Source: Phenylobacterium sp.
GTDB lineage: Bacteria > Pseudomonadota > Alphaproteobacteria > Caulobacterales > Caulobacteraceae
Length of the DNA stretch: 46,241 bases
Direction of reading: 5' to 3'
Assembly (NCBI RefSeq): GCF_028290885.1
Contig: NZ_JAQGIZ010000045.1
Span: 1 to 46,241, forward strand
Of the stretch, positions 1-46,241 are shown in pieces. The stretch's first letter is position 1. Each line of letters opens with the position of its first letter. Position numbers and translations under genes: made by a program. The notes below the pieces were generated by a model, which saw only the letters and a list, made by a program, of their open reading frames with translations, was not told where the DNA came from and made no database searches.

Positions 1-799
1 GGACCATGCTCTCGCCGCCGTCCAGGCCGAAGCGCTTGGTGCCGGGGAAGCGGCGGTGCAGGAACCGCTCGAAGCCTTCGGTCTCGATCAGCTTCTTCAG
101 GATGGCGACCTTGCCCTCCTTGGTGAACACGATCTCCTTGTCGCGGCCCTCGATGCGCTCCTGGAGCCAGGCCTTCTCCTTGGGGTCCGAGATGTGCATG
201 TACTGCACGCCGACGTTGCCGCAGTAGGTGCGCCGAAGGATCTCCAGGATCTCGCGGACGGTGGCCGTCTCCAGCCCCAGCACGTAGTCGAGGAAGATCG
301 TTCGGTCGAAGTCGGCCTCGGAGAAGCCGTAGGTCGCCGGATCGAGCTCGGAGGCGTCGCCGGGCGTGGTGGCGATGCCCAGCGGATCGAGGTTGGCCTT
401 CAGGTGGCCGCGCATCCGGTAGGCGCGGATCATCATGATGGCGCGCAGGGAATCCAGGGTCGCGGCGCGCACCTGGTCGGTGGTGGCGGCTGGCTGGCGC
501 TCGGTGATCTTGGTTTCGACCTTGGCCTGGACGGCGGGCCACAGGCCGTCGAGGGCGGAGAGCCAGTCGGGCCGCGCGGCCGGGGCGGCGGGCTGGGTCC
601 AGCCTGGCCGCTCGGTCTGGCGCTGAGGGTCGCCTGCGGCGTCGTGCAGGGAGGCGAAGAAGGCCCGCCAGGAGGGCTCCACAGAATTGGGGTCGCTCGC
701 CCAGCGCGCGTAGAGGTCCTCCACGAAGGCGGCGTTGCCCCCATAGAGGAAGGAGGTCTCGGCGAGCACCTCGTTGATCAGACCTGCGTCGTCGGCCAT
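1..799 (-). CDS. sucA: 2-oxoglutarate dehydrogenase E1 component, N-terminal part (runs off left edge)
   Basis: Thiamine-diphosphate-dependent E1 subunit of the cytosolic 2-oxoglutarate dehydrogenase complex, which decarboxylates 2-oxoglutarate and passes the succinyl group to the E2 lipoyl domain. About 266 codons are visible, from ATG at 799 with no stop before the window edge; the family is usually 930-1000 residues, so only the N-terminal quarter is present. The start MADDAGLINEVLAETSFLYG and the following LYARWASDPNSVEPSWRAFF region match the E2-binding N-terminal segment of OdhA/SucA. Further in, the AYRMRGHL, CGNVGVQYMHI and FERFLHRRFPGTKRF stretches are typical E1o sequence. It lies 86 bases downstream of sucD on the same strand, giving the order sucC-sucD-sucA known from alphaproteobacteria, where sucB and lpd usually follow. 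The identification is secure; the 3' part cannot be judged. Confidence 0.95.
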   Translation of the reverse strand, partial: MADDAGLINEVLAETSFLYGGNAAFVEDLYARWASDPNSVEPSWRAFFASLHDAAGDPQRQTERPGWTQPAAPAARPDWLSALDGLWPAVQAKVETKITERQPAATTDQVRAATLDSLRAIMMIRAYRMRGHLKANLDPLGIATTPGDASELDPATYGFSEADFDRTIFLDYVLGLETATVREILEILRRTYCGNVGVQYMHISDPKEKAWLQERIEGRDKEIVFTKEGKVAILKKLIETEGFERFLHRRFPGTKRFGLDGGESMV

Positions 800-885
800 G
801 TCGTCCGCTTCCCGGGCTGTTGGGCCGCGGAGCTTCTCGAGAAAAGGAGCCGAGCGCGGACCGCCCTCAAAACTAGTTGCCTGCT

Positions 886-1764
886 TCAGGCGCCTTTCAG
901 CACCTCGACCATGGTGGAGCCGAGCGCCGCCGGAGAGGGAGAGACGCGGATGCCCGCGGCCTCCATCGCAGCGATCTTGTCCTCAGCCCCGCCCTTGCCG
1001 CCGGAGATGATCGCGCCCGCGTGACCCATGCGCCGCCCAGGCGGCGCGGTGCGTCCCGCGATGAAGCCGACCATTGGCTTCTTGGTTGCTGAATTTTTAA
1101 TGAACTCGGCCGCGTCCTCCTCGGCGGAGCCGCCGATCTCGCCGATCATGATGATCGACTCGGTCTCGGGGTCCTTGAGGAACATGTCGAGCACGTCGAT
1201 GAACTCGGTGCCCTTCACGGGGTCGCCGCCGATGCCCACGGCCGTGCTCTGGCCGAGACCTGCCTGGGTGGTCTGGAACACAGCCTCATAGGTAAGGGTG
1301 CCCGAGCGGGAGACAACGCCCACCGAGCCGCGCTTGAAGATGTTTCCCGGCATGATGCCTATTTTGCACTCATCGGGAGTGAGCACGCCGGGGCAATTGG
1401 GCCCGATCAGCCTGCTTTTCGATCCGCTGAGCGCGCGCTTCACCTTGACCATGTCGGCCACCGGTATGCCCTCGGTGATGCAGACGATCAGGCCGATCTC
1501 CGCGTCGATGGCTTCCAGGATCGAGTCGGCCGCGAACGGCGGCGGCACATAGATCACGCTGGCGTCGGCGCCGGTCTCGCGCGCCGCTTCGCCCACCGTG
1601 TCGAACACCGGCAGGCCCAGGTGCTTGGTCCCGCCTTTGCCCGGCGTCACGCCGCCGACCATCTTGGTCCCGTAGGCGATCGCCTGCTCGGTGTGGAAGG
1701 TGCCCTGCGCGCCGGTGATGCCCTGGCAGATGACGCGGGTCGACTTGTTGATCAGGACGGACAT
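886..1764 (-). CDS. sucD: succinyl-CoA synthetase (ADP-forming) alpha subunit
   Basis: Catalyses, with SucC, the reversible conversion of succinyl-CoA to succinate with substrate-level phosphorylation (TCA cycle, cytosol). The 292-residue protein has the usual family length. The N-terminal Rossmann CoA-binding domain is seen in [19 protein letters not shown] (about residues 11-29) and the [14 protein letters not shown] segment. GPNCPG lies at about 121-126. The active-site phosphohistidine is H248 in the GHAGAI motif. The gene follows sucC with only 4 bases between them, so translation is probably coupled. Downstream, an 86-base spacer separates it from sucA. No oddities in length or motifs. 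Confidence 0.97.
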
Positions 1765-1768
1765 GGAC

Positions 1769-2968
1769 TTAGGCGGCCTCTCGCACGGCTTTCACGATCT
1801 TCTCGGCGCCGTCGGCCAGGTCGTTGGCCGGGATCACGTTGAGGCCGCTATCGCGGATGATCTGCTTGCCGAGCTCGGCGTTGGTGCCTTCCAGCCGCAC
1901 CACCAGGGGCACGACCAGGCCCACCTCCTTGACCGCGGCGACGATGCCTTCGGCCAGCAGGTCGCAGCGGGCGATGCCGCCGAAGATATTGACCAGGATG
2001 CCCTTCACGTTGGGGTCGGCCATGATGATCTTGAAGGCCGCCGTCACCTTCTCGCGGGTCGCCCCGCCGCCCACGTCGAGGAAGTTGGCGGGCTCGGCGC
2101 CGTAGAGCTTGATGATGTCCATGGTGGCCATGGCCAGGCCTGCGCCGTTGACCATGCAGCCGATCTCCCCGTCGAGGGCGATGTAGCTGAGGTCGTGCTT
2201 GGAGGCCTCGATCTCCTTGGGGTCCTCCTCGCTCTCGTCGCGCAAGGTCCGGATCTCGGGGTGCCGGAAGAGGGCGTTGTCGTCGAACGACACCTTGGCG
2301 TCGAGGACGCGCAGCTGGTCGTCTGCGGTGACGATCAGCGGATTGACCTCCAGCATCGCCATGTCCTTGGCGACGAAGGCGGCATAGAGCTGGCCGAGCA
2401 GCTTCGACGCCTGTTTGGCGAGGTCGCCCTTGAGGCCCAGCGTGGTCGCCAGGCTAAGGCCGTGGTGCGGCCAGACCCCGGTCGCCGGATCGATGGAGAA
2501 GGTGGCGATCTTCTCCGGCGTGGAGTGCGCCACCTCCTCGATGTCCATGCCGCCTTCGGTGGAGGCGACCACGGAGACGCGGCTGGTTTCGCGGTCCACC
2601 AGCAGCGAGAGGTAGAGCTCGCGGGCGATGGCCGCGCCTTCCTCGATATAGAGGCGGTTGACCTGCTTGCCCTTGGGCCCCGTCTGGTGCGTGACCAGCA
2701 CCCGGCCCAGCATCTCGGCGGCGTTGGTCCCGACCTCCTCCACCGACTTGACGACGCGAACCCCGCCCTTGGCGTCGGGGCCGAGGCCTTCGAAGCGGCC
2801 CTTGCCGCGGCCGCCGGCGTGGATCTGCGACTTCACCACGAAGACCGGTCCCCCCAGCTTCTCGGCGGCCTGCACGGCCTCCTCGACGGAGAAGGCGGGA
2901 TAGCCGCGCGGGACCGCCACGCCGAACTCGGAGAGGACGGCTTTGGCTTGGTGCTCGTGGATGTTCAT
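1769..2968 (-). CDS. sucC: succinyl-CoA synthetase beta subunit
   Basis: ATP-grasp subunit that binds nucleotide and succinate in the SucCD complex. The 399-residue product starts [17 protein letters not shown], the classical SucC N-terminus. [16 protein letters not shown] (about residues 46-61) is the ATP-grasp lysine/glycine loop, and the [20 protein letters not shown] stretch supplies the metal-binding Asn and Asp. The C-terminal half carries the typical [16 protein letters not shown] sequence of the CoA-ligase domain. It is the first gene of the sucC-sucD-sucA run; a good sigma-70-like promoter lies just upstream (3022-3050). In many alphaproteobacteria mdh precedes sucC; here the upstream gene is an unrelated polysaccharide synthase. 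Confidence 0.97.
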
Positions 2969-3021
2969 ATGGCTCGCAGGCGCTGGCGAATGTCGCCTCG
3001 CCTCAGCGGCGAGTGGGCGGC

Positions 3022-3050
3022 GTTATAGGCGCCGCTCCAGGGGATGACAA
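3022..3050 (-). promoter_or_regulatory. sigma-70-like promoter for sucCDA
   Basis: On the minus strand TTGTCA (3050-3045) and TATAAC (3027-3022) are separated by exactly 17 bases. The predicted start of transcription near 3015 leaves a leader of about 45 bases before the sucC ATG at 2968. This is a sequence match only. Confidence 0.5.
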
Positions 3051-3078
3051 CCGCGCTAGGGACGGAAAACCCGGGTCT

Positions 3079-6000
3079 CTAGCCGGCGCCTTCGAAGGCG
3101 GCGGTGGCGCGGCGTTCGAGCTTGCCCCAGCCGACCCGCGCGCCATGCAGGGCCGCGTCGATCGACTTGACCACCACATAGTACATCAGCTGGCGGTAGC
3201 CGAAGCGCTGGATCGGCATCCACACCAGGTCCGCCCAGGGCGCGCGCCGCTCCAGGGCCATGCCGACCGCGCCGGCCGAAAGGTCGAGGAAGATGAAGGC
3301 GGCCCAGAAGAACAGCGGCCGCGACAGGTCGTCGGGCGACCACTCCACCGGGTGGAAGGCCCAGGCGTAGACCGCCGAAATCAGGCTCCAGAGGACGGCC
3401 AGGTCGACCAGCGGCGCCACCGCCGTCAAGATGATCTGGAACAGCCAGATCTGCGGCAGGGCCACGAAGCCCAGCACCGGCCGCTTGACGTCGAACAGCG
3501 CCGCGCGGTGCTTGTAGATGCATTGCAGGGTGCCGAAGGACCAGCGGAAACGCTGCTTCAGCAGGCCGGCTACAGTCTCCGGCGCCTCGGTGTAGGCGCG
3601 CGCCTCGGGATCGAACTCCACCCGCCACCCGGCCCGCTGCATGGCGATCGTCAGGTCCTGGTCCTCGGCGAGCGTGTCGTCGGGATAGCCGCCGAGGGCT
3701 TCCAGCGCGGAACGCCGCCACGCCCCCACAGCGCCCGGCACCACGGTCACCGCGCCCAGCGCCGCCCGCGCGCGACGCTCCAGGTTCTGGGCGGTGACAT
3801 ATTCCAGCGCCTGCCAGCGGGTGATCAGGTTGCGGCGGTTGCCGACCAGCGCATTGCCGGCCACGGCGCCGACCGCCGGATCGGCGAACCAGCGGGCAAG
3901 CTTGCCGAGCGTGTCCGACGGAAACAGGGTGTCGGCGTCCAGCGCCACCACCACGTCGCCGCCGGCCTTGGTCAGGCCCCGGTTGAGCGCGCGCGCCTTG
4001 CCGCCGTTCTCGAAGGCCATCAGCGTCACCCGCGGCTCGTCGGCGAAAGCCCGGCGGACGACCTCGGCGGTGTGGTCCTGCGAGCCATCGTCGAGCACCA
4101 GCACCTCGAGCCGCGCCCAGTTGGAGGCCAGGACCCGGCGCACCGAGGACTCGATCACCTTCTCCTCGTTGAAGCAGGGGACCAGCACGCTGATCAGCGG
4201 TCCGGTCTCGGGATCGGGCAGCGGCGGCGTCCGTTTCACGATCGTGAAGCGGTGGATCAGCGCCAGCACGCCGAGCAGCAGCAGCCGGGCGACGCCCAGC
4301 ACGATGGCGACGATGAACAGGCTCTGCAGCGCGACCTGCACCCCGTGGAAGAAGCCGAAGCCCATGCGGTCGAGCAGCAGTTCGAAGGAGTTGCGGCTGG
4401 TGGGCGGCAGCACTTCGGCGGGGGTCATGCCGGCCAGGTCACCGACGGTGACCAGCTTGTAGCCGCGGGCCCGCAGGGCGTCGATCAGCACCGGCAGGGC
4501 CGCCACCGTGCGGCTGCGGTCGCCGCCGGAGTCGTGCAGCAGGATCACCTGGCCCGGGCGCTGGTCGCGGTCGGCGAGGCGGGTGAGTGCGGTGTTGATG
4601 ATGTGGCTGGGGTCGGGCTTCTTCCAGTCGTCGGTGTCGATCCGCAAGCCCACGCTCAGGTAGCCCTGGCGCTGGGCGTCCAGCAGCGGCGCGACCTCGC
4701 GCGGGGTCGAGGGCTCGGCGTCGCCGAAATAGGGCGGCCGGAACAGGCGCATGGAGCGGCCGGTGATGGTCTCGAACAGCCGCTGGGTGGCCGACAGCTC
4801 CACGGCGGTCTGGGCGGCGGGGATCTCGCCGATGTTCGGGTGGGTCCAGGTGTGGTTGCCGACGTTGTGCCCTTCGCGCAGCTCGCGGGCCACCAGGCCG
4901 GGCTTGGCCGCCATGTTCTTGCCGATGACGAAGAAGGTCGCAGGCGCGTGCTTCTGCTTCAGGATGTCGAGGATCTTCGGCGTCCAGCGGCCGTCCGGCC
5001 CGTCGTCGAAGGTCAGCGCCACCCAGCCGGGATGGAAGCCGTAGCGCTGGATCACGTAGGAGCTGGGCATCACCTCGTAGTTCTCGCCGGAAATCAGGCC
5101 GGTGTCGGAATCGATCTCCAGCGACCGGCGGCCGGGCGTCGGGATGGACTCCACCCGCAGCACCTCGCCGGAGCCGTCGAAGTCGACGTCGACGCCTGGC
5201 TTCAGCACCTCCAGCCCGTCGGGCTTGGCCTGGCCGTAGTCGTGGCGCAGCACCTTCCAGTCGAGCTGGTCCTCGCCGCCCATCCGCCAGAGCGCATAGC
5301 CCATGGGGCGGAAGCCGTCGGCGACCTTGATCTGGTTGAACAGGGTCGAGGCGTCGAGGAACCAGACGCTGTGCTTGCGGCCCAGGTCGTCCTGGTAGCC
5401 GAAGGTCGGGTTGAGCGAGGCCTCGTCCATCTCGGCCTGCGCCTCGGCGTCGTGCGCCTTCTGGGTCGCCTCGTTGAACAGGATGGTCTCGGCCGACGCC
5501 GGGTTCTTCGGGCCCTTCAGCGTCCAGTCGTAGCCGTAGGCGCCCAGCGCCAGGACCGTCTTGGCCGGGTCCAGCGCCTCCATCCGCTTGGCGAGCGTGG
5601 TCTCGAACCAGTCCTGCGCCGCGGCCGGACCCGGCTCGCCGCCGCCCCAGTGCTGGTCGTAGGCCATCAGCACCACCGCGTCGGAGACCTCCTGCAGGGC
5701 CTTGATCGGAAAGTCGTCGTCGGCGAAGGGCGTGGTGACCCAGACTTCGCGGCCGATCGGTTTCAGCGCCGCGCGCGCCTGGGCGATGAAGCCCGGATAG
5801 GCCCGCGCCCCCGCCGGCGACAGGTCCTCGAAGTCGAAGACGTAGCCGGCGTAGCCGCGCTTCTGCGCCTGGGCGACCAGGTTGTTGATCAGCCCGACGC
5901 GGGCGGCGGGGTTGAACAGCACCGCGTCGGCCTGCGGGCCGTTCCAGGCGTGGCCGGCGGTGTTGTAGTTGAACACGCCCGGCAGGATCGACGGCGGGCG

Positions 6001-6444
6001 CTTGGCCGAGGCGATGATCGCGCGGGCCTGCGGGTCTGAGGTGATCGACAGCGTCCCGTCCGCGCCGGCGAGGGCGATCCACTGCGGCGAGACCACGTCC
6101 AGCTGGTCGATGTGATCGGCCAGGGATTCGCGCGAGCTCTCGTCCCAGGAGACGTAGAAGCCCACCGCCAGGGGACGCGCCTGCCCGCCCGCGGCGGCGG
6201 CGCTGCGCGGATGCGGGATGCGGTTCCACTGCTGCCGGCCCTTCAGCTTGTGGGCGGTCTCCTGGTGCAGGGCCGAGAGCACCTGCGGGTCCTTCAGCGT
6301 CAGCCCCGGAAGCCGCGGCGCGAAGGCCAGGGTGGCGAAGAAGGCCGCGACCATGAGGGCCACGAAGGAGGCCACCAGGCCGCCCACGAGGCGCACGCGG
6401 CGCGCGCGGCGCCCAGTCGGGTCGTGGAAGATCAGATCGGCCAT
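3079..6444 (-). CDS. trifunctional GH18-like / NodB polysaccharide deacetylase / GT2 membrane glycosyltransferase
   Basis: A 1121-residue inner-membrane protein that probably polymerises and trims or deacetylates an aminosugar polysaccharide. A first membrane helix is at about 18-42. A GH18-like domain follows at about 92-400, with the strand YVFDFEDL (201-208) placing E206 as candidate acid/base. A NodB deacetylase domain lies at about 474-670: TFDDGPD (478-484), HTWTHP with metal histidines 531 and 535, RPPYF (569-573) and LLHDSG (635-640). After further helices (about 700-730) comes a GT2 domain (about 748-970) with DDGS (785-788), DAD (836-838), EDQD (927-930) and QRFRW (964-968), then C-terminal helices. 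The content equals PgaB plus PgaC of poly-N-acetylglucosamine systems in one chain. The polymer is not known from sequence. It is transcribed in the same direction as sucC but reads as a separate unit. Confidence 0.88.
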   Translation of the reverse strand: MADLIFHDPTGRRARRVRLVGGLVASFVALMVAAFFATLAFAPRLPGLTLKDPQVLSALHQETAHKLKGRQQWNRIPHPRSAAAAGGQARPLAVGFYVSWDESSRESLADHIDQLDVVSPQWIALAGADGTLSITSDPQARAIIASAKRPPSILPGVFNYNTAGHAWNGPQADAVLFNPAARVGLINNLVAQAQKRGYAGYVFDFEDLSPAGARAYPGFIAQARAALKPIGREVWVTTPFADDDFPIKALQEVSDAVVLMAYDQHWGGGEPGPAAAQDWFETTLAKRMEALDPAKTVLALGAYGYDWTLKGPKNPASAETILFNEATQKAHDAEAQAEMDEASLNPTFGYQDDLGRKHSVWFLDASTLFNQIKVADGFRPMGYALWRMGGEDQLDWKVLRHDYGQAKPDGLEVLKPGVDVDFDGSGEVLRVESIPTPGRRSLEIDSDTGLISGENYEVMPSSYVIQRYGFHPGWVALTFDDGPDGRWTPKILDILKQKHAPATFFVIGKNMAAKPGLVARELREGHNVGNHTWTHPNIGEIPAAQTAVELSATQRLFETITGRSMRLFRPPYFGDAEPSTPREVAPLLDAQRQGYLSVGLRIDTDDWKKPDPSHIINTALTRLADRDQRPGQVILLHDSGGDRSRTVAALPVLIDALRARGYKLVTVGDLAGMTPAEVLPPTSRNSFELLLDRMGFGFFHGVQVALQSLFIVAIVLGVARLLLLGVLALIHRFTIVKRTPPLPDPETGPLISVLVPCFNEEKVIESSVRRVLASNWARLEVLVLDDGSQDHTAEVVRRAFADEPRVTLMAFENGGKARALNRGLTKAGGDVVVALDADTLFPSDTLGKLARWFADPAVGAVAGNALVGNRRNLITRWQALEYVTAQNLERRARAALGAVTVVPGAVGAWRRSALEALGGYPDDTLAEDQDLTIAMQRAGWRVEFDPEARAYTEAPETVAGLLKQRFRWSFGTLQCIYKHRAALFDVKRPVLGFVALPQIWLFQIILTAVAPLVDLAVLWSLISAVYAWAFHPVEWSPDDLSRPLFFWAAFIFLDLSAGAVGMALERRAPWADLVWMPIQRFGYRQLMYYVVVKSIDAALHGARVGWGKLERRATAAFEGAG

Positions 6445-6539
6445 AGCCGCGGCGGCGCCTTAGGGTGAATCGGCCAGTCTTATGCCTCGCCACGATGACC
6501 GAAGCTAGGCGGCCCCACGGCGGCCCCGGCGACCGGCGT

Positions 6540-6567
6540 TTGCGAAACAGGCGACATCCGCTATCTG
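6540..6567 (+). promoter_or_regulatory. possible promoter of the LytTR gene
   Basis: TTGCGA (6540-6545) and TATCTG (6562-6567) stand 16 bases apart, upstream of the LytTR start at 6603, in the 158-base spacer between this gene and the divergent polysaccharide synthase. Weak consensus match. Confidence 0.25.
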
Positions 6568-6602
6568 CGGGCGGAGAGACGAGACGCAGGAGCCCTGCGC
6601 TG

Positions 6603-7373
6603 ATGGCTTTGATGCCGAAGATCCTGCGCTGGGGGCCTTACGACGACCTGCGGGGCTGGCTGCGCAGCCTGATCATCGCGCTCACCGGCGCGACCTTCCT
6701 CGCCTATGCGGGCGCCTTCGGATCGAATCGGGCGTCCCCGCCTGTGCGCTTCGCCTACTGGTTCGGGCTGATGATCGCGGGCTGGCTGTGGGGCGCCTTC
6801 GTCTCCCGGTTGATCTTCGGGCGGGTCGGTCAGCCGCAGCAGCTGTGGCTGCGGGTCGCCGCCTCGTCCCTGGCGCTGTCGATCCCCTTTACCGTCGTCG
6901 TCGCCTTCGCCTCCCGCGTGGCCTGGGGCTCCCGCTTCAACCGGCTGCCGGACATCGTCGAGCTGGCGGCGCAGGTCACCGTCGTGTCGGCCGCGATGAT
7001 CGCGATCAATGTGCTGGTCGTCCGGCGCACCGGCGCGGCCACCCCAGCGTCGTCCGAGCCGCCGAAGTTCCTCGATCGCCTGCCCTTGAAGCTGCGCGGC
7101 GCCGAGGTCTGGGCGGTGGAGGCGGAAGACCACTACCTGCGCCTGCACACCTCCAAAGGCCAGGACCTGATCCTGATGCGGCTGGCCGACGCGGTGGCGG
7201 AGCTGGAGGGGATCGAGGGCGCCCAGGTGCACCGCTCCTGGTGGATCGCCCGCGACGCCATCACCGACGCGCGGCGCGGCGACGGGCGGGCCACCCTGAC
7301 GCTGAAGGACGGGGCCGAGGTCCCGGTGAGCCGGACCTATGCGGGGCAGCTGCGCCAGCGCGGCTGGATCTAG
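6603..7373 (+). CDS. membrane-anchored LytTR-domain transcriptional regulator
   Basis: A 256-residue protein with about four predicted membrane helices in the first 140 residues (for example LIIALTGATFLAYAGAF and FAYWFGLMIAGWLWGAFV) and a C-terminal LytTR DNA-binding domain from about residue 160. That domain contains WAVEAEDHYLRLHTSKG, the HRSWWIAR strand and the closing VSRTYAGQLRQRGWI. LytTR proteins bind direct repeats in promoters; the membrane part suggests signal sensing at the envelope, with no separate receiver domain visible. The ATG at 6603 is chosen because AGGAG lies about 10 bases before it and the first helix follows at a normal distance; an ATG at 6612 is also possible. The gene is divergent from the polysaccharide synthase, so that gene is a reasonable but unproven target. 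Confidence 0.82.
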   Translation: MALMPKILRWGPYDDLRGWLRSLIIALTGATFLAYAGAFGSNRASPPVRFAYWFGLMIAGWLWGAFVSRLIFGRVGQPQQLWLRVAASSLALSIPFTVVVAFASRVAWGSRFNRLPDIVELAAQVTVVSAAMIAINVLVVRRTGAATPASSEPPKFLDRLPLKLRGAEVWAVEAEDHYLRLHTSKGQDLILMRLADAVAELEGIEGAQVHRSWWIARDAITDARRGDGRATLTLKDGAEVPVSRTYAGQLRQRGWI

Positions 7374-7374
7374 C

Positions 7375-7953
7375 CTAGCTCTTGTTTTCGGGAATCGCGG
7401 TGCGATTCCCTGGCCGCCTCGCCAGCCACTGCTCGCGGGTCTGGCCCCAGGCCTCGACATAGGTGTCCTGATAGGGCGGGGGCATGGCCGACGGGCCCCA
7501 CAGGGTCGAGCCCAGGCGCTTGGCCACCGCCTGCGAGGCGGTGTTGGCGGGTTCGATCGTGTGGATCGCCTCGCTCCAGCCCAGTACGTCGAAGACGTAG
7601 TCCATGCAGGCCGCCGCGCCCTCGGTGGCGTAGCCCTTGCCCCAGGTCTCGCGGGCGAGCCCCCAGCCGACCTCCCGGCCCGGCCAGTCCTCCGGCTGCC
7701 AGGGCCCGAGGCGGCCGATCCAGCGCCCGGACGCCTTCTCGATCACCGAGAACATCGAGAAGCCGCGGATCGACCAGGCCCCGGCCACGGTACAGATCCC
7801 ACGCCAGGCCACCGAGCGGGCTTGTGGCCCGCCGAGGTGGCGCATGGTCTCCTCGTCGGCGGCGAAGGCCGCCCAGGCTTCGAAGTCCTCCGCGACCGGC
7901 GCGCGCAGAATGAGGCGATCTGTCTCAAGGATTGGCGCTAGCTTAACCTTCAT
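7375..7953 (-). CDS. GNAT family N-acetyltransferase (RimJ/RimL type)
   Basis: A 192-residue GNAT acetyltransferase using acetyl-CoA. The start LETDRLILRAPVAEDFEAW is the standard opening of the RimJ/RimL-like (Acetyltransf_3) group. The acetyl-CoA-binding region is GRLGPWQPEDWPGREVGWGL followed by RETWGKGYATEGAAACMDY, and IEPANTASQAVAKRLGS is the usual C-terminal motif. Substrate cannot be told; members modify ribosomal proteins, antibiotics or small amines. It is convergent with the LytTR gene: the two TAG stop codons are separated by one base. A hairpin with arms GGGAATCGC and GCGATTCCC lies in its last codons. The start at 7953 leaves a short divergent promoter region before the LprI-like gene. 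Confidence 0.9.
   Translation of the reverse strand: MKVKLAPILETDRLILRAPVAEDFEAWAAFAADEETMRHLGGPQARSVAWRGICTVAGAWSIRGFSMFSVIEKASGRWIGRLGPWQPEDWPGREVGWGLARETWGKGYATEGAAACMDYVFDVLGWSEAIHTIEPANTASQAVAKRLGSTLWGPSAMPPPYQDTYVEAWGQTREQWLARRPGNRTAIPENKS
7390..7410. repeat. perfect 9-bp inverted repeat at the convergent gene ends
   Basis: Arms GGGAATCGC and GCGATTCCC are separated by three bases, within the last codons of the acetyltransferase gene and 17 bases past the LytTR stop. It could help end transcription of the LytTR gene, but no T-run follows it on either strand. Confidence 0.4.
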
Positions 7954-8074
7954 AGTTCAGGCTCATATTGTAGCGGGAGAGATCGGTGTGGGGGTCGTCA
8001 GCTTAGCCGTGGGCGCGGCAGGCGGGCCAGCACTTCGTTCATCGAGGGATCCGCTTGGGGCTGGGATCTCTATT

Positions 8075-9436
8075 ATGACGCCTGACAATTTCGACGAGTT
8101 CATGCCGCAGCCGGCCAGACGGCGCGGCGCCTCGACGCGACACATCCTGTTCGCAGGGGTCGCGGGAGCCTGCGTGCTGGGGGTGGGCCTGGGCCTGTGG
8201 GCCCGGCCGGCCATGAACGAGCGGCGCATGGCCGCGGCGGCGCCGGTCGCGCCGGTGAAGCCGGCCGCGCCGACCCGCAGGCTCGAGATCGTGGTCGACG
8301 ACCGCCCGGCGCCAATCGGCGCCCCGATCGAGGTGCTGTCGAAGACGCTGGCCGCCCCGGCGCAGGCCGTCCGGCCCGAGCCGCCGTCGGAGCCCGAGCC
8401 GCAGGCGCCGATACGGCCGCCGCAGGGCCTGATGCGGGTGCAGGCGACGACCCCGCCGGCGCCGGACCTGGCGCCCGCTGCGGCCAAGCAAACTCCGAGG
8501 CCCAGGCTGCAGGCGCCGCCCGCGCCGGCCCTCGCCGCGCCCAAGCTGACGATCGCCAAGGCGAGGCCGCTCGCGCCACCCACCCGCTTCGCGAAGATGG
8601 AGCCCGCGCCCGCCAAGCCGTCGCGCAAGGCGGAGCTTGCCAGCGCGCAGGCCGCAAGGGCGCACAGCATCGAATTGGCGCGCGCCGAGGCGGCGGCGCA
8701 CAAGGCCCAGCTCGCCCGCGCCGAGACGGCCAAGGCGCACAAGGCCGAACTGGCCCGCGCCGAGGCCGCAAGGACGGCGGCCCACAAGGTCGAGCTCGCC
8801 AAGGCGGCCAAGGCCGCGCGGCAGGATCAGCTGCGGCTGGCCAAGGCCGAAGCCAAGGGCCGGGCCGAGGCGCGCGCCGAAGCCAAGACCGAGGCCCTGG
8901 CGCAGGCTCGGCAGGAGGCGCGCAGCCGGACCCAGCTGGCGGGCCTGATGCACGCGCTGGCCCGCGCCGCTCATCACAAGGCCACGCCGCAGGAGCCGCC
9001 GCCGGCGCAGCTGGCCAGGCTCGACCGCAAGTCCAAGGCCCGCCACGAGCTGAAGGTCGCGTGGGCCGCGGCCCGCAAGCCGCCGCGCCGCGCCGAGCCG
9101 TCGTACCGGGCGCGTGCGGTCCAGCAGGCGCCGCAGCCGGCCTCGGGGCTGATGAAGGTCTCGACTACGCCGCGCTGCGCCAACCACGATGCCGGCGCAG
9201 CCCTGGTCTGCGCCGACCCGAGCCTCGGGGCCGCCGACCGCCAGCTCGCCCGCGCTTACCAGGGCGCCCGGGCCGCCGGCGTGCCCGACGCCCAGCTACA
9301 GCGACAGCAGCAGCGCTGGCTCGCCGCACGCTCGGCGGCGGCCCGCGAGGCCCCCTGGGCGGTGCATGACGTCTACCTGGCCCGCATCGCCGAGCTGAAC
9401 GGTCAGGCGCACGACGCGCACGGCGACGGCTACTGA
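8075..9436 (+). CDS. membrane-anchored, TolA-like Lys/Ala-rich protein with C-terminal LprI-like (DUF1311) domain
   Basis: A 453-residue protein in four parts: a short cytoplasmic head rich in Arg, one membrane helix (about 23-43, HILFAGVAGACVLGVGLGLW), a Pro/Ala-rich linker (about 50-180), and a long Lys/Ala/Glu-rich helical segment with repeated KAELARAEAA-like units (about 185-290). The C-terminal domain (about 367-445) has two cysteines about 11 residues apart and the pattern VCADPSLGAADRQLARAYQ, which resembles the LprI/DUF1311 family. Family members are periplasmic; E. coli-type LprI has been linked to lysozyme inhibition. The shape suggests a TolA-like arm reaching across the periplasm. 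ATG 8075 is chosen because the upstream part of the open frame overlaps the divergent acetyltransferase gene. Its neighbour at 9516 is a shorter paralogue. The function is not known. Confidence 0.78.
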   Translation: MTPDNFDEFMPQPARRRGASTRHILFAGVAGACVLGVGLGLWARPAMNERRMAAAAPVAPVKPAAPTRRLEIVVDDRPAPIGAPIEVLSKTLAAPAQAVRPEPPSEPEPQAPIRPPQGLMRVQATTPPAPDLAPAAAKQTPRPRLQAPPAPALAAPKLTIAKARPLAPPTRFAKMEPAPAKPSRKAELASAQAARAHSIELARAEAAAHKAQLARAETAKAHKAELARAEAARTAAHKVELAKAAKAARQDQLRLAKAEAKGRAEARAEAKTEALAQARQEARSRTQLAGLMHALARAAHHKATPQEPPPAQLARLDRKSKARHELKVAWAAARKPPRRAEPSYRARAVQQAPQPASGLMKVSTTPRCANHDAGAALVCADPSLGAADRQLARAYQGARAAGVPDAQLQRQQQRWLAARSAAAREAPWAVHDVYLARIAELNGQAHDAHGDGY

Positions 9437-9515
9437 AAGCCGGCTTCGCCGTTGCAACTGCGGAGTCGCCGAGCGGGTTAGGGCCCGCAGGGGACGCTGC
9501 AGGAGGTTTTTCACC

Positions 9516-10220
9516 ATGACCACGGAGCCGGCTGGGCAGCCTTTGGGCGGCGGCAGCTATCGCGGCTTCTCCGGGGCTGCGCCACCCCTGCCGCGGCCCG
9601 CACAACGGGCGCCGGCTCGGCCGATCCCGAGGGCCCTGACGGCCGCCGGCGGCGTGGCGGTCGCGGTGGCGTTGGGCCTGGGCCTGGGTTTACTGGCCAA
9701 GCCCGACCTCATCCATCTGGGCCCCACCGCCCCCATGCGGGCGGTCACCGGCTCGGCGGAAGACGCCACGCCGCCGAAGGTGGACATCGAGGTCAACCGG
9801 CCGCCGCCTCTGCCCGCCGTGAAGTCCGCAGGACGCCTCGACGTCCTGCCGCCGGACCTGGCCCGCAGTGCGGCCAGGCCGATCCCGACCTCGGCGCCTG
9901 AGTTGGCCCAGGTCGAGACGCCGGCGCCGGTTCCCGCGCCGCGGGCGCTGGCCACCGATCCCGCCTGCGATGACGCGCGGAGCCGCGCGGCGCAGATGGT
10001 GTGCGCCGATCCCGACCTTTCGGCCGCCGACCGCGAGTTGAACCGAGCGTACCGCCGAGCCCTGCGCTCCGGCGGTTCGCCCGATCAGGTGCGCGAGGAG
10101 CAGCGCGACTGGCTGACCATCCGCGAGGACGCCGCGCGCCGCTCACCGCGCGCGGTCGCCAATGTCTACGAACAGCGGATCGACGAACTGAACCGGATCG
10201 CCGAGGACGATCCCAACTAG
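9516..10220 (+). CDS. membrane-anchored protein with C-terminal LprI-like (DUF1311) domain, shorter paralogue
   Basis: A 234-residue protein with the same order of parts as its upstream neighbour: a short head, one membrane helix (about 44-62, AAGGVAVAVALGLGLGLLAK), a Pro-rich periplasmic linker, and an LprI-like domain (about 149-228) with CDDARSRAAQMVCADPDLS and AADRELNRAYRRAL. The long Lys/Ala helix of the first protein is missing here. A strong Shine-Dalgarno AGGAGG ends 10 bases before the ATG, supporting the start. The 79-base spacing from the upstream gene suggests joint transcription. The TAG stop codon sits inside the first base pairs of a 25-bp palindrome. Role unknown; the family and location suggest envelope or lysozyme-related stress. 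Confidence 0.8.
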   Translation: MTTEPAGQPLGGGSYRGFSGAAPPLPRPAQRAPARPIPRALTAAGGVAVAVALGLGLGLLAKPDLIHLGPTAPMRAVTGSAEDATPPKVDIEVNRPPPLPAVKSAGRLDVLPPDLARSAARPIPTSAPELAQVETPAPVPAPRALATDPACDDARSRAAQMVCADPDLSAADRELNRAYRRALRSGGSPDQVREEQRDWLTIREDAARRSPRAVANVYEQRIDELNRIAEDDPN

Positions 10221-10289
10221 TGTGCTGGATTTGAAGTTCGCCTCACGCGCCACGCGCCTAGCGAACTTCAAATCCAAAAAGCACACTAG
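10217..10289. repeat. 25-bp palindrome with CTAG ends (copy 1)
   Basis: Left arm CTAGTGTGCT followed by GGATTTGAAGTTCGC (10217-10241); right arm GCGAACTTCAAATCC (10261-10275), four unpaired A, then AGCACACTAG (10280-10289). Both blocks pair perfectly. The stop codon of the LprI-like gene (10218-10220) lies in the left arm. It could act as a terminator or be a mobile palindromic repeat. Confidence 0.8.
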
Positions 10290-10303
10290 AAACATATACT
10301 TGC

Positions 10304-10367
10304 TAGTATCCTCATCGATTCCGAAGTCAGCCGCAAGCACTTGCGAACTTCGGAATCGGGACACTAG
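10304..10367. repeat. palindrome with CTAG ends (copy 2)
   Basis: CTAGT then CGATTCCGAAGT (10316-10327) pairs with ACTTCGGAATCG (10347-10358) followed by GGACACTAG ending at 10367. The core arms are 12 bp and perfect; the outer CTAG parts pair less well. The stop codon of the minus-strand transporter (10366-10364) lies in its right end. With copy 1 it fills the whole space between the convergent genes. Confidence 0.72.
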
Positions 10368-11839
10368 AGGGTCGCGGCGGGCTCGCCCTCGGCGACGAGT
10401 TCGGCCGCGGCCGCAAGCTTGCGCAGCGAATCCTCGTGGCCTTGGCGCGTGATCCGGTACCCGGTCAGACAGAGCAGCGCCAAGCCGTAGAGGAGGACGG
10501 TCGTCGGCGCATAGACCAAGCCCAGGTTGCGGACAATCTGCGGGTCCACATAACCCGGGCGGGCGTGCTGCGGGAAATGAATCGCCGCCAGCAGCATACC
10601 GGAGGCGAAGATGCCGATGCCGGTGACGGCCTTGGCGACGAAGGCGGCGGCGGCGAAGAATAGCCCCTCCGAACGCCGGCCTGTCTTCAGTTCGGAATCC
10701 TCCACCACGTCAGCGATCATAGAGGTCATCAGGATCGCGCCGGACGTCCCCAGGCAGACCGTGACCACGCCCAGCACGAGCAGCAGCGGAAAGATGACCG
10801 GCGAGCCGTTGGGCGGCAACAGCCCCGCGAGCCGCAGGGCGATTGGGGCGATGGCCGCCATCGCCGCGATCGGGATCAGGATGAGGGCGCCGGCCTTCTT
10901 GCCGAGCGACTTGGAGATCAGCGGCGCGATCACGAAGGCGAGCGCCGCCCCGCTCAGGCTCGAGAAGGTGAACAGCGCGATCTGGGCGGACGACAGTTCC
11001 CAGAAGTAGGTCTGGAAATAGAGGCCGATCGAGAACCCGAGGCCGACCGCCATGGCGAAGAACAGGCTGCCGCCCAGGAGGGCCAGGAACGAGGCGTTCG
11101 CCAGGGTGCCGAACATCTCCGCCACCAGGACCTTGAGGGAGACGTCCCGGCGCGGAGGGTGGCGCAGGTAGGGGATTTGGCTGTGGGTGCCCAGCGCCGA
11201 GGTCAGGATCGCGAACAGCATGACGCCGGCGGCCGCCAGGCCGTAGTGGGAATAGCCGGCCGGGTTGAGCTGGCCCACCGCATGGCCGGCCTCGGGCCGC
11301 AGGAAGACCTTGAGCGCCATGAAATACATGAACAGGCCGCCGATCCAGGAGAACAGGAAGCGGTAGCTCAGCAACTTAGTGCGCTCGTCGTATTCCGCCG
11401 TGAGCTCCGCCGACAGCGCCGTCGAGGGGATTTCGTAGGCGGTGATGAAGCTGCGGATCAGGATCGCGGTGGCGATCAGGTAGATGAACAGCGCCCCGTG
11501 GCTCCACCCGTGCGGCGGGTTCCAGAGCAGGAGGTAGGAGACCGCCACCGGCCCGGCGGCGGCGTACATGAAGGGGTGGCGCCGCCCCCACCGGGACCGC
11601 CAGTTGTCGGAGATCTGGCCGGTGATCGGATCGAGGAAGGCGTCGACGACCAGGGCGACCATGATGGCCAGGCCGACCATCGCCGACGGCAGGCCCACGA
11701 CCTGATTGTAGAAAATCAGCAGGAAGGTCGAAAAACCGTTGTCCTTGACGCCGAACGCCACCGAACCGAAGCCGTAGAACAGCTTGGTGGGCAGGCTCAG
11801 CCGGCGAGCCGCCGGATGGATTACGGATTCAGCGGACAC
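10364..11839 (-). CDS. GPH-family sugar:cation symporter (MFS)
   Basis: A 491-residue inner-membrane transporter of the glycoside-pentoside-hexuronide family (melibiose/xyloside type), with 12 likely helices. The diagnostic loop is DAFLDPITGQISDNWRSRWG followed by RRHPFM, equal to the family D-x3-P ... SRWGRRRPF signature. The start is placed at GTG 11839 because AGGAGGA lies 8 bases upstream. An in-frame GTG at 11920 has no ribosome binding site and is too close to the likely -35 at 11952-11947 to be transcribed. It lies downstream of, and on the same strand as, two TonB-dependent receptors, so it probably moves across the inner membrane a sugar or glycoside brought in by them. The substrate cannot be told. 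Its stop codon is part of a CTAG palindrome. Confidence 0.87.
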   Translation of the reverse strand: MSAESVIHPAARRLSLPTKLFYGFGSVAFGVKDNGFSTFLLIFYNQVVGLPSAMVGLAIMVALVVDAFLDPITGQISDNWRSRWGRRHPFMYAAAGPVAVSYLLLWNPPHGWSHGALFIYLIATAILIRSFITAYEIPSTALSAELTAEYDERTKLLSYRFLFSWIGGLFMYFMALKVFLRPEAGHAVGQLNPAGYSHYGLAAAGVMLFAILTSALGTHSQIPYLRHPPRRDVSLKVLVAEMFGTLANASFLALLGGSLFFAMAVGLGFSIGLYFQTYFWELSSAQIALFTFSSLSGAALAFVIAPLISKSLGKKAGALILIPIAAMAAIAPIALRLAGLLPPNGSPVIFPLLLVLGVVTVCLGTSGAILMTSMIADVVEDSELKTGRRSEGLFFAAAAFVAKAVTGIGIFASGMLLAAIHFPQHARPGYVDPQIVRNLGLVYAPTTVLLYGLALLCLTGYRITRQGHEDSLRKLAAAAELVAEGEPAATL

Positions 11840-11929
11840 GCCAGGGTCCTCCTGCCGCCCTAGCGGCGCTCGTCGGACTTTCGGACCGTCTGCGGTCCGC
11901 GCCCGCTCTTTGTCTGTCACGCGACGGTG

Positions 11930-11952
11930 CGGGAGGCCTCAGGAGGCGTCAA
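11930..11952 (-). promoter_or_regulatory. promoter/operator candidate of the GPH symporter
   Basis: On the minus strand TTGACG (11952-11947) is followed by GAGGCCTCCC, containing the 8-base palindrome GAGGCCTC. TTGACG matches the Caulobacter housekeeping -35. A very similar block stands upstream of the first TonB receptor (15108-15130). No good -10 is seen. Confidence 0.4.
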
Positions 11953-12007
11953 CGCATTTGATCTTACTTCGCGGAAAGATTCGAAAAGCCGGAATGCTCC
12001 TCTCCCG

Positions 12008-12039
12008 AAAACAAAGGGCGCGCCCTCGCGGACGCGCCC
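12008..12039 (-). terminator. rho-independent terminator after TonB-dependent receptor 1
   Basis: Read on the minus strand, a GC-rich stem of about 7-8 bp (GGGCGCG ... CGCGCCC) is followed by TTTGTTTT, 24 bases after the receptor stop codon. Confidence 0.8.
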
Positions 12040-12062
12040 TTCGAACCGGATTTCCGGATCGC

Positions 12063-14870
12063 TTAGAAGCGGTACTGGACCTCGATCCCGTAGGTCCTGG
12101 GCGGGGTCAGGTTGTAGGTGGTGCTGATCCCGTTGAAGGCCGAGTTCGACTGCACCGTGTTGAACGTCCCCGGGATCGTGGCGGGCGTGCCCTGGGGCAG
12201 GCCGGCCGCCGCAATCGTGGCGGCCGAATAGACGCCGGCAAAGCGCGTACTCGTCGATCCGCCGTCATAGCCCAAGGTGTTGAAGGCGTTCTTCACGTAC
12301 GCGATCACGCTGTAGCGGTTGTCCTTGCCCTTCCAGGTGATGCGCGCGTCCCATTGGTCCCACGACGGGGCTTCGTTGTAGGACCGTTCGAAGATCGTGC
12401 CGTACTGCTTGTCCCGCCAGATGTAGGAGATTTCCGGGACCAGGGAGCCGCGCTCGGTCTCGAAGGCGTAAGTGACGGCGACGGCCACTTTGTTCTTCGG
12501 GTTCTGCGGCAGGCTGTTGCCGCTCAGGCTCTGAGTACGCTGATTGAGGCCGGTGTTCACGTCACAGACCCCCACCGCCGCGCCGCAAGCGGTCAAGGCG
12601 GTCAGCGGCTTGGCGCCGGCCGCGAGGGCTTCCGGGTCCGAAGGATCGACGATCCCGGAGAGGCTGACCACGTGGGCGTCGTCATAGGAGTAGTTGAACA
12701 GCACGTTCAGGTGCTCGACCGGCGCCCAGTTCGCCTCCAGCTCGACGCCCTGGCTGACCGACTTCGGGATGTTGAGGTACTGGCTTTGGCTCGTGGCCAG
12801 CTGGCCGCTAGTAGACACCACGGTCAGCGGCGCCTGGAAGTCGCGCAGGTCTTCGTAGAAGATCGCCACGTTGACCTGCAGCGTTCGGTTGAAGAAGTCC
12901 TTCTTCATGCCGACTTCGTAGTCGTTGATGTGCTCGGGGTTGGTGAGTGGGAACTGGCCCAGCTGCGAGGTCACGCCGGCGTTGAAGCCGCCCATCATGT
13001 AGCCGCGGCTGTAGCGGCCATAGAACATCGTCCCCGGATTCGGATCCCACTGCAGGCCCGCCGTGCCGGTGGTGGCCGACCAGCTGGCGGCATAGTTGCG
13101 GGTCGCAAAGCCGTCGGGGGTGAAGGTGATTCCGCCCGGCTTGCCGTTGTTGACGACCCCGGCCGGAACACCGGCCTGATAGACGACACGCGCAGTGACA
13201 TCGACCGGCGGCGTCAGGCTGCCGAGCAGTTCCGGCGTGGTGCCGCAGGCCGTGGTCGCAAAGCAGAGCAACCGGACCGATTCCGAACCGGTCAGCTTGT
13301 CGTGGCTGTAGCGCAGGCCCACCGTCAGCTTCAGGGTGTCGGTGAACTTCCAGTCGACCTGGCCGAAGCCGGCGTAGGATTCCTCCTCGAACTGCGGACG
13401 GTCGTCATAGATGCGGCGCTGGAAGTCGCGGCTGACGATGCCGCTCACGGCCACATTCGCGGGCGTCACCGCGCCGTCGAGGGCGGTGTTGTTCGGCTCG
13501 GTAGTGAATACCGGCTGCTTGTAGCCCTCACGATAGTAGTAGAGGCCGCCCAGCCACTGGAGCGCGCTGGTTCCGTTCGAGGCGATGTTAATTTCGTGGC
13601 TGAAGTTGTGGTAGTCCTCGGCGTAGGTCGAGATCTGCTTCGCCTGGAAGGTGAGCGGCGTGCAGACGCCGCCGGCGACAGCCGCCGGCGAGCAGGTGGC
13701 GGCGGGCGCACCTGAGGCGGCCGTGCGCAGCGGCACCTGGAACGACGCGATCGAGCCGGCGGTCCCGTTAGTCGAGTTATCCGAGACCAGGGTGTAGTGG
13801 TAGTTCCCGCCGCCGCCGATGTATTTCAGGTCGAAGCCGTCGAAGTGGTAGGTGTAGTTCGCCGACAGGCCGTAGGTCTCGTCCAGCGAGACCGTCTGGG
13901 CGACGTTGGTGGCGAAGTTGCGGTGATCGCCGGTCTGCGCCGGGTTGGTGCAGCCGGACGGGCTGGTGTTGACCACATTGGCGACCACGCCTCCGGGCGC
14001 GCAGCCGAAGCCGCCGTTGAGGTTCTGGGCGGCGAACTCCGAGTAATTGATCGGCCCGGCGACGTAGCCGTTCCGGGCGCCGGGGCCGCCGGAACCGTTG
14101 TTCCAGCCCTGAACGTAGACCTTCACCCAGCCATCGGCGTGATCGCCGAACTTCGCCTGTAGTTGGCCTTCCAAGTAGTATTGGTCGATGACGTTGCCCT
14201 CGGACGGCATGCCCGGGACGATGTTCTTGAAGTAGCCGTCGCGCTGCTTTTCCCAGCTGCCGCCCAGCCGGTACTGCAGGTCGGGGGCCAGCGGGCCGGA
14301 GACCGCGGCTTCGAAGAGGGTGCGGCCGTAGTTGGCGACGGTGGCGCGCACCTCCGCGTACGGATCTTCCGTCGGGCGCTTCGAGATGACGTTGATGGCC
14401 CCGCCGATGGAGTTGCGGCCGTAGAGGGTGCCTTGCGGTCCGCGCAGCACTTCCACCCGGTCGGTGAAGATCGGCGCCTTGCCCGCGGTGGTCGTCGAGG
14501 TGGTGTAGATGCCGTCGTCGTAGACCGCGACCGGCACGGCGACCGCGTGGGCGTTGGTCAGGCGGCCGATGCCGCGCAGCGAGGGGCGGTCGTTGGCGCT
14601 GGTGTAGTTCAGGCCAGGCGTGAAGTTGGTCAGGTCCTGGATGGACTTGATGCCCAGCAGGTCGCGCTTTTCTGACGTGAACGCCGAAATGGCCACAGGC
14701 ACGTCCTGCAGGCTCTGGCTGCGCCTTTCAGCGGTGACTACCAGTTCTTCGATGGTTCCGGCCGCCGCAGCGGTGGTTCCGGTGCTCGATTGGGCATGGG
14801 CGGCGGTCGTGCCGAGCAGCGCGGCGGCCAGCAGGGCGCTGGACGCCAAAAGGCGATTCTTATGTTGCAA
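12063..14870 (-). CDS. TonB-dependent outer-membrane receptor 1 (TTG start)
   Basis: A 935-residue outer-membrane beta-barrel receptor for energy-dependent uptake of large substrates. A signal peptide covers residues 1-26 (cleavage after AHA). A TonB box-like EELVVTAERR follows at about 42-51, and the plug domain holds VEVLRGPQGTLYGRNSIGG. The barrel ends in YGIEVQYRF with the terminal Phe typical of outer-membrane proteins. The start is TTG at 14870: GGGGAGG lies 6 bases upstream and the signal peptide begins directly after it. A terminator follows the gene. It is a close paralogue of the next receptor upstream (15249-18047), and the GPH symporter lies downstream. Caulobacterales often use such receptors for plant oligosaccharides, but the ligand here is not known; siderophore or vitamin uptake cannot be excluded. 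Confidence 0.93.
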   Translation of the reverse strand: MQHKNRLLASSALLAAALLGTTAAHAQSSTGTTAAAAGTIEELVVTAERRSQSLQDVPVAISAFTSEKRDLLGIKSIQDLTNFTPGLNYTSANDRPSLRGIGRLTNAHAVAVPVAVYDDGIYTTSTTTAGKAPIFTDRVEVLRGPQGTLYGRNSIGGAINVISKRPTEDPYAEVRATVANYGRTLFEAAVSGPLAPDLQYRLGGSWEKQRDGYFKNIVPGMPSEGNVIDQYYLEGQLQAKFGDHADGWVKVYVQGWNNGSGGPGARNGYVAGPINYSEFAAQNLNGGFGCAPGGVVANVVNTSPSGCTNPAQTGDHRNFATNVAQTVSLDETYGLSANYTYHFDGFDLKYIGGGGNYHYTLVSDNSTNGTAGSIASFQVPLRTAASGAPAATCSPAAVAGGVCTPLTFQAKQISTYAEDYHNFSHEINIASNGTSALQWLGGLYYYREGYKQPVFTTEPNNTALDGAVTPANVAVSGIVSRDFQRRIYDDRPQFEEESYAGFGQVDWKFTDTLKLTVGLRYSHDKLTGSESVRLLCFATTACGTTPELLGSLTPPVDVTARVVYQAGVPAGVVNNGKPGGITFTPDGFATRNYAASWSATTGTAGLQWDPNPGTMFYGRYSRGYMMGGFNAGVTSQLGQFPLTNPEHINDYEVGMKKDFFNRTLQVNVAIFYEDLRDFQAPLTVVSTSGQLATSQSQYLNIPKSVSQGVELEANWAPVEHLNVLFNYSYDDAHVVSLSGIVDPSDPEALAAGAKPLTALTACGAAVGVCDVNTGLNQRTQSLSGNSLPQNPKNKVAVAVTYAFETERGSLVPEISYIWRDKQYGTIFERSYNEAPSWDQWDARITWKGKDNRYSVIAYVKNAFNTLGYDGGSTSTRFAGVYSAATIAAAGLPQGTPATIPGTFNTVQSNSAFNGISTTYNLTPPRTYGIEVQYRF

Positions 14871-14902
14871 GTTTACCTCCCCAGAAGGCCGTTCCGGCCC
14901 TT
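14868..14902 (-). promoter_or_regulatory. leader hairpin, Shine-Dalgarno and TTG start of receptor 1
   Basis: On the minus strand a hairpin AAGGGCCGGAACGGCCTT (14902-14885) is followed by CTGGGGAGG and a TTG start codon. The same arrangement precedes receptor 2, which makes both TTG starts more credible and hints at shared translational control. Confidence 0.6.
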
Positions 14903-15194
14903 GATTTGAAAAAATAATGGTCCTGTTGCTTAAATTTGCCGCGGGCTCATGCCGCAGGCTCTCGGCCCCGCGAGCTCACGCTCGCGCGTCCGCCAACAAA
15001 CTGTCGGATGCCCCAATATGTCCTCCCCGCCGCCCCCAGGCGGCCTCCGTCGCGCGTTTGAGGGCCGAGAGGCCGCCATCGCCCGTTCATTTTGCGCGCG
15101 GAACCTGAGGGAGGCCTAAGGCAGCGTCAATGTTTTTCGATCTTCCGGGACGGAGTGTTCAACGAACAGGGATGTTCGATAGGAAATTGCGCTG
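14903..15194. other. long leader/upstream region of receptor 1
   Basis: The full gap between the two receptors (14871-15248) is 378 bases. This part holds no gene that can be supported. It contains several GC-rich inverted stretches and, at 15108-15130, a TTGACG block like that of the GPH symporter. If that is the promoter, receptor 1 has a leader of about 200 bases. Confidence 0.5.
15108..15130 (-). promoter_or_regulatory. promoter/operator candidate of TonB-dependent receptor 1
   Basis: On the minus strand TTGACG (15130-15125) is followed by CTGCCTTAGGCCTCCC. It shares TTGACGC, then CC, then AGGCCTCCC at the same spacing with the block upstream of the GPH symporter. Confidence 0.4.
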
Positions 15195-15226
15195 AAAAAA
15201 CAAAGGGCGCGCCTTGCGGCGCGCCC
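15195..15226 (-). terminator. rho-independent terminator after TonB-dependent receptor 2
   Basis: On the minus strand a perfect 9-bp stem GGGCGCGCC / GGCGCGCCC with the tetraloop GCAA is followed by TTTGTTTTTT, 22 bases past the stop codon. Confidence 0.88.
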
Positions 15227-15248
15227 TCCGAACCGAAATCGGTTTCTC

Positions 15249-18047
15249 CTAAAAGCGGTATTGCAGCTCCAGCCCGTAGGTGCGGGGCGGGGTCAGCGGA
15301 TAGCTGACGTTGAAGCCCGGCTGCACAACATTGGTCAGCGGCACGCCCACCCCCGCGAAGTTGCTGCCCGCGATCCGCGACCCGACGGCGCCGCCGTCGT
15401 AGCCCAGGGTGTCGAACAGGTTCTTCACATAGGCGATGACCGAGTACTTGTTGTCCCTGTCCTTCCAGGTGAGCCGGGCGTCGACCTGGCTCCAGGACGG
15501 GGCCTCGTTGTACGCGCGCTGGAAGATCGAGCCGTATTGCTTGTCGCGCCAGATGTAGCTGACCGACGGCGACAGCGAGCCGCGTTCCGTCACCCAGGTG
15601 TAGGTGGCGTTGAAGGCCACCTTGTTCTTGGTGGATTGCGGAAGCTGGTTGCCGCTCAGGTCCTGGCCGCGCTGCACGGCGTGGGCGTAGATGTCGCAGT
15701 TCTGGGCGAAACCAGCCGTGCCCGGGGTGGAGCTGGTGCAGGGCACGAGCGCGCCGATCGGCTTGGCGCCGGGCTGGGTCGCCGTCGGGTCGGCCGGATC
15801 GATGACGCCGCTCAGCTGGGTGATGTGAGCGTCGTTGTAGGCGTAGGTCAGCATCAGCTGCAGGTGGTCGATGGGCGACCAGATGCTTTCCAGCTCGACG
15901 CCGTAGCTCACCGCCTTCGGCACGTTGATGAACACGCCTTGCGGCTGCGCCACCGTCCCGCCGACCGCCGGGATGGTCACCGGAGCCTGGAAGTCCTGAT
16001 AGTCGAGATAGAACACCGCCAGGTTGGTCTGCAGGGTGTGGTGGAAGAGGTCCTTCTTCAGGCCGATCTCGTAGTTGTTGGCGTGCTCCGGACCGGTGTA
16101 GGGCGAGCTGCCTTCGGTGGTCGTGATGCCGACGTTGAAGCCGCCGGCCTTATAGCCCCGGCTGTAGCGGGCATACATCATGGTGTCCCGATCGGGATCC
16201 CATTGCAGGCCGGCGGTGCCGGTCCAGGCCGACCAGCTGGCGTCGTAGCTGCGGTGGGCGAAGCCGTCCGGGGTGAAGGTGATGCCGCTGCCGTTGATGC
16301 CCCCGGGCACCACGCCTTGGGGCAGGCCCGTCAGATTGACCACAGCGGCCGTCACGTCGACCGGCGGGGTGAAGGCGCCGAGGCCCTCCGGCGTGACGAG
16401 CGTGCTCCCCGGTGCGTTGAGGCAGGTGGTGACCGCGTAGCAGACGATGCGAAGCGCTTCAGTGCCCCACTTGTGGTCGTGGCTGTAGCGGATGCCGAGC
16501 GTGGTTTTCCACGTCGGCGCGAACTTCCAGTCGACCTGACCGAAGCCCGCGTAGGACTCGTCGTGCATTTCCGGGCGGTCGTCGTACGGCCGCTGCAGGG
16601 TGTCGGGCTGGAGGGCGGAGCCGGTCACGGCGGGCACAGAGGCCGCGAGCGGGCCGGCCAGCGCGGTCTGGTTGACCAGGGTCGTGAACACCGGCTGCTG
16701 GTAGCCTTCTTTGTAGTAGTAGAGGCCGCCGAGCCACTGCAGCGCGCCGTCGCCGCTCGATGACAGGTTCAGCTCGTGGCTGACCCAGTGCTTGTTCTCC
16801 TGATAGGTCGAGACGTACTGCGGGCGGACGTTGACGCCTGTGCAGCCCGGCACGACGGAGCAAGGAGTGAGCGCCGCGCCCACCGTCGTACCGAGAGCGC
16901 CGAAGAACGGCGCCACCGGCAGGGTGAAGCCCTGGATGGCGGTCGCGTCCTGATCGGCGATCAGGGTGTAGTGATAGTTGTCGTAGCCGCCGATGTACTT
17001 CAGGTCGGCGCCGTCGAAGTGGTAGGTCCACTGGGTCGAGAAGATGTAGGTCTCGTCCAGCGACACCGAGTTCGCCGTGTCAGCCGCGAACGTGCGCTTG
17101 TTGCTGTCGGTCGGATTGGCGCAACCCGCCGGCGAGAGGTTCACCACATTGGTCACCTTGCCGCTACAGGCGTAGCCCGGGTTCACGAAGAGGGCGCTGG
17201 GCGCGAACTCCGTGGTGTTGATCGGACCAGTGATTGCGGTCGCCCGGGCCCCGGGGCCGCCGCCGCCGTTGTTCCAGCCGGCGATCGAGGCCTTCACCCA
17301 GCCTTCGAGGTGGTCCCCGAACTTCGCCTGGAGCTGGCCCTCGATATAGTAGGTGTCGATGACGTTGCCTTCGCTCGGCATGCCTGGGACGACGTTCTTG
17401 TAGTAGCCGTCGCGCTGCTTCTCCCAGTTGCCGGCCAGCCGGAACTGCAGGTCGGGCGCCAGCGGGCCGGAGACCGCCATTTCCAGCAGCGTGCGGCCGT
17501 AGTTCGCCACGGTGGCGCGCACTTCGCCGTAGAACTCCTCGGTCGGGCGCTTGGAGATCACGTTGATCGCGCCGCCGATGGAGTTGCGGCCGTAGAGGGT
17601 GCCCTGCGGGCCGCGCAGCACTTCCACCCGGTCGGTGAAGATCGGCGTCTTGCCGGCCTCGACCGTCGAGGAGGTGTAGACGCCGTCGGAATAGGTCGCC
17701 ACGCCCGGGTCGGCGGACTGCACATTGGTCAGGCGGCCGACGCCGCGCAGGCTGATCCGGTCGAGCTGGCTGGAATATTCCAGGCCGGGCGTGAAGTTGG
17801 TCATGTCCTGGACGCTGTTGATGCCCAGGAGGTCGCGCTTCTCGGAGGTGTAGGCGGAGATGGCGACCGGCACGTCCTGCAGGCTCTGGCTCCGCTTTTC
17901 GGCGGTCACCACCAATTCTTCAATGGTGCCGCCGGCAGGGGCCGCCGCCGCCGTTGCGGCAGGGCGGGTCTGTGCGTGGGCGGCCGTTCCCAGCGCGGCG
18001 GCGAAAAGCAGAGCGCTGGACGCGAAAAATCGAACCTTGTTGTGCAA
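15249..18047 (-). CDS. TonB-dependent outer-membrane receptor 2 (TTG start)
   Basis: A 932-residue TonB-dependent receptor, paralogue of receptor 1 along its whole length: the plug repeats RSQSLQDVPVAISAYTSEKR and VEVLRGPQGTLYGRNSIGG, and the barrel ends in YGLELQYRF. The signal peptide is HNKVRFFASSALLFAAALG with cleavage after AHA. The frame is open up to an ATG at 18107, but TTG at 18047 is chosen: GGGGAGA stands 6 bases before it, the signal peptide starts at once after it, and the arrangement copies receptor 1. Starting at 18107 would put a 20-residue charged extension before the signal peptide. It has its own terminator and TTGACG element, so the two receptors are probably separate units that arose by duplication. 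Ligand unknown. Confidence 0.93.
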   Translation of the reverse strand: MHNKVRFFASSALLFAAALGTAAHAQTRPAATAAAAPAGGTIEELVVTAEKRSQSLQDVPVAISAYTSEKRDLLGINSVQDMTNFTPGLEYSSQLDRISLRGVGRLTNVQSADPGVATYSDGVYTSSTVEAGKTPIFTDRVEVLRGPQGTLYGRNSIGGAINVISKRPTEEFYGEVRATVANYGRTLLEMAVSGPLAPDLQFRLAGNWEKQRDGYYKNVVPGMPSEGNVIDTYYIEGQLQAKFGDHLEGWVKASIAGWNNGGGGPGARATAITGPINTTEFAPSALFVNPGYACSGKVTNVVNLSPAGCANPTDSNKRTFAADTANSVSLDETYIFSTQWTYHFDGADLKYIGGYDNYHYTLIADQDATAIQGFTLPVAPFFGALGTTVGAALTPCSVVPGCTGVNVRPQYVSTYQENKHWVSHELNLSSSGDGALQWLGGLYYYKEGYQQPVFTTLVNQTALAGPLAASVPAVTGSALQPDTLQRPYDDRPEMHDESYAGFGQVDWKFAPTWKTTLGIRYSHDHKWGTEALRIVCYAVTTCLNAPGSTLVTPEGLGAFTPPVDVTAAVVNLTGLPQGVVPGGINGSGITFTPDGFAHRSYDASWSAWTGTAGLQWDPDRDTMMYARYSRGYKAGGFNVGITTTEGSSPYTGPEHANNYEIGLKKDLFHHTLQTNLAVFYLDYQDFQAPVTIPAVGGTVAQPQGVFINVPKAVSYGVELESIWSPIDHLQLMLTYAYNDAHITQLSGVIDPADPTATQPGAKPIGALVPCTSSTPGTAGFAQNCDIYAHAVQRGQDLSGNQLPQSTKNKVAFNATYTWVTERGSLSPSVSYIWRDKQYGSIFQRAYNEAPSWSQVDARLTWKDRDNKYSVIAYVKNLFDTLGYDGGAVGSRIAGSNFAGVGVPLTNVVQPGFNVSYPLTPPRTYGLELQYRF

Positions 18048-18077
18048 TTTGATCTCCCCAGTGGGCCGAACGGGCCA
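18045..18077 (-). promoter_or_regulatory. leader hairpin, Shine-Dalgarno and TTG start of receptor 2
   Basis: On the minus strand a GGCC ... GGCC hairpin (18076-18064) is followed by CTGGGGAG and a TTG start codon, the same order and nearly the same spacing as in receptor 1. Confidence 0.6.
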
Positions 18078-18104
18078 GAAACGAGCTGACGCTTTTTCTT
18101 TCTC

Positions 18105-18132
18105 CACTGGCTCAGCCGTACGGGGGCGTCAA
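18105..18132 (-). promoter_or_regulatory. promoter candidate of TonB-dependent receptor 2
   Basis: TTGACG (18132-18127, minus) followed by CCCCCGTACGGCTGAGCC, which holds the palindrome CCGTACGG. It lies about 80 bases upstream of the TTG start. No clear -10. Confidence 0.35.
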
Positions 18133-18265
18133 CCTCACTCGCCGAAAAATACAACCGGATTTCGAAGAATCGGTCTGGAGTGTGGCGCAGATATCAGTCG
18201 TTTTTAGCGCGTCATTCAAAAACCGGGTTTGAACTGACGGCGACCTCAGAACTGCGGGTGCAACC

Positions 18266-19246
18266 TTAAGTGCTGGCCGTCACGAGCACCACCTTGCCGA
18301 CGTGAGCGCCTTCGAGGTGTGCGTGCGCCTTGGCGGCCTCGGCCAGCGGGAAGGTCGCATCGACCTGCGGCCGGACCTTCCCGGCCTCGATCCAGGGCCA
18401 TACCAGGGCCTCGACGGCGGCCGCCAGCCGGGCCTTCTCGTCGGCGGTGCGCGGGCGAAGGGTCGAGCCGGTGACCACCGCGCGCTTCTGCATCAGGCGG
18501 CCGATCGACAGGGTGACGTCGCCACCGCCGAGGCTGGCGATGAATACGATGCGGCCATCCATTCGCAAGGCGTCCAGGTCCTTGGCGAAATAGTCGCCGC
18601 CGACCATGTCGAGGACCACGTCGCAGCCCCCCTCGCGCTTCGCAACCTCGGCGAAATCCTCCGTCTTGGCGTCGACCGCCACGTCGGCGCCCAGCTTGCG
18701 GGCCACGGCCGCTTTCTCCGAGCCCCTGGCCGTCGCGATCACCTTCGCGCCGTGGGCCTTGCCCATCTGGATCGCCGTGGTGCCGATCCCGGAGGTCGCG
18801 CCGTGCACCATCAGGGTTTCGCCGGGTTTCAGCGCGCCGTGCTCGAAGACGTTGGCGTAGACCGTGAAGACCGTCTCGGGCAGGGCCGCGGCCTGGACGA
18901 AATCGAGGCCCTTGGGAATCGGCAGCGCATGGCGGGCGTCACAGACCGCGTATTCCGCATAGCCGCCGCCGCCCAGCAGGGCGCAGACCCGGTCGCCGGC
19001 CTTCCAGCGCCCTGCGCCGACCACCACCTCACCGGCGACTTCGAGCCCCAGGGTCTCAGGCGACCCCGGCGGCGGCGGATAGAAGCCCATGCGCTGGATG
19101 ATGTCCGGCCGGTTGACGCCCGCCGCGCGGACCCGGATCAGGATCTGCCCCGGCTTCGGCTCGGGGCGCGGAATCTGCACGGGCTTCAGCGCCTCGGCGG
19201 GACCCTTGCCGCCTTCGATGGCGATCGCGGTCATGGTCTCAGGCAT
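18266..19246 (-). CDS. NAD(P)H:quinone oxidoreductase, PIG3-like (MDR superfamily)
   Basis: A 326-residue zinc-free medium-chain reductase that likely reduces quinones or other alpha,beta-unsaturated carbonyls with NADPH in the cytosol. The N-terminal GroES-like domain has GVNRPDIIQRMGFYPPPPG and TLGLEVAGEV, which are characteristic of the PIG3/quinone oxidoreductase subgroup. The Rossmann domain has VHGATSGIGTTAIQMGKAHG (about residues 142-161). MDIVGG-like DMVGGDYF and the final KAHAHLEGAHVGKVVL motif complete the family pattern. The ATG at 19246 (MPETMTAIAI) is preferred to an earlier one at 19273, since family members begin near the TAI strand. It is divergent from the DUF1192 gene. Confidence 0.9.
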   Translation of the reverse strand: MPETMTAIAIEGGKGPAEALKPVQIPRPEPKPGQILIRVRAAGVNRPDIIQRMGFYPPPPGSPETLGLEVAGEVVVGAGRWKAGDRVCALLGGGGYAEYAVCDARHALPIPKGLDFVQAAALPETVFTVYANVFEHGALKPGETLMVHGATSGIGTTAIQMGKAHGAKVIATARGSEKAAVARKLGADVAVDAKTEDFAEVAKREGGCDVVLDMVGGDYFAKDLDALRMDGRIVFIASLGGGDVTLSIGRLMQKRAVVTGSTLRPRTADEKARLAAAVEALVWPWIEAGKVRPQVDATFPLAEAAKAHAHLEGAHVGKVVLVTAST

Positions 19247-19356
19247 GTGGACGGCTCCGGCAAAGCTGTGCATCGCGCGCCGGCGCGAACTTGCGCTTTG
19301 ACGGCTTGCGCGGTTGGATAGCGTCCCATCGGGGAACCGGAAAGGTAAAGCCCGTC

Positions 19357-19563
19357 ATGGAAGAGCCGGCGGAAGTTCGTATCGGCCGCGGCCAACGCCT
19401 CATCGAGGCCGTCCGCGAGGACCTGGAGCTGTTCGGCGTGGCCGAGCTGGAGGAGCGGATCGAGATCCTCCAGTCGGAGGTCGCCCGCGCCCAGGCCCAG
19501 ATCGACCGGAAAAGGGCGGGCCGGGCGGCGGCCGACGCGCTGTTCGGCGCGGGCCCGAGCTAG
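19357..19563 (+). CDS. DUF1192 family small protein
   Basis: A 68-residue cytosolic protein matching the small DUF1192 family of alphaproteobacteria: ELFGVAELEERIEILQSEVA and then an Arg/Lys-rich helix ending in KRAGRAAADALFG. It is all helical, probably a short coiled coil. Family function is not established. The start at 19357 gives the usual family length. It sits directly upstream of rcdA on the same strand (120-base gap). Confidence 0.82.
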   Translation: MEEPAEVRIGRGQRLIEAVREDLELFGVAELEERIEILQSEVARAQAQIDRKRAGRAAADALFGAGPS

Positions 19564-19683
19564 TTTGGGACGCGGACAAGGCGCAAAATGGTCCAGATCG
19601 CGTGGCCCAATATGAGTGGCACAGGGGTTGCACGGACGGTTTTTCGCGACCGCTTGGCAGGCTGAGTATAGGTTGACCACCGT

Positions 19684-20193
19684 ATGAGCGATCTCAACGT
19701 CCCCTCCACGCCGTGGCGCGCCGAAGTCATCCAGGACTTCGCGCGCTCCGAGCTGTTCCAGCGCACCTTCCAGGAAGGCATGGACCTGGTGGAGGAGACT
19801 GCCGGCTATCTGGACGGCGCGGGCCGCCAGGCTTCCAAGCTGCTGTCCCGCAACGCGGCGCTCGCCTATGCGGCTGAGAGCATGCGGCTGACCACGCGGC
19901 TGATGCAGGTGGCCTCCTGGCTCCTGGTGCAGCGCGCCGTGCGCGAGGGCGACATGCCCCCGGGGGCCGCCTGCGAGGACCGCTACCGGCTGGCCGGGGA
20001 AGAAGTCTGCCGGGCGTCCGGGGAAGCCGATGGCCTGCCGGGCGAGCTCATGACCCTGCTCGACCGCTCCGAGCGGCTCTACGAGCGGGTCCGCCACCTC
20101 GACCGGCGGATGTACGTCGAGGGCGACTCCGAGGAGGCGCCGCATCCGGTGCTGTCGCAACAGGACCGGCTGAAGACCGCCTTCGGGACCTGA
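19684..20193 (+). CDS. rcdA: RcdA-type ClpXP adaptor (DUF1465), cell-cycle regulator
   Basis: A 169-residue helical protein of the DUF1465 family. In Caulobacter crescentus the member RcdA bridges CpdR-primed ClpXP and PopA to degrade CtrA at the swarmer-to-stalked transition. Family features are AEVIQDFARSELFQRTFQEG (about 13-32), AYAAESMRLTTRLMQVASWL (about 60-79), and LDRSERLYERVRHLDRRMY near the C-terminus, followed by a flexible tail as in RcdA. The neighbouring small DUF1192 gene and rpmE are consistent with the Caulobacterales arrangement. The ribosome binding site is weak (AGG 13 bases before the ATG). The family is clear; the functional name is by homology. Confidence 0.85.
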   Translation: MSDLNVPSTPWRAEVIQDFARSELFQRTFQEGMDLVEETAGYLDGAGRQASKLLSRNAALAYAAESMRLTTRLMQVASWLLVQRAVREGDMPPGAACEDRYRLAGEEVCRASGEADGLPGELMTLLDRSERLYERVRHLDRRMYVEGDSEEAPHPVLSQQDRLKTAFGT

Positions 20194-20453
20194 GGCGGGG
20201 CTGCGCCGGGATGTCGGCTATCGCCGGTTTCCCTGTGGCCGGCGCGTCATCAAAATATGAAGACGTCATGGCCCGGCTTGTCCGGGCCACCCATAAACAC
20301 GGGAAAGCGCGATTAGTCGCTGTGGCGCCGCTGCGGCCAACCGCGGGACGGCGAGATCATGGATGGCCCGGACAAGCCGGGCCATGACGATCGGTGGGGG
20401 GTGTTGGTCCCAAGGCCCGAATTCGCGTCGTCCAGTCGTCGTTCCGGAAACGC
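20194..20453. other. gap after rcdA: repeat-filled, no gene
   Basis: The gap between rcdA and rpmE is 311 bases. It is taken up by a 126-bp palindromic repeat (20264-20389) and, at the right end, by the rpmE terminator. No coding sequence is supported. Confidence 0.6.
20264..20389. repeat. 126-bp composite palindromic repeat, family A copy 1
   Basis: Two imperfect palindromes built on GGCCCGGCTTGTCCGGGCC stand in inverted orientation: 20264-20294 and 20359-20389, which are reverse complements except for one base, with a 64-base centre. A second copy with the same arm and centre lengths is at 22749-22873. The structure is like a REPIN or small MITE. Confidence 0.85.
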
Positions 20454-20486
20454 AAAACGCCGCAGCGGTCGCCCCTGCGGCGTTTT
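20454..20486. terminator. terminator downstream of rpmE
   Basis: Stem AAAACGCCGCAG / CTGCGGCGTTTT with a 9-base loop, 19 bases past the rpmE stop. Its A/T flanks allow it to work in both directions. Confidence 0.85.
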
Positions 20487-20504
20487 CACATTCGAGCGCG
20501 CAAT

Positions 20505-20729
20505 CTATTTCCGGGTGAAGCCGCCGAACTTGGCGTTGAAGCGCGACACGCGGCCGCCGCGGTCGAGCATCTGGTGGCCGCCGCCGGTCCAGGCCGGGTG
20601 GGTCTTCGGATCGATGTCCAGGTTCAGCGTCGCGCCTTCCTTCCCGTAGGTGGAACGGGTCTGGTAGGTCGTGCCGTCCGTCATCACCACGGTGATGAAG
20701 TGATAGTCCGGATGGGTGTCTTGTTTCAT
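20505..20729 (-). CDS. rpmE: 50S ribosomal protein L31
   Basis: A 74-residue protein of the large ribosomal subunit that bridges to the small subunit. [20 protein letters not shown] at the N-terminus and the closing [17 protein letters not shown] are diagnostic. There is no CxxC zinc-binding motif, so it is the zinc-free form common in alphaproteobacteria. The ATG at 20729 fits the family start. It is followed by a strong terminator and is divergent from the ABC transporter gene at 20863. Confidence 0.97.
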
Positions 20730-20862
20730 CGCGAAGGCGCCTGACGTAAAGGAGCGTCGAAAGATATCAAAGGCCTCCTGCGAGGGGGCCGTTCGAAGAA
20801 GCCGGGCGTATAGAGAAACGCCGGTGCAAATGCAAGGTGTGAGCGTCGATGAGTGAGCCCCT

Positions 20863-22719
20863 ATGAGCGACTTGGGGGCCGAGGCCGCCGCAGCCGGCAG
20901 GCCGACCGCGGGCCAGGCGCTGGCGCAGACCCTCGACGAAGCCGCCGAGCGGCGCCCCAAGAGCCGCAACGTCCGCGCGCTGGGCCGTCTGATCCCGTTC
21001 GCGGCCGGCCACCGGCTCGACGCGGTGGCGGCGGGCGTGTTCCTGGTCACCGCGGCGGCGGCAAGTCTTGGCCTCACCGGCGCGATTCGGCTGTTGGCGG
21101 ACCATGTGACGCAGGCCGTGGCCGCGCACGCCACGGCGCGGTCCGTGGAGCCCTGGTTCTGGGCGCTGGGCGGGGTGGCGCTCGCCTTGGCGCTGTCCTC
21201 GGCGCTGCGCTACTTCTTCGTCACCAAGCTCGGCGAGCGGGTCGTGGCGGACCTCAGGAAGGCGACCTACGCCCATATCCTGTCGCTGGATCCCGCCTTC
21301 TTCCTGATGACCCGGACCGGCGAGGTGCTGTCGCGCCTGACCACCGACATCCAGATCGTCGAGAACCTGCTTACGACCTCGATCTCGGTCTCGCTGCGCA
21401 ACGTGCTGATGCTGATCGGCGGCCTGGCCTACATGCTGGTGGTCAGCCCGCGGCTGACGGGGCTTGTCCTGGTCACCGTACCGCTGATCATCGCGCCGCT
21501 CTTCCTGTTCGGCCGCCGGGTGCGCAAGCTCACCGCCTCCACCCAGGACCAGTTCGCCGCGGCCATCGGCCATGCCGGCGAGACGCTGGACGCGCTGGAG
21601 ATCGTCCAGGCCTTCGGGCGCGAGGCCTCGGGCGCGGCGCGGTTCGGCCAGGCTGTCGAGGCGTCCTTCCAGACCTCGCTTCGGCGGATGGCCGCACGCG
21701 CGGGCATGACCGCCGCCGTCATCGCGCTGGTCTTCTGCGGCGTCGTCTGGATCCTCTGGCTGGGGGTGGCCGCGCTGTTCAGCCATGAGATGAGCGTCGG
21801 CACCCTCTTCCAGTTCGCCTTGCTGGCCGTGCTGTCCGCAAGTTCGGTGGGGGCGCTGGGCGAGACCTGGGGCGACGTGCAGAAGGCCGCCGGCGCCATG
21901 GAGCGGGTCTCCGAGATCCTGGCGGCCAGGCCCGGCATCGCCGCGCCCGCCCACCCCCGTCACCTGCCTGTCCCGCCGCGCGGCGAGGTGGCGCTGGAGA
22001 ACGTCACCTTCGCCTATCCCGGCCGGCCGGACATGCCGGCGGTCCGCGGCCTGTCGCTGAGCGTCAAGCCGGGCGAACGGGTGGCCCTGGTGGGCCCGTC
22101 GGGCGCCGGCAAGAGCACGGTGTTCCGCCTGTTGCTGCGCTTCTATGACCCGCAATCCGGTCGCGTGCTGGTCGACGGCGTCGACGTACGCGAGGCCGAT
22201 CCCGTGGAGGTCCGCGCCCGCATGGCCCTGGTGGCGCAGGAATCGCCGCTGTTCTCCGGTTCGGCCTTGGAGAACGTCCGCTTCGGCCGCGAGGACGCCA
22301 GCGCCGAGGAGGTGCAGGCCGCGGTCCGCGCCGCCCAGGCCGAGGGATTCCTGGCCGACTTGCCGCAAGGCATCGACACCCAGATCGGCGAGCGCGCCCG
22401 CAGCCTCTCCGGCGGCCAGCGCCAGCGGCTGGCCATCGCCCGCGCGCTGGTCCGCCACGCGCCGATCCTGCTGCTCGACGAGGCCACCAGCGCGCTCGAC
22501 GCCGAGAACGAGCGCCTGGTGCAGCGCGCCCTGGACGAGGCCATGGTCGGCCACACCACCCTGGTGATCGCCCACCGCCTGGCCACCGTGCTCAAGGCCG
22601 ACCGCATCGTGGTCATGGACGAGGGCCGCGTCGTGGAGGAAGGCTCCCACCACGAGCTGGTGGCCCGGAACGGCCTCTATGCGCGGCTCGCGTCGCTGCA
22701 GTTCGGCGAGGCGGCTTAG
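20863..22719 (+). CDS. ABC exporter, fused permease and ATPase (MsbA/LipidA-like)
   Basis: A 618-residue half-transporter acting as a homodimer in the inner membrane. The N-terminal part has six helices (about 40-330). The ATPase domain has Walker [10 protein letters not shown] (about 411-419), signature [16 protein letters not shown] (about 515-530), Walker [13 protein letters not shown] (about 535-546) and the switch histidine in VIAHRLATV. This layout is typical of MsbA-like exporters of lipids or drugs; the substrate cannot be assigned. It is placed divergent to rpmE. Two copies of repeat family A flank the rpmE-exporter pair. Confidence 0.92.
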
Positions 22720-22748
22720 GTTTAGGCCTCAATCACCTCCCCCTCGAT

Positions 22749-22873
22749 CGTCATCACCCGGCTTGTCCGGGTGACCCAGGAACACCGGATTGCGCAAGCA
22801 AATCCGCGGAGCCGCCGTGGCGCACCCTTCGGCGCGGAGATCATGGGTGGCCCGGACAAGCCGGGCCATGACG
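22749..22873. repeat. 125-bp composite palindromic repeat, family A copy 2
   Basis: Left arm 22749-22778 is a variant (CACCCGGCTTGTCCGGGTG); right arm 22843-22873 contains GGCCCGGACAAGCCGGGCC. The left-arm changes are compensating, so its hairpin is kept. The 64-base centre has the same length as in copy 1 but a different sequence, and holds its own small hairpin around TGCGCAAGCA. Confidence 0.85.
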
Positions 22874-22912
22874 AGATATTAATTGAATCAATGTGTTGGT
22901 GGACGTTTCAAG

Positions 22913-23260
22913 CTAGACGGCCGGTTTCATCTCGACGGCGACGATGTGCAGGTCGCGGTCCCCGATGTTCTCCACATAGTGCGGTGGCAACGGCGCCGAC
23001 CAAAGAGCGCCCCCGGGCCCCGGCGCGCTGGTCATCATGGTCCTCGAGTCGACCAGCACCTTGCCGTCCGGGTCGTAGCGGACGAAGTCGCTCCAGCTCA
23101 GCACGTACAAGGCGGCCGGCCACTGGTGGCTGTGCACCGGTGTGCGGCCTCCCGGGCCGAGGCGGGTGTCGAGCACCCTTACCTGATCGTTTTCCAGGAG
23201 GATGCTGTGGTGATCGGGGGCGACCGCCATGGCGTCGAGGGGGTGGAGCTTGTTGGGCAT
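22913..23260 (-). CDS. cupin-like small protein
   Basis: A 115-residue single-domain beta-barrel protein. The stretch VRVLDTRLGPGGRTPVHSHQ contains the cupin-type G-x5-H-x-H core (PVHSH), and the later YVENIGDRDLHIVAVEMKP gives the second conserved motif. Such proteins may bind a metal or a sugar; the reaction is not known. The start at 23260 gives the full barrel. It follows the glycerophosphodiesterase gene by 9 bases on the same strand, so the two are probably cotranscribed. Confidence 0.72.
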   Translation of the reverse strand: MPNKLHPLDAMAVAPDHHSILLENDQVRVLDTRLGPGGRTPVHSHQWPAALYVLSWSDFVRYDPDGKVLVDSRTMMTSAPGPGGALWSAPLPPHYVENIGDRDLHIVAVEMKPAV

Positions 23261-23269
23261 GTCCTGCGC

Positions 23270-24325
23270 CTACCCTCGCGCCTTCACCGCCAGCCCGGGG
23301 AAGTCGCTGAACAGGCCGTCGACGCCGGCGGCGTAGAGCGCCTTGTAGACCGCGTTCACGTCGCCGACGTCGGCGGGGTTGGCGCCGCGGCGCAGCTTCG
23401 GCGGCAGGAAGGCGTTCTCGGCGCGCACCGTCCAGGGATGCACCGCCAGGCCGGCGGCGTGGGCGTCGGCCACCAGCGAGGTGGCGGGTCCCAGCCCGCC
23501 GTCGACGGTCGGGACCACCATCGACCAGTCCGGCCCGACGCCGTTGGCGTAGGCGGCCACGTCCTTCAGGCCGGCGGCCGAGGCCATCTGCCGGTAGGTC
23601 ACCGCCTGGTCCGTCGGGCCGCCCTCGGGCGACATCAGCTGGATGCGCGGCGCCTTGCTGAGCGTCATGATGGTCTTCAGCGGCAGGACGTCGAAGCACT
23701 GGATGAAGACCGGCGCCGTGGGGCTGTCGAGGCCGTTCTGCTTCAGCATGTCGGCCAGCCGGGCCTCCATCGGCAGGCCGATCCCAGCGAAATAGCTGGC
23801 GTGCTTCATCTCCGGATAGGTGCCGATCGGGCGCTTCAGGCGCGCGCTCTCGGACTTCGCGAGATCCAGCACCTCTTGGTAGGTGGGGATGGCCTCCTGG
23901 CCGTTGAACTTGGCGCTCTCGGACCGCAGCTTCGGCAGCCGCTCCCGGCAGCGGATGGTCTTCAGCTCCTCCAGCGTGAAGTCCTCGGTGAACCAGCCGC
24001 TCACCGCCTGGCCCTGGATCTGGCGGGTGGTGCGGCGCGACGCGAACTCGGGTCGCAGGGCGACGTCGGTGGTCTGGGAGATCTCGTTCTCGTGGCGGAC
24101 CACGAAGTGGCCGTCCTTGGTCAGCACCAGGTCCGGCTCGATGAAGTCCGCGCCCTCGGCGATGGCCAGCCGGAAGGCCATCAGCGTGCTCTCGGGCCGC
24201 TCGCCGCTCGCTCCGCGGTGGGCGATGATCAGCGGCTTCTTCCTGAACTGGGCGGTGGCGGGCAGGGCGGTGAGCGCGGCCGCCGCGGCGGCCATGGTCC
24301 CCAAGGTGCGGCGTGTCATATCCAT
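23270..24325 (-). CDS. glpQ: periplasmic glycerophosphodiester phosphodiesterase
   Basis: A 351-residue enzyme that hydrolyses glycerophosphodiesters to glycerol-3-phosphate and an alcohol. The signal peptide MTRRTLGTMAAAAAALTALP has a twin Arg and a cleavage site after ATA, so Tat export is possible. The GDPD domain starts with IIAHRGASGERPESTLMAF (catalytic His-Arg, then the Glu), followed by GADFIEPDLVLTKDGHFVVR with the metal-binding Glu/Asp and catalytic His. The C-terminal HPWTVRAEN is also typical. Length matches the periplasmic GlpQ type rather than the 250-residue UgpQ type. ATG 24325 and ATG 24319 are both possible starts. The symbol is by family likeness. Confidence 0.9.
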   Translation of the reverse strand: MDMTRRTLGTMAAAAAALTALPATAQFRKKPLIIAHRGASGERPESTLMAFRLAIAEGADFIEPDLVLTKDGHFVVRHENEISQTTDVALRPEFASRRTTRQIQGQAVSGWFTEDFTLEELKTIRCRERLPKLRSESAKFNGQEAIPTYQEVLDLAKSESARLKRPIGTYPEMKHASYFAGIGLPMEARLADMLKQNGLDSPTAPVFIQCFDVLPLKTIMTLSKAPRIQLMSPEGGPTDQAVTYRQMASAAGLKDVAAYANGVGPDWSMVVPTVDGGLGPATSLVADAHAAGLAVHPWTVRAENAFLPPKLRRGANPADVGDVNAVYKALYAAGVDGLFSDFPGLAVKARG

Positions 24326-24382
24326 AGCGTGCCCCCTAGTTGTCGTTCGTGACAGTCAGTCACTCGGCAGGCGGGGGGTCAA

Positions 24383-25180
24383 CTACCGCGCAGCTTGGCG
24401 CAGGCGCTCCAGGAGCTGGGGCTGAATGTCGAGGTTGCCGGCGCAGACCGAACCCGCCGCCAGCACGTCCTCGCCGCCCTCGGCGTCGGTGACGCGACCG
24501 CCGGCCTCGGTGACCAGCAGTATGCCGGCGGCCAGATCCCAGGGGTTCAGGTCGCGCTCCCAGTAGCCGTCGTAGCGGCCGGCCGCGACCCAGGCGAGGT
24601 CGAGGGCCGCGGCGCCGAAGCGGCGGACGCCCGCCACCCGCTGGCTGACCTGGTGCAGCTCCTTCAGGAAGGTCGCGTGCTGGCCGTGGCCGAGGAACGG
24701 GATGCCGGTGGCCAGCACCGCCTCGTCCATGCGGGTCCGCGCGGCGACGCGCAGGCGCTTGTCGTTGACGAAGGCGCCCTTGCCCTTCTCGGCCCAGAAC
24801 AGGTCGTTGGAGACCGGGTTGTAGGTCACCGCCGCCACCACGGCGCCCTCGCGCTGCAGGGCGATGTTGATCGCGAAGTGCGGGATGGCGTGCAGGAAGT
24901 TGGTGGTGCCGTCGAGCGGGTCGACGATCCAGGTGTGGGTCTTGTCGGTGCCCTCGATCAGGCCGCGCTCCTCGCCGAGGAAGCCGTAGCCCGGCCGGGC
25001 CTTGGTCAGCGCCTCGAAGATGGTCTGCTCGGCCTTCAGGTCGGCGGCGGAGACGAAGTCGGCGGGGGCCTTCTTGGCTACCTGCAGCTCGGCCAGCTCC
25101 CCGAAGTCGCGGTTCAGCCCACGCGCGGCCTTGCGGGCGGCGTCGGACATGACTTTCAGGAGGGCGGTCTGGGTGGACAA
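24383..25180 (-). CDS. suhB: inositol monophosphatase family protein (SuhB-like)
   Basis: A 265-residue Mg-dependent phosphatase of inositol-1-phosphate or related substrates. The metal site is spread over GFLGEERG (Glu), WIVDPLDGTTNFLHAIPHF (the family signature) and the C-terminal ERDLNPWDLAAGILLVTEAGG with its metal-binding Asp. The length equals E. coli SuhB (267). The substrate may be inositol phosphate, or another sugar phosphate or nucleotide; SuhB also has a role in ribosomal RNA processing in enteric bacteria. It lies upstream of glpQ on the same strand with a 57-base gap. Confidence 0.92.
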   Translation of the reverse strand: MSTQTALLKVMSDAARKAARGLNRDFGELAELQVAKKAPADFVSAADLKAEQTIFEALTKARPGYGFLGEERGLIEGTDKTHTWIVDPLDGTTNFLHAIPHFAINIALQREGAVVAAVTYNPVSNDLFWAEKGKGAFVNDKRLRVAARTRMDEAVLATGIPFLGHGQHATFLKELHQVSQRVAGVRRFGAAALDLAWVAAGRYDGYWERDLNPWDLAAGILLVTEAGGRVTDAEGGEDVLAAGSVCAGNLDIQPQLLERLRQAAR

Positions 25181-25246
25181 GGGTCTTCCTGTCGTTTGGG
25201 GGGCGGCGGAACCTAGTGGCCGGGCTTCAGAGAAGCAAGGCGAGCC

Positions 25247-25897
25247 TCAGGCGCGCTCGGCCACGCCCTTGGCGATCTCGGCGTTGAAGGCGGCCACCGC
25301 GGCGGCCGGACCGTCGCCGTATGACCAGACGCCCGCGGAGACCGCGAGGAAGTCCGCGCCGGCGGCGGCGAGTTCGCGGGCGGTCGGGACGGTGATGCCG
25401 CCGATGGCGACGCAGGGGATCACCATCGCCTCCTGCCAGCCGGTCAGAAGCTCCGGCTCGGCGCGCGTGGGCGCGTCCTTGGTCGTGGTGGCAAAGAACG
25501 CCCCGAAGGCGACGTAGTCGGCGCCGCCCTCCGCGGCTTCCATCGCCAGGTGCAGGCTGTCGTGGCAGGTGACGCCGATCATGCGGTCCGGGCCGACGAT
25601 CCTCCGCGCCTCGGCGAGCGGCGCGTCGTCCTGGCCGATGTGCACCCCGTCGCAGCCGAGCCGCGCCGCCAGGTCCGGCCGGTCGTTGAGGATCACCGCC
25701 ACGCCGCGGCCCGCCGCGATCGGCGCCAGCGCGTCGACCGCGGCGGCGACGACCTCGTCGGGCGCGTCCTTCAGCCGGATCTGCAGGGCCGCCACGTCGC
25801 CGGCGTCCAGCGCATGGGCCAGGGTGCGGCCGAAGGCGGCCAGGTCGTCGAGCCGGGGCGGGGTGATCAGGTAAAGGCGGCAGAGCGGAGGGGCCAT
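25247..25897 (-). CDS. thiE: thiamine-phosphate synthase
   Basis: A 216-residue TIM-barrel enzyme joining the pyrimidine diphosphate and thiazole phosphate to thiamine phosphate. Motifs in order are [40 protein letters not shown] plus [32 protein letters not shown] and [13 protein letters not shown] has the Q-R-L-K-D basic patch that binds pyrophosphate. The ATG at 25897 is chosen because an earlier open-frame start would overlap the DUF2474 gene and add a non-homologous extension. It follows the cyd genes after 14 bases, so it is probably transcribed with them. Confidence 0.92.
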
Positions 25898-25911
25898 GGG
25901 CCCCCAAGAGC

Positions 25912-26058
25912 CTATCTGAGCAGCGCCTTCAAGAGGTAGGCGACGGCCGCGGTGGTGAGCGCGGAACTCACGGCCAGGCCCACGAACCAGCCGAGTCGCT
26001 TCCACAGCGGCGCCAGCGGCGTGCCGGCCTCGGGGGGCGGCTCAATGATAGCCCGCAT
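25912..26058 (-). CDS. DUF2474-type small membrane protein of the bd oxidase operon
   Basis: A 48-residue protein with one membrane helix: [20 protein letters not shown] then a short basic tail. Small single-helix proteins of the DUF2474/CydX type are often encoded right after cydB and take part in assembly or stability of bd oxidases. Its ATG at 26058 overlaps the end of cydB by 17 bases, pointing to translational coupling. Earlier in-frame starts inside cydB exist but give no family-like sequence. The assignment rests on position, size and the RLGWFVGL pattern. Confidence 0.72.
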
Positions 26059-27067
26059 CGGCGCCCACCTTGCCGCGGAAGATCCAGTAGGACCAGAGGC
26101 CATAGCCGATGACTATCGGCAGCAGGATGCCGCCCAGGGCCAGCAGCAGGGCGAGCGCATTGTCGGCGTTGGCGGCCTGCCGGAAGGTCATGTGGTAAGG
26201 CACGATATAGGGGAAGAAGCCGACCGCCAGTCCGAGGTAGCCCGACAGGAACATCAGCACCGCGCCCGCGAACGGCCAGCCATGCGACCTGCGCCGCAGT
26301 CCGAGCGCGGTCAGGGCAAGGCCAGCAACGCCCAGGATCGGGATCGGGGAAAACCGCGCCAGCCGCGCCAGGTCGAAATGGCCCGCCGCATAACCCCAGC
26401 GGAGCGCCACGCGCGGATGCACGAAGAGCGTGGCGACACTCACCATCGCCAGCAGGACGGCCACCGCCAGCAGCGCGATCCAGGCCCATCGGCGGGCGCG
26501 GCCATGCAGTTCGTCCTCGGTGCGCCAGATCAGCCAGCAAGCGCCCAACAGCGCATAGCCGGCGACCAGGCCCACGGCGACCAGCAGGCTGTAGGGGGTG
26601 AGCCAATCGAACACGCCGCCCGCGAACTGCCCGTCCCTCAGCTTCACGCCCTGGATGAAACCGCCCAGCACCAGGCCTTGCGCCACCGTGGCGGTCAGCG
26701 AGCCCGCGGCGAAGGCTGCGGTCCAGAACGCCTTGCCGCGCGCCCTCCCGCTCAGGCGGAACTCGAAGGCCACGCCGCGCAGGATCAAGGCCAGCAGCAT
26801 CAGCAGGACCGGCGGATAGAGCGCCGGGAGCAGGGCGCTGTAGGCGAACGGGAAGGCCGCGAGGAGCCCGACCCCTCCCATCACCAGCCAGGTTTCGTTG
26901 CCGTCCCAGACTGGCGCCACGGTCGCCATCATCACATCGCGGTCGGCGGCGGTGTCTGCGAAGGGGAAGAGGATGCCGATCCCCAGGTCGAATCCGTCCA
27001 GCATCACGTACATGAGGACCGTGATGGCGATGACCACGGCCCAGAGCAGCGGCAGGTCGAGGCTCAT
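26042..27067 (-). CDS. cydB: cytochrome bd-type (cyanide-insensitive) quinol oxidase subunit II
   Basis: A 341-residue inner-membrane subunit with eight or nine helices. The start LPLLWAVVIAITVLMYVMLD followed by GFDLGIGILFPF is the classic CydB N-terminus, with the conserved GFD. APVWDGNETWLVMGG, then YSALLPALYPPVLLMLLALI, are further family blocks. It pairs with CydA to reduce oxygen to water with quinol electrons. Its ATG overlaps the cydA stop (ATGA), so translation is coupled. The short form and the CydA features point to the CioB type. Confidence 0.95.
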   Translation of the reverse strand: MSLDLPLLWAVVIAITVLMYVMLDGFDLGIGILFPFADTAADRDVMMATVAPVWDGNETWLVMGGVGLLAAFPFAYSALLPALYPPVLLMLLALILRGVAFEFRLSGRARGKAFWTAAFAAGSLTATVAQGLVLGGFIQGVKLRDGQFAGGVFDWLTPYSLLVAVGLVAGYALLGACWLIWRTEDELHGRARRWAWIALLAVAVLLAMVSVATLFVHPRVALRWGYAAGHFDLARLARFSPIPILGVAGLALTALGLRRRSHGWPFAGAVLMFLSGYLGLAVGFFPYIVPYHMTFRQAANADNALALLLALGGILLPIVIGYGLWSYWIFRGKVGADAGYH

Positions 27068-28473
27068 TGGGCGCTCCCCGGCTTACTGGCAGGCCCGCGC
27101 TGCGTGGCGCCCAGGACGAAGCCCGGCGGTCGGGGGGGCGCCGGCTCGGCCTCTTCGGCGCCGGCCAGCGGGCCCCCGGCGATCAGCCGCAGGATGAAGA
27201 GCGCGCCGGCGGTGAACACGACGGCGTAGATCGCCATGAAGGCCAGAAGCGATGCCGAGACCTCGCCTTTCGTCACGGGCGATACGGCGTTGGCGGTTCG
27301 CAGCACGCCATAGATCGCGTACGGTTGCCGGCCCACCTCGGCGACCACCCAGCCGGCTATGACCGCGACGAAGCCCGCCGGGCCCATGGCCACGCTGGCG
27401 CGCAGGAACCAGCCTGCCTGGGTAAGGCGGTCACGCCAGATGAGGAACGCGCCCCAAAGGCCCAGGCCGATCATCGCCAGGCCGAGTCCGACCATCACCC
27501 GGAAGGCCCAGAAGACGATGAACACCGGCGGCCGATCCTGCGGGGCGAAGGCCTTCAGGCCCTTGACCACGGCATTGGCGTTGCCGGCAGTGATCAGGCT
27601 GCCGAGCTTGGGGATCGCAACCTCCCAGCGGTTGGCTGCCGTCGCGCGGTCCGGCCAGGCGACGATGTGGAACGGCTGACCCGCCTTGGTCTCCCAGAAA
27701 GCCTCGATGGCCGCCAGCTTGGCCGGCTGCACCCGCATCACCAGCTTGCCCGCCGTGTCTCCGGCCAGGAGCTGCAGCGGCGCGACGATGGCGAACATGC
27801 CGATGGCCATCTTCAGCGCCAGGCAGCTTGCGTCCTCGTCGCTGTCCTTCAGCAGCCGCCAGGCCGAGGCCGCGCCCACCACCAGCGCCGTGGACAGGTA
27901 GGCGGCCAGCACCATGTGGATGAAGCGGATGGGGAAGGTCGGCGAGAAGATCACCTGAACCCAGTCCGTGGCGCGCAGGGTCCCGTTGGGCAGCCGCACA
28001 TAGCCGCTCGGATCCTGCATCCAGCTGTTGGCCGAAATGATCCAGAAGGCCGACATCAGAGTGCCGACGGCGACCAGCACCGTGGCCGTGAAGTGCAGCC
28101 GCGGGCCGACCTTGCGCCAGCCGAACAGCATCACGCCCAGGAAGCTGGCTTCCAGGAAAAAGGCCCAGATCACCTCGAACGCGAACAGCGGCCCGATGAC
28201 CGGCGCCGCCGCGGCGGCATAGACGCTCCAGTTGGTCCCGATCTCGTAGGACAGCACCACGCCGGAGACGACACCCATGCCGAAGGCGATGGCGAAGATC
28301 TTGACCCAGAAAAGGTAGAGGGTCTTGAACGCCTCTATCCGGGTGGTCAGCCACAGGCCTTCCAGCACGGCCAGAAAGCTCGCCAGCCCGATCGAGAAGC
28401 TCGGGAAGATGATGTGGTATGCAATCGTGAAGGCGAACTGCAATCGCGACAGCATAAGCGCGTCGAAATCCAT
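27064..28473 (-). CDS. cydA: cytochrome bd-type (cyanide-insensitive) quinol oxidase subunit I
   Basis: A 469-residue haem-bearing subunit. LSRLQFAFTIAYHIIFPSFS holds the N-terminal haem-ligand histidine; MRVQPAKLAAIEAFWETKAG is the quinol-loop start. GWVVAEVGRQPYAIYG is the conserved C-terminal motif, although the usual W of GRQPW is Y here. The length is about 50 residues below E. coli CydA, as in the short-Q-loop CIO subfamily. CIO enzymes support low-oxygen or cyanide/sulfide-resistant respiration. The ATG at 28473 starts MDFDALMLSRLQF; longer in-frame starts have no homologous content. It is first in a cydA-cydB-DUF2474(-thiE) unit and divergent from bfd, with a palindrome at 28525-28539 in its upstream region. 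Confidence 0.95.
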   Translation of the reverse strand: MDFDALMLSRLQFAFTIAYHIIFPSFSIGLASFLAVLEGLWLTTRIEAFKTLYLFWVKIFAIAFGMGVVSGVVLSYEIGTNWSVYAAAAAPVIGPLFAFEVIWAFFLEASFLGVMLFGWRKVGPRLHFTATVLVAVGTLMSAFWIISANSWMQDPSGYVRLPNGTLRATDWVQVIFSPTFPIRFIHMVLAAYLSTALVVGAASAWRLLKDSDEDASCLALKMAIGMFAIVAPLQLLAGDTAGKLVMRVQPAKLAAIEAFWETKAGQPFHIVAWPDRATAANRWEVAIPKLGSLITAGNANAVVKGLKAFAPQDRPPVFIVFWAFRVMVGLGLAMIGLGLWGAFLIWRDRLTQAGWFLRASVAMGPAGFVAVIAGWVVAEVGRQPYAIYGVLRTANAVSPVTKGEVSASLLAFMAIYAVVFTAGALFILRLIAGGPLAGAEEAEPAPPRPPGFVLGATQRGPASKPGSAQ

Positions 28474-28524
28474 GGCTTTGTCCTGAACATGCCTCCGCAG
28501 ACGGCGGCGGCACGGCTCCCGTGA

Positions 28525-28539
28525 CCGAACAACGTTCGG
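28525..28539. promoter_or_regulatory. palindromic operator candidate upstream of cydA
   Basis: CCGAAC, a 3-base spacer, then GTTCGG, 52 bases before the cydA start in the cydA/bfd divergent region. It fits a dimeric repressor site; the regulator is unknown. Confidence 0.4.
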
Positions 28540-28595
28540 AGCCAAGGTAGCAGCTATGCGACAGACGGTCGCGGGTGCGCGAGTTCGGTACATAG

Positions 28596-28612
28596 TTGCG
28601 AATGACTTGCAA
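28596..28612. promoter_or_regulatory. candidate Fur-family box upstream of bfd
   Basis: TTGCGAATGACTTGCAA is a near-palindrome resembling alphaproteobacterial Fur/Mur boxes. It lies 55 bases before bfd in front of two iron-storage genes, which are known members of iron regulons. Match by eye only. Confidence 0.5.
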
Positions 28613-28666
28613 ACGCGTTCGCAACTGGCTATCTGAAGGGCGAGATCAGGAGACACGGCCACCGCC

Positions 28667-28852
28667 ATGTACGTCTGCAATTGCAACGGCATCCGTGAAC
28701 GGGAGGTGCGCTCGGCGATCGCCGCCGGCGCCGGCCGCCCGGCGCAGATTTTCAAGGCCTGTGGTTCGGCCGCGCAATGCGCCCGCTGCGTCTGCGACAT
28801 GCGCAAGATGCTGGACGAGGAGCGCGAGGCGCTCCGCTACGCCGCCGAGTGA
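28667..28852 (+). CDS. bfd: bacterioferritin-associated ferredoxin
   Basis: A 61-residue [2Fe-2S] protein that donates electrons to bacterioferritin to release stored iron. The cluster cysteines are in MYVCNCNGI (Cys4, Cys6) and the later KACGSAAQCARCVCDM, of which the C-x2-C pair ligates the cluster. The length and the Bfd-type order C-x-C ... C-x2-C match the family, with an extra Cys in CVC. CAGGAGA lies 13 bases before the ATG. bfr follows after 55 bases on the same strand. A Fur-like box upstream suggests iron control. Confidence 0.92.
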   Translation: MYVCNCNGIREREVRSAIAAGAGRPAQIFKACGSAAQCARCVCDMRKMLDEEREALRYAAE

Positions 28853-28907
28853 CGCGAGCCGCCCGCCCGGCTAAACCTGTCGGTACGCGGATATCTGGGA
28901 GGCTGCC

Positions 28908-29387
28908 ATGCAGGGCGACAAGGCGATCATCCGGCTCCTGAACCAGGTGCTCACCAACGAGCTGACCGCGGTCAACCAGTACTTCCTGCACGCCCGCATG
29001 TACGACAACTGGGGCCTGAAGCAGCTCGGCAAGGTCACCTACGACGAGTCGATCGGCGAGATGAAGCATGCCGACAAGCTCATCAAGCGCATCCTGTTCC
29101 TCGACGGCCTGCCCAACCTGCAGGACCTGCACAAGCTGAAGATCGGCGAGAACGTCGGCGAGGGCCTCGAGGCCGACCTGGACGTCGAGGCCGGCGGGCG
29201 CACGGTCCTGGTCGACGGGGTCAAGCAGTGCGAACTGGCCCAGGACTACGTCTCCCGCGAGATCCTCACCGAAATCCTGATGGACACCGAGGAGCACATC
29301 GACTTCCTCGAAACCCAGCTTGCCCTCTTGGGCGGCCTGGGCGAACAGAACTACCTGCAGAGCGCCATGGGCCAACTCGAAGGTTGA
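28908..29387 (+). CDS. bfr: bacterioferritin
   Basis: A 159-residue haem ferritin that forms a 24-mer iron store. Ferroxidase ligands E18, E51, H54, E94 and H130 of E. coli Bfr are present at the same numbers, as is the haem-ligand Met52 (EMKHADKL). The residue equivalent to E127 reads Thr in the segment [13 protein letters not shown] when aligned without gaps, so the bridging glutamate seems replaced, unless E128 substitutes. GGGAGG lies right before the ATG. It partners with Bfd encoded just upstream. Confidence 0.95.
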
Positions 29388-29434
29388 GCCGGAACTCGAG
29401 GTGGCGCCTGGGGATTTCGTGAGGTAGCGAGACC

Positions 29435-30007
29435 GTGGGAAGCCGATCCATGCCAGCAAATCCTGTCCGCGGGGCTGTCGACAGCCTCGCCAACAGCCGT
29501 GGACGCTCCACGCAGCACATCCTGATCGGGCTGGGCCTGACGGTGGGCGCGGTGGCGGTCTCGGCGCTGGTGGCGCGGATGAATGCGCCGGCCGAGGACA
29601 ACTACGAGGTCTATTCCGACTACGAAGAGAGCGTTCAGCCGGAGGGCAAGCCGCCGTCGAAGGTGTTCGCCACACTCTGGCCGCCGCTGTTCATGGCGCT
29701 GACGCTGTCGGGCCTGCGCATCTGGAACGCGCCGAAGAGCGCGGCCCGCACCCAGGCCCTGACGCTGTGGGGCACGGTGCAGGCGCTGAACGCCGTCTGG
29801 ATGGCGCTGGGGCCAAAGCGCCTGGGCGGCCAGCTCGCCGCCGCCATCGCCTCGCTGGGCACAGCCGGCGCCTACGTCTGGCGGGCCCGCCAGGTCGATC
29901 CGCCGGCGGCCAACCTCGTCGCCCCCTACGTGGGCTGGATCGGCTTCGCCAACGTGCTCAGCGAAGAGCTCTGGCGGAGGACCCCCGAGGTCCGGACCGT
30001 GCACTAG
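29435..30007 (+). CDS. TspO/MBR-like membrane protein
   Basis: A 190-residue membrane protein with about five helices and features of the TspO/peripheral benzodiazepine receptor family: KVFATLWPPLFMALTLSGLR in the position of the P-x3-F-x2-VW-x2-LY stretch, ALNAVWMALGPKRLGG for the QL-x-LN-x2-W motif, and NLVAPYVGWIGFANVLSEEL for the C-terminal L-x-PY-x2-W-x2-FA-x-VLN motif. TspO binds porphyrins and cholesterol-like ligands and is tied to oxidative stress or tetrapyrrole control. It differs from the typical 150-160-residue form by an N-terminal extension of about 30 residues. The start is either GTG 29435 or ATG 29450. The iron genes just upstream would suit a porphyrin link, by inference only. 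Confidence 0.7.
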   Translation: MGSRSMPANPVRGAVDSLANSRGRSTQHILIGLGLTVGAVAVSALVARMNAPAEDNYEVYSDYEESVQPEGKPPSKVFATLWPPLFMALTLSGLRIWNAPKSAARTQALTLWGTVQALNAVWMALGPKRLGGQLAAAIASLGTAGAYVWRARQVDPPAANLVAPYVGWIGFANVLSEELWRRTPEVRTVH

Positions 30008-30014
30008 GGTTTCT

Positions 30015-30148
30015 GTCTTCCCCCGGTACGGGGGAAATGTCGCCAATGGCGAAGCCGGGCGACAATGGGGGAGGTATTCTTCGACTTCCCCCATCGACCC
30101 TCCAGCCTGCGGCTGTCAGGCCACTTCCCCCGTACCCGGGGGGAAGAC
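30015..30148. repeat. 134-bp composite palindromic repeat, family B
   Basis: GTCTTCCCCCGGTACGGGGG (30015-30034) pairs with CCCCCGTACCCGGGGGGAAGAC near 30127-30148; each arm is itself a palindrome round GTAC. The centre holds further small hairpins (CGCC-aat-GGCG and GGGGGAG ... CTTCCCCC). It fills the gap between the TspO-like gene and the transporter gene. Confidence 0.78.
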
Positions 30149-30228
30149 GCATCCGGCTTCCCCATTGCTCCAACCGCCAACACCGCCCTAGGCTCGGCCC
30201 CAAGAACGAGGGTCGTGGGAGCGGAACG

Positions 30229-31887
30229 ATGGTGGCGGCAGCAGCGGGCGCCGAGGCGCCGGCGCGGGGGTCGGACCGGCTGGTGATCGCCGGCGCGTCG
30301 GCCGGGACGGTCTTCGAGTGGTACGACTTCTACCTCTACGGCTCGCTCGCCACCTTCATCACCGAGCACTTCTTCTCCGGGGTCAACGCCACCACCGGCT
30401 ACATCTTCGCGCTGCTGGCCTTCGCCGCGGGCTTCGCGGTCCGGCCCTTCGGGGCGCTGGTGTTCGGACGGCTGGGCGACCTGTGGGGACGCAAGAACAC
30501 CTTCCTCGTCACCATGCTGCTGATGGGGGTCTCGACCTTCGTGGTGGGCCTGCTGCCCGGCTACGACAAGATCGGAGCGGCCGCGCCGGTCGGCCTGATC
30601 GTCATGCGGCTGATCCAGGGGCTGGCGCTGGGCGGCGAGTACGGCGGGGCGGCCACCTACGTCGCCGAGCACGCGCCGGCGGGCAAGCGCGGGCTGTACA
30701 CCAGCTGGATCCAGACCACGGCCACCTTCGGCCTGTTCCTGAGCCTGATCGTGATCATCCTGGTGCGCACGCGGCTCGGCGAGGACGCCTTCAAGGCCTG
30801 GGGCTGGCGCGTGCCGTTCCTGGCCTCGGCGGCGCTGCTGGTGGTCTCGCTGTGGATTCGCCTGCGCCTCAACGAGAGCCCGGTGTTCCAGAAGATGGTC
30901 GCCGAGGGGAGCACGTCGAAGGCGCCGCTCACCGAGAGCTTCGCCCGCTGGCCCAACCTGAAGCTGGTGCTACTGGCGCTCGCGGGCCTCACCGCCGGCC
31001 AGGCGGTGGTCTGGTACACCGGCCAGTTCTACGCGCTGTTCTTCCTGGAAAAGATGCTGAAGGTCGACGGGCTCTTGACCAACGGCCTGGTCGCCGTCGC
31101 GCTGCTGCTCGGCACGCCGTTCTTCGTCGTCTTCGGCTGGCTCTCCGACAAGATCGGCCGCAAGCCGATCATCCTGGCGGGCTGCCTGGCCGCGGTGCTG
31201 ACCTATTTCCCGATCTTCAAGGCCCTGACCGCCGCAGCCAATCCGCAGCTCGCCGCCGCCAGCGCTGCGGCGCCGGTGACCGTCGTCGCCGACCCGGCCG
31301 ACTGCGCCTTCCAGTTCGATCCGGTGGGCAAGAAGTCCTTCGCCTCGTCCTGCGACTTGGCCAAGTCGGCGCTGGCCAACGCCGGGGTCAGCTACGCCAA
31401 CCAGGCCGCGCCGGCCGGCTCGGTGGCGGTGGTCCGCATCGGCGCCGTGTCGATCCCGAGCTTCCAGGGCGGGGCGCTGTCGGCCGCGGAGCTCAAGAGC
31501 CAGAAGGCCGCCTGGACCAAGACCCTTGGGGCCGCGCTGAAGACCGCGGGCTATCCCGCTAAGGCCGATCCCGCCCGGATGAACAAGCCGCTGGTCGTGG
31601 CTCTGCTGTGGCTGCTGGTCCTCTATGTGACCATGGTCTACGGCCCGATCGCCGCGGCGCTGGTGGAGATGTTCCCGGCGCGCATCCGCTACACCTCGAT
31701 GTCGCTGCCCTACCACGTCGGCAACGGCTGGTTCGGCGGCTTCCTGCCGACCACCGCCTTCGCCATGGTCGCGGCGACGGGCAATATCTACTACGGCCTC
31801 TGGTACCCGGTGATCATCGCCGCGGTGACCTTCGTGGTCGGCCTGCTGTTCGTGAAGGAGATGCGGGGAAACCCGATCGGGGCGTAA
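30229..31887 (+). CDS. MHS-family MFS transporter with a periplasmic insertion
   Basis: A 552-residue transporter of the metabolite:H+ symporter family (ProP/KgtP/ShiA group). The start GASAGTVFEWYDFYLYGSLA is the family signature of helix 1. Loop 2-3 has RLGDLWGRKNTF, and loop 8-9 has WLSDKIGRKPII. Between helices 9 and 10 an extra segment of about 120 residues (about 335-450) holds two cysteines (DCAFQF and SSCDL) and a Lys/Ala-rich helix, placed outside the cell membrane by helix counting. Substrates of the family are small acids or osmolytes; this one cannot be assigned. ATG 30229 is chosen because helix 1 starts some 25 residues later, and earlier in-frame starts overlap other genes. A possible terminator lies just after the stop. 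Confidence 0.9.
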   Translation: MVAAAAGAEAPARGSDRLVIAGASAGTVFEWYDFYLYGSLATFITEHFFSGVNATTGYIFALLAFAAGFAVRPFGALVFGRLGDLWGRKNTFLVTMLLMGVSTFVVGLLPGYDKIGAAAPVGLIVMRLIQGLALGGEYGGAATYVAEHAPAGKRGLYTSWIQTTATFGLFLSLIVIILVRTRLGEDAFKAWGWRVPFLASAALLVVSLWIRLRLNESPVFQKMVAEGSTSKAPLTESFARWPNLKLVLLALAGLTAGQAVVWYTGQFYALFFLEKMLKVDGLLTNGLVAVALLLGTPFFVVFGWLSDKIGRKPIILAGCLAAVLTYFPIFKALTAAANPQLAAASAAAPVTVVADPADCAFQFDPVGKKSFASSCDLAKSALANAGVSYANQAAPAGSVAVVRIGAVSIPSFQGGALSAAELKSQKAAWTKTLGAALKTAGYPAKADPARMNKPLVVALLWLLVLYVTMVYGPIAAALVEMFPARIRYTSMSLPYHVGNGWFGGFLPTTAFAMVAATGNIYYGLWYPVIIAAVTFVVGLLFVKEMRGNPIGA

Positions 31888-31896
31888 GCGCGCACA

Positions 31897-31917
31897 GCAA
31901 AAGGCGAAAGCCTTTGC
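31897..31917 (+). terminator. possible terminator after the MHS transporter
   Basis: GCAAAAGGC, GAAA-type loop, GCCTTTGC, 10 bases past the stop codon; a stem of 7-8 bp with one bulged A, no T-run. Confidence 0.45.
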
Positions 31918-31941
31918 GTCCGGGCGCGCGCCTACAAGAAA

Positions 31942-31996
31942 ACTAGCGCACTTCGCGGACGTCGGATCGGTTCCCGATCCGCCTGCAAGCGCTAGT
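31942..31996. repeat. CTAG-ended palindrome (copy 3)
   Basis: ACTAGCGC ... GCGCTAGT ends enclose GGATCGG-tt-CCCGATCC. The stop codon of the small membrane-protein gene on the minus strand (31994-31992) lies in the right end, as in the pair at 10217-10367. Confidence 0.65.
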
Positions 31997-32237
31997 GCCC
32001 CTCAGGGTCGACGCGGTCGTCGTAGCCATTGTTGGCGGAGTAGAAGGCCAGCCACATGAACAGGCCGGCGAAGGCTGCGGTAATGACGCCCGCGCCCAGC
32101 AGGTAGGGCCAGACCGCGCCCAGGGTGCGCCAGGCTTCGCTCAGGTTGGAGCCTGAGAAGAACGCCCAGCCGGCCAGCAACGAGAACCCCGCGAGGCCGA
32201 GGAAGGTCAGGCCAAGGAAGAGCAGATGCCTTTGCAT
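31992..32237 (-). CDS. small membrane protein, two helices, unknown function
   Basis: An 81-residue protein with two membrane helices (about 5-29, LLFLGLTFLGLAGFSLLAGW, and about 45-68, WPYLLGAGVITAAFAGLFMW) and an acidic tail NNGYDDRVDPEGH. Not recognised as a named family. The ATG at 32237 is preferred to a TTG at 32243. It lies 49 bases downstream of fba on the same strand and may be the last gene of the gap-pgk-fba run, or a separate gene. Its stop codon falls inside a CTAG palindrome. Confidence 0.65.
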   Translation of the reverse strand: MQRHLLFLGLTFLGLAGFSLLAGWAFFSGSNLSEAWRTLGAVWPYLLGAGVITAAFAGLFMWLAFYSANNGYDDRVDPEGH

Positions 32238-32285
32238 GCCCAACCAAGCCGCTGGCGGGCGCAGAAGTTCCAGTCTGCCTGAGGC

Positions 32286-33371
32286 CTATTCGGCCGCGTG
32301 GCGGGTGATGCCGATCTTGGGCGCCAATTCGCCCGCGGCGTAGCGCTTGGCCATGACCGACATGGGGATCGGCTTGATCTTGCCGGCCCAGCCCGCGGTC
32401 CCGAACTCCTCGAAGCGCTGCTTGCAGACCGCGCGCATCGCATCCATGGCGGGCTTCAGGTACTTGCGCGGATCGAACTCGCCGGGGTTCTCGGCGAACA
32501 CCTTCCGGATCGCGCCGGTCATCGCCATGCGGTTGTCGGTGTCGATGTTGATCTTGCGCACGCCGTGCTTGATGCCGCGCTGGATCTCTTCCACCGGCAC
32601 GCCCCAGGTCTGGGGCATCTCGCCGCCGTACCTGTTGATCACGTCCTGCAGGTCCTGCGGCACCGAGGAGGAGCCGTGCATGACCAGGTGGGTGTTGGGC
32701 AGGCGTCGGTGGATCTCCTCGATCACGTTCATCGCCAGCACGTCGCCGTCCGGCCGCCGCGTGAACTTGTAGGCGCCGTGGCTGGTGCCCATGGCGATGG
32801 CCAGGGCGTCGACCTGGGTGGTCTTCACGAACTCGACGGCCTGGTCGGGGTCGGTCAGCAGCTGGTCGTGGCCGAGCTTGCCCTCGAAGCCGTGGCCGTC
32901 CTCCTTCTCGCCCATGCCGGTCTCGAGGCTGCCCAGCACGCCGAGTTCGCCCTCGACGCTGGCGCCCACCCAGTGGGCCATGTTGCAGACGGTCTTGGTG
33001 ACGCGGGCGTTGTAGTCGTAGTCCGCCGGCGTCTTGCCGTCGGCCTTCAGCGAGCCGTCCATCATCACGCTGGTGAAGCCGTACTGGATGGCGGTGGCGC
33101 AGGTCGCCTCGTTGTTCCCGTGGTCCTGGTGCATGCAGACCGGGATGTCCGGATAGAGCTCGCACAGGGAGTCGATCAGCCCCTTGAGCACGATGTCGTT
33201 GGCGTAGGCGCGGGCGCCGCGGCTGGCCTGGATGATCACCGGCGCGTCCACCGCGGCGGCGGCCTCCATGATCGCCAGCCCCTGTTCCATGTTGTTGATG
33301 TTGAAGGCCGGCACGCCATAGCTGTGCTCGGCAGCGTGATCGAGAAGCTGTCTCAGGGTGATCCGGGCCAT
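32286..33371 (-). CDS. fba: fructose-bisphosphate aldolase, class II (Calvin-cycle subtype)
   Basis: A 361-residue zinc-dependent aldolase that splits or forms fructose 1,6-bisphosphate. [15 protein letters not shown] near the N-terminus, [13 protein letters not shown] with the zinc-site H84, and GTSHGAYKF with a further zinc His are the class II motifs. The length and the [20 protein letters not shown] segment match the subtype found in Calvin-cycle and alphaproteobacterial genomes (TIGR01521-like). It lies 32 bases downstream of pgk. This subtype is usual in heterotrophic Caulobacterales and does not by itself show carbon fixation. Confidence 0.96.
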
Positions 33372-33403
33372 CGTCTCTACCGTTCTCTATCGGGCCATCT
33401 GTA

Positions 33404-34609
33404 TCAATTTAGGAGGGCCGCCACGCCGGGCAGCGTTTTGCCCTCCATCCATTCAAGAAACGCGCCGCCCGCCGTCGAGACGAAGGTGAAATCGTCGACG
33501 ACGCCGGCCACGTTCAGGGCCGCAACCGTATCACCGCCGCCAGCCACCGCCACCAACTTGCCTTCGCGGACCAGCCTGGCTGCGTATCGCGCAGCTTCAA
33601 CGGTTCCCCTGTCGAAGGGTTTCATCTCGAAGACGCCGAGCGGGCCGTTCCAGATCAGGGTCTTGGAATTGGCCATGGCGCGGCACAGGCGCTCGATGGT
33701 CTCCGGCCCCGCGTCGAGGATGCGTTCGTCCTCGTCGATGGAGCCCACGTCACGCACCCGGGCCGGCGCGCCGGGGGCCATTTTCTCCGCGACGACGATG
33801 TCCAGCGGCAGGAACAGCTTGCAGTTGTTCTGGCCCGCCAGGCGGATGACGTCGCGCGCAGTCTCGGCCAGGTCCTTCTCGCAATAGGAGGCGCCGACGT
33901 CGTGGCCCTGGGCGTAGAGGAAGGTGTTGGCCATGCCGCCGCCGATGGCCAGCTTGTCGAGCTTGGTCACCAGATGGCGCAGCAGGTCGAGCTTGGTGGA
34001 GACCTTCGAGCCGCCGACGATGCCCATCACCGGCCGTTCCGGATGGCCGAGCGCCCGGTCGAGCGCGTCGAGCTCCAGCCGCATCTGCTCGCCCGCATAG
34101 GCCGGCAGGCGGCGAGCGAGGGCCTCGGTGGAAGCGTGGGCCCGGTGGGCGGTGGAGAAGGCGTCGTTGACGTAGATGTCGCCATTGGCGGCCAACGCGT
34201 CGGCGAACTTCGGGTCGTTGGCCTCTTCCCCGGGGTGGAAGCGGAGGTTCTCCAGCAGCAGCACATCGCCCGGCTGCATGGCGCCCACCGCGGCGCGCGC
34301 TACCGGGCCGATGCAGTCGGAGGCGAAGGCCACCGGCAGACCCAGCACCGTCTCCAGCGCGGCGGCGATGGGCTTCAGGCTCATCCTCGGGACGACCTTG
34401 CCCTTCGGCCGGTCGAAGTGGGAGAGCAGGATCACCTTCGCCCCGCCCTTGCGCAGCTTGTCGATCGTCGGGATGGCGGCGCGCAGGCGGGTGTCGTCGC
34501 TGACCTTGCCGTCTTCGCCTTCTTCACGACTTAGGGGAACGTTGAAGTCCACGCGGACCAGGGCCCGCTTGCCTTGTAGGTCCGCCTGGTCGAGCGTCTG
34601 GAAAGCCAT
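33404..34609 (-). CDS. pgk: phosphoglycerate kinase
   Basis: A 401-residue two-domain enzyme interconverting 1,3-bisphosphoglycerate plus ADP and 3-phosphoglycerate plus ATP. RALVRVDFNVPLSREEGEDG at the N-terminus, VILLSHFDRPKGK, and ENLRFHPGEEAND are the standard 3-PG-binding blocks; VGGSKVSTKLDLL and the later AVAGGGDTVAALNVAGV hold the nucleotide site. Between gap (10-base gap upstream) and fba (32 bases downstream), it forms part of a gap-pgk-fba operon. No unusual features. Confidence 0.97.
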   Translation of the reverse strand: MAFQTLDQADLQGKRALVRVDFNVPLSREEGEDGKVSDDTRLRAAIPTIDKLRKGGAKVILLSHFDRPKGKVVPRMSLKPIAAALETVLGLPVAFASDCIGPVARAAVGAMQPGDVLLLENLRFHPGEEANDPKFADALAANGDIYVNDAFSTAHRAHASTEALARRLPAYAGEQMRLELDALDRALGHPERPVMGIVGGSKVSTKLDLLRHLVTKLDKLAIGGGMANTFLYAQGHDVGASYCEKDLAETARDVIRLAGQNNCKLFLPLDIVVAEKMAPGAPARVRDVGSIDEDERILDAGPETIERLCRAMANSKTLIWNGPLGVFEMKPFDRGTVEAARYAARLVREGKLVAVAGGGDTVAALNVAGVVDDFTFVSTAGGAFLEWMEGKTLPGVAALLN

Positions 34610-34619
34610 CAGCCGCCGA

Positions 34620-35630
34620 TCAGATCAGCTTCGCCATGGCGACGGCCACGTCGCTCATCCGCGTCGAGAAGGCCCACTCGTTGTCGTACCACGAGAGCAC
34701 CCGGCCCAGCCCGCCGTCGACCATCTGGGTCTGCGGCAAGGCTACGGTGGAGGACGCGGGGATGTGGTTGAAGTCGTGGGAGACCAGCGGGTCCTTGGTC
34801 ACCGCCAGGATGCCCTTCAGCGGGCCGTTGGCCGCGGCGGCTTCAAAGGCGGCGTTGATCTCTTCCACCGTCACCTTGCGGCTCGGCACGAAGTTCAGGT
34901 CCACCACCGAGACGTTCGGCGTCGGCACGCGGATCGAGGAGCCGTCGAGCTTGCCGGCCAGCGACGGGATCACCAGGCCCAGCGCCTTGGCGGCGCCATT
35001 CGAGGTCGGGATCATCGACATGGCCGCGGCGCGGGCGCGGTAGAGGTCCTTGTGCAGGGTGTCCAGCGTCGGCTGGTCGCCGGTGTAGGAGTGGATCGTG
35101 GTCATGTAGCCACGCTCGATGCCGCAGAACTCCTGCAGCACGTGGGCCACCGGCGCCAGGCAGTTGGTGGTGCAGGACGCGTTGGAGATCACCAGGTCGT
35201 CGGCGGTGAGGGTCTGGTGGTTCACGCCGTAGACGATGGTCTTGTCGACGCCGTCGGCCGGGGCCGAGATGATCACCCGCTTGGCGCCGGCGCTGAGGTG
35301 GGCCGAGGCCTTGTCCCTGGAGGTGAAGAGGCCCGTGCACTCGAGCGCGATGTCGACGTTGAGGGCGGCGTGCGGAAGCTCCTTGGGGTCGCGGATCGCC
35401 GTGACCTTCATCTTCCCGAGGCCCGCGTCGATCCAGTCCTCGCCGGTGGTGACGGTTCCGGGGAAGCGGCCGTGCACGCTGTCGTAGCGAAGCAGGTGGG
35501 CGTTGGTCTCCACCGGGCCCAGGTCGTTGATCGCCACCACCTCGATGTCGCGCCGCCCGTGCTCGACGATCGAGCGCAGCACCAGCCTGCCGATGCGGCC
35601 AAAACCGTTGATGGCGACGCGGACGGTCAT
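34620..35630 (-). CDS. gap: glyceraldehyde-3-phosphate dehydrogenase, type I
   Basis: A 336-residue NAD-dependent enzyme of glycolysis. VRVAINGFGRIGRLVLRS is the NAD-binding start and VVAINDLG holds D36, typical of NAD rather than NADP preference. The catalytic Cys153 is in ASCTTNCLAPV, and His180 in the GYMTTIHSYTGDQ segment. The final WYDNEWAFSTRM is conserved. It heads the gap-pgk-fba run. Upstream is a 216-base spacer mostly made of repeat family C. Confidence 0.97.
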   Translation of the reverse strand: MTVRVAINGFGRIGRLVLRSIVEHGRRDIEVVAINDLGPVETNAHLLRYDSVHGRFPGTVTTGEDWIDAGLGKMKVTAIRDPKELPHAALNVDIALECTGLFTSRDKASAHLSAGAKRVIISAPADGVDKTIVYGVNHQTLTADDLVISNASCTTNCLAPVAHVLQEFCGIERGYMTTIHSYTGDQPTLDTLHKDLYRARAAAMSMIPTSNGAAKALGLVIPSLAGKLDGSSIRVPTPNVSVVDLNFVPSRKVTVEEINAAFEAAAANGPLKGILAVTKDPLVSHDFNHIPASSTVALPQTQMVDGGLGRVLSWYDNEWAFSTRMSDVAVAMAKLI

Positions 35631-35688
35631 GGGCGGGGTCTCCTCAATGAAGTGCGCGCGTTTTTGAGGTGGGGGGCGGCCAAGTCAA

Positions 35689-35845
35689 CCCTCATCCCTC
35701 CTCTTTAGGGGAGGGACAGGCCGGCGAAGCCGGCCAGGGTGGGGGAGTCGCGTTCAAGCGTCAGGCTCTCAGCTTGGCCCACACATCCCCACCCGTCTCG
35801 CGCCTGCGGCGCGATCCACCCTCCCCTAAAGAGGAGGGATAAAGG
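35689..35845. repeat. 157-bp composite palindromic repeat, family C
   Basis: The left arm (35689-35715) and right arm (35819-35845) are inverted copies with 25 of 27 positions matching; the core is CCCTCCTCTTTAGGGGAGGG. Inside are the hairpins CCGGC-gaa-GCCGG and CGCGCC-tgc-GGCGCG. The right end lies one base before the stop codon of the S9 peptidase gene. Confidence 0.82.
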
Positions 35846-35846
35846 G

Positions 35847-37886
35847 CTATTTCCCGCCCCCGCTCGGGCTGTGATCGGCCAGCGCCGCCTGCAGGCCCGG
35901 CGCGAACTCGGCGCCGTAGGGCGAGGTGATCGACGAGCCGGCGAAGGCCTTGCCGTAGGCCTCCGCACGGCCGCCCAGGCACTTGCCCAGGAACTGCTCG
36001 GTGATGGCGTAGAAGGCGATGTTGTTTTCCGGCCGGGCGAAGCCGTGTCCCTCGTCGGGGAACAGAATGTAGGTCACCGGGATGTTCTTGGCCTTCATGG
36101 CCGCCACGATCTGGCTGGCCTCGCGCTGGTTGACCCGCGGGTCGTTGGCGCCCTGGCCGATCAGCAGCGGCCGCTTGATGGCGTCGGCCTTGAACAGCGG
36201 CGAGGCGGCCTTGAGGACCGCCTGGCCGGCGGGCGTCCTGGGGTCCCCCATGCGCCGGTACATCTGTTCCCGCCCCGCGATCCAATAGGCCGGCACGCTC
36301 TCCAGCAGGGTGTTGAGGTTCGAGGGCCCGACGATGTCGACGCCGCAGGCGAAGCGGTCGGGCGTGAAGGTCATGCCCGCCAGCGTGGCGTAGCCCCCAT
36401 AGGAGCCGCCCATGATCGCCACCTTGTCGCGGCTGGTGACGCCCTTTTTCACGGCCCAGTCGACCGCGTCGACCAGGTCGTCGTGCATCTTCAGGCCCCA
36501 CTGCAGGTTGCCGGCGGCCAGGTACGTCTTCCCGAAGCCGGTGGAGGCCCGGTAGTTCGGCGACAGCACGGCGTAGCCGCGGTTGGCGAGCCACTGGTGC
36601 AGGCCGTTGTAGCCATACTCGTCGCGCCCCCAGGGGCCACCGTGCACCAGCAGCACCATGGGCACGGGATGATCCGGGACGCCGTCGCCGTTGGCGTCGC
36701 TGCCCGGCGGAAGCGTCAGGTAGGAGACCTCAGTCAGGCCGTCGCGGGTCTTGATCGCCACGGGATGCATGCCCGCGAGCGTCGCCGACTCCAGCTCCGG
36801 ACGGTTGACGAAGAGCTTGGTGAGGCGCTTGGCCTTGCGGTCGTAGAGGTAGGTGGTGGCCGGGCCGCTGACCGGATCGGCGGCCACGGTCCAGAGGTCG
36901 TCGGCGTCGGTGCGTGAGGTGACGCTCACCTGGCCTTTCAGGTGGCTCTTCAGGAAGGCGAGGTCGGGCTTGATGGCGGCGTCGAGCGGCGTCCACTCGG
37001 TCTTCAGGTAGTTGACGCCATAGGCGTCGACGCGACCGGTGATCGGGTTTTCCATCGCCTCGGTGATATCGGCTCGGGAATCCTCGGCGATGACGGTGCG
37101 CTTGTTGGTGTGCGTGTCCTGCGCGATCAAGGCGGAGGTGTCGCGGCCGCGGCTGTCGACCCAATAGCGGATGGCCCCGTCGACCGTGTAGCCCACCGGC
37201 GCGGTATCGGAGGAGTCCTCGAAGCCGATGGTTTCCTCCGGCTTGGCTGCGACCTGGTTGTTCTCGACCCGGTAGATGTCGACGCCGCCGTCGGGCCGCG
37301 GCTTGCTGGCGGTGCGCAGGCGCAGTTGCTCGTCCACGCCGAAGCCGCCGAAGCCGTCGTTCTTCAGAACGAGCGTGAGTTGGCCGGTCTTGAGGTCGAG
37401 GCTGTAGACATCGTGCCAATGGGCGTCGCGATTGTTCAGGCCCACCAGGATGCGGTCCTTCACATGCCGGCTCAGGCCGAAGACCTGGACGCGGGTCTTT
37501 TCGAAAGGTGTCAGCGACTTCTGCACCCCGCTCGCGACGTCGACGCCGTAGAGCAGGAAGTTCTCGTCGCCGCCCTTGTCGTTGATGAACAGGATCGTGG
37601 AGGCGTCAGGCGACCAGAAATACTGCCGGATCGGCCGCACCTTCTCGGCGGTCAGCGGCCGCGCCTTGGTCGGGTCGGCGGTCGGCGCGACCCAGATGTT
37701 CATCATGCCGTCGCGCGGGGCGAGCCAGGACAGCCACTTGCCGTCCGGGCTGATGCGGCCGGCGGCGCGGCTCGGATTGCCGAACAGCTTGGCGCGTTCG
37801 ATGAGCGGCGCCTCGGCGGCGACGGCGGCGAGCGCCGTGGCGGCGGTGACGATGGCGATGGCGCTGGCGGCGAACAGGCGGCGCAT
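35847..37886 (-). CDS. secreted S9 family (prolyl oligopeptidase-type) serine peptidase
   Basis: A 679-residue peptidase with a signal peptide (MRRLFAASAIAIVTAATALA, cleavage after VAA or AEA). A beta-propeller region (about 30-400, seen in blocks such as SPDASTILFINDKGGDENF and GRISPDGKWLSWL) is followed by an alpha/beta-hydrolase domain. The catalytic triad is Ser495 (GGSYGGY), Asp582 (GANDPRVNQ) and His614 (DEGHGF). HGGPWGRDEYGYN is the oxyanion-side motif. It likely trims short peptides in the periplasm, probably ending in Pro, Ala or similar residues. The ATG at 37886 is picked because GGGAGGG lies 7 bases upstream; a TTG five codons earlier is part of that site. It stands alone between gap and tkt. 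Confidence 0.93.
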   Translation of the reverse strand: MRRLFAASAIAIVTAATALAAVAAEAPLIERAKLFGNPSRAAGRISPDGKWLSWLAPRDGMMNIWVAPTADPTKARPLTAEKVRPIRQYFWSPDASTILFINDKGGDENFLLYGVDVASGVQKSLTPFEKTRVQVFGLSRHVKDRILVGLNNRDAHWHDVYSLDLKTGQLTLVLKNDGFGGFGVDEQLRLRTASKPRPDGGVDIYRVENNQVAAKPEETIGFEDSSDTAPVGYTVDGAIRYWVDSRGRDTSALIAQDTHTNKRTVIAEDSRADITEAMENPITGRVDAYGVNYLKTEWTPLDAAIKPDLAFLKSHLKGQVSVTSRTDADDLWTVAADPVSGPATTYLYDRKAKRLTKLFVNRPELESATLAGMHPVAIKTRDGLTEVSYLTLPPGSDANGDGVPDHPVPMVLLVHGGPWGRDEYGYNGLHQWLANRGYAVLSPNYRASTGFGKTYLAAGNLQWGLKMHDDLVDAVDWAVKKGVTSRDKVAIMGGSYGGYATLAGMTFTPDRFACGVDIVGPSNLNTLLESVPAYWIAGREQMYRRMGDPRTPAGQAVLKAASPLFKADAIKRPLLIGQGANDPRVNQREASQIVAAMKAKNIPVTYILFPDEGHGFARPENNIAFYAITEQFLGKCLGGRAEAYGKAFAGSSITSPYGAEFAPGLQAALADHSPSGGGK

Positions 37887-37974
37887 GACGATCCCTCCCA
37901 AAACGGTGTTTGAGGAATGCTAGGCCCCGCGGGGCGACGCCGCTAGCCCGCCGCCGGCTTCACCGGGCCGCCAT

Positions 37975-39945
37975 CTAGAGCTTGGCCCTCGCCGCTGCCG
38001 CGACCGCCTCGGCAGTGATGCCGAAATGCTTGTAGAGCACCTCGAACGGCGCGCTGGCGCCGAAGCCCTCCATGCCGACAAAGACCCCGTCCTCGCCGAT
38101 GAACCGCTCCCAGCCCGTCCGCACGCCGGCCTCGACGGCGACGCGCACGTCGGTCTCGCCGATCACCGCGGCCTGGTAGTCGGTGGGCTGCGCCGCAAAC
38201 AGCTCCCAGCAGGGAGTCGAGACCACCCGGGCGCCGATGCCCTCGGCCTCCAGCAGGTCGCGGGCGGCCATGGCGACGCCGACCTCCGAGCCGGAAGCGA
38301 AGATCGTGACCTGGGCCGGGTGGCCCGATCCGGCGAGTTGATAGGCCCCGCGCGCCGAGAGGTTCTCGCCGGCGACGACCGTGCGCACCGGCGGGACCTT
38401 CTGGCGGGAGAGCGCCATCAGCGATGGCGTCTTCTTGGCCTCCAGCGCCAGCTTCCAGCACTCGGCCGTCTCCACCGCGTCGGCCGGCCGGAAGACGTTG
38501 AGGTTGGGCATCGCCCGCAGGGACGCCAGGTGCTCCACCGGCTGGTGGGTCGGCCCGTCCTCGCCAAGGCCGATGGAGTCGTGGGTCATCACGTGGATGA
38601 CGCGGACACCCATCAGCGCCCCCAGCCGGATCGCCGGGCGGCTGTAGTCGGAGAACACCAGGAAGGTCCCGGAATAGGGGATCACCCCGCCGTGCAGGGC
38701 CATGCCGTTCATCGCCGCCGCCATGCCGAATTCGCGCACGCCGTAGTGGATGTAGCGGCCGGCGTAGTCGGGGTAGTCGAAGGTCCCCATGCCCTTGACG
38801 ATGGTGTTGTTGGAGCCGGTCAGGTCGGCCGAGCCGCCGACCATCTCGGGGATGGCCGGGATCAGCTTCTCCAGCGCCGCGCCGGAATGCTGGCGGGTGG
38901 CGGCGGCGGGCTTCTCCGCCTCGCACCTTGCGATGTGGGCATCGACGGCTTCGAAGGCGCCGGGCGGCAGGTCGCCGGCCATGGCGCGCTCGAACTCGGC
39001 TCGCTGCGGCGAGGCGGCCAGCGCCGCCTCCCAGGCCTTCCGGACCCGCGCGCCCCGGCGGCCGGCCGCGCGCCAGGGCTTCAGCGCGTCTTCGGGAACG
39101 GTGAACGGCTCGTGGCCCCAGGCCATGGCCCTGCGCGAGGCGGCGATCTCGTCGTCGAACAGGGTGTAGCCGTGGCTGTGCGGGTCGCCTTCCTTGTCCC
39201 CGGCGCCCTTGGAGATGCTGGTCTTGCAGGCGATCATCGTCGGGCGGTCCTGCCGGGTCGCCCAGCGCATGGCCGCGCCGATCTTTGCGTGGTCGTGGCC
39301 GTCGACCGCCTTCACCGCCCAGCCGGCGGCCTTGAAGCGCGCCAGTTGGTCGCCGGTCTCGGCGATGGTCGCCTCGCCGTCGATGGTGGTGTTGTTGTCG
39401 TCGAACAGCACGGTCAGCCTGGAGAGCCTGAAGCGGCCGGCCAGGCTGATGGCCTCGTGGCTGACGCCCTCCATCAGGCAGCCGTCGCCAGCGATCACCC
39501 AGGTGCGGTGGTCGACCAGCTCATCGCCGAAGCGGGCGTTCACGTGGCGCTCGGCCATGGCCATGCCGACCGCGGTGGCGAGGCCCTGGCCCAGCGGCCC
39601 GGTGGTGGTTTCGACGCCGGGGGTATGGCCGTACTCGGGGTGACCGGGCGTGTTGGAGCCGAGCTGCCGGAAGTTCTTGATCTGCTGCATGCTCACCGCC
39701 TTCACCCCGGTCAGGTGAAGAAGGCTGTAGAGCAGCATCGAGCCGTGGCCGGCGGAGAGCACGAAGCGGTCGCGGTCGGCCCAGTCCGGCCGGGCGGCGT
39801 CGTACTTCAGGAATTTCGTGAACAGCACCGTGGCCACGTCGGCCATGCCCATCGGCATGCCCTGGTGCCCGGACTTGGCGCGGTGGACCGCGTCCATGGA
39901 AAGCACGCGGACGGCGTCGGCCATGGTCTGGAGAGGCGCGGGCAT
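37975..39945 (-). CDS. tkt: transketolase
   Basis: A 656-residue thiamine-diphosphate enzyme of the pentose phosphate pathway that transfers two-carbon units between sugar phosphates. SMDAVHRAKSGHQGMPMGMA, the cofactor-binding GDGCLMEGVSHEA, and the central DLTGSNNT and HYGVREFGMA blocks are diagnostic; the C-terminal domain has VVSTPCWELF. The ATG at 39945 (MPAPLQTMADAVRVLSMDAV) is chosen over an earlier one at 40035, which would add a non-homologous leader. It is divergent from the DUF4164-zapA unit. The combination with gap, pgk and fba is a common arrangement of central carbon genes in this order of bacteria. Confidence 0.96.
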   Translation of the reverse strand: MPAPLQTMADAVRVLSMDAVHRAKSGHQGMPMGMADVATVLFTKFLKYDAARPDWADRDRFVLSAGHGSMLLYSLLHLTGVKAVSMQQIKNFRQLGSNTPGHPEYGHTPGVETTTGPLGQGLATAVGMAMAERHVNARFGDELVDHRTWVIAGDGCLMEGVSHEAISLAGRFRLSRLTVLFDDNNTTIDGEATIAETGDQLARFKAAGWAVKAVDGHDHAKIGAAMRWATRQDRPTMIACKTSISKGAGDKEGDPHSHGYTLFDDEIAASRRAMAWGHEPFTVPEDALKPWRAAGRRGARVRKAWEAALAASPQRAEFERAMAGDLPPGAFEAVDAHIARCEAEKPAAATRQHSGAALEKLIPAIPEMVGGSADLTGSNNTIVKGMGTFDYPDYAGRYIHYGVREFGMAAAMNGMALHGGVIPYSGTFLVFSDYSRPAIRLGALMGVRVIHVMTHDSIGLGEDGPTHQPVEHLASLRAMPNLNVFRPADAVETAECWKLALEAKKTPSLMALSRQKVPPVRTVVAGENLSARGAYQLAGSGHPAQVTIFASGSEVGVAMAARDLLEAEGIGARVVSTPCWELFAAQPTDYQAAVIGETDVRVAVEAGVRTGWERFIGEDGVFVGMEGFGASAPFEVLYKHFGITAEAVAAAARAKL

Positions 39946-40087
39946 CGAGATCCTGGAGTGGCGGGGTTGAGGCTTGCCGCGCGGGGTCGCACGCGGGCGG
40001 GCAGGGGTCAAGAAAAGGGCATGCTTCCGAAGCACGCCGACGCAGGTCTATAGATGGACAGGCTGGAGCCTTTTCGGGAGGACGGCG

Positions 40088-40378
40088 ATGAGCGGCGAAA
40101 GCGCCCTGGACCTGGCGGCCCGGCGGCTGGAGCAGGCGGTGAACGTGCTGGAGCAGCGGCTCGCCCAGCGGCTGAAGACCGCGGGCGCAGAAGCTGGCGG
40201 CCTGTTCGACCAGGACCGCGCCAACCTGGCGGCCGAGCTGGACGAGGCCCGCGCCCGCGAACGTGAACTGGAGGCGGCCGGCGCCGAGGCCTCAGCGGCG
40301 CTCGGCCGGGCGATCGTGGAAATCCGCGCCGCCCTGAACGGCGGCGCGCCGCCCCCCTCTTCCTCAGCGGAGCACTGA
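40088..40378 (+). CDS. DUF4164-like coiled-coil protein
   Basis: A 96-residue fully helical protein, heptad-like over residues 5-85 (LDLAARRLEQAVNVLEQRLA, NLAAELDEARARERELEAAG), ending in a Pro/Ser-rich tail. DUF4164-like proteins are found just upstream of zapA in alphaproteobacteria; in Caulobacter the similarly placed ZauP binds ZapA and acts at the division site, and this may be the same. The ATG at 40088 follows GGGAGG by about 8 bases. It ends 3 bases before zapA, so the two are coupled. Confidence 0.75.
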   Translation: MSGESALDLAARRLEQAVNVLEQRLAQRLKTAGAEAGGLFDQDRANLAAELDEARARERELEAAGAEASAALGRAIVEIRAALNGGAPPPSSSAEH

Positions 40379-40381
40379 TCC

Positions 40382-40714
40382 ATGGCCCAGCTGAGCGTCG
40401 AGGTGAACGGCCGGCCCTATGCGGTGGGATGCGAGGACGGCCAGGAGGCCCACCTCCTCGAGCTCGCCAGGATGTTCGACCACCAAGTGCGGCAGGTCAG
40501 CCAGGACATGGGTCAGCTCGGCGACACCCGGCTGTTCCTGATGGGAGCCCTCCTGCTGGCCGACGAGCTCGCCGACGCCCGCACGCGGCTGGCCGCTTTG
40601 CAGTCCGAGGTGGGACGCCTGCAGACCGACCGCAGCCGCCTGGAAAACCGCGCCGTCGCCGCCCTGGAAACCGCCGCCAAGCGCATCGAGAAGCTGGGCG
40701 GCGAAGAGGGCTGA
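40382..40714 (+). CDS. zapA: cell division protein ZapA
   Basis: A 110-residue FtsZ-associated protein that bundles FtsZ filaments. The N-terminal globular part has SVEVNGRPYAVGCEDGQEAH and LLELARMFDHQVRQVSQ; the C-terminal helix (about 70-108) forms the dimer/tetramer coiled coil. It lies 3 bases after the DUF4164 gene and just upstream of the 6S RNA and 5-formyl-THF cyclo-ligase, a linkage also known from enterobacteria. Confidence 0.93.
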   Translation: MAQLSVEVNGRPYAVGCEDGQEAHLLELARMFDHQVRQVSQDMGQLGDTRLFLMGALLLADELADARTRLAALQSEVGRLQTDRSRLENRAVAALETAAKRIEKLGGEEG

Positions 40715-40736
40715 GGCGGCTTCGCTTGAGAACCAC

Positions 40737-40925
40737 GCCGCGACGCACTACCTTGGTAAGCGGCGGGTCAGCTGCGGCCCACGTCGAAGGCGACATATTC
40801 CAGCGACCTTAATTCACTCATAGGGAGCTGTCCCTGGCCGGGATCGTGGTCCCGGGCATACGGCGCCCACCTGGTCTACCAGGTCGAGGGAATGAAACAG
40901 TCCTTCACGGCTCTCGCGGCGCCGC
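40737..40925 (+). ncRNA. ssrS: 6S RNA
   Basis: The 235-base space between zapA and the 5-formyl-THF cyclo-ligase gene, the usual place of 6S RNA, contains a sequence with its layout. The closing stem may be GCCGCGA (40737-40743) with TCGCGGC (40914-40920). A GC-rich 5' arm (AAGCGGCGGGTCAG, compare AAGCGGGCCAG in E. coli) leads to the unpaired GACATATTCCAG region, and the 3' part has ACCTGGTctACCAGGT, like the apical hairpin near the release-RNA start of 6S. 6S binds the housekeeping RNA polymerase and turns it down in stationary phase. The ends are estimates to within about 10 bases. Confidence 0.8.
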
Positions 40926-40949
40926 CACCCTTTCCCGTAAGATCGCCCG

Positions 40950-41531
40950 GTGACCGAGCTTCTCGACAAGTCCGCGCTGCGTGTGCGGCTGCGGGCCCTG
41001 CGCCGGCGGCTGGCCGACCAGGTCCCTGACGTCGCCGAGCGCGCGGCGCGCCGCCTGCCGCTCTCGCGGTTCAGCCGCTTCAGTGTCGTCGGCGCCTATT
41101 GCCCGATGGGGTCCGAGGTCGATCCGACGCCGATCCTGCGGGCGATCCTGGAGTTCAACGCCGGCCACGCGAAGGCCGCCCTGCCGGTAGCCGTCGACCG
41201 CGACTCGCCGCTGAAGTTCCGCCTCTGGCGGGCGCAGGATGTGCTGGCGCCGGACGCCTTTGGCATCCCCGCGCCACCCGCCTCGGCCCCCGATGTGGAG
41301 CCCAACCTCGTCATCACCCCACTGCTCGGCTTCGACCGAAAGGGCGGGCGGCTGGGACAGGGCGCAGGCCACTATGACCGGACGCTGGCGAACCTTCGCG
41401 CGGTGCGGCCGGTTTTCGTCCTTGGCCTGGCGTTCTCCGGCCAGGAGGTGGAGGCCGTGCCGATGGATCCTCACGACCAACGGCTCGACGCCATCCTGAC
41501 GGAGACGGAGTTCATGGAAGTCGCCCGATAG
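40950..41531 (+). CDS. fthC: 5-formyltetrahydrofolate cyclo-ligase
   Basis: A 193-residue ATP-dependent enzyme that converts 5-formyl-THF to 5,10-methenyl-THF. FSVVGAYCPMGSEVDPTPIL and the C-terminal LLGFDRKGGRLGQGAGHYDR, holding the phosphate-binding Gly-rich motif, are the family marks. The start is GTG at 40950 (MTELLDKSALRVRLR), as no better ATG exists. It follows 6S RNA directly, as ygfA does in E. coli, and may be processed from the same transcript. Next is ymdB after 34 bases. Confidence 0.92.
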   Translation: MTELLDKSALRVRLRALRRRLADQVPDVAERAARRLPLSRFSRFSVVGAYCPMGSEVDPTPILRAILEFNAGHAKAALPVAVDRDSPLKFRLWRAQDVLAPDAFGIPAPPASAPDVEPNLVITPLLGFDRKGGRLGQGAGHYDRTLANLRAVRPVFVLGLAFSGQEVEAVPMDPHDQRLDAILTETEFMEVAR

Positions 41532-41565
41532 AGACGTTGGGGCGGGAAGTCGTTAGAGAGAGCCG

Positions 41566-42405
41566 ATGAGATTTGCCTTCTTTGGAGACGTCGTCGGGCG
41601 CTCGGGCCGCGAAGGCTTGGCCGATCACCTGCCGGGCCTGCGCAAACGGCTGGGCTTGGAGTTCGTGATCGTCAACGCCGAGAACGCCGCCGCCGGGTTC
41701 GGCATCACCGAGTCCACGGCCCGCGAGCTGTTCGACGCCGGCGCCGACGCGCTGACGCTGGGCAACCACTCCTGGGACCAGAAGGAGGCGCTGACCTACA
41801 TCGTGCGCGAGCCCCGGCTGATCCGGCCGCTGAACTATTCCGCCTTCTCCGATGCGCCGGGCCGAGGCGCCCAGCTGTTCGAAACCCAGGGCGGCCGGCA
41901 GATCCTGGTGATCAACCTGCTGGGCCGGGTGCACATGGACAGCCTCGACGACCCCTTCGCGGCGGTCGACAAGGAGCTTGAGGCCTGCCCGCTGGGGGCC
42001 GTCGCCGACGCCATCGTGGTCGACATGCACGCCGAGGCCACCTCCGAGAAGATGGCCATGGGCCACTTCTGCGACGGCCGCGCCAGCCTGGTCGTGGGCA
42101 CCCACACCCATGTGCCGACCGCCGACTGCCAGATCCTCACCGGCGGCACCGCCTACCAGACCGACGCCGGCGCCTGCGCCGACTACGACAGCGTGATCGG
42201 CAACCAGAAGGAAGAGCCGCTCAGGCGCTTCACCACCCGCATCTCCGGCGGCCGCTACAAGCCCGCCGAGGGCCCGGCCACGGTCTGCGGCGTCTTTGTC
42301 GAGACCGACAACGCCACCGGCCTCGCCCGCCGCGTGGAGCCGATCCGCATCGGCGGACGGCTGTCCGAGACCGTGCCCACGGTCGAGGCCGTCACGGCGG
42401 GTTGA
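41566..42405 (+). CDS. ymdB: YmdB-family metallophosphoesterase
   Basis: A 279-residue dinuclear-metal phosphoesterase (TIGR00282 family). FFGDVVGRSGREGL gives the metal-binding Asp, VNAENAAAGFG the Glu/Asn, TLGNHSWDQKE the Asn-His pair, and VDMHAEATSEK plus VGTHTHVPTAD the remaining histidines. Bacillus YmdB hydrolyses 2',3'-cyclic nucleotides and affects cell fate and biofilm choice; the role in this organism is not known. It is on the same strand as fthC, with 34 bases between them. AGAGAG lies 5 bases before the ATG. Confidence 0.92.
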   Translation: MRFAFFGDVVGRSGREGLADHLPGLRKRLGLEFVIVNAENAAAGFGITESTARELFDAGADALTLGNHSWDQKEALTYIVREPRLIRPLNYSAFSDAPGRGAQLFETQGGRQILVINLLGRVHMDSLDDPFAAVDKELEACPLGAVADAIVVDMHAEATSEKMAMGHFCDGRASLVVGTHTHVPTADCQILTGGTAYQTDAGACADYDSVIGNQKEEPLRRFTTRISGGRYKPAEGPATVCGVFVETDNATGLARRVEPIRIGGRLSETVPTVEAVTAG

Positions 42406-42408
42406 GCG

Positions 42409-43176
42409 TCAGGGCGCCTTCGGCGCGTCCTTCGGCGGCTTGGGCTGCAGGTGCAGCAGGTTGTCCTTCGTCAGGCGTCCCGACTTGTCGTGGTCCAGCC
42501 GGGCGAAGCGCCGGTCGGTGATCGCCATCCATTCCGCGAGCGTCACCTTGCCGTCGAGGTTGGCGTCCGCCGCCGAGATCGGCTCCGGCTCGTTGATCAG
42601 GGAATACCGCGCCGCGCCCTCGCGGCCGGCGGCCGGGGCCTTCGTGGTCTGCTGCGCCTGGGCGCTGGAGCTGTTGTCGGAGCCTGAGCCGCCGCCCTGT
42701 CCGCCGCCGCGGCCTCCCCCGCCACCCATTCCGCCACCGCCGCGACCACCGCGGCCGCCGCCACCGCCGCCGCGTCCACCGCCCCCGGAGGGGCGGGCGG
42801 CGGGGGTGGGACGTTCATCGAAGGTCATGACGCCGATCTCAGGGACGATGTCGCGCTCGTAGTGCTGCAGCTCGAACCCGTCGATGACCCCGTCGCCGTT
42901 GGTGTCGAGGAACTTGAAGGAATGCTGCGCGTCGGCGCGGAACTCGGCGAGCGTCACCGCGCCGTCATGGTCGGCATCGGCCTGGGCGAGCCAGTGGCCC
43001 AGGCCGTCCTCGCCACGGAAGGGCTCGCCGGACGGGCTGATGAACAGGCGAACGCGCGGCGGTCCGCCGGGGCCGCCGGGCCCGCCGCGGCCGCCCGGAC
43101 CGTGACCCCGGGGATGATCCGACGCGCACGCGGCCAGGGTCAGCAGGAGCGCCGGCACGAGGAAGCGTTTGATCAT
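42409..43176 (-). CDS. EF-hand lipoprotein with a Gly-rich linker
   Basis: A 255-residue predicted lipoprotein. The signal peptide ends in the lipobox LAAC (Cys17). Four EF-hand-type loops are present: 67-78 (DADHDGAVTLAE), 91-102 (DTNGDGVIDGFE), 204-215 (DANLDGKVTLAE) and 228-239 (DHDKSGRLTKDN). The first three have the canonical Asp pattern and a Glu/Asp at position 12; the last is weak. A Gly/Arg-rich low-complexity stretch (about 130-165) separates the two pairs. It probably binds calcium at the envelope surface; the role is not known. Convergent with ymdB, 3 bases apart. Confidence 0.82.
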   Translation of the reverse strand: MIKRFLVPALLLTLAACASDHPRGHGPGGRGGPGGPGGPPRVRLFISPSGEPFRGEDGLGHWLAQADADHDGAVTLAEFRADAQHSFKFLDTNGDGVIDGFELQHYERDIVPEIGVMTFDERPTPAARPSGGGGRGGGGGGRGGRGGGGMGGGGGRGGGQGGGSGSDNSSSAQAQQTTKAPAAGREGAARYSLINEPEPISAADANLDGKVTLAEWMAITDRRFARLDHDKSGRLTKDNLLHLQPKPPKDAPKAP

Positions 43177-43321
43177 CTGAAACCCTTGTTCACTGGACGC
43201 CGCAGCTTGACCGCCCCGCTGAGGCCAAAATGCGCCCCCAGCATGTCGCCGCCGAAACCCTTTCCTACGCTGCCGGGACGCGCTCTAGTAGCAAAGCTTC
43301 GACGCGCCCGTGGGAGACCGC

Positions 43322-43684
43322 ATGTTCGCCAAATTCATCGTCCGCGTGATCTTCGGCGCACTGGGCCTGTGGGTCGCCTCCAGGCTCCTGCACGGCGGCA
43401 TCACTGTACGCGACACCACCGCGCTGATCCTGGCCGCCGTGCTGCTGGGCGTGGTCAACGCCTTCGTCCGGCCGGTGGTGGTGATCCTCACCCTGCCGCT
43501 CACGATCGTGACCCTGGGCCTGTTCCTGCTGATCGTGAACGCCGCGATGATCGGCCTGGTGTCGCTGGTGGTTCCCGGCTTCCACGTGCACAGCCTGGTC
43601 GCGGGCGTTCTGGCTGCGATCATCACCGGCATCTCCAGCTGGATCGGCGGCATGATCCTGCGCGACGACCGGCGGGCTAGGTAG
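43322..43684 (+). CDS. holin-like 4-TM membrane protein (Phage_holin_4_2 / YvlD type)
   Basis: A 120-residue protein with four membrane helices. IVRVIFGALGLWVASRLLHG, then LILAAVLLGVVNAFVRPVVV with the conserved N-x-FVRP motif, and ILTLPLTIVTLGLFLLIVNA are the marks of the phage holin 4_2 (YvlD) family. These are chromosomal membrane proteins of unknown function and need not relate to phage. The ATG at 43322 follows GGGAG by 7 bases; a GTG at 43310 is less likely. Its end overlaps the CoA-transferase gene on the opposite strand by 8 bases. Confidence 0.82.
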   Translation: MFAKFIVRVIFGALGLWVASRLLHGGITVRDTTALILAAVLLGVVNAFVRPVVVILTLPLTIVTLGLFLLIVNAAMIGLVSLVVPGFHVHSLVAGVLAAIITGISSWIGGMILRDDRRAR

Positions 43685-44867
43685 CCGCGCCGCCTGCGAT
43701 CAGCGCCTCCACGGCCGCCGGGTCGTAGCCCGCCTCGGCCAGCACTTCGCGGGTGTGCTCGCCGAGCCTGGGCGCGGGACCGGCCGGGCCGGTGGGCGTG
43801 GCCGGGAAGCGCACCGGCGCGGCGGGCGCCCTGAAGCTGCCGCCCCAGCCGTCGGGCGTCTCGACGAAGCAGCCGGCCTCGTGCGCGGTGGGGTCGGCGA
43901 CCACGTCGGAGAGCGTCGCCATGGGCGCCCAGATCACGTCCACGCCGGTCAGCATCGCCCCGGCCTCGGCCAGCGTCATCCCGGCGAAGGCGGCGTCCAG
44001 CACGGCGCGGATCTCGCGCACCACCTCCAGGTCGGTGATCGGCGGCGTGCAGCGCGGGTCGGTGACGTAGTCCGACCGGCCGATGGCGCTCATCACGGCC
44101 GGGAAGTCGCGCGGTCCGCGCGGCGCCATGCAGAACCAGCGCTCGTCCTTGGTCCGGAAGAAGCCGCCGAGCGCACCCGGCCGATCGTGGCGCGGCTGAG
44201 CGGTCACCGCCTGGCCGTAGCGCAGGTGGACCGCATAGTCCCAGCCCAGCGCATAGCAGCCGGCGCGGATCAGCGACGTCTCCACCTGCCGCCCGACGCC
44301 GGTCCGGTCGCGCTCGTGCACCGCGGCCAGCACGCCCGACAGCGTCGCCAGCGCCGTCACGTGGTCGCCGAACCCCGGGCGGCAGGTGAACGGCTCCTGG
44401 TCCGGCGGGATGGTCGCGGCGGCCACGCCGCTGCGCGTCCAGAACCCGGTCAGGTCGAAGGCAGGCGTGTCGGCCTCTGGCCCGGTGAGGCCGTAGCCGG
44501 TGACGTTGGCGTAGATCAGCCGCGGCAGCTCGGCCTTCAGGCTGTCATAGTCCAGCCGCGCCCGCTTCAGCGCGCCCGGCCGCACGTTGGTCACGAAGAC
44601 GTCGGCGTCCTTGAGGATGGCGATCAGCGCCGCGCGGCCTTGCGGCTTTCCAACGTCCAGCACGACGCCGCGCTTGCCGCGGTTCTCGTTGGAGAAGATC
44701 GGATTGCCGGGGCTCTCGGCGGTGTCCGGCCAGAAGGTCCGCGTGGCGTCGCCCGCGGCGGCCTCGACCTTGATCACCTTGGCGCCCCAGTCGGCCATCA
44801 CCGCCGCGCACCCCGGCCCCGCGACCCAGGTGGACCACTCCACGACCTTCAGATCCGAGAGCAGCAT
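43677..44867 (-). CDS. CaiB/BaiF CoA-transferase family protein
   Basis: A 396-residue class III CoA-transferase. LKVVEWSTWVAGPGCAAVMA and DWGAKVIKVEAAAGDATR are the N-terminal marks, and FFRTKDERWFCMAPRG lies in the middle. The catalytic Asp is probably in the TPAFDLTGFWTRSGV segment (about residue 145). Members move CoA between carboxylic acids (formyl-CoA/oxalate, carnitine, bile acids, alpha-methylacyl racemisation); the substrate cannot be told here. GGAGGAA lies 7 bases before ATG 44867, so that start is preferred to one at 44927. Confidence 0.9.
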   Translation of the reverse strand: MLLSDLKVVEWSTWVAGPGCAAVMADWGAKVIKVEAAAGDATRTFWPDTAESPGNPIFSNENRGKRGVVLDVGKPQGRAALIAILKDADVFVTNVRPGALKRARLDYDSLKAELPRLIYANVTGYGLTGPEADTPAFDLTGFWTRSGVAAATIPPDQEPFTCRPGFGDHVTALATLSGVLAAVHERDRTGVGRQVETSLIRAGCYALGWDYAVHLRYGQAVTAQPRHDRPGALGGFFRTKDERWFCMAPRGPRDFPAVMSAIGRSDYVTDPRCTPPITDLEVVREIRAVLDAAFAGMTLAEAGAMLTGVDVIWAPMATLSDVVADPTAHEAGCFVETPDGWGGSFRAPAAPVRFPATPTGPAGPAPRLGEHTREVLAEAGYDPAAVEALIAGGAAT

Positions 44868-44999
44868 GGGCGGTTCCTCCAACGCAACGCCTGGCATCCT
44901 CAGATGCGTCCGCGGCTTAAATCGCACGCGGGATGCGAGCCTGCCTGGGCAGGTCCGTCAAGGATCGGCCTGCGGTTGGGGCGCGCGAACCGTCCCCCT

Positions 45000-45041
45000 C
45001 CGCTCATCCCCGCGAAAGCGGGGACCCAGGCTTTTTTCGTT
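45000..45041. repeat. 42-bp inverted repeat, left copy of the GIY-YIG unit
   Basis: Contains the hairpin CCCCGCGAAAGCGGGG followed by GACCCAGGC, six T and CGTT. It is an exact reverse complement of 45333-45374. Its last base is part of the stop codon of the GIY-YIG gene. Confidence 0.95.
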
Positions 45042-45331
45042 CATTCGAGCGGCAGTTCCTCGAACAGGTCTCTCCAGCTTGGATTGAACCGTTCGATCAG
45101 TTCGAGCTTCCAGAGTCGCCGCCATTTCTTCATCGCGCGTTCGCGCACGAACGCTCCGTTTCGGCCCTCGAACACCTCGTAATAGACAAGCCGCTTTACC
45201 CGGTACTTGGCGGTGAAGCCGGGCGTGGCGCCTTCGCGATGCTCCAACATTCGACGGCTGATGCTGTCGGTGTGGCCGATGTAGAGGGTCCCGTTCCTCT
45301 GGCTCGCCAGGATGTAGACGTAGAAGCTCAT
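45041..45331 (-). CDS. GIY-YIG endonuclease-domain protein flanked by inverted repeats
   Basis: A 96-residue single-domain protein of the UvrC/YhbQ-like GIY-YIG superfamily. YVYILASQRNGTLYIGHTDS gives the two motif strands (YVY at 4-6, YIG at 17-19); catalytic Arg is R26 or R27 in SRRMLEHREG, with His31; the metal-binding Glu is E64 in VRERAMKKWRR. The rest is basic, WRRLWKLELIERFNPSW. The ORF is bounded with great precision by perfect 42-bp inverted repeats: the ATG is one base from the right copy and the stop overlaps the left copy. No Shine-Dalgarno is seen. It might be a repeat-linked mobile nuclease, though standalone YhbQ-like proteins are also common chromosomal genes. Confidence 0.85.
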   Translation of the reverse strand: MSFYVYILASQRNGTLYIGHTDSISRRMLEHREGATPGFTAKYRVKRLVYYEVFEGRNGAFVRERAMKKWRRLWKLELIERFNPSWRDLFEELPLE

Positions 45332-45332
45332 C

Positions 45333-45374
45333 AACGAAAAAAGCCTGGGTCCCCGCTTTCGCGGGGATGAGCGG
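45333..45374. repeat. 42-bp inverted repeat, right copy of the GIY-YIG unit
   Basis: Exact reverse complement of 45000-45041, with the hairpin CCCCGCTTTCGCGGGG. It lies one base upstream of the GIY-YIG start codon and three bases before the stop codon of the next gene (45378). Confidence 0.95.
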
Positions 45375-45377
45375 AAA

Positions 45378-45995
45378 TTAGGGGTCGGGTAAGGGCGCCT
45401 CGAAGGGCTCAGAAATCGGTCGCCCGACCGCGCCCTCCACGGCTTCCGGAGGCGCCGCCTCGCTCTCGATCCCCCAGTCCGCGTCGTTCCAAAGGACCAG
45501 GGGCGGGGTGACGCCGAGGTGCTTGCAGATGAGGGCGACGATCTCGGGGAGGGGGCGGTCGTGGAAGCCGGCCAGGTCGTCGGCGTCTTCCAGGCGTTCG
45601 CGGAGGTCTTCGTAGAGGTTGTCGGCCTCCGAGCCGGAGGCTTCGGCGTCGATGGCGCGCTCCACCAGGGACTCGATGCGGGTCCGGCGGCGTCGGGCCT
45701 GGGCGTCGGCCTCGCGTTGGCGATGCTGGGCGCGCTCGGCGAGGGACGTCTGCCGGTCGTCGGCGAGCTTGGCCTCCAGGGCCACGGTCTGGCGCACGGC
45801 TCTGGCGATGCGGGCGAAATCGAGCGCCAGGGCATGGGCGGTGGCCGGATCGGCGTCGGCGGCCTGGGCGCTCACCGCGCGGGCCAGGTTCATGCCGAGG
45901 TCGGTGAGCTCCTGCAGGACGCGCCCATGCCGCTCGGCCCGATCCGCGACGGGATCGGTCGGCGCAGTCTCAGGGATCGCCTCCGTGTCGAACAT
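45378..45995 (-). CDS. unknown helical protein, candidate SOS-regulated gene
   Basis: A 205-residue cytosolic protein not recognised as a named family. It is mostly helical: ELTDLGMNLARAVSAQAADA, LDFARIARAVRQTVALEAKL and a strongly charged coiled-coil stretch (about 75-110, rich in Arg, Gln and Glu) before ERLEDADDLAGFHDRPLPEI, then a short segment VALICKHLGVTPPLVLWND. No signal peptide or membrane helix. ATG 45995 is chosen; an upstream in-frame start at 46031 would read through the SOS box. A GTTC-N7-GTTC direct repeat lies right before the ATG, so LexA control is likely. The GIY-YIG unit follows directly downstream. Confidence 0.7.
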   Translation of the reverse strand: MFDTEAIPETAPTDPVADRAERHGRVLQELTDLGMNLARAVSAQAADADPATAHALALDFARIARAVRQTVALEAKLADDRQTSLAERAQHRQREADAQARRRRTRIESLVERAIDAEASGSEADNLYEDLRERLEDADDLAGFHDRPLPEIVALICKHLGVTPPLVLWNDADWGIESEAAPPEAVEGAVGRPISEPFEAPLPDP

Positions 45996-46010
45996 GAACA
46001 AAACAAGAAC
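45996..46010 (-). promoter_or_regulatory. SOS (LexA) box
   Basis: On the minus strand GTTC-TTGTTTT-GTTC, an exact match to the alphaproteobacterial LexA consensus GTTC-N7-GTTC, touching the ATG at 45995. Because the box abuts the start codon there is no room for a ribosome binding site, so a leaderless or very short-leader transcript is implied. Confidence 0.7.
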
Positions 46011-46031
46011 ATAGATACCGGCGGGAGTCAA

Positions 46032-46241
46032 GGAATTCCGGCTTTGGGTTGGTGGCGTTCACCCTTCGACAGGGGACCCCTCGGCCGGCCGCTGGGGGTC
46101 CGGAGGGCCGCCGCGGCGGATCGGCCTTTGGCCGGTCCTTGAGTGACCGGCTACGGCAGGCAAACTAGCCGGCATGAGATTTATGGCTGGGTGTCGGCCG
46201 GGCCGATCGTCCCAGGTCCCAAGAGCGGACTATCTCAATGA
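46032..46241. other. right-edge region without supported gene
   Basis: Contains short inverted stretches (for instance GGCCGGCC). An open frame begins at ATG 46174 on the plus strand and runs off the end after about 22 codons; too short to judge. Confidence 0.4.

Follow-up and report, generated by a model that had tools for sequence, protein, structure and literature searches.

The window, a stretch of 46,241 nucleotides from Phenylobacterium sp. (NCBI RefSeq assembly GCF_028290885.1, contig NZ_JAQGIZ010000045.1), carries near its right end a small open reading frame for a GIY-YIG nuclease, which is tightly enclosed by two inverted copies of a palindromic repeat (Table 1). An earlier note on this DNA had described exact 42-bp inverted copies, each with a hairpin and a T6 tract, around an ORF of 291 bases whose ATG lies one base away from one copy and whose stop shares one base with the other. 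This anatomy was borne out, with a true perfect length of 43 bp (43/43), one base more than claimed, and the inverted pair extends to 46 bp at 98%. The hairpin of each arm reads TCCCCGC-GAAA-GCGGGGA and is accompanied by a T6 run at 45032–45037 and by its A6 counterpart at 45337–45342, while position 45332 is the spacer before the ATG and the left arm reaches over the stop codon. The frame is also open upstream of the ORF (264 aa from an earlier ATG), and the ATG at 45331 was chosen as the nuclease start because the relatives align from there.

Table 1. Features of the nuclease unit, in positions of the window
Feature	Coordinates	Strand	Remarks
Left inverted repeat	44999..45041	+	REP palindrome with GGCTTTTTTCGTT extension; shares one base with the stop codon
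Right inverted repeat	45333..45375	-	Perfect reverse complement of the left repeat; stops one base short of the ATG
REP core, left copy CTCATCCCCGCGAAAGCGGGGACCCA	45003..45028	+	Tag, hairpin and tail; 0 mismatches to the class-A pattern; hairpin folds
REP core, right copy, inverted	45346..45371	-	0 mismatches to the class-A pattern
GIY-YIG nuclease ORF, 96 aa	45041..45331	-	ATG to TGA, 291 bases; Pfam PF01541
Whole unit, 375 bp	45000..45375	.	Nucleotide homology to six relatives at other sites

From the base composition, about 1.5e-14 perfect 42-bp inverted pairs are expected by chance in the window, and a chance origin of the inverted repeat is excluded. The 375-nt strand folds with its arms paired end to end (DNA z-score -9.9), and the same pairing is obtained as RNA. 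This fold suggests that pairing of the termini beside the ATG could mute the translation of read-through transcripts, as some insertion sequences do. Like an insertion sequence, the window unit is delimited by terminal inverted repeats (43/43 bp); inspection by eye of the bases adjoining it revealed no target-site duplication.

The 96-aa protein consists of a single domain that matches the Pfam family PF01541 (GIY-YIG) with 51.5 bits against a cut-off of 22.6, and the NCBIfam search returned no model above cut-off. Seven residues, Y6, Y17, G19, R27, H31, E64 and K68, are conserved in 97–100% of 112 aligned rows (Y6 0.97, Y17 0.98, G19 0.98, R27 0.98, H31 0.99 and E64 1.00). The conserved Y..YIG, R and E residues are of the catalytic type in the GIY-YIG superfamily. 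The nearest solved sequences are those of the UPF0213-type GIY-YIG proteins (PDB 1ywl and 1zg2, E 6e-7 and 7e-4), which have one small domain each and are distant from the window nuclease. A protein search of the window's own genome at E <= 0.001 found the window copy as the sole nuclease relative, and a second GIY-YIG match in this genome falls in a 647-aa open frame, probably UvrC.

The REP core of the window reads CTCAT-CCCCGC-GAAA-GCGGGG-ACCCA. According to Di Nocera et al. (2013, PMC3733652), REPs are mainly intergenic, and the CGTC-tagged REPs form a superfamily with a tag, an 8-bp stem, a loop of 4–5 bases and a CCA tail, mostly alphaproteobacterial and widespread there. In many of its members the terminal CGTC tag is altered to TGTC or CCTC, and CGTC-1 is the dRS3 repeat of Neisseria (PMC3733652, main text). 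The same survey describes the CGTC-tagged REPs as apparently having no dedicated transposase and leaves their mover as a question, and its main text contains 0 occurrences of GIY-YIG. The window repeat agrees with this build, as described there, in having a tag, an 8-bp stem, a four-base loop (GAAA), a T-A second stem pair and a CCA tail, but departs from it in the tag itself, GCTC, and in the first stem pair, which is A-C instead of A-T. Most of the other repeat types in the genus read GTCAT at the tag, and the genus copies ending in ATCCA conform to the stem, loop and tail pattern of the superfamily.

The search of the own genome for the repeat, as proposed in the earlier note, revealed dispersed copies. 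The type-A class pattern, to which both window copies belong (26 positions, at most two mismatches), has 17 matches in this genome against 0 for the reversed control, and a 69-base repeat query found 22 places at E < 0.01 among the 33 listed, both window copies included. The GGCTTTTTT extension is common to three places outside the window (contigs C266, C209 and C247). Inverted REP pairs occur on contigs C263, C313 and C66, and such pairs often have their members about 95 bp apart in a REPIN-like manner. Thus the superfamily trait of many dispersed copies, often as inverted dimers, is present in the window's genome. The inverted pair on C66 (L027, 594–981) spans 388 bp around other sequence. 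A decayed nuclease within this C66 pair was considered and rejected, as a six-frame reading gave no GIY-YIG similarity by eye and the window copy alone was matched in the own-genome protein search at E <= 0.001.

We surveyed the surroundings of the nuclease gene across the genus, where relatives were found in 35 of 60 genomes at E <= 0.001 and in 33 at E < 1e-8. The 70 loci taken cover 77 of the 89 listed matches, with 12 weak or partial matches left out; 62 loci were kept for the motif count and eight dropped (L150 by hand, seven by filter), some of those kept, such as L151, looking frameshifted. A motif consisting of the tag [GC]TCA, a stem and an AYCCA tail, searched within 200 bp of the gene, was found at 51 of the 62 loci and was absent at 11, and it lies upstream at 40, downstream at 35 and on both sides at 24. 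Counted by windows, tagged hairpins occur in 75 of 124 windows near the genes versus 2 of 244 control windows 500–900 bp from the same genes (Fisher p 6e-42, to be read as a strong effect and not as a probability, because the motif was drawn up after inspection of the flanks and tested on the same, non-independent loci). The motif replaced a first hairpin scan, in which type A or B was detected at 31 of 62 loci versus 1 of 242 far windows, a low count because interior loops had been disallowed. A coincidental neighbourhood of repeats and gene was judged unlikely from the 75/124 versus 2/244 comparison: the repeat is widespread, yet linked to GIY-YIG genes, so that the absence of such a link, named in the earlier note as grounds for abandoning the idea, was not encountered. 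The exact fit of the repeats to the ORF, which the same note had taken as the layout of the element, holds in the window but is not general, as many relatives have the shorter REP only, often paired, on one or both sides.

Related nucleases share the type of repeat, A and B being the two most frequent types. Type A (CTCATCCCSGCGAANGCSGGGACCCA) goes with the clade of the window nuclease, type B (GTCATGGCCSGGCTTGTCCSGGCCAYCCA) with another clade, and long-stem types with others. On a nuclease tree of 84 rows, the 45 labelled rows (21 A, 24 B) need 1 change, whereas 500 shuffles of the labels needed at least 9 (mean 15.2). Single genomes carry several copies of the nuclease gene, with differing repeats. 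Four Caulobacter loci (L071, L072, L073 and L084) show one upstream inverted pair with the same hairpin and a CCCAGG tail, in which the tag is replaced by TAAAA or TACAA.

The presence of the nuclease in a genome, taken at E < 1e-8 and thereby excluding two weak genomes (G001 and G018), was then compared with the presence of type-A repeats, which were found in 29 of the 33 genomes with the nuclease and in 7 of the 27 without it (p 1e-6, 60 genomes). As counter-cases, 4 of the 33 nuclease genomes have no type-A repeats, and G054 has 46 of them with no nuclease match; among the 36 genomes of at least 3.8 Mb the association weakens to p 0.05 (p 0.014 for at least 10 copies). With clade membership assigned to each genome by hand from the tree, broken genes included, the median number of type-A REPs is 37 where a clade-A nuclease is present versus 0 where it is not (one-sided p 5e-6), and that of type-B REPs is 8 with a clade-B nuclease versus 0 without one (one-sided p 5e-7). 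Type-B REPs do not clearly track clade A (one-sided p 0.096). Type-A REPs, however, also track clade B (one-sided p 0.0044), and therefore shared history or genome size may explain part of the association. In genomes with one clade alone, the ratio of A to B repeats is 7.0 versus 0.95 (p 0.0012). The window's genome also contains 16 type-B repeats, and the protein search found no clade-B nuclease in it. Two inverted type-B REP pairs lie in the window itself, at 20265–20388 and 22750–22872, with members about 95 bp apart in REPIN-like fashion; in a genome without a clade-B nuclease, these pairs are relics or orphans.

Outside the genus, 13 loci on plasmids, misfiled chromosomes and phage were examined by reading. 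Nine of them have repeats of this general kind close on both sides of the gene: two in Shinella and one each in Neorhizobium, Rhizobium CIAT894, Azospirillum, Sphingobium, Novosphingobium, Neisseria gonorrhoeae and Aeromonas. The repeats read CGTCATCCTCGGGCTTGACCCGAGGATCCA or near it in Shinella (both loci), Neorhizobium and Rhizobium CIAT894, and GTCATTCCCGC...GCGGGAAT in N. gonorrhoeae and Aeromonas. The N. gonorrhoeae homologue is an unannotated ORF, 53% identical over residues 1–90, that lies among dRS3-like GTCATTCCCGC repeats, whose tags face the gene, unlike those of the window; at the Aeromonas locus both flanking repeats have the same orientation, again unlike the window. At S. meliloti L260 related palindromes are more loosely arranged, at Photobacterium L264 they lie downstream only, and no repeats were visible by reading at Rhizobium L261 or at L269, the sole phage locus read. 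Among more distant relatives, four from Hymenobacter (L087, L092, L093 and L094) have flanking inverted repeats of 26–53 bp with a different sequence, and many others (Bathyarchaeota, Chloroflexi and others) have no notable inverted repeat. In the Bacteroidota relatives L108, L111, L112 and L113, the gene lies between repeated terminator-like hairpins; at L108 and L112 a tRNA-like 3' end with a terminator precedes the gene and recurs after it, as would be expected of a gene that had entered a tRNA end.

The boundaries of the unit were defined by aligning the window with 12 loci (matches of at least 60 bp). Six copies (L041, L044, L049, L070, L075 and the second copy of genome G033) align across the whole unit and then stop, with alignments that begin at 44989–45001 and end at 45374–45381, that is, at the repeats. 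For four loci (L042, L043, L071 and L074) the match is confined to the gene, and for L052 it covers a portion of the unit; the alignment of the first G033 copy is split in two, and that of L158 runs out at the contig end. The two G033 copies are diverged, broken paralogous units about 1.9 kb apart, each between repeats of the window kind.

Orthologous sites differ in whether they hold a related unit. Azospirillum lipoferum 4B has the nuclease gene, flanked on either side by a REP pair, in the interval from sufB to sufC; this is the 1 filled site, and the 6 empty records examined, of the 11 listed without the gene, have no insert. These six have no tagged palindrome, although B510 has an untagged hairpin. 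In the gap between fnrL and a response regulator on Sphingobium plasmids, 3 records are filled and 3 empty. Where the unit would be, two of the three empty ones have a single palindrome with a tag on either end, CGTCACCCCGGG-TCAAG-CCCGGGGTGACG or a degenerate form of it, and the third has no palindrome. For Shinella, the alignment covered 1 filled and 1 empty site, and the latter has no palindrome. For the Rhizobium CIAT894 locus, no two-sided empty site was found among the listed rows, the others sharing the downstream peptidase side only.

For the window's own site, 91 genomes had a caiB match, but no more than 30 of these yielded loci; in the 29 caiB loci of relatives, one of which offers only 171 bp of upstream sequence, the nuclease stands at the window position in no case. 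The finding that would have spoken against the earlier note, the gene at the same place without flanking repeats, was therefore seen at 0 of these 29. A clean empty site for the window unit was sought through the caiB and alanine-dehydrogenase orthologues, and relatives proved to be without the neighbouring gene as well. In the three genomes where both outer flanks match (G099, G058 and G015), at most 33 bp stand where the window has about 1.2 kb, and the gene at 45378–46031 is absent too; the left-flank matches in relatives without the unit are short (46–52 bp, E 2e-4 to 3e-3), and the multiple alignment is poor. Since these three relatives are without the neighbouring gene too, the window unit may have entered within a larger segment. 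That neighbour (45378–46031, minus strand) codes for a protein of about 205 aa from a multicopy family, which is matched 14 times within its own genome and in 42 of 101 genomes of the genus, and reached no Pfam or NCBIfam model above cut-off. The proposal of a small mobile element thus stands in part: the unit exists as such, six relatives are homologous to it as far as the repeats, and related units occupy some orthologous sites and not others, but neither a clean empty site nor a target duplication was found at the window unit.

Directly seen here are the layout of the unit, its association with the repeats, the repeat types that follow nuclease clades, the limits of the unit and its presence or absence at orthologous sites. 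On this footing, we consider it likely that the window holds a REP-bracketed GIY-YIG nuclease element that is mobile, a counterpart of the RAYT 'REPtron', whose predicted enzyme recognises the flanking and dispersed REP hairpin, and in which repeat and nuclease clade have diversified together. In such an element, the small nuclease would recognise a tagged hairpin, CTCAT-stem-GAAA-stem-CCA, found both beside its own gene and dispersed in the genome, and, by analogy with the Ssn nucleases, might nick it in single-stranded DNA, during replication or transformation. The RAYTs on GTAG-tagged REPs (PMC3733652, main text) offer a second analogy. Repair or recombination at the cut would copy or remove the segment between two inverted REPs, and the same process could spread both the gene unit and the gene-less, REPIN-like inverted pairs. 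Deletion between inverted REPs would leave closed palindromes, and the nuclease itself would presumably drive the movement.

Falling just short of an even chance is the reading that the gene is resident and domesticated, a site-specific single-strand nuclease of the Ssn type whose action on dispersed repeats would restrain the uptake or recombination of DNA. By flanking the gene, the repeat copies would hold it together with its target, and movement would be rare or proceed by ordinary recombination between repeats. The Ssn family comprises site-specific single-strand GIY-YIG nucleases of Neisseria and others, and the neisserial Ssn protein, of the same superfamily as the window nuclease, reportedly binds a repeat that occurs hundreds of times and has a modulating effect on transformation. 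The fold family and the conserved residues fit this reading, as does the N. gonorrhoeae homologue among its dRS3-like repeats. However, the patchy orthologous sites, the several copies per genome with different repeats, the broken copies and the unit ends at the repeats are more like those of a mobile element.

A homing-like process seems rather unlikely. In such a process the nuclease would have as its natural target a closed palindrome with a tag on either end and would cut the loop; recombination would copy the gene in, and the halves of the target would become the flanking REPs. A palindrome tagged at both ends consists of the fused outer halves of two inverted REPs and is either a deletion scar or the target of the unit. 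GIY-YIG nucleases include homing endonucleases, the two palindromes at empty Sphingobium sites lie where the unit would be, and closed type-A palindromes, with sites counted on both strands, occur in 31 of the 60 genus genomes, the reversed control giving 0 in each of the 60. The same palindromes are nevertheless expected as deletion scars between two inverted REPs, and a tagged palindrome is missing from the six empty Azospirillum sites and from the third Sphingobium site.

It is very improbable that these REPs are moved by RAYT (Y1/HUH) transposases, with the GIY-YIG genes as mere bystanders between the repeats. RAYTs have been proposed to mobilise GTAG-tagged REPs (PMC3733652, main text), but a PF01797 (Y1) search of the window's genome (89.55% complete) gave no match, and the RAYT/Y1 matches in 11 of the 60 genus genomes show no association with the repeat (p 0.5; 0.2 for at least 10 copies). 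Moreover, for the CGTC-positive species that it names, the main text of PMC3733652 reports no tyrosine transposase gene flanked by CGTC repeats. RAYTs were judged unlikely as movers of the window-type REPs from their absence in the own genome and the lack of co-occurrence. Equally hard to credit are ordinary intergenic hairpins, terminators or mRNA-stability elements, that flank a host gene by coincidence: REPs are chiefly intergenic (PMC3733652), a hairpin with T6 resembles a terminator, and at 4 of 57 loci of two unrelated genes the first hairpin scan detected an upstream hairpin of type A or B, but the excess of tagged hairpins beside the nuclease genes, the clade-specific types and the eight bases between stem and T run in the window all argue against it.

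As many of its relatives lie beside a version of such a repeat of their own, the window nuclease may well be the partner that a large bacterial repeat family has so far lacked. The occurrence of the repeat within 200 bp of the nuclease gene at 51 of 62 loci, with clade-specific types, makes the question of the CGTC REP mover testable by oligonucleotide cutting and transposition. A wider proposal, which we put forward tentatively and would sooner doubt than accept, is that GIY-YIG nucleases are the missing dedicated mobilisers of the CGTC-tagged REPs across Alpha-, Beta- and Gammaproteobacteria. They would then make up another REP/REPIN system, independent of the first and using GIY-YIG chemistry where that uses HUH; each clade would cut its own palindrome and the unit would home into closed palindromes, splitting them into flanking inverted repeats. 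If this were true, the neisserial dRS3, the REPIN-like pairs and small GIY-YIG genes of unknown role would be parts of one system, and many candidate sequence-specific hairpin nucleases would be at hand.

Among known systems, the GIY-YIG homing endonucleases share the superfamily with the window nuclease, whose gene possibly lies inside its own target; the window unit differs from them in its single small domain, in a target that would be a dispersed palindrome and in that no intron or intein was seen. The closest known system is the Ssn family, which likewise combines a small GIY-YIG protein with a cognate dispersed repeat, and by this analogy the nuclease–repeat pairing appears to be of the Ssn kind. 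A probable difference is that the repeats here are exact inverted termini that bracket the gene, and that related units have filled and empty sites. The comparison with REPs and RAYTs drawn in the earlier note is apt, because the repeat is built like the members of a known REP superfamily and occurs in inverted, REPIN-like pairs. As in the REPIN/RAYT system (REPtron), a nuclease gene is flanked by REPs, inverted REP pairs often lie about 95 bp apart, and gene-less copies occur; the tag is different, and in place of the Y1 (HUH) domain and chemistry of a RAYT the window protein has those of GIY-YIG. A literature search, with most subscription papers outside its reach, recognised no work joining GIY-YIG genes with REPs. 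As far as can be told, what is new here is that the repeat resembles CGTC REPs and has types specific to nuclease clades, together with the limits of the unit and the orthologous sites seen filled or empty.
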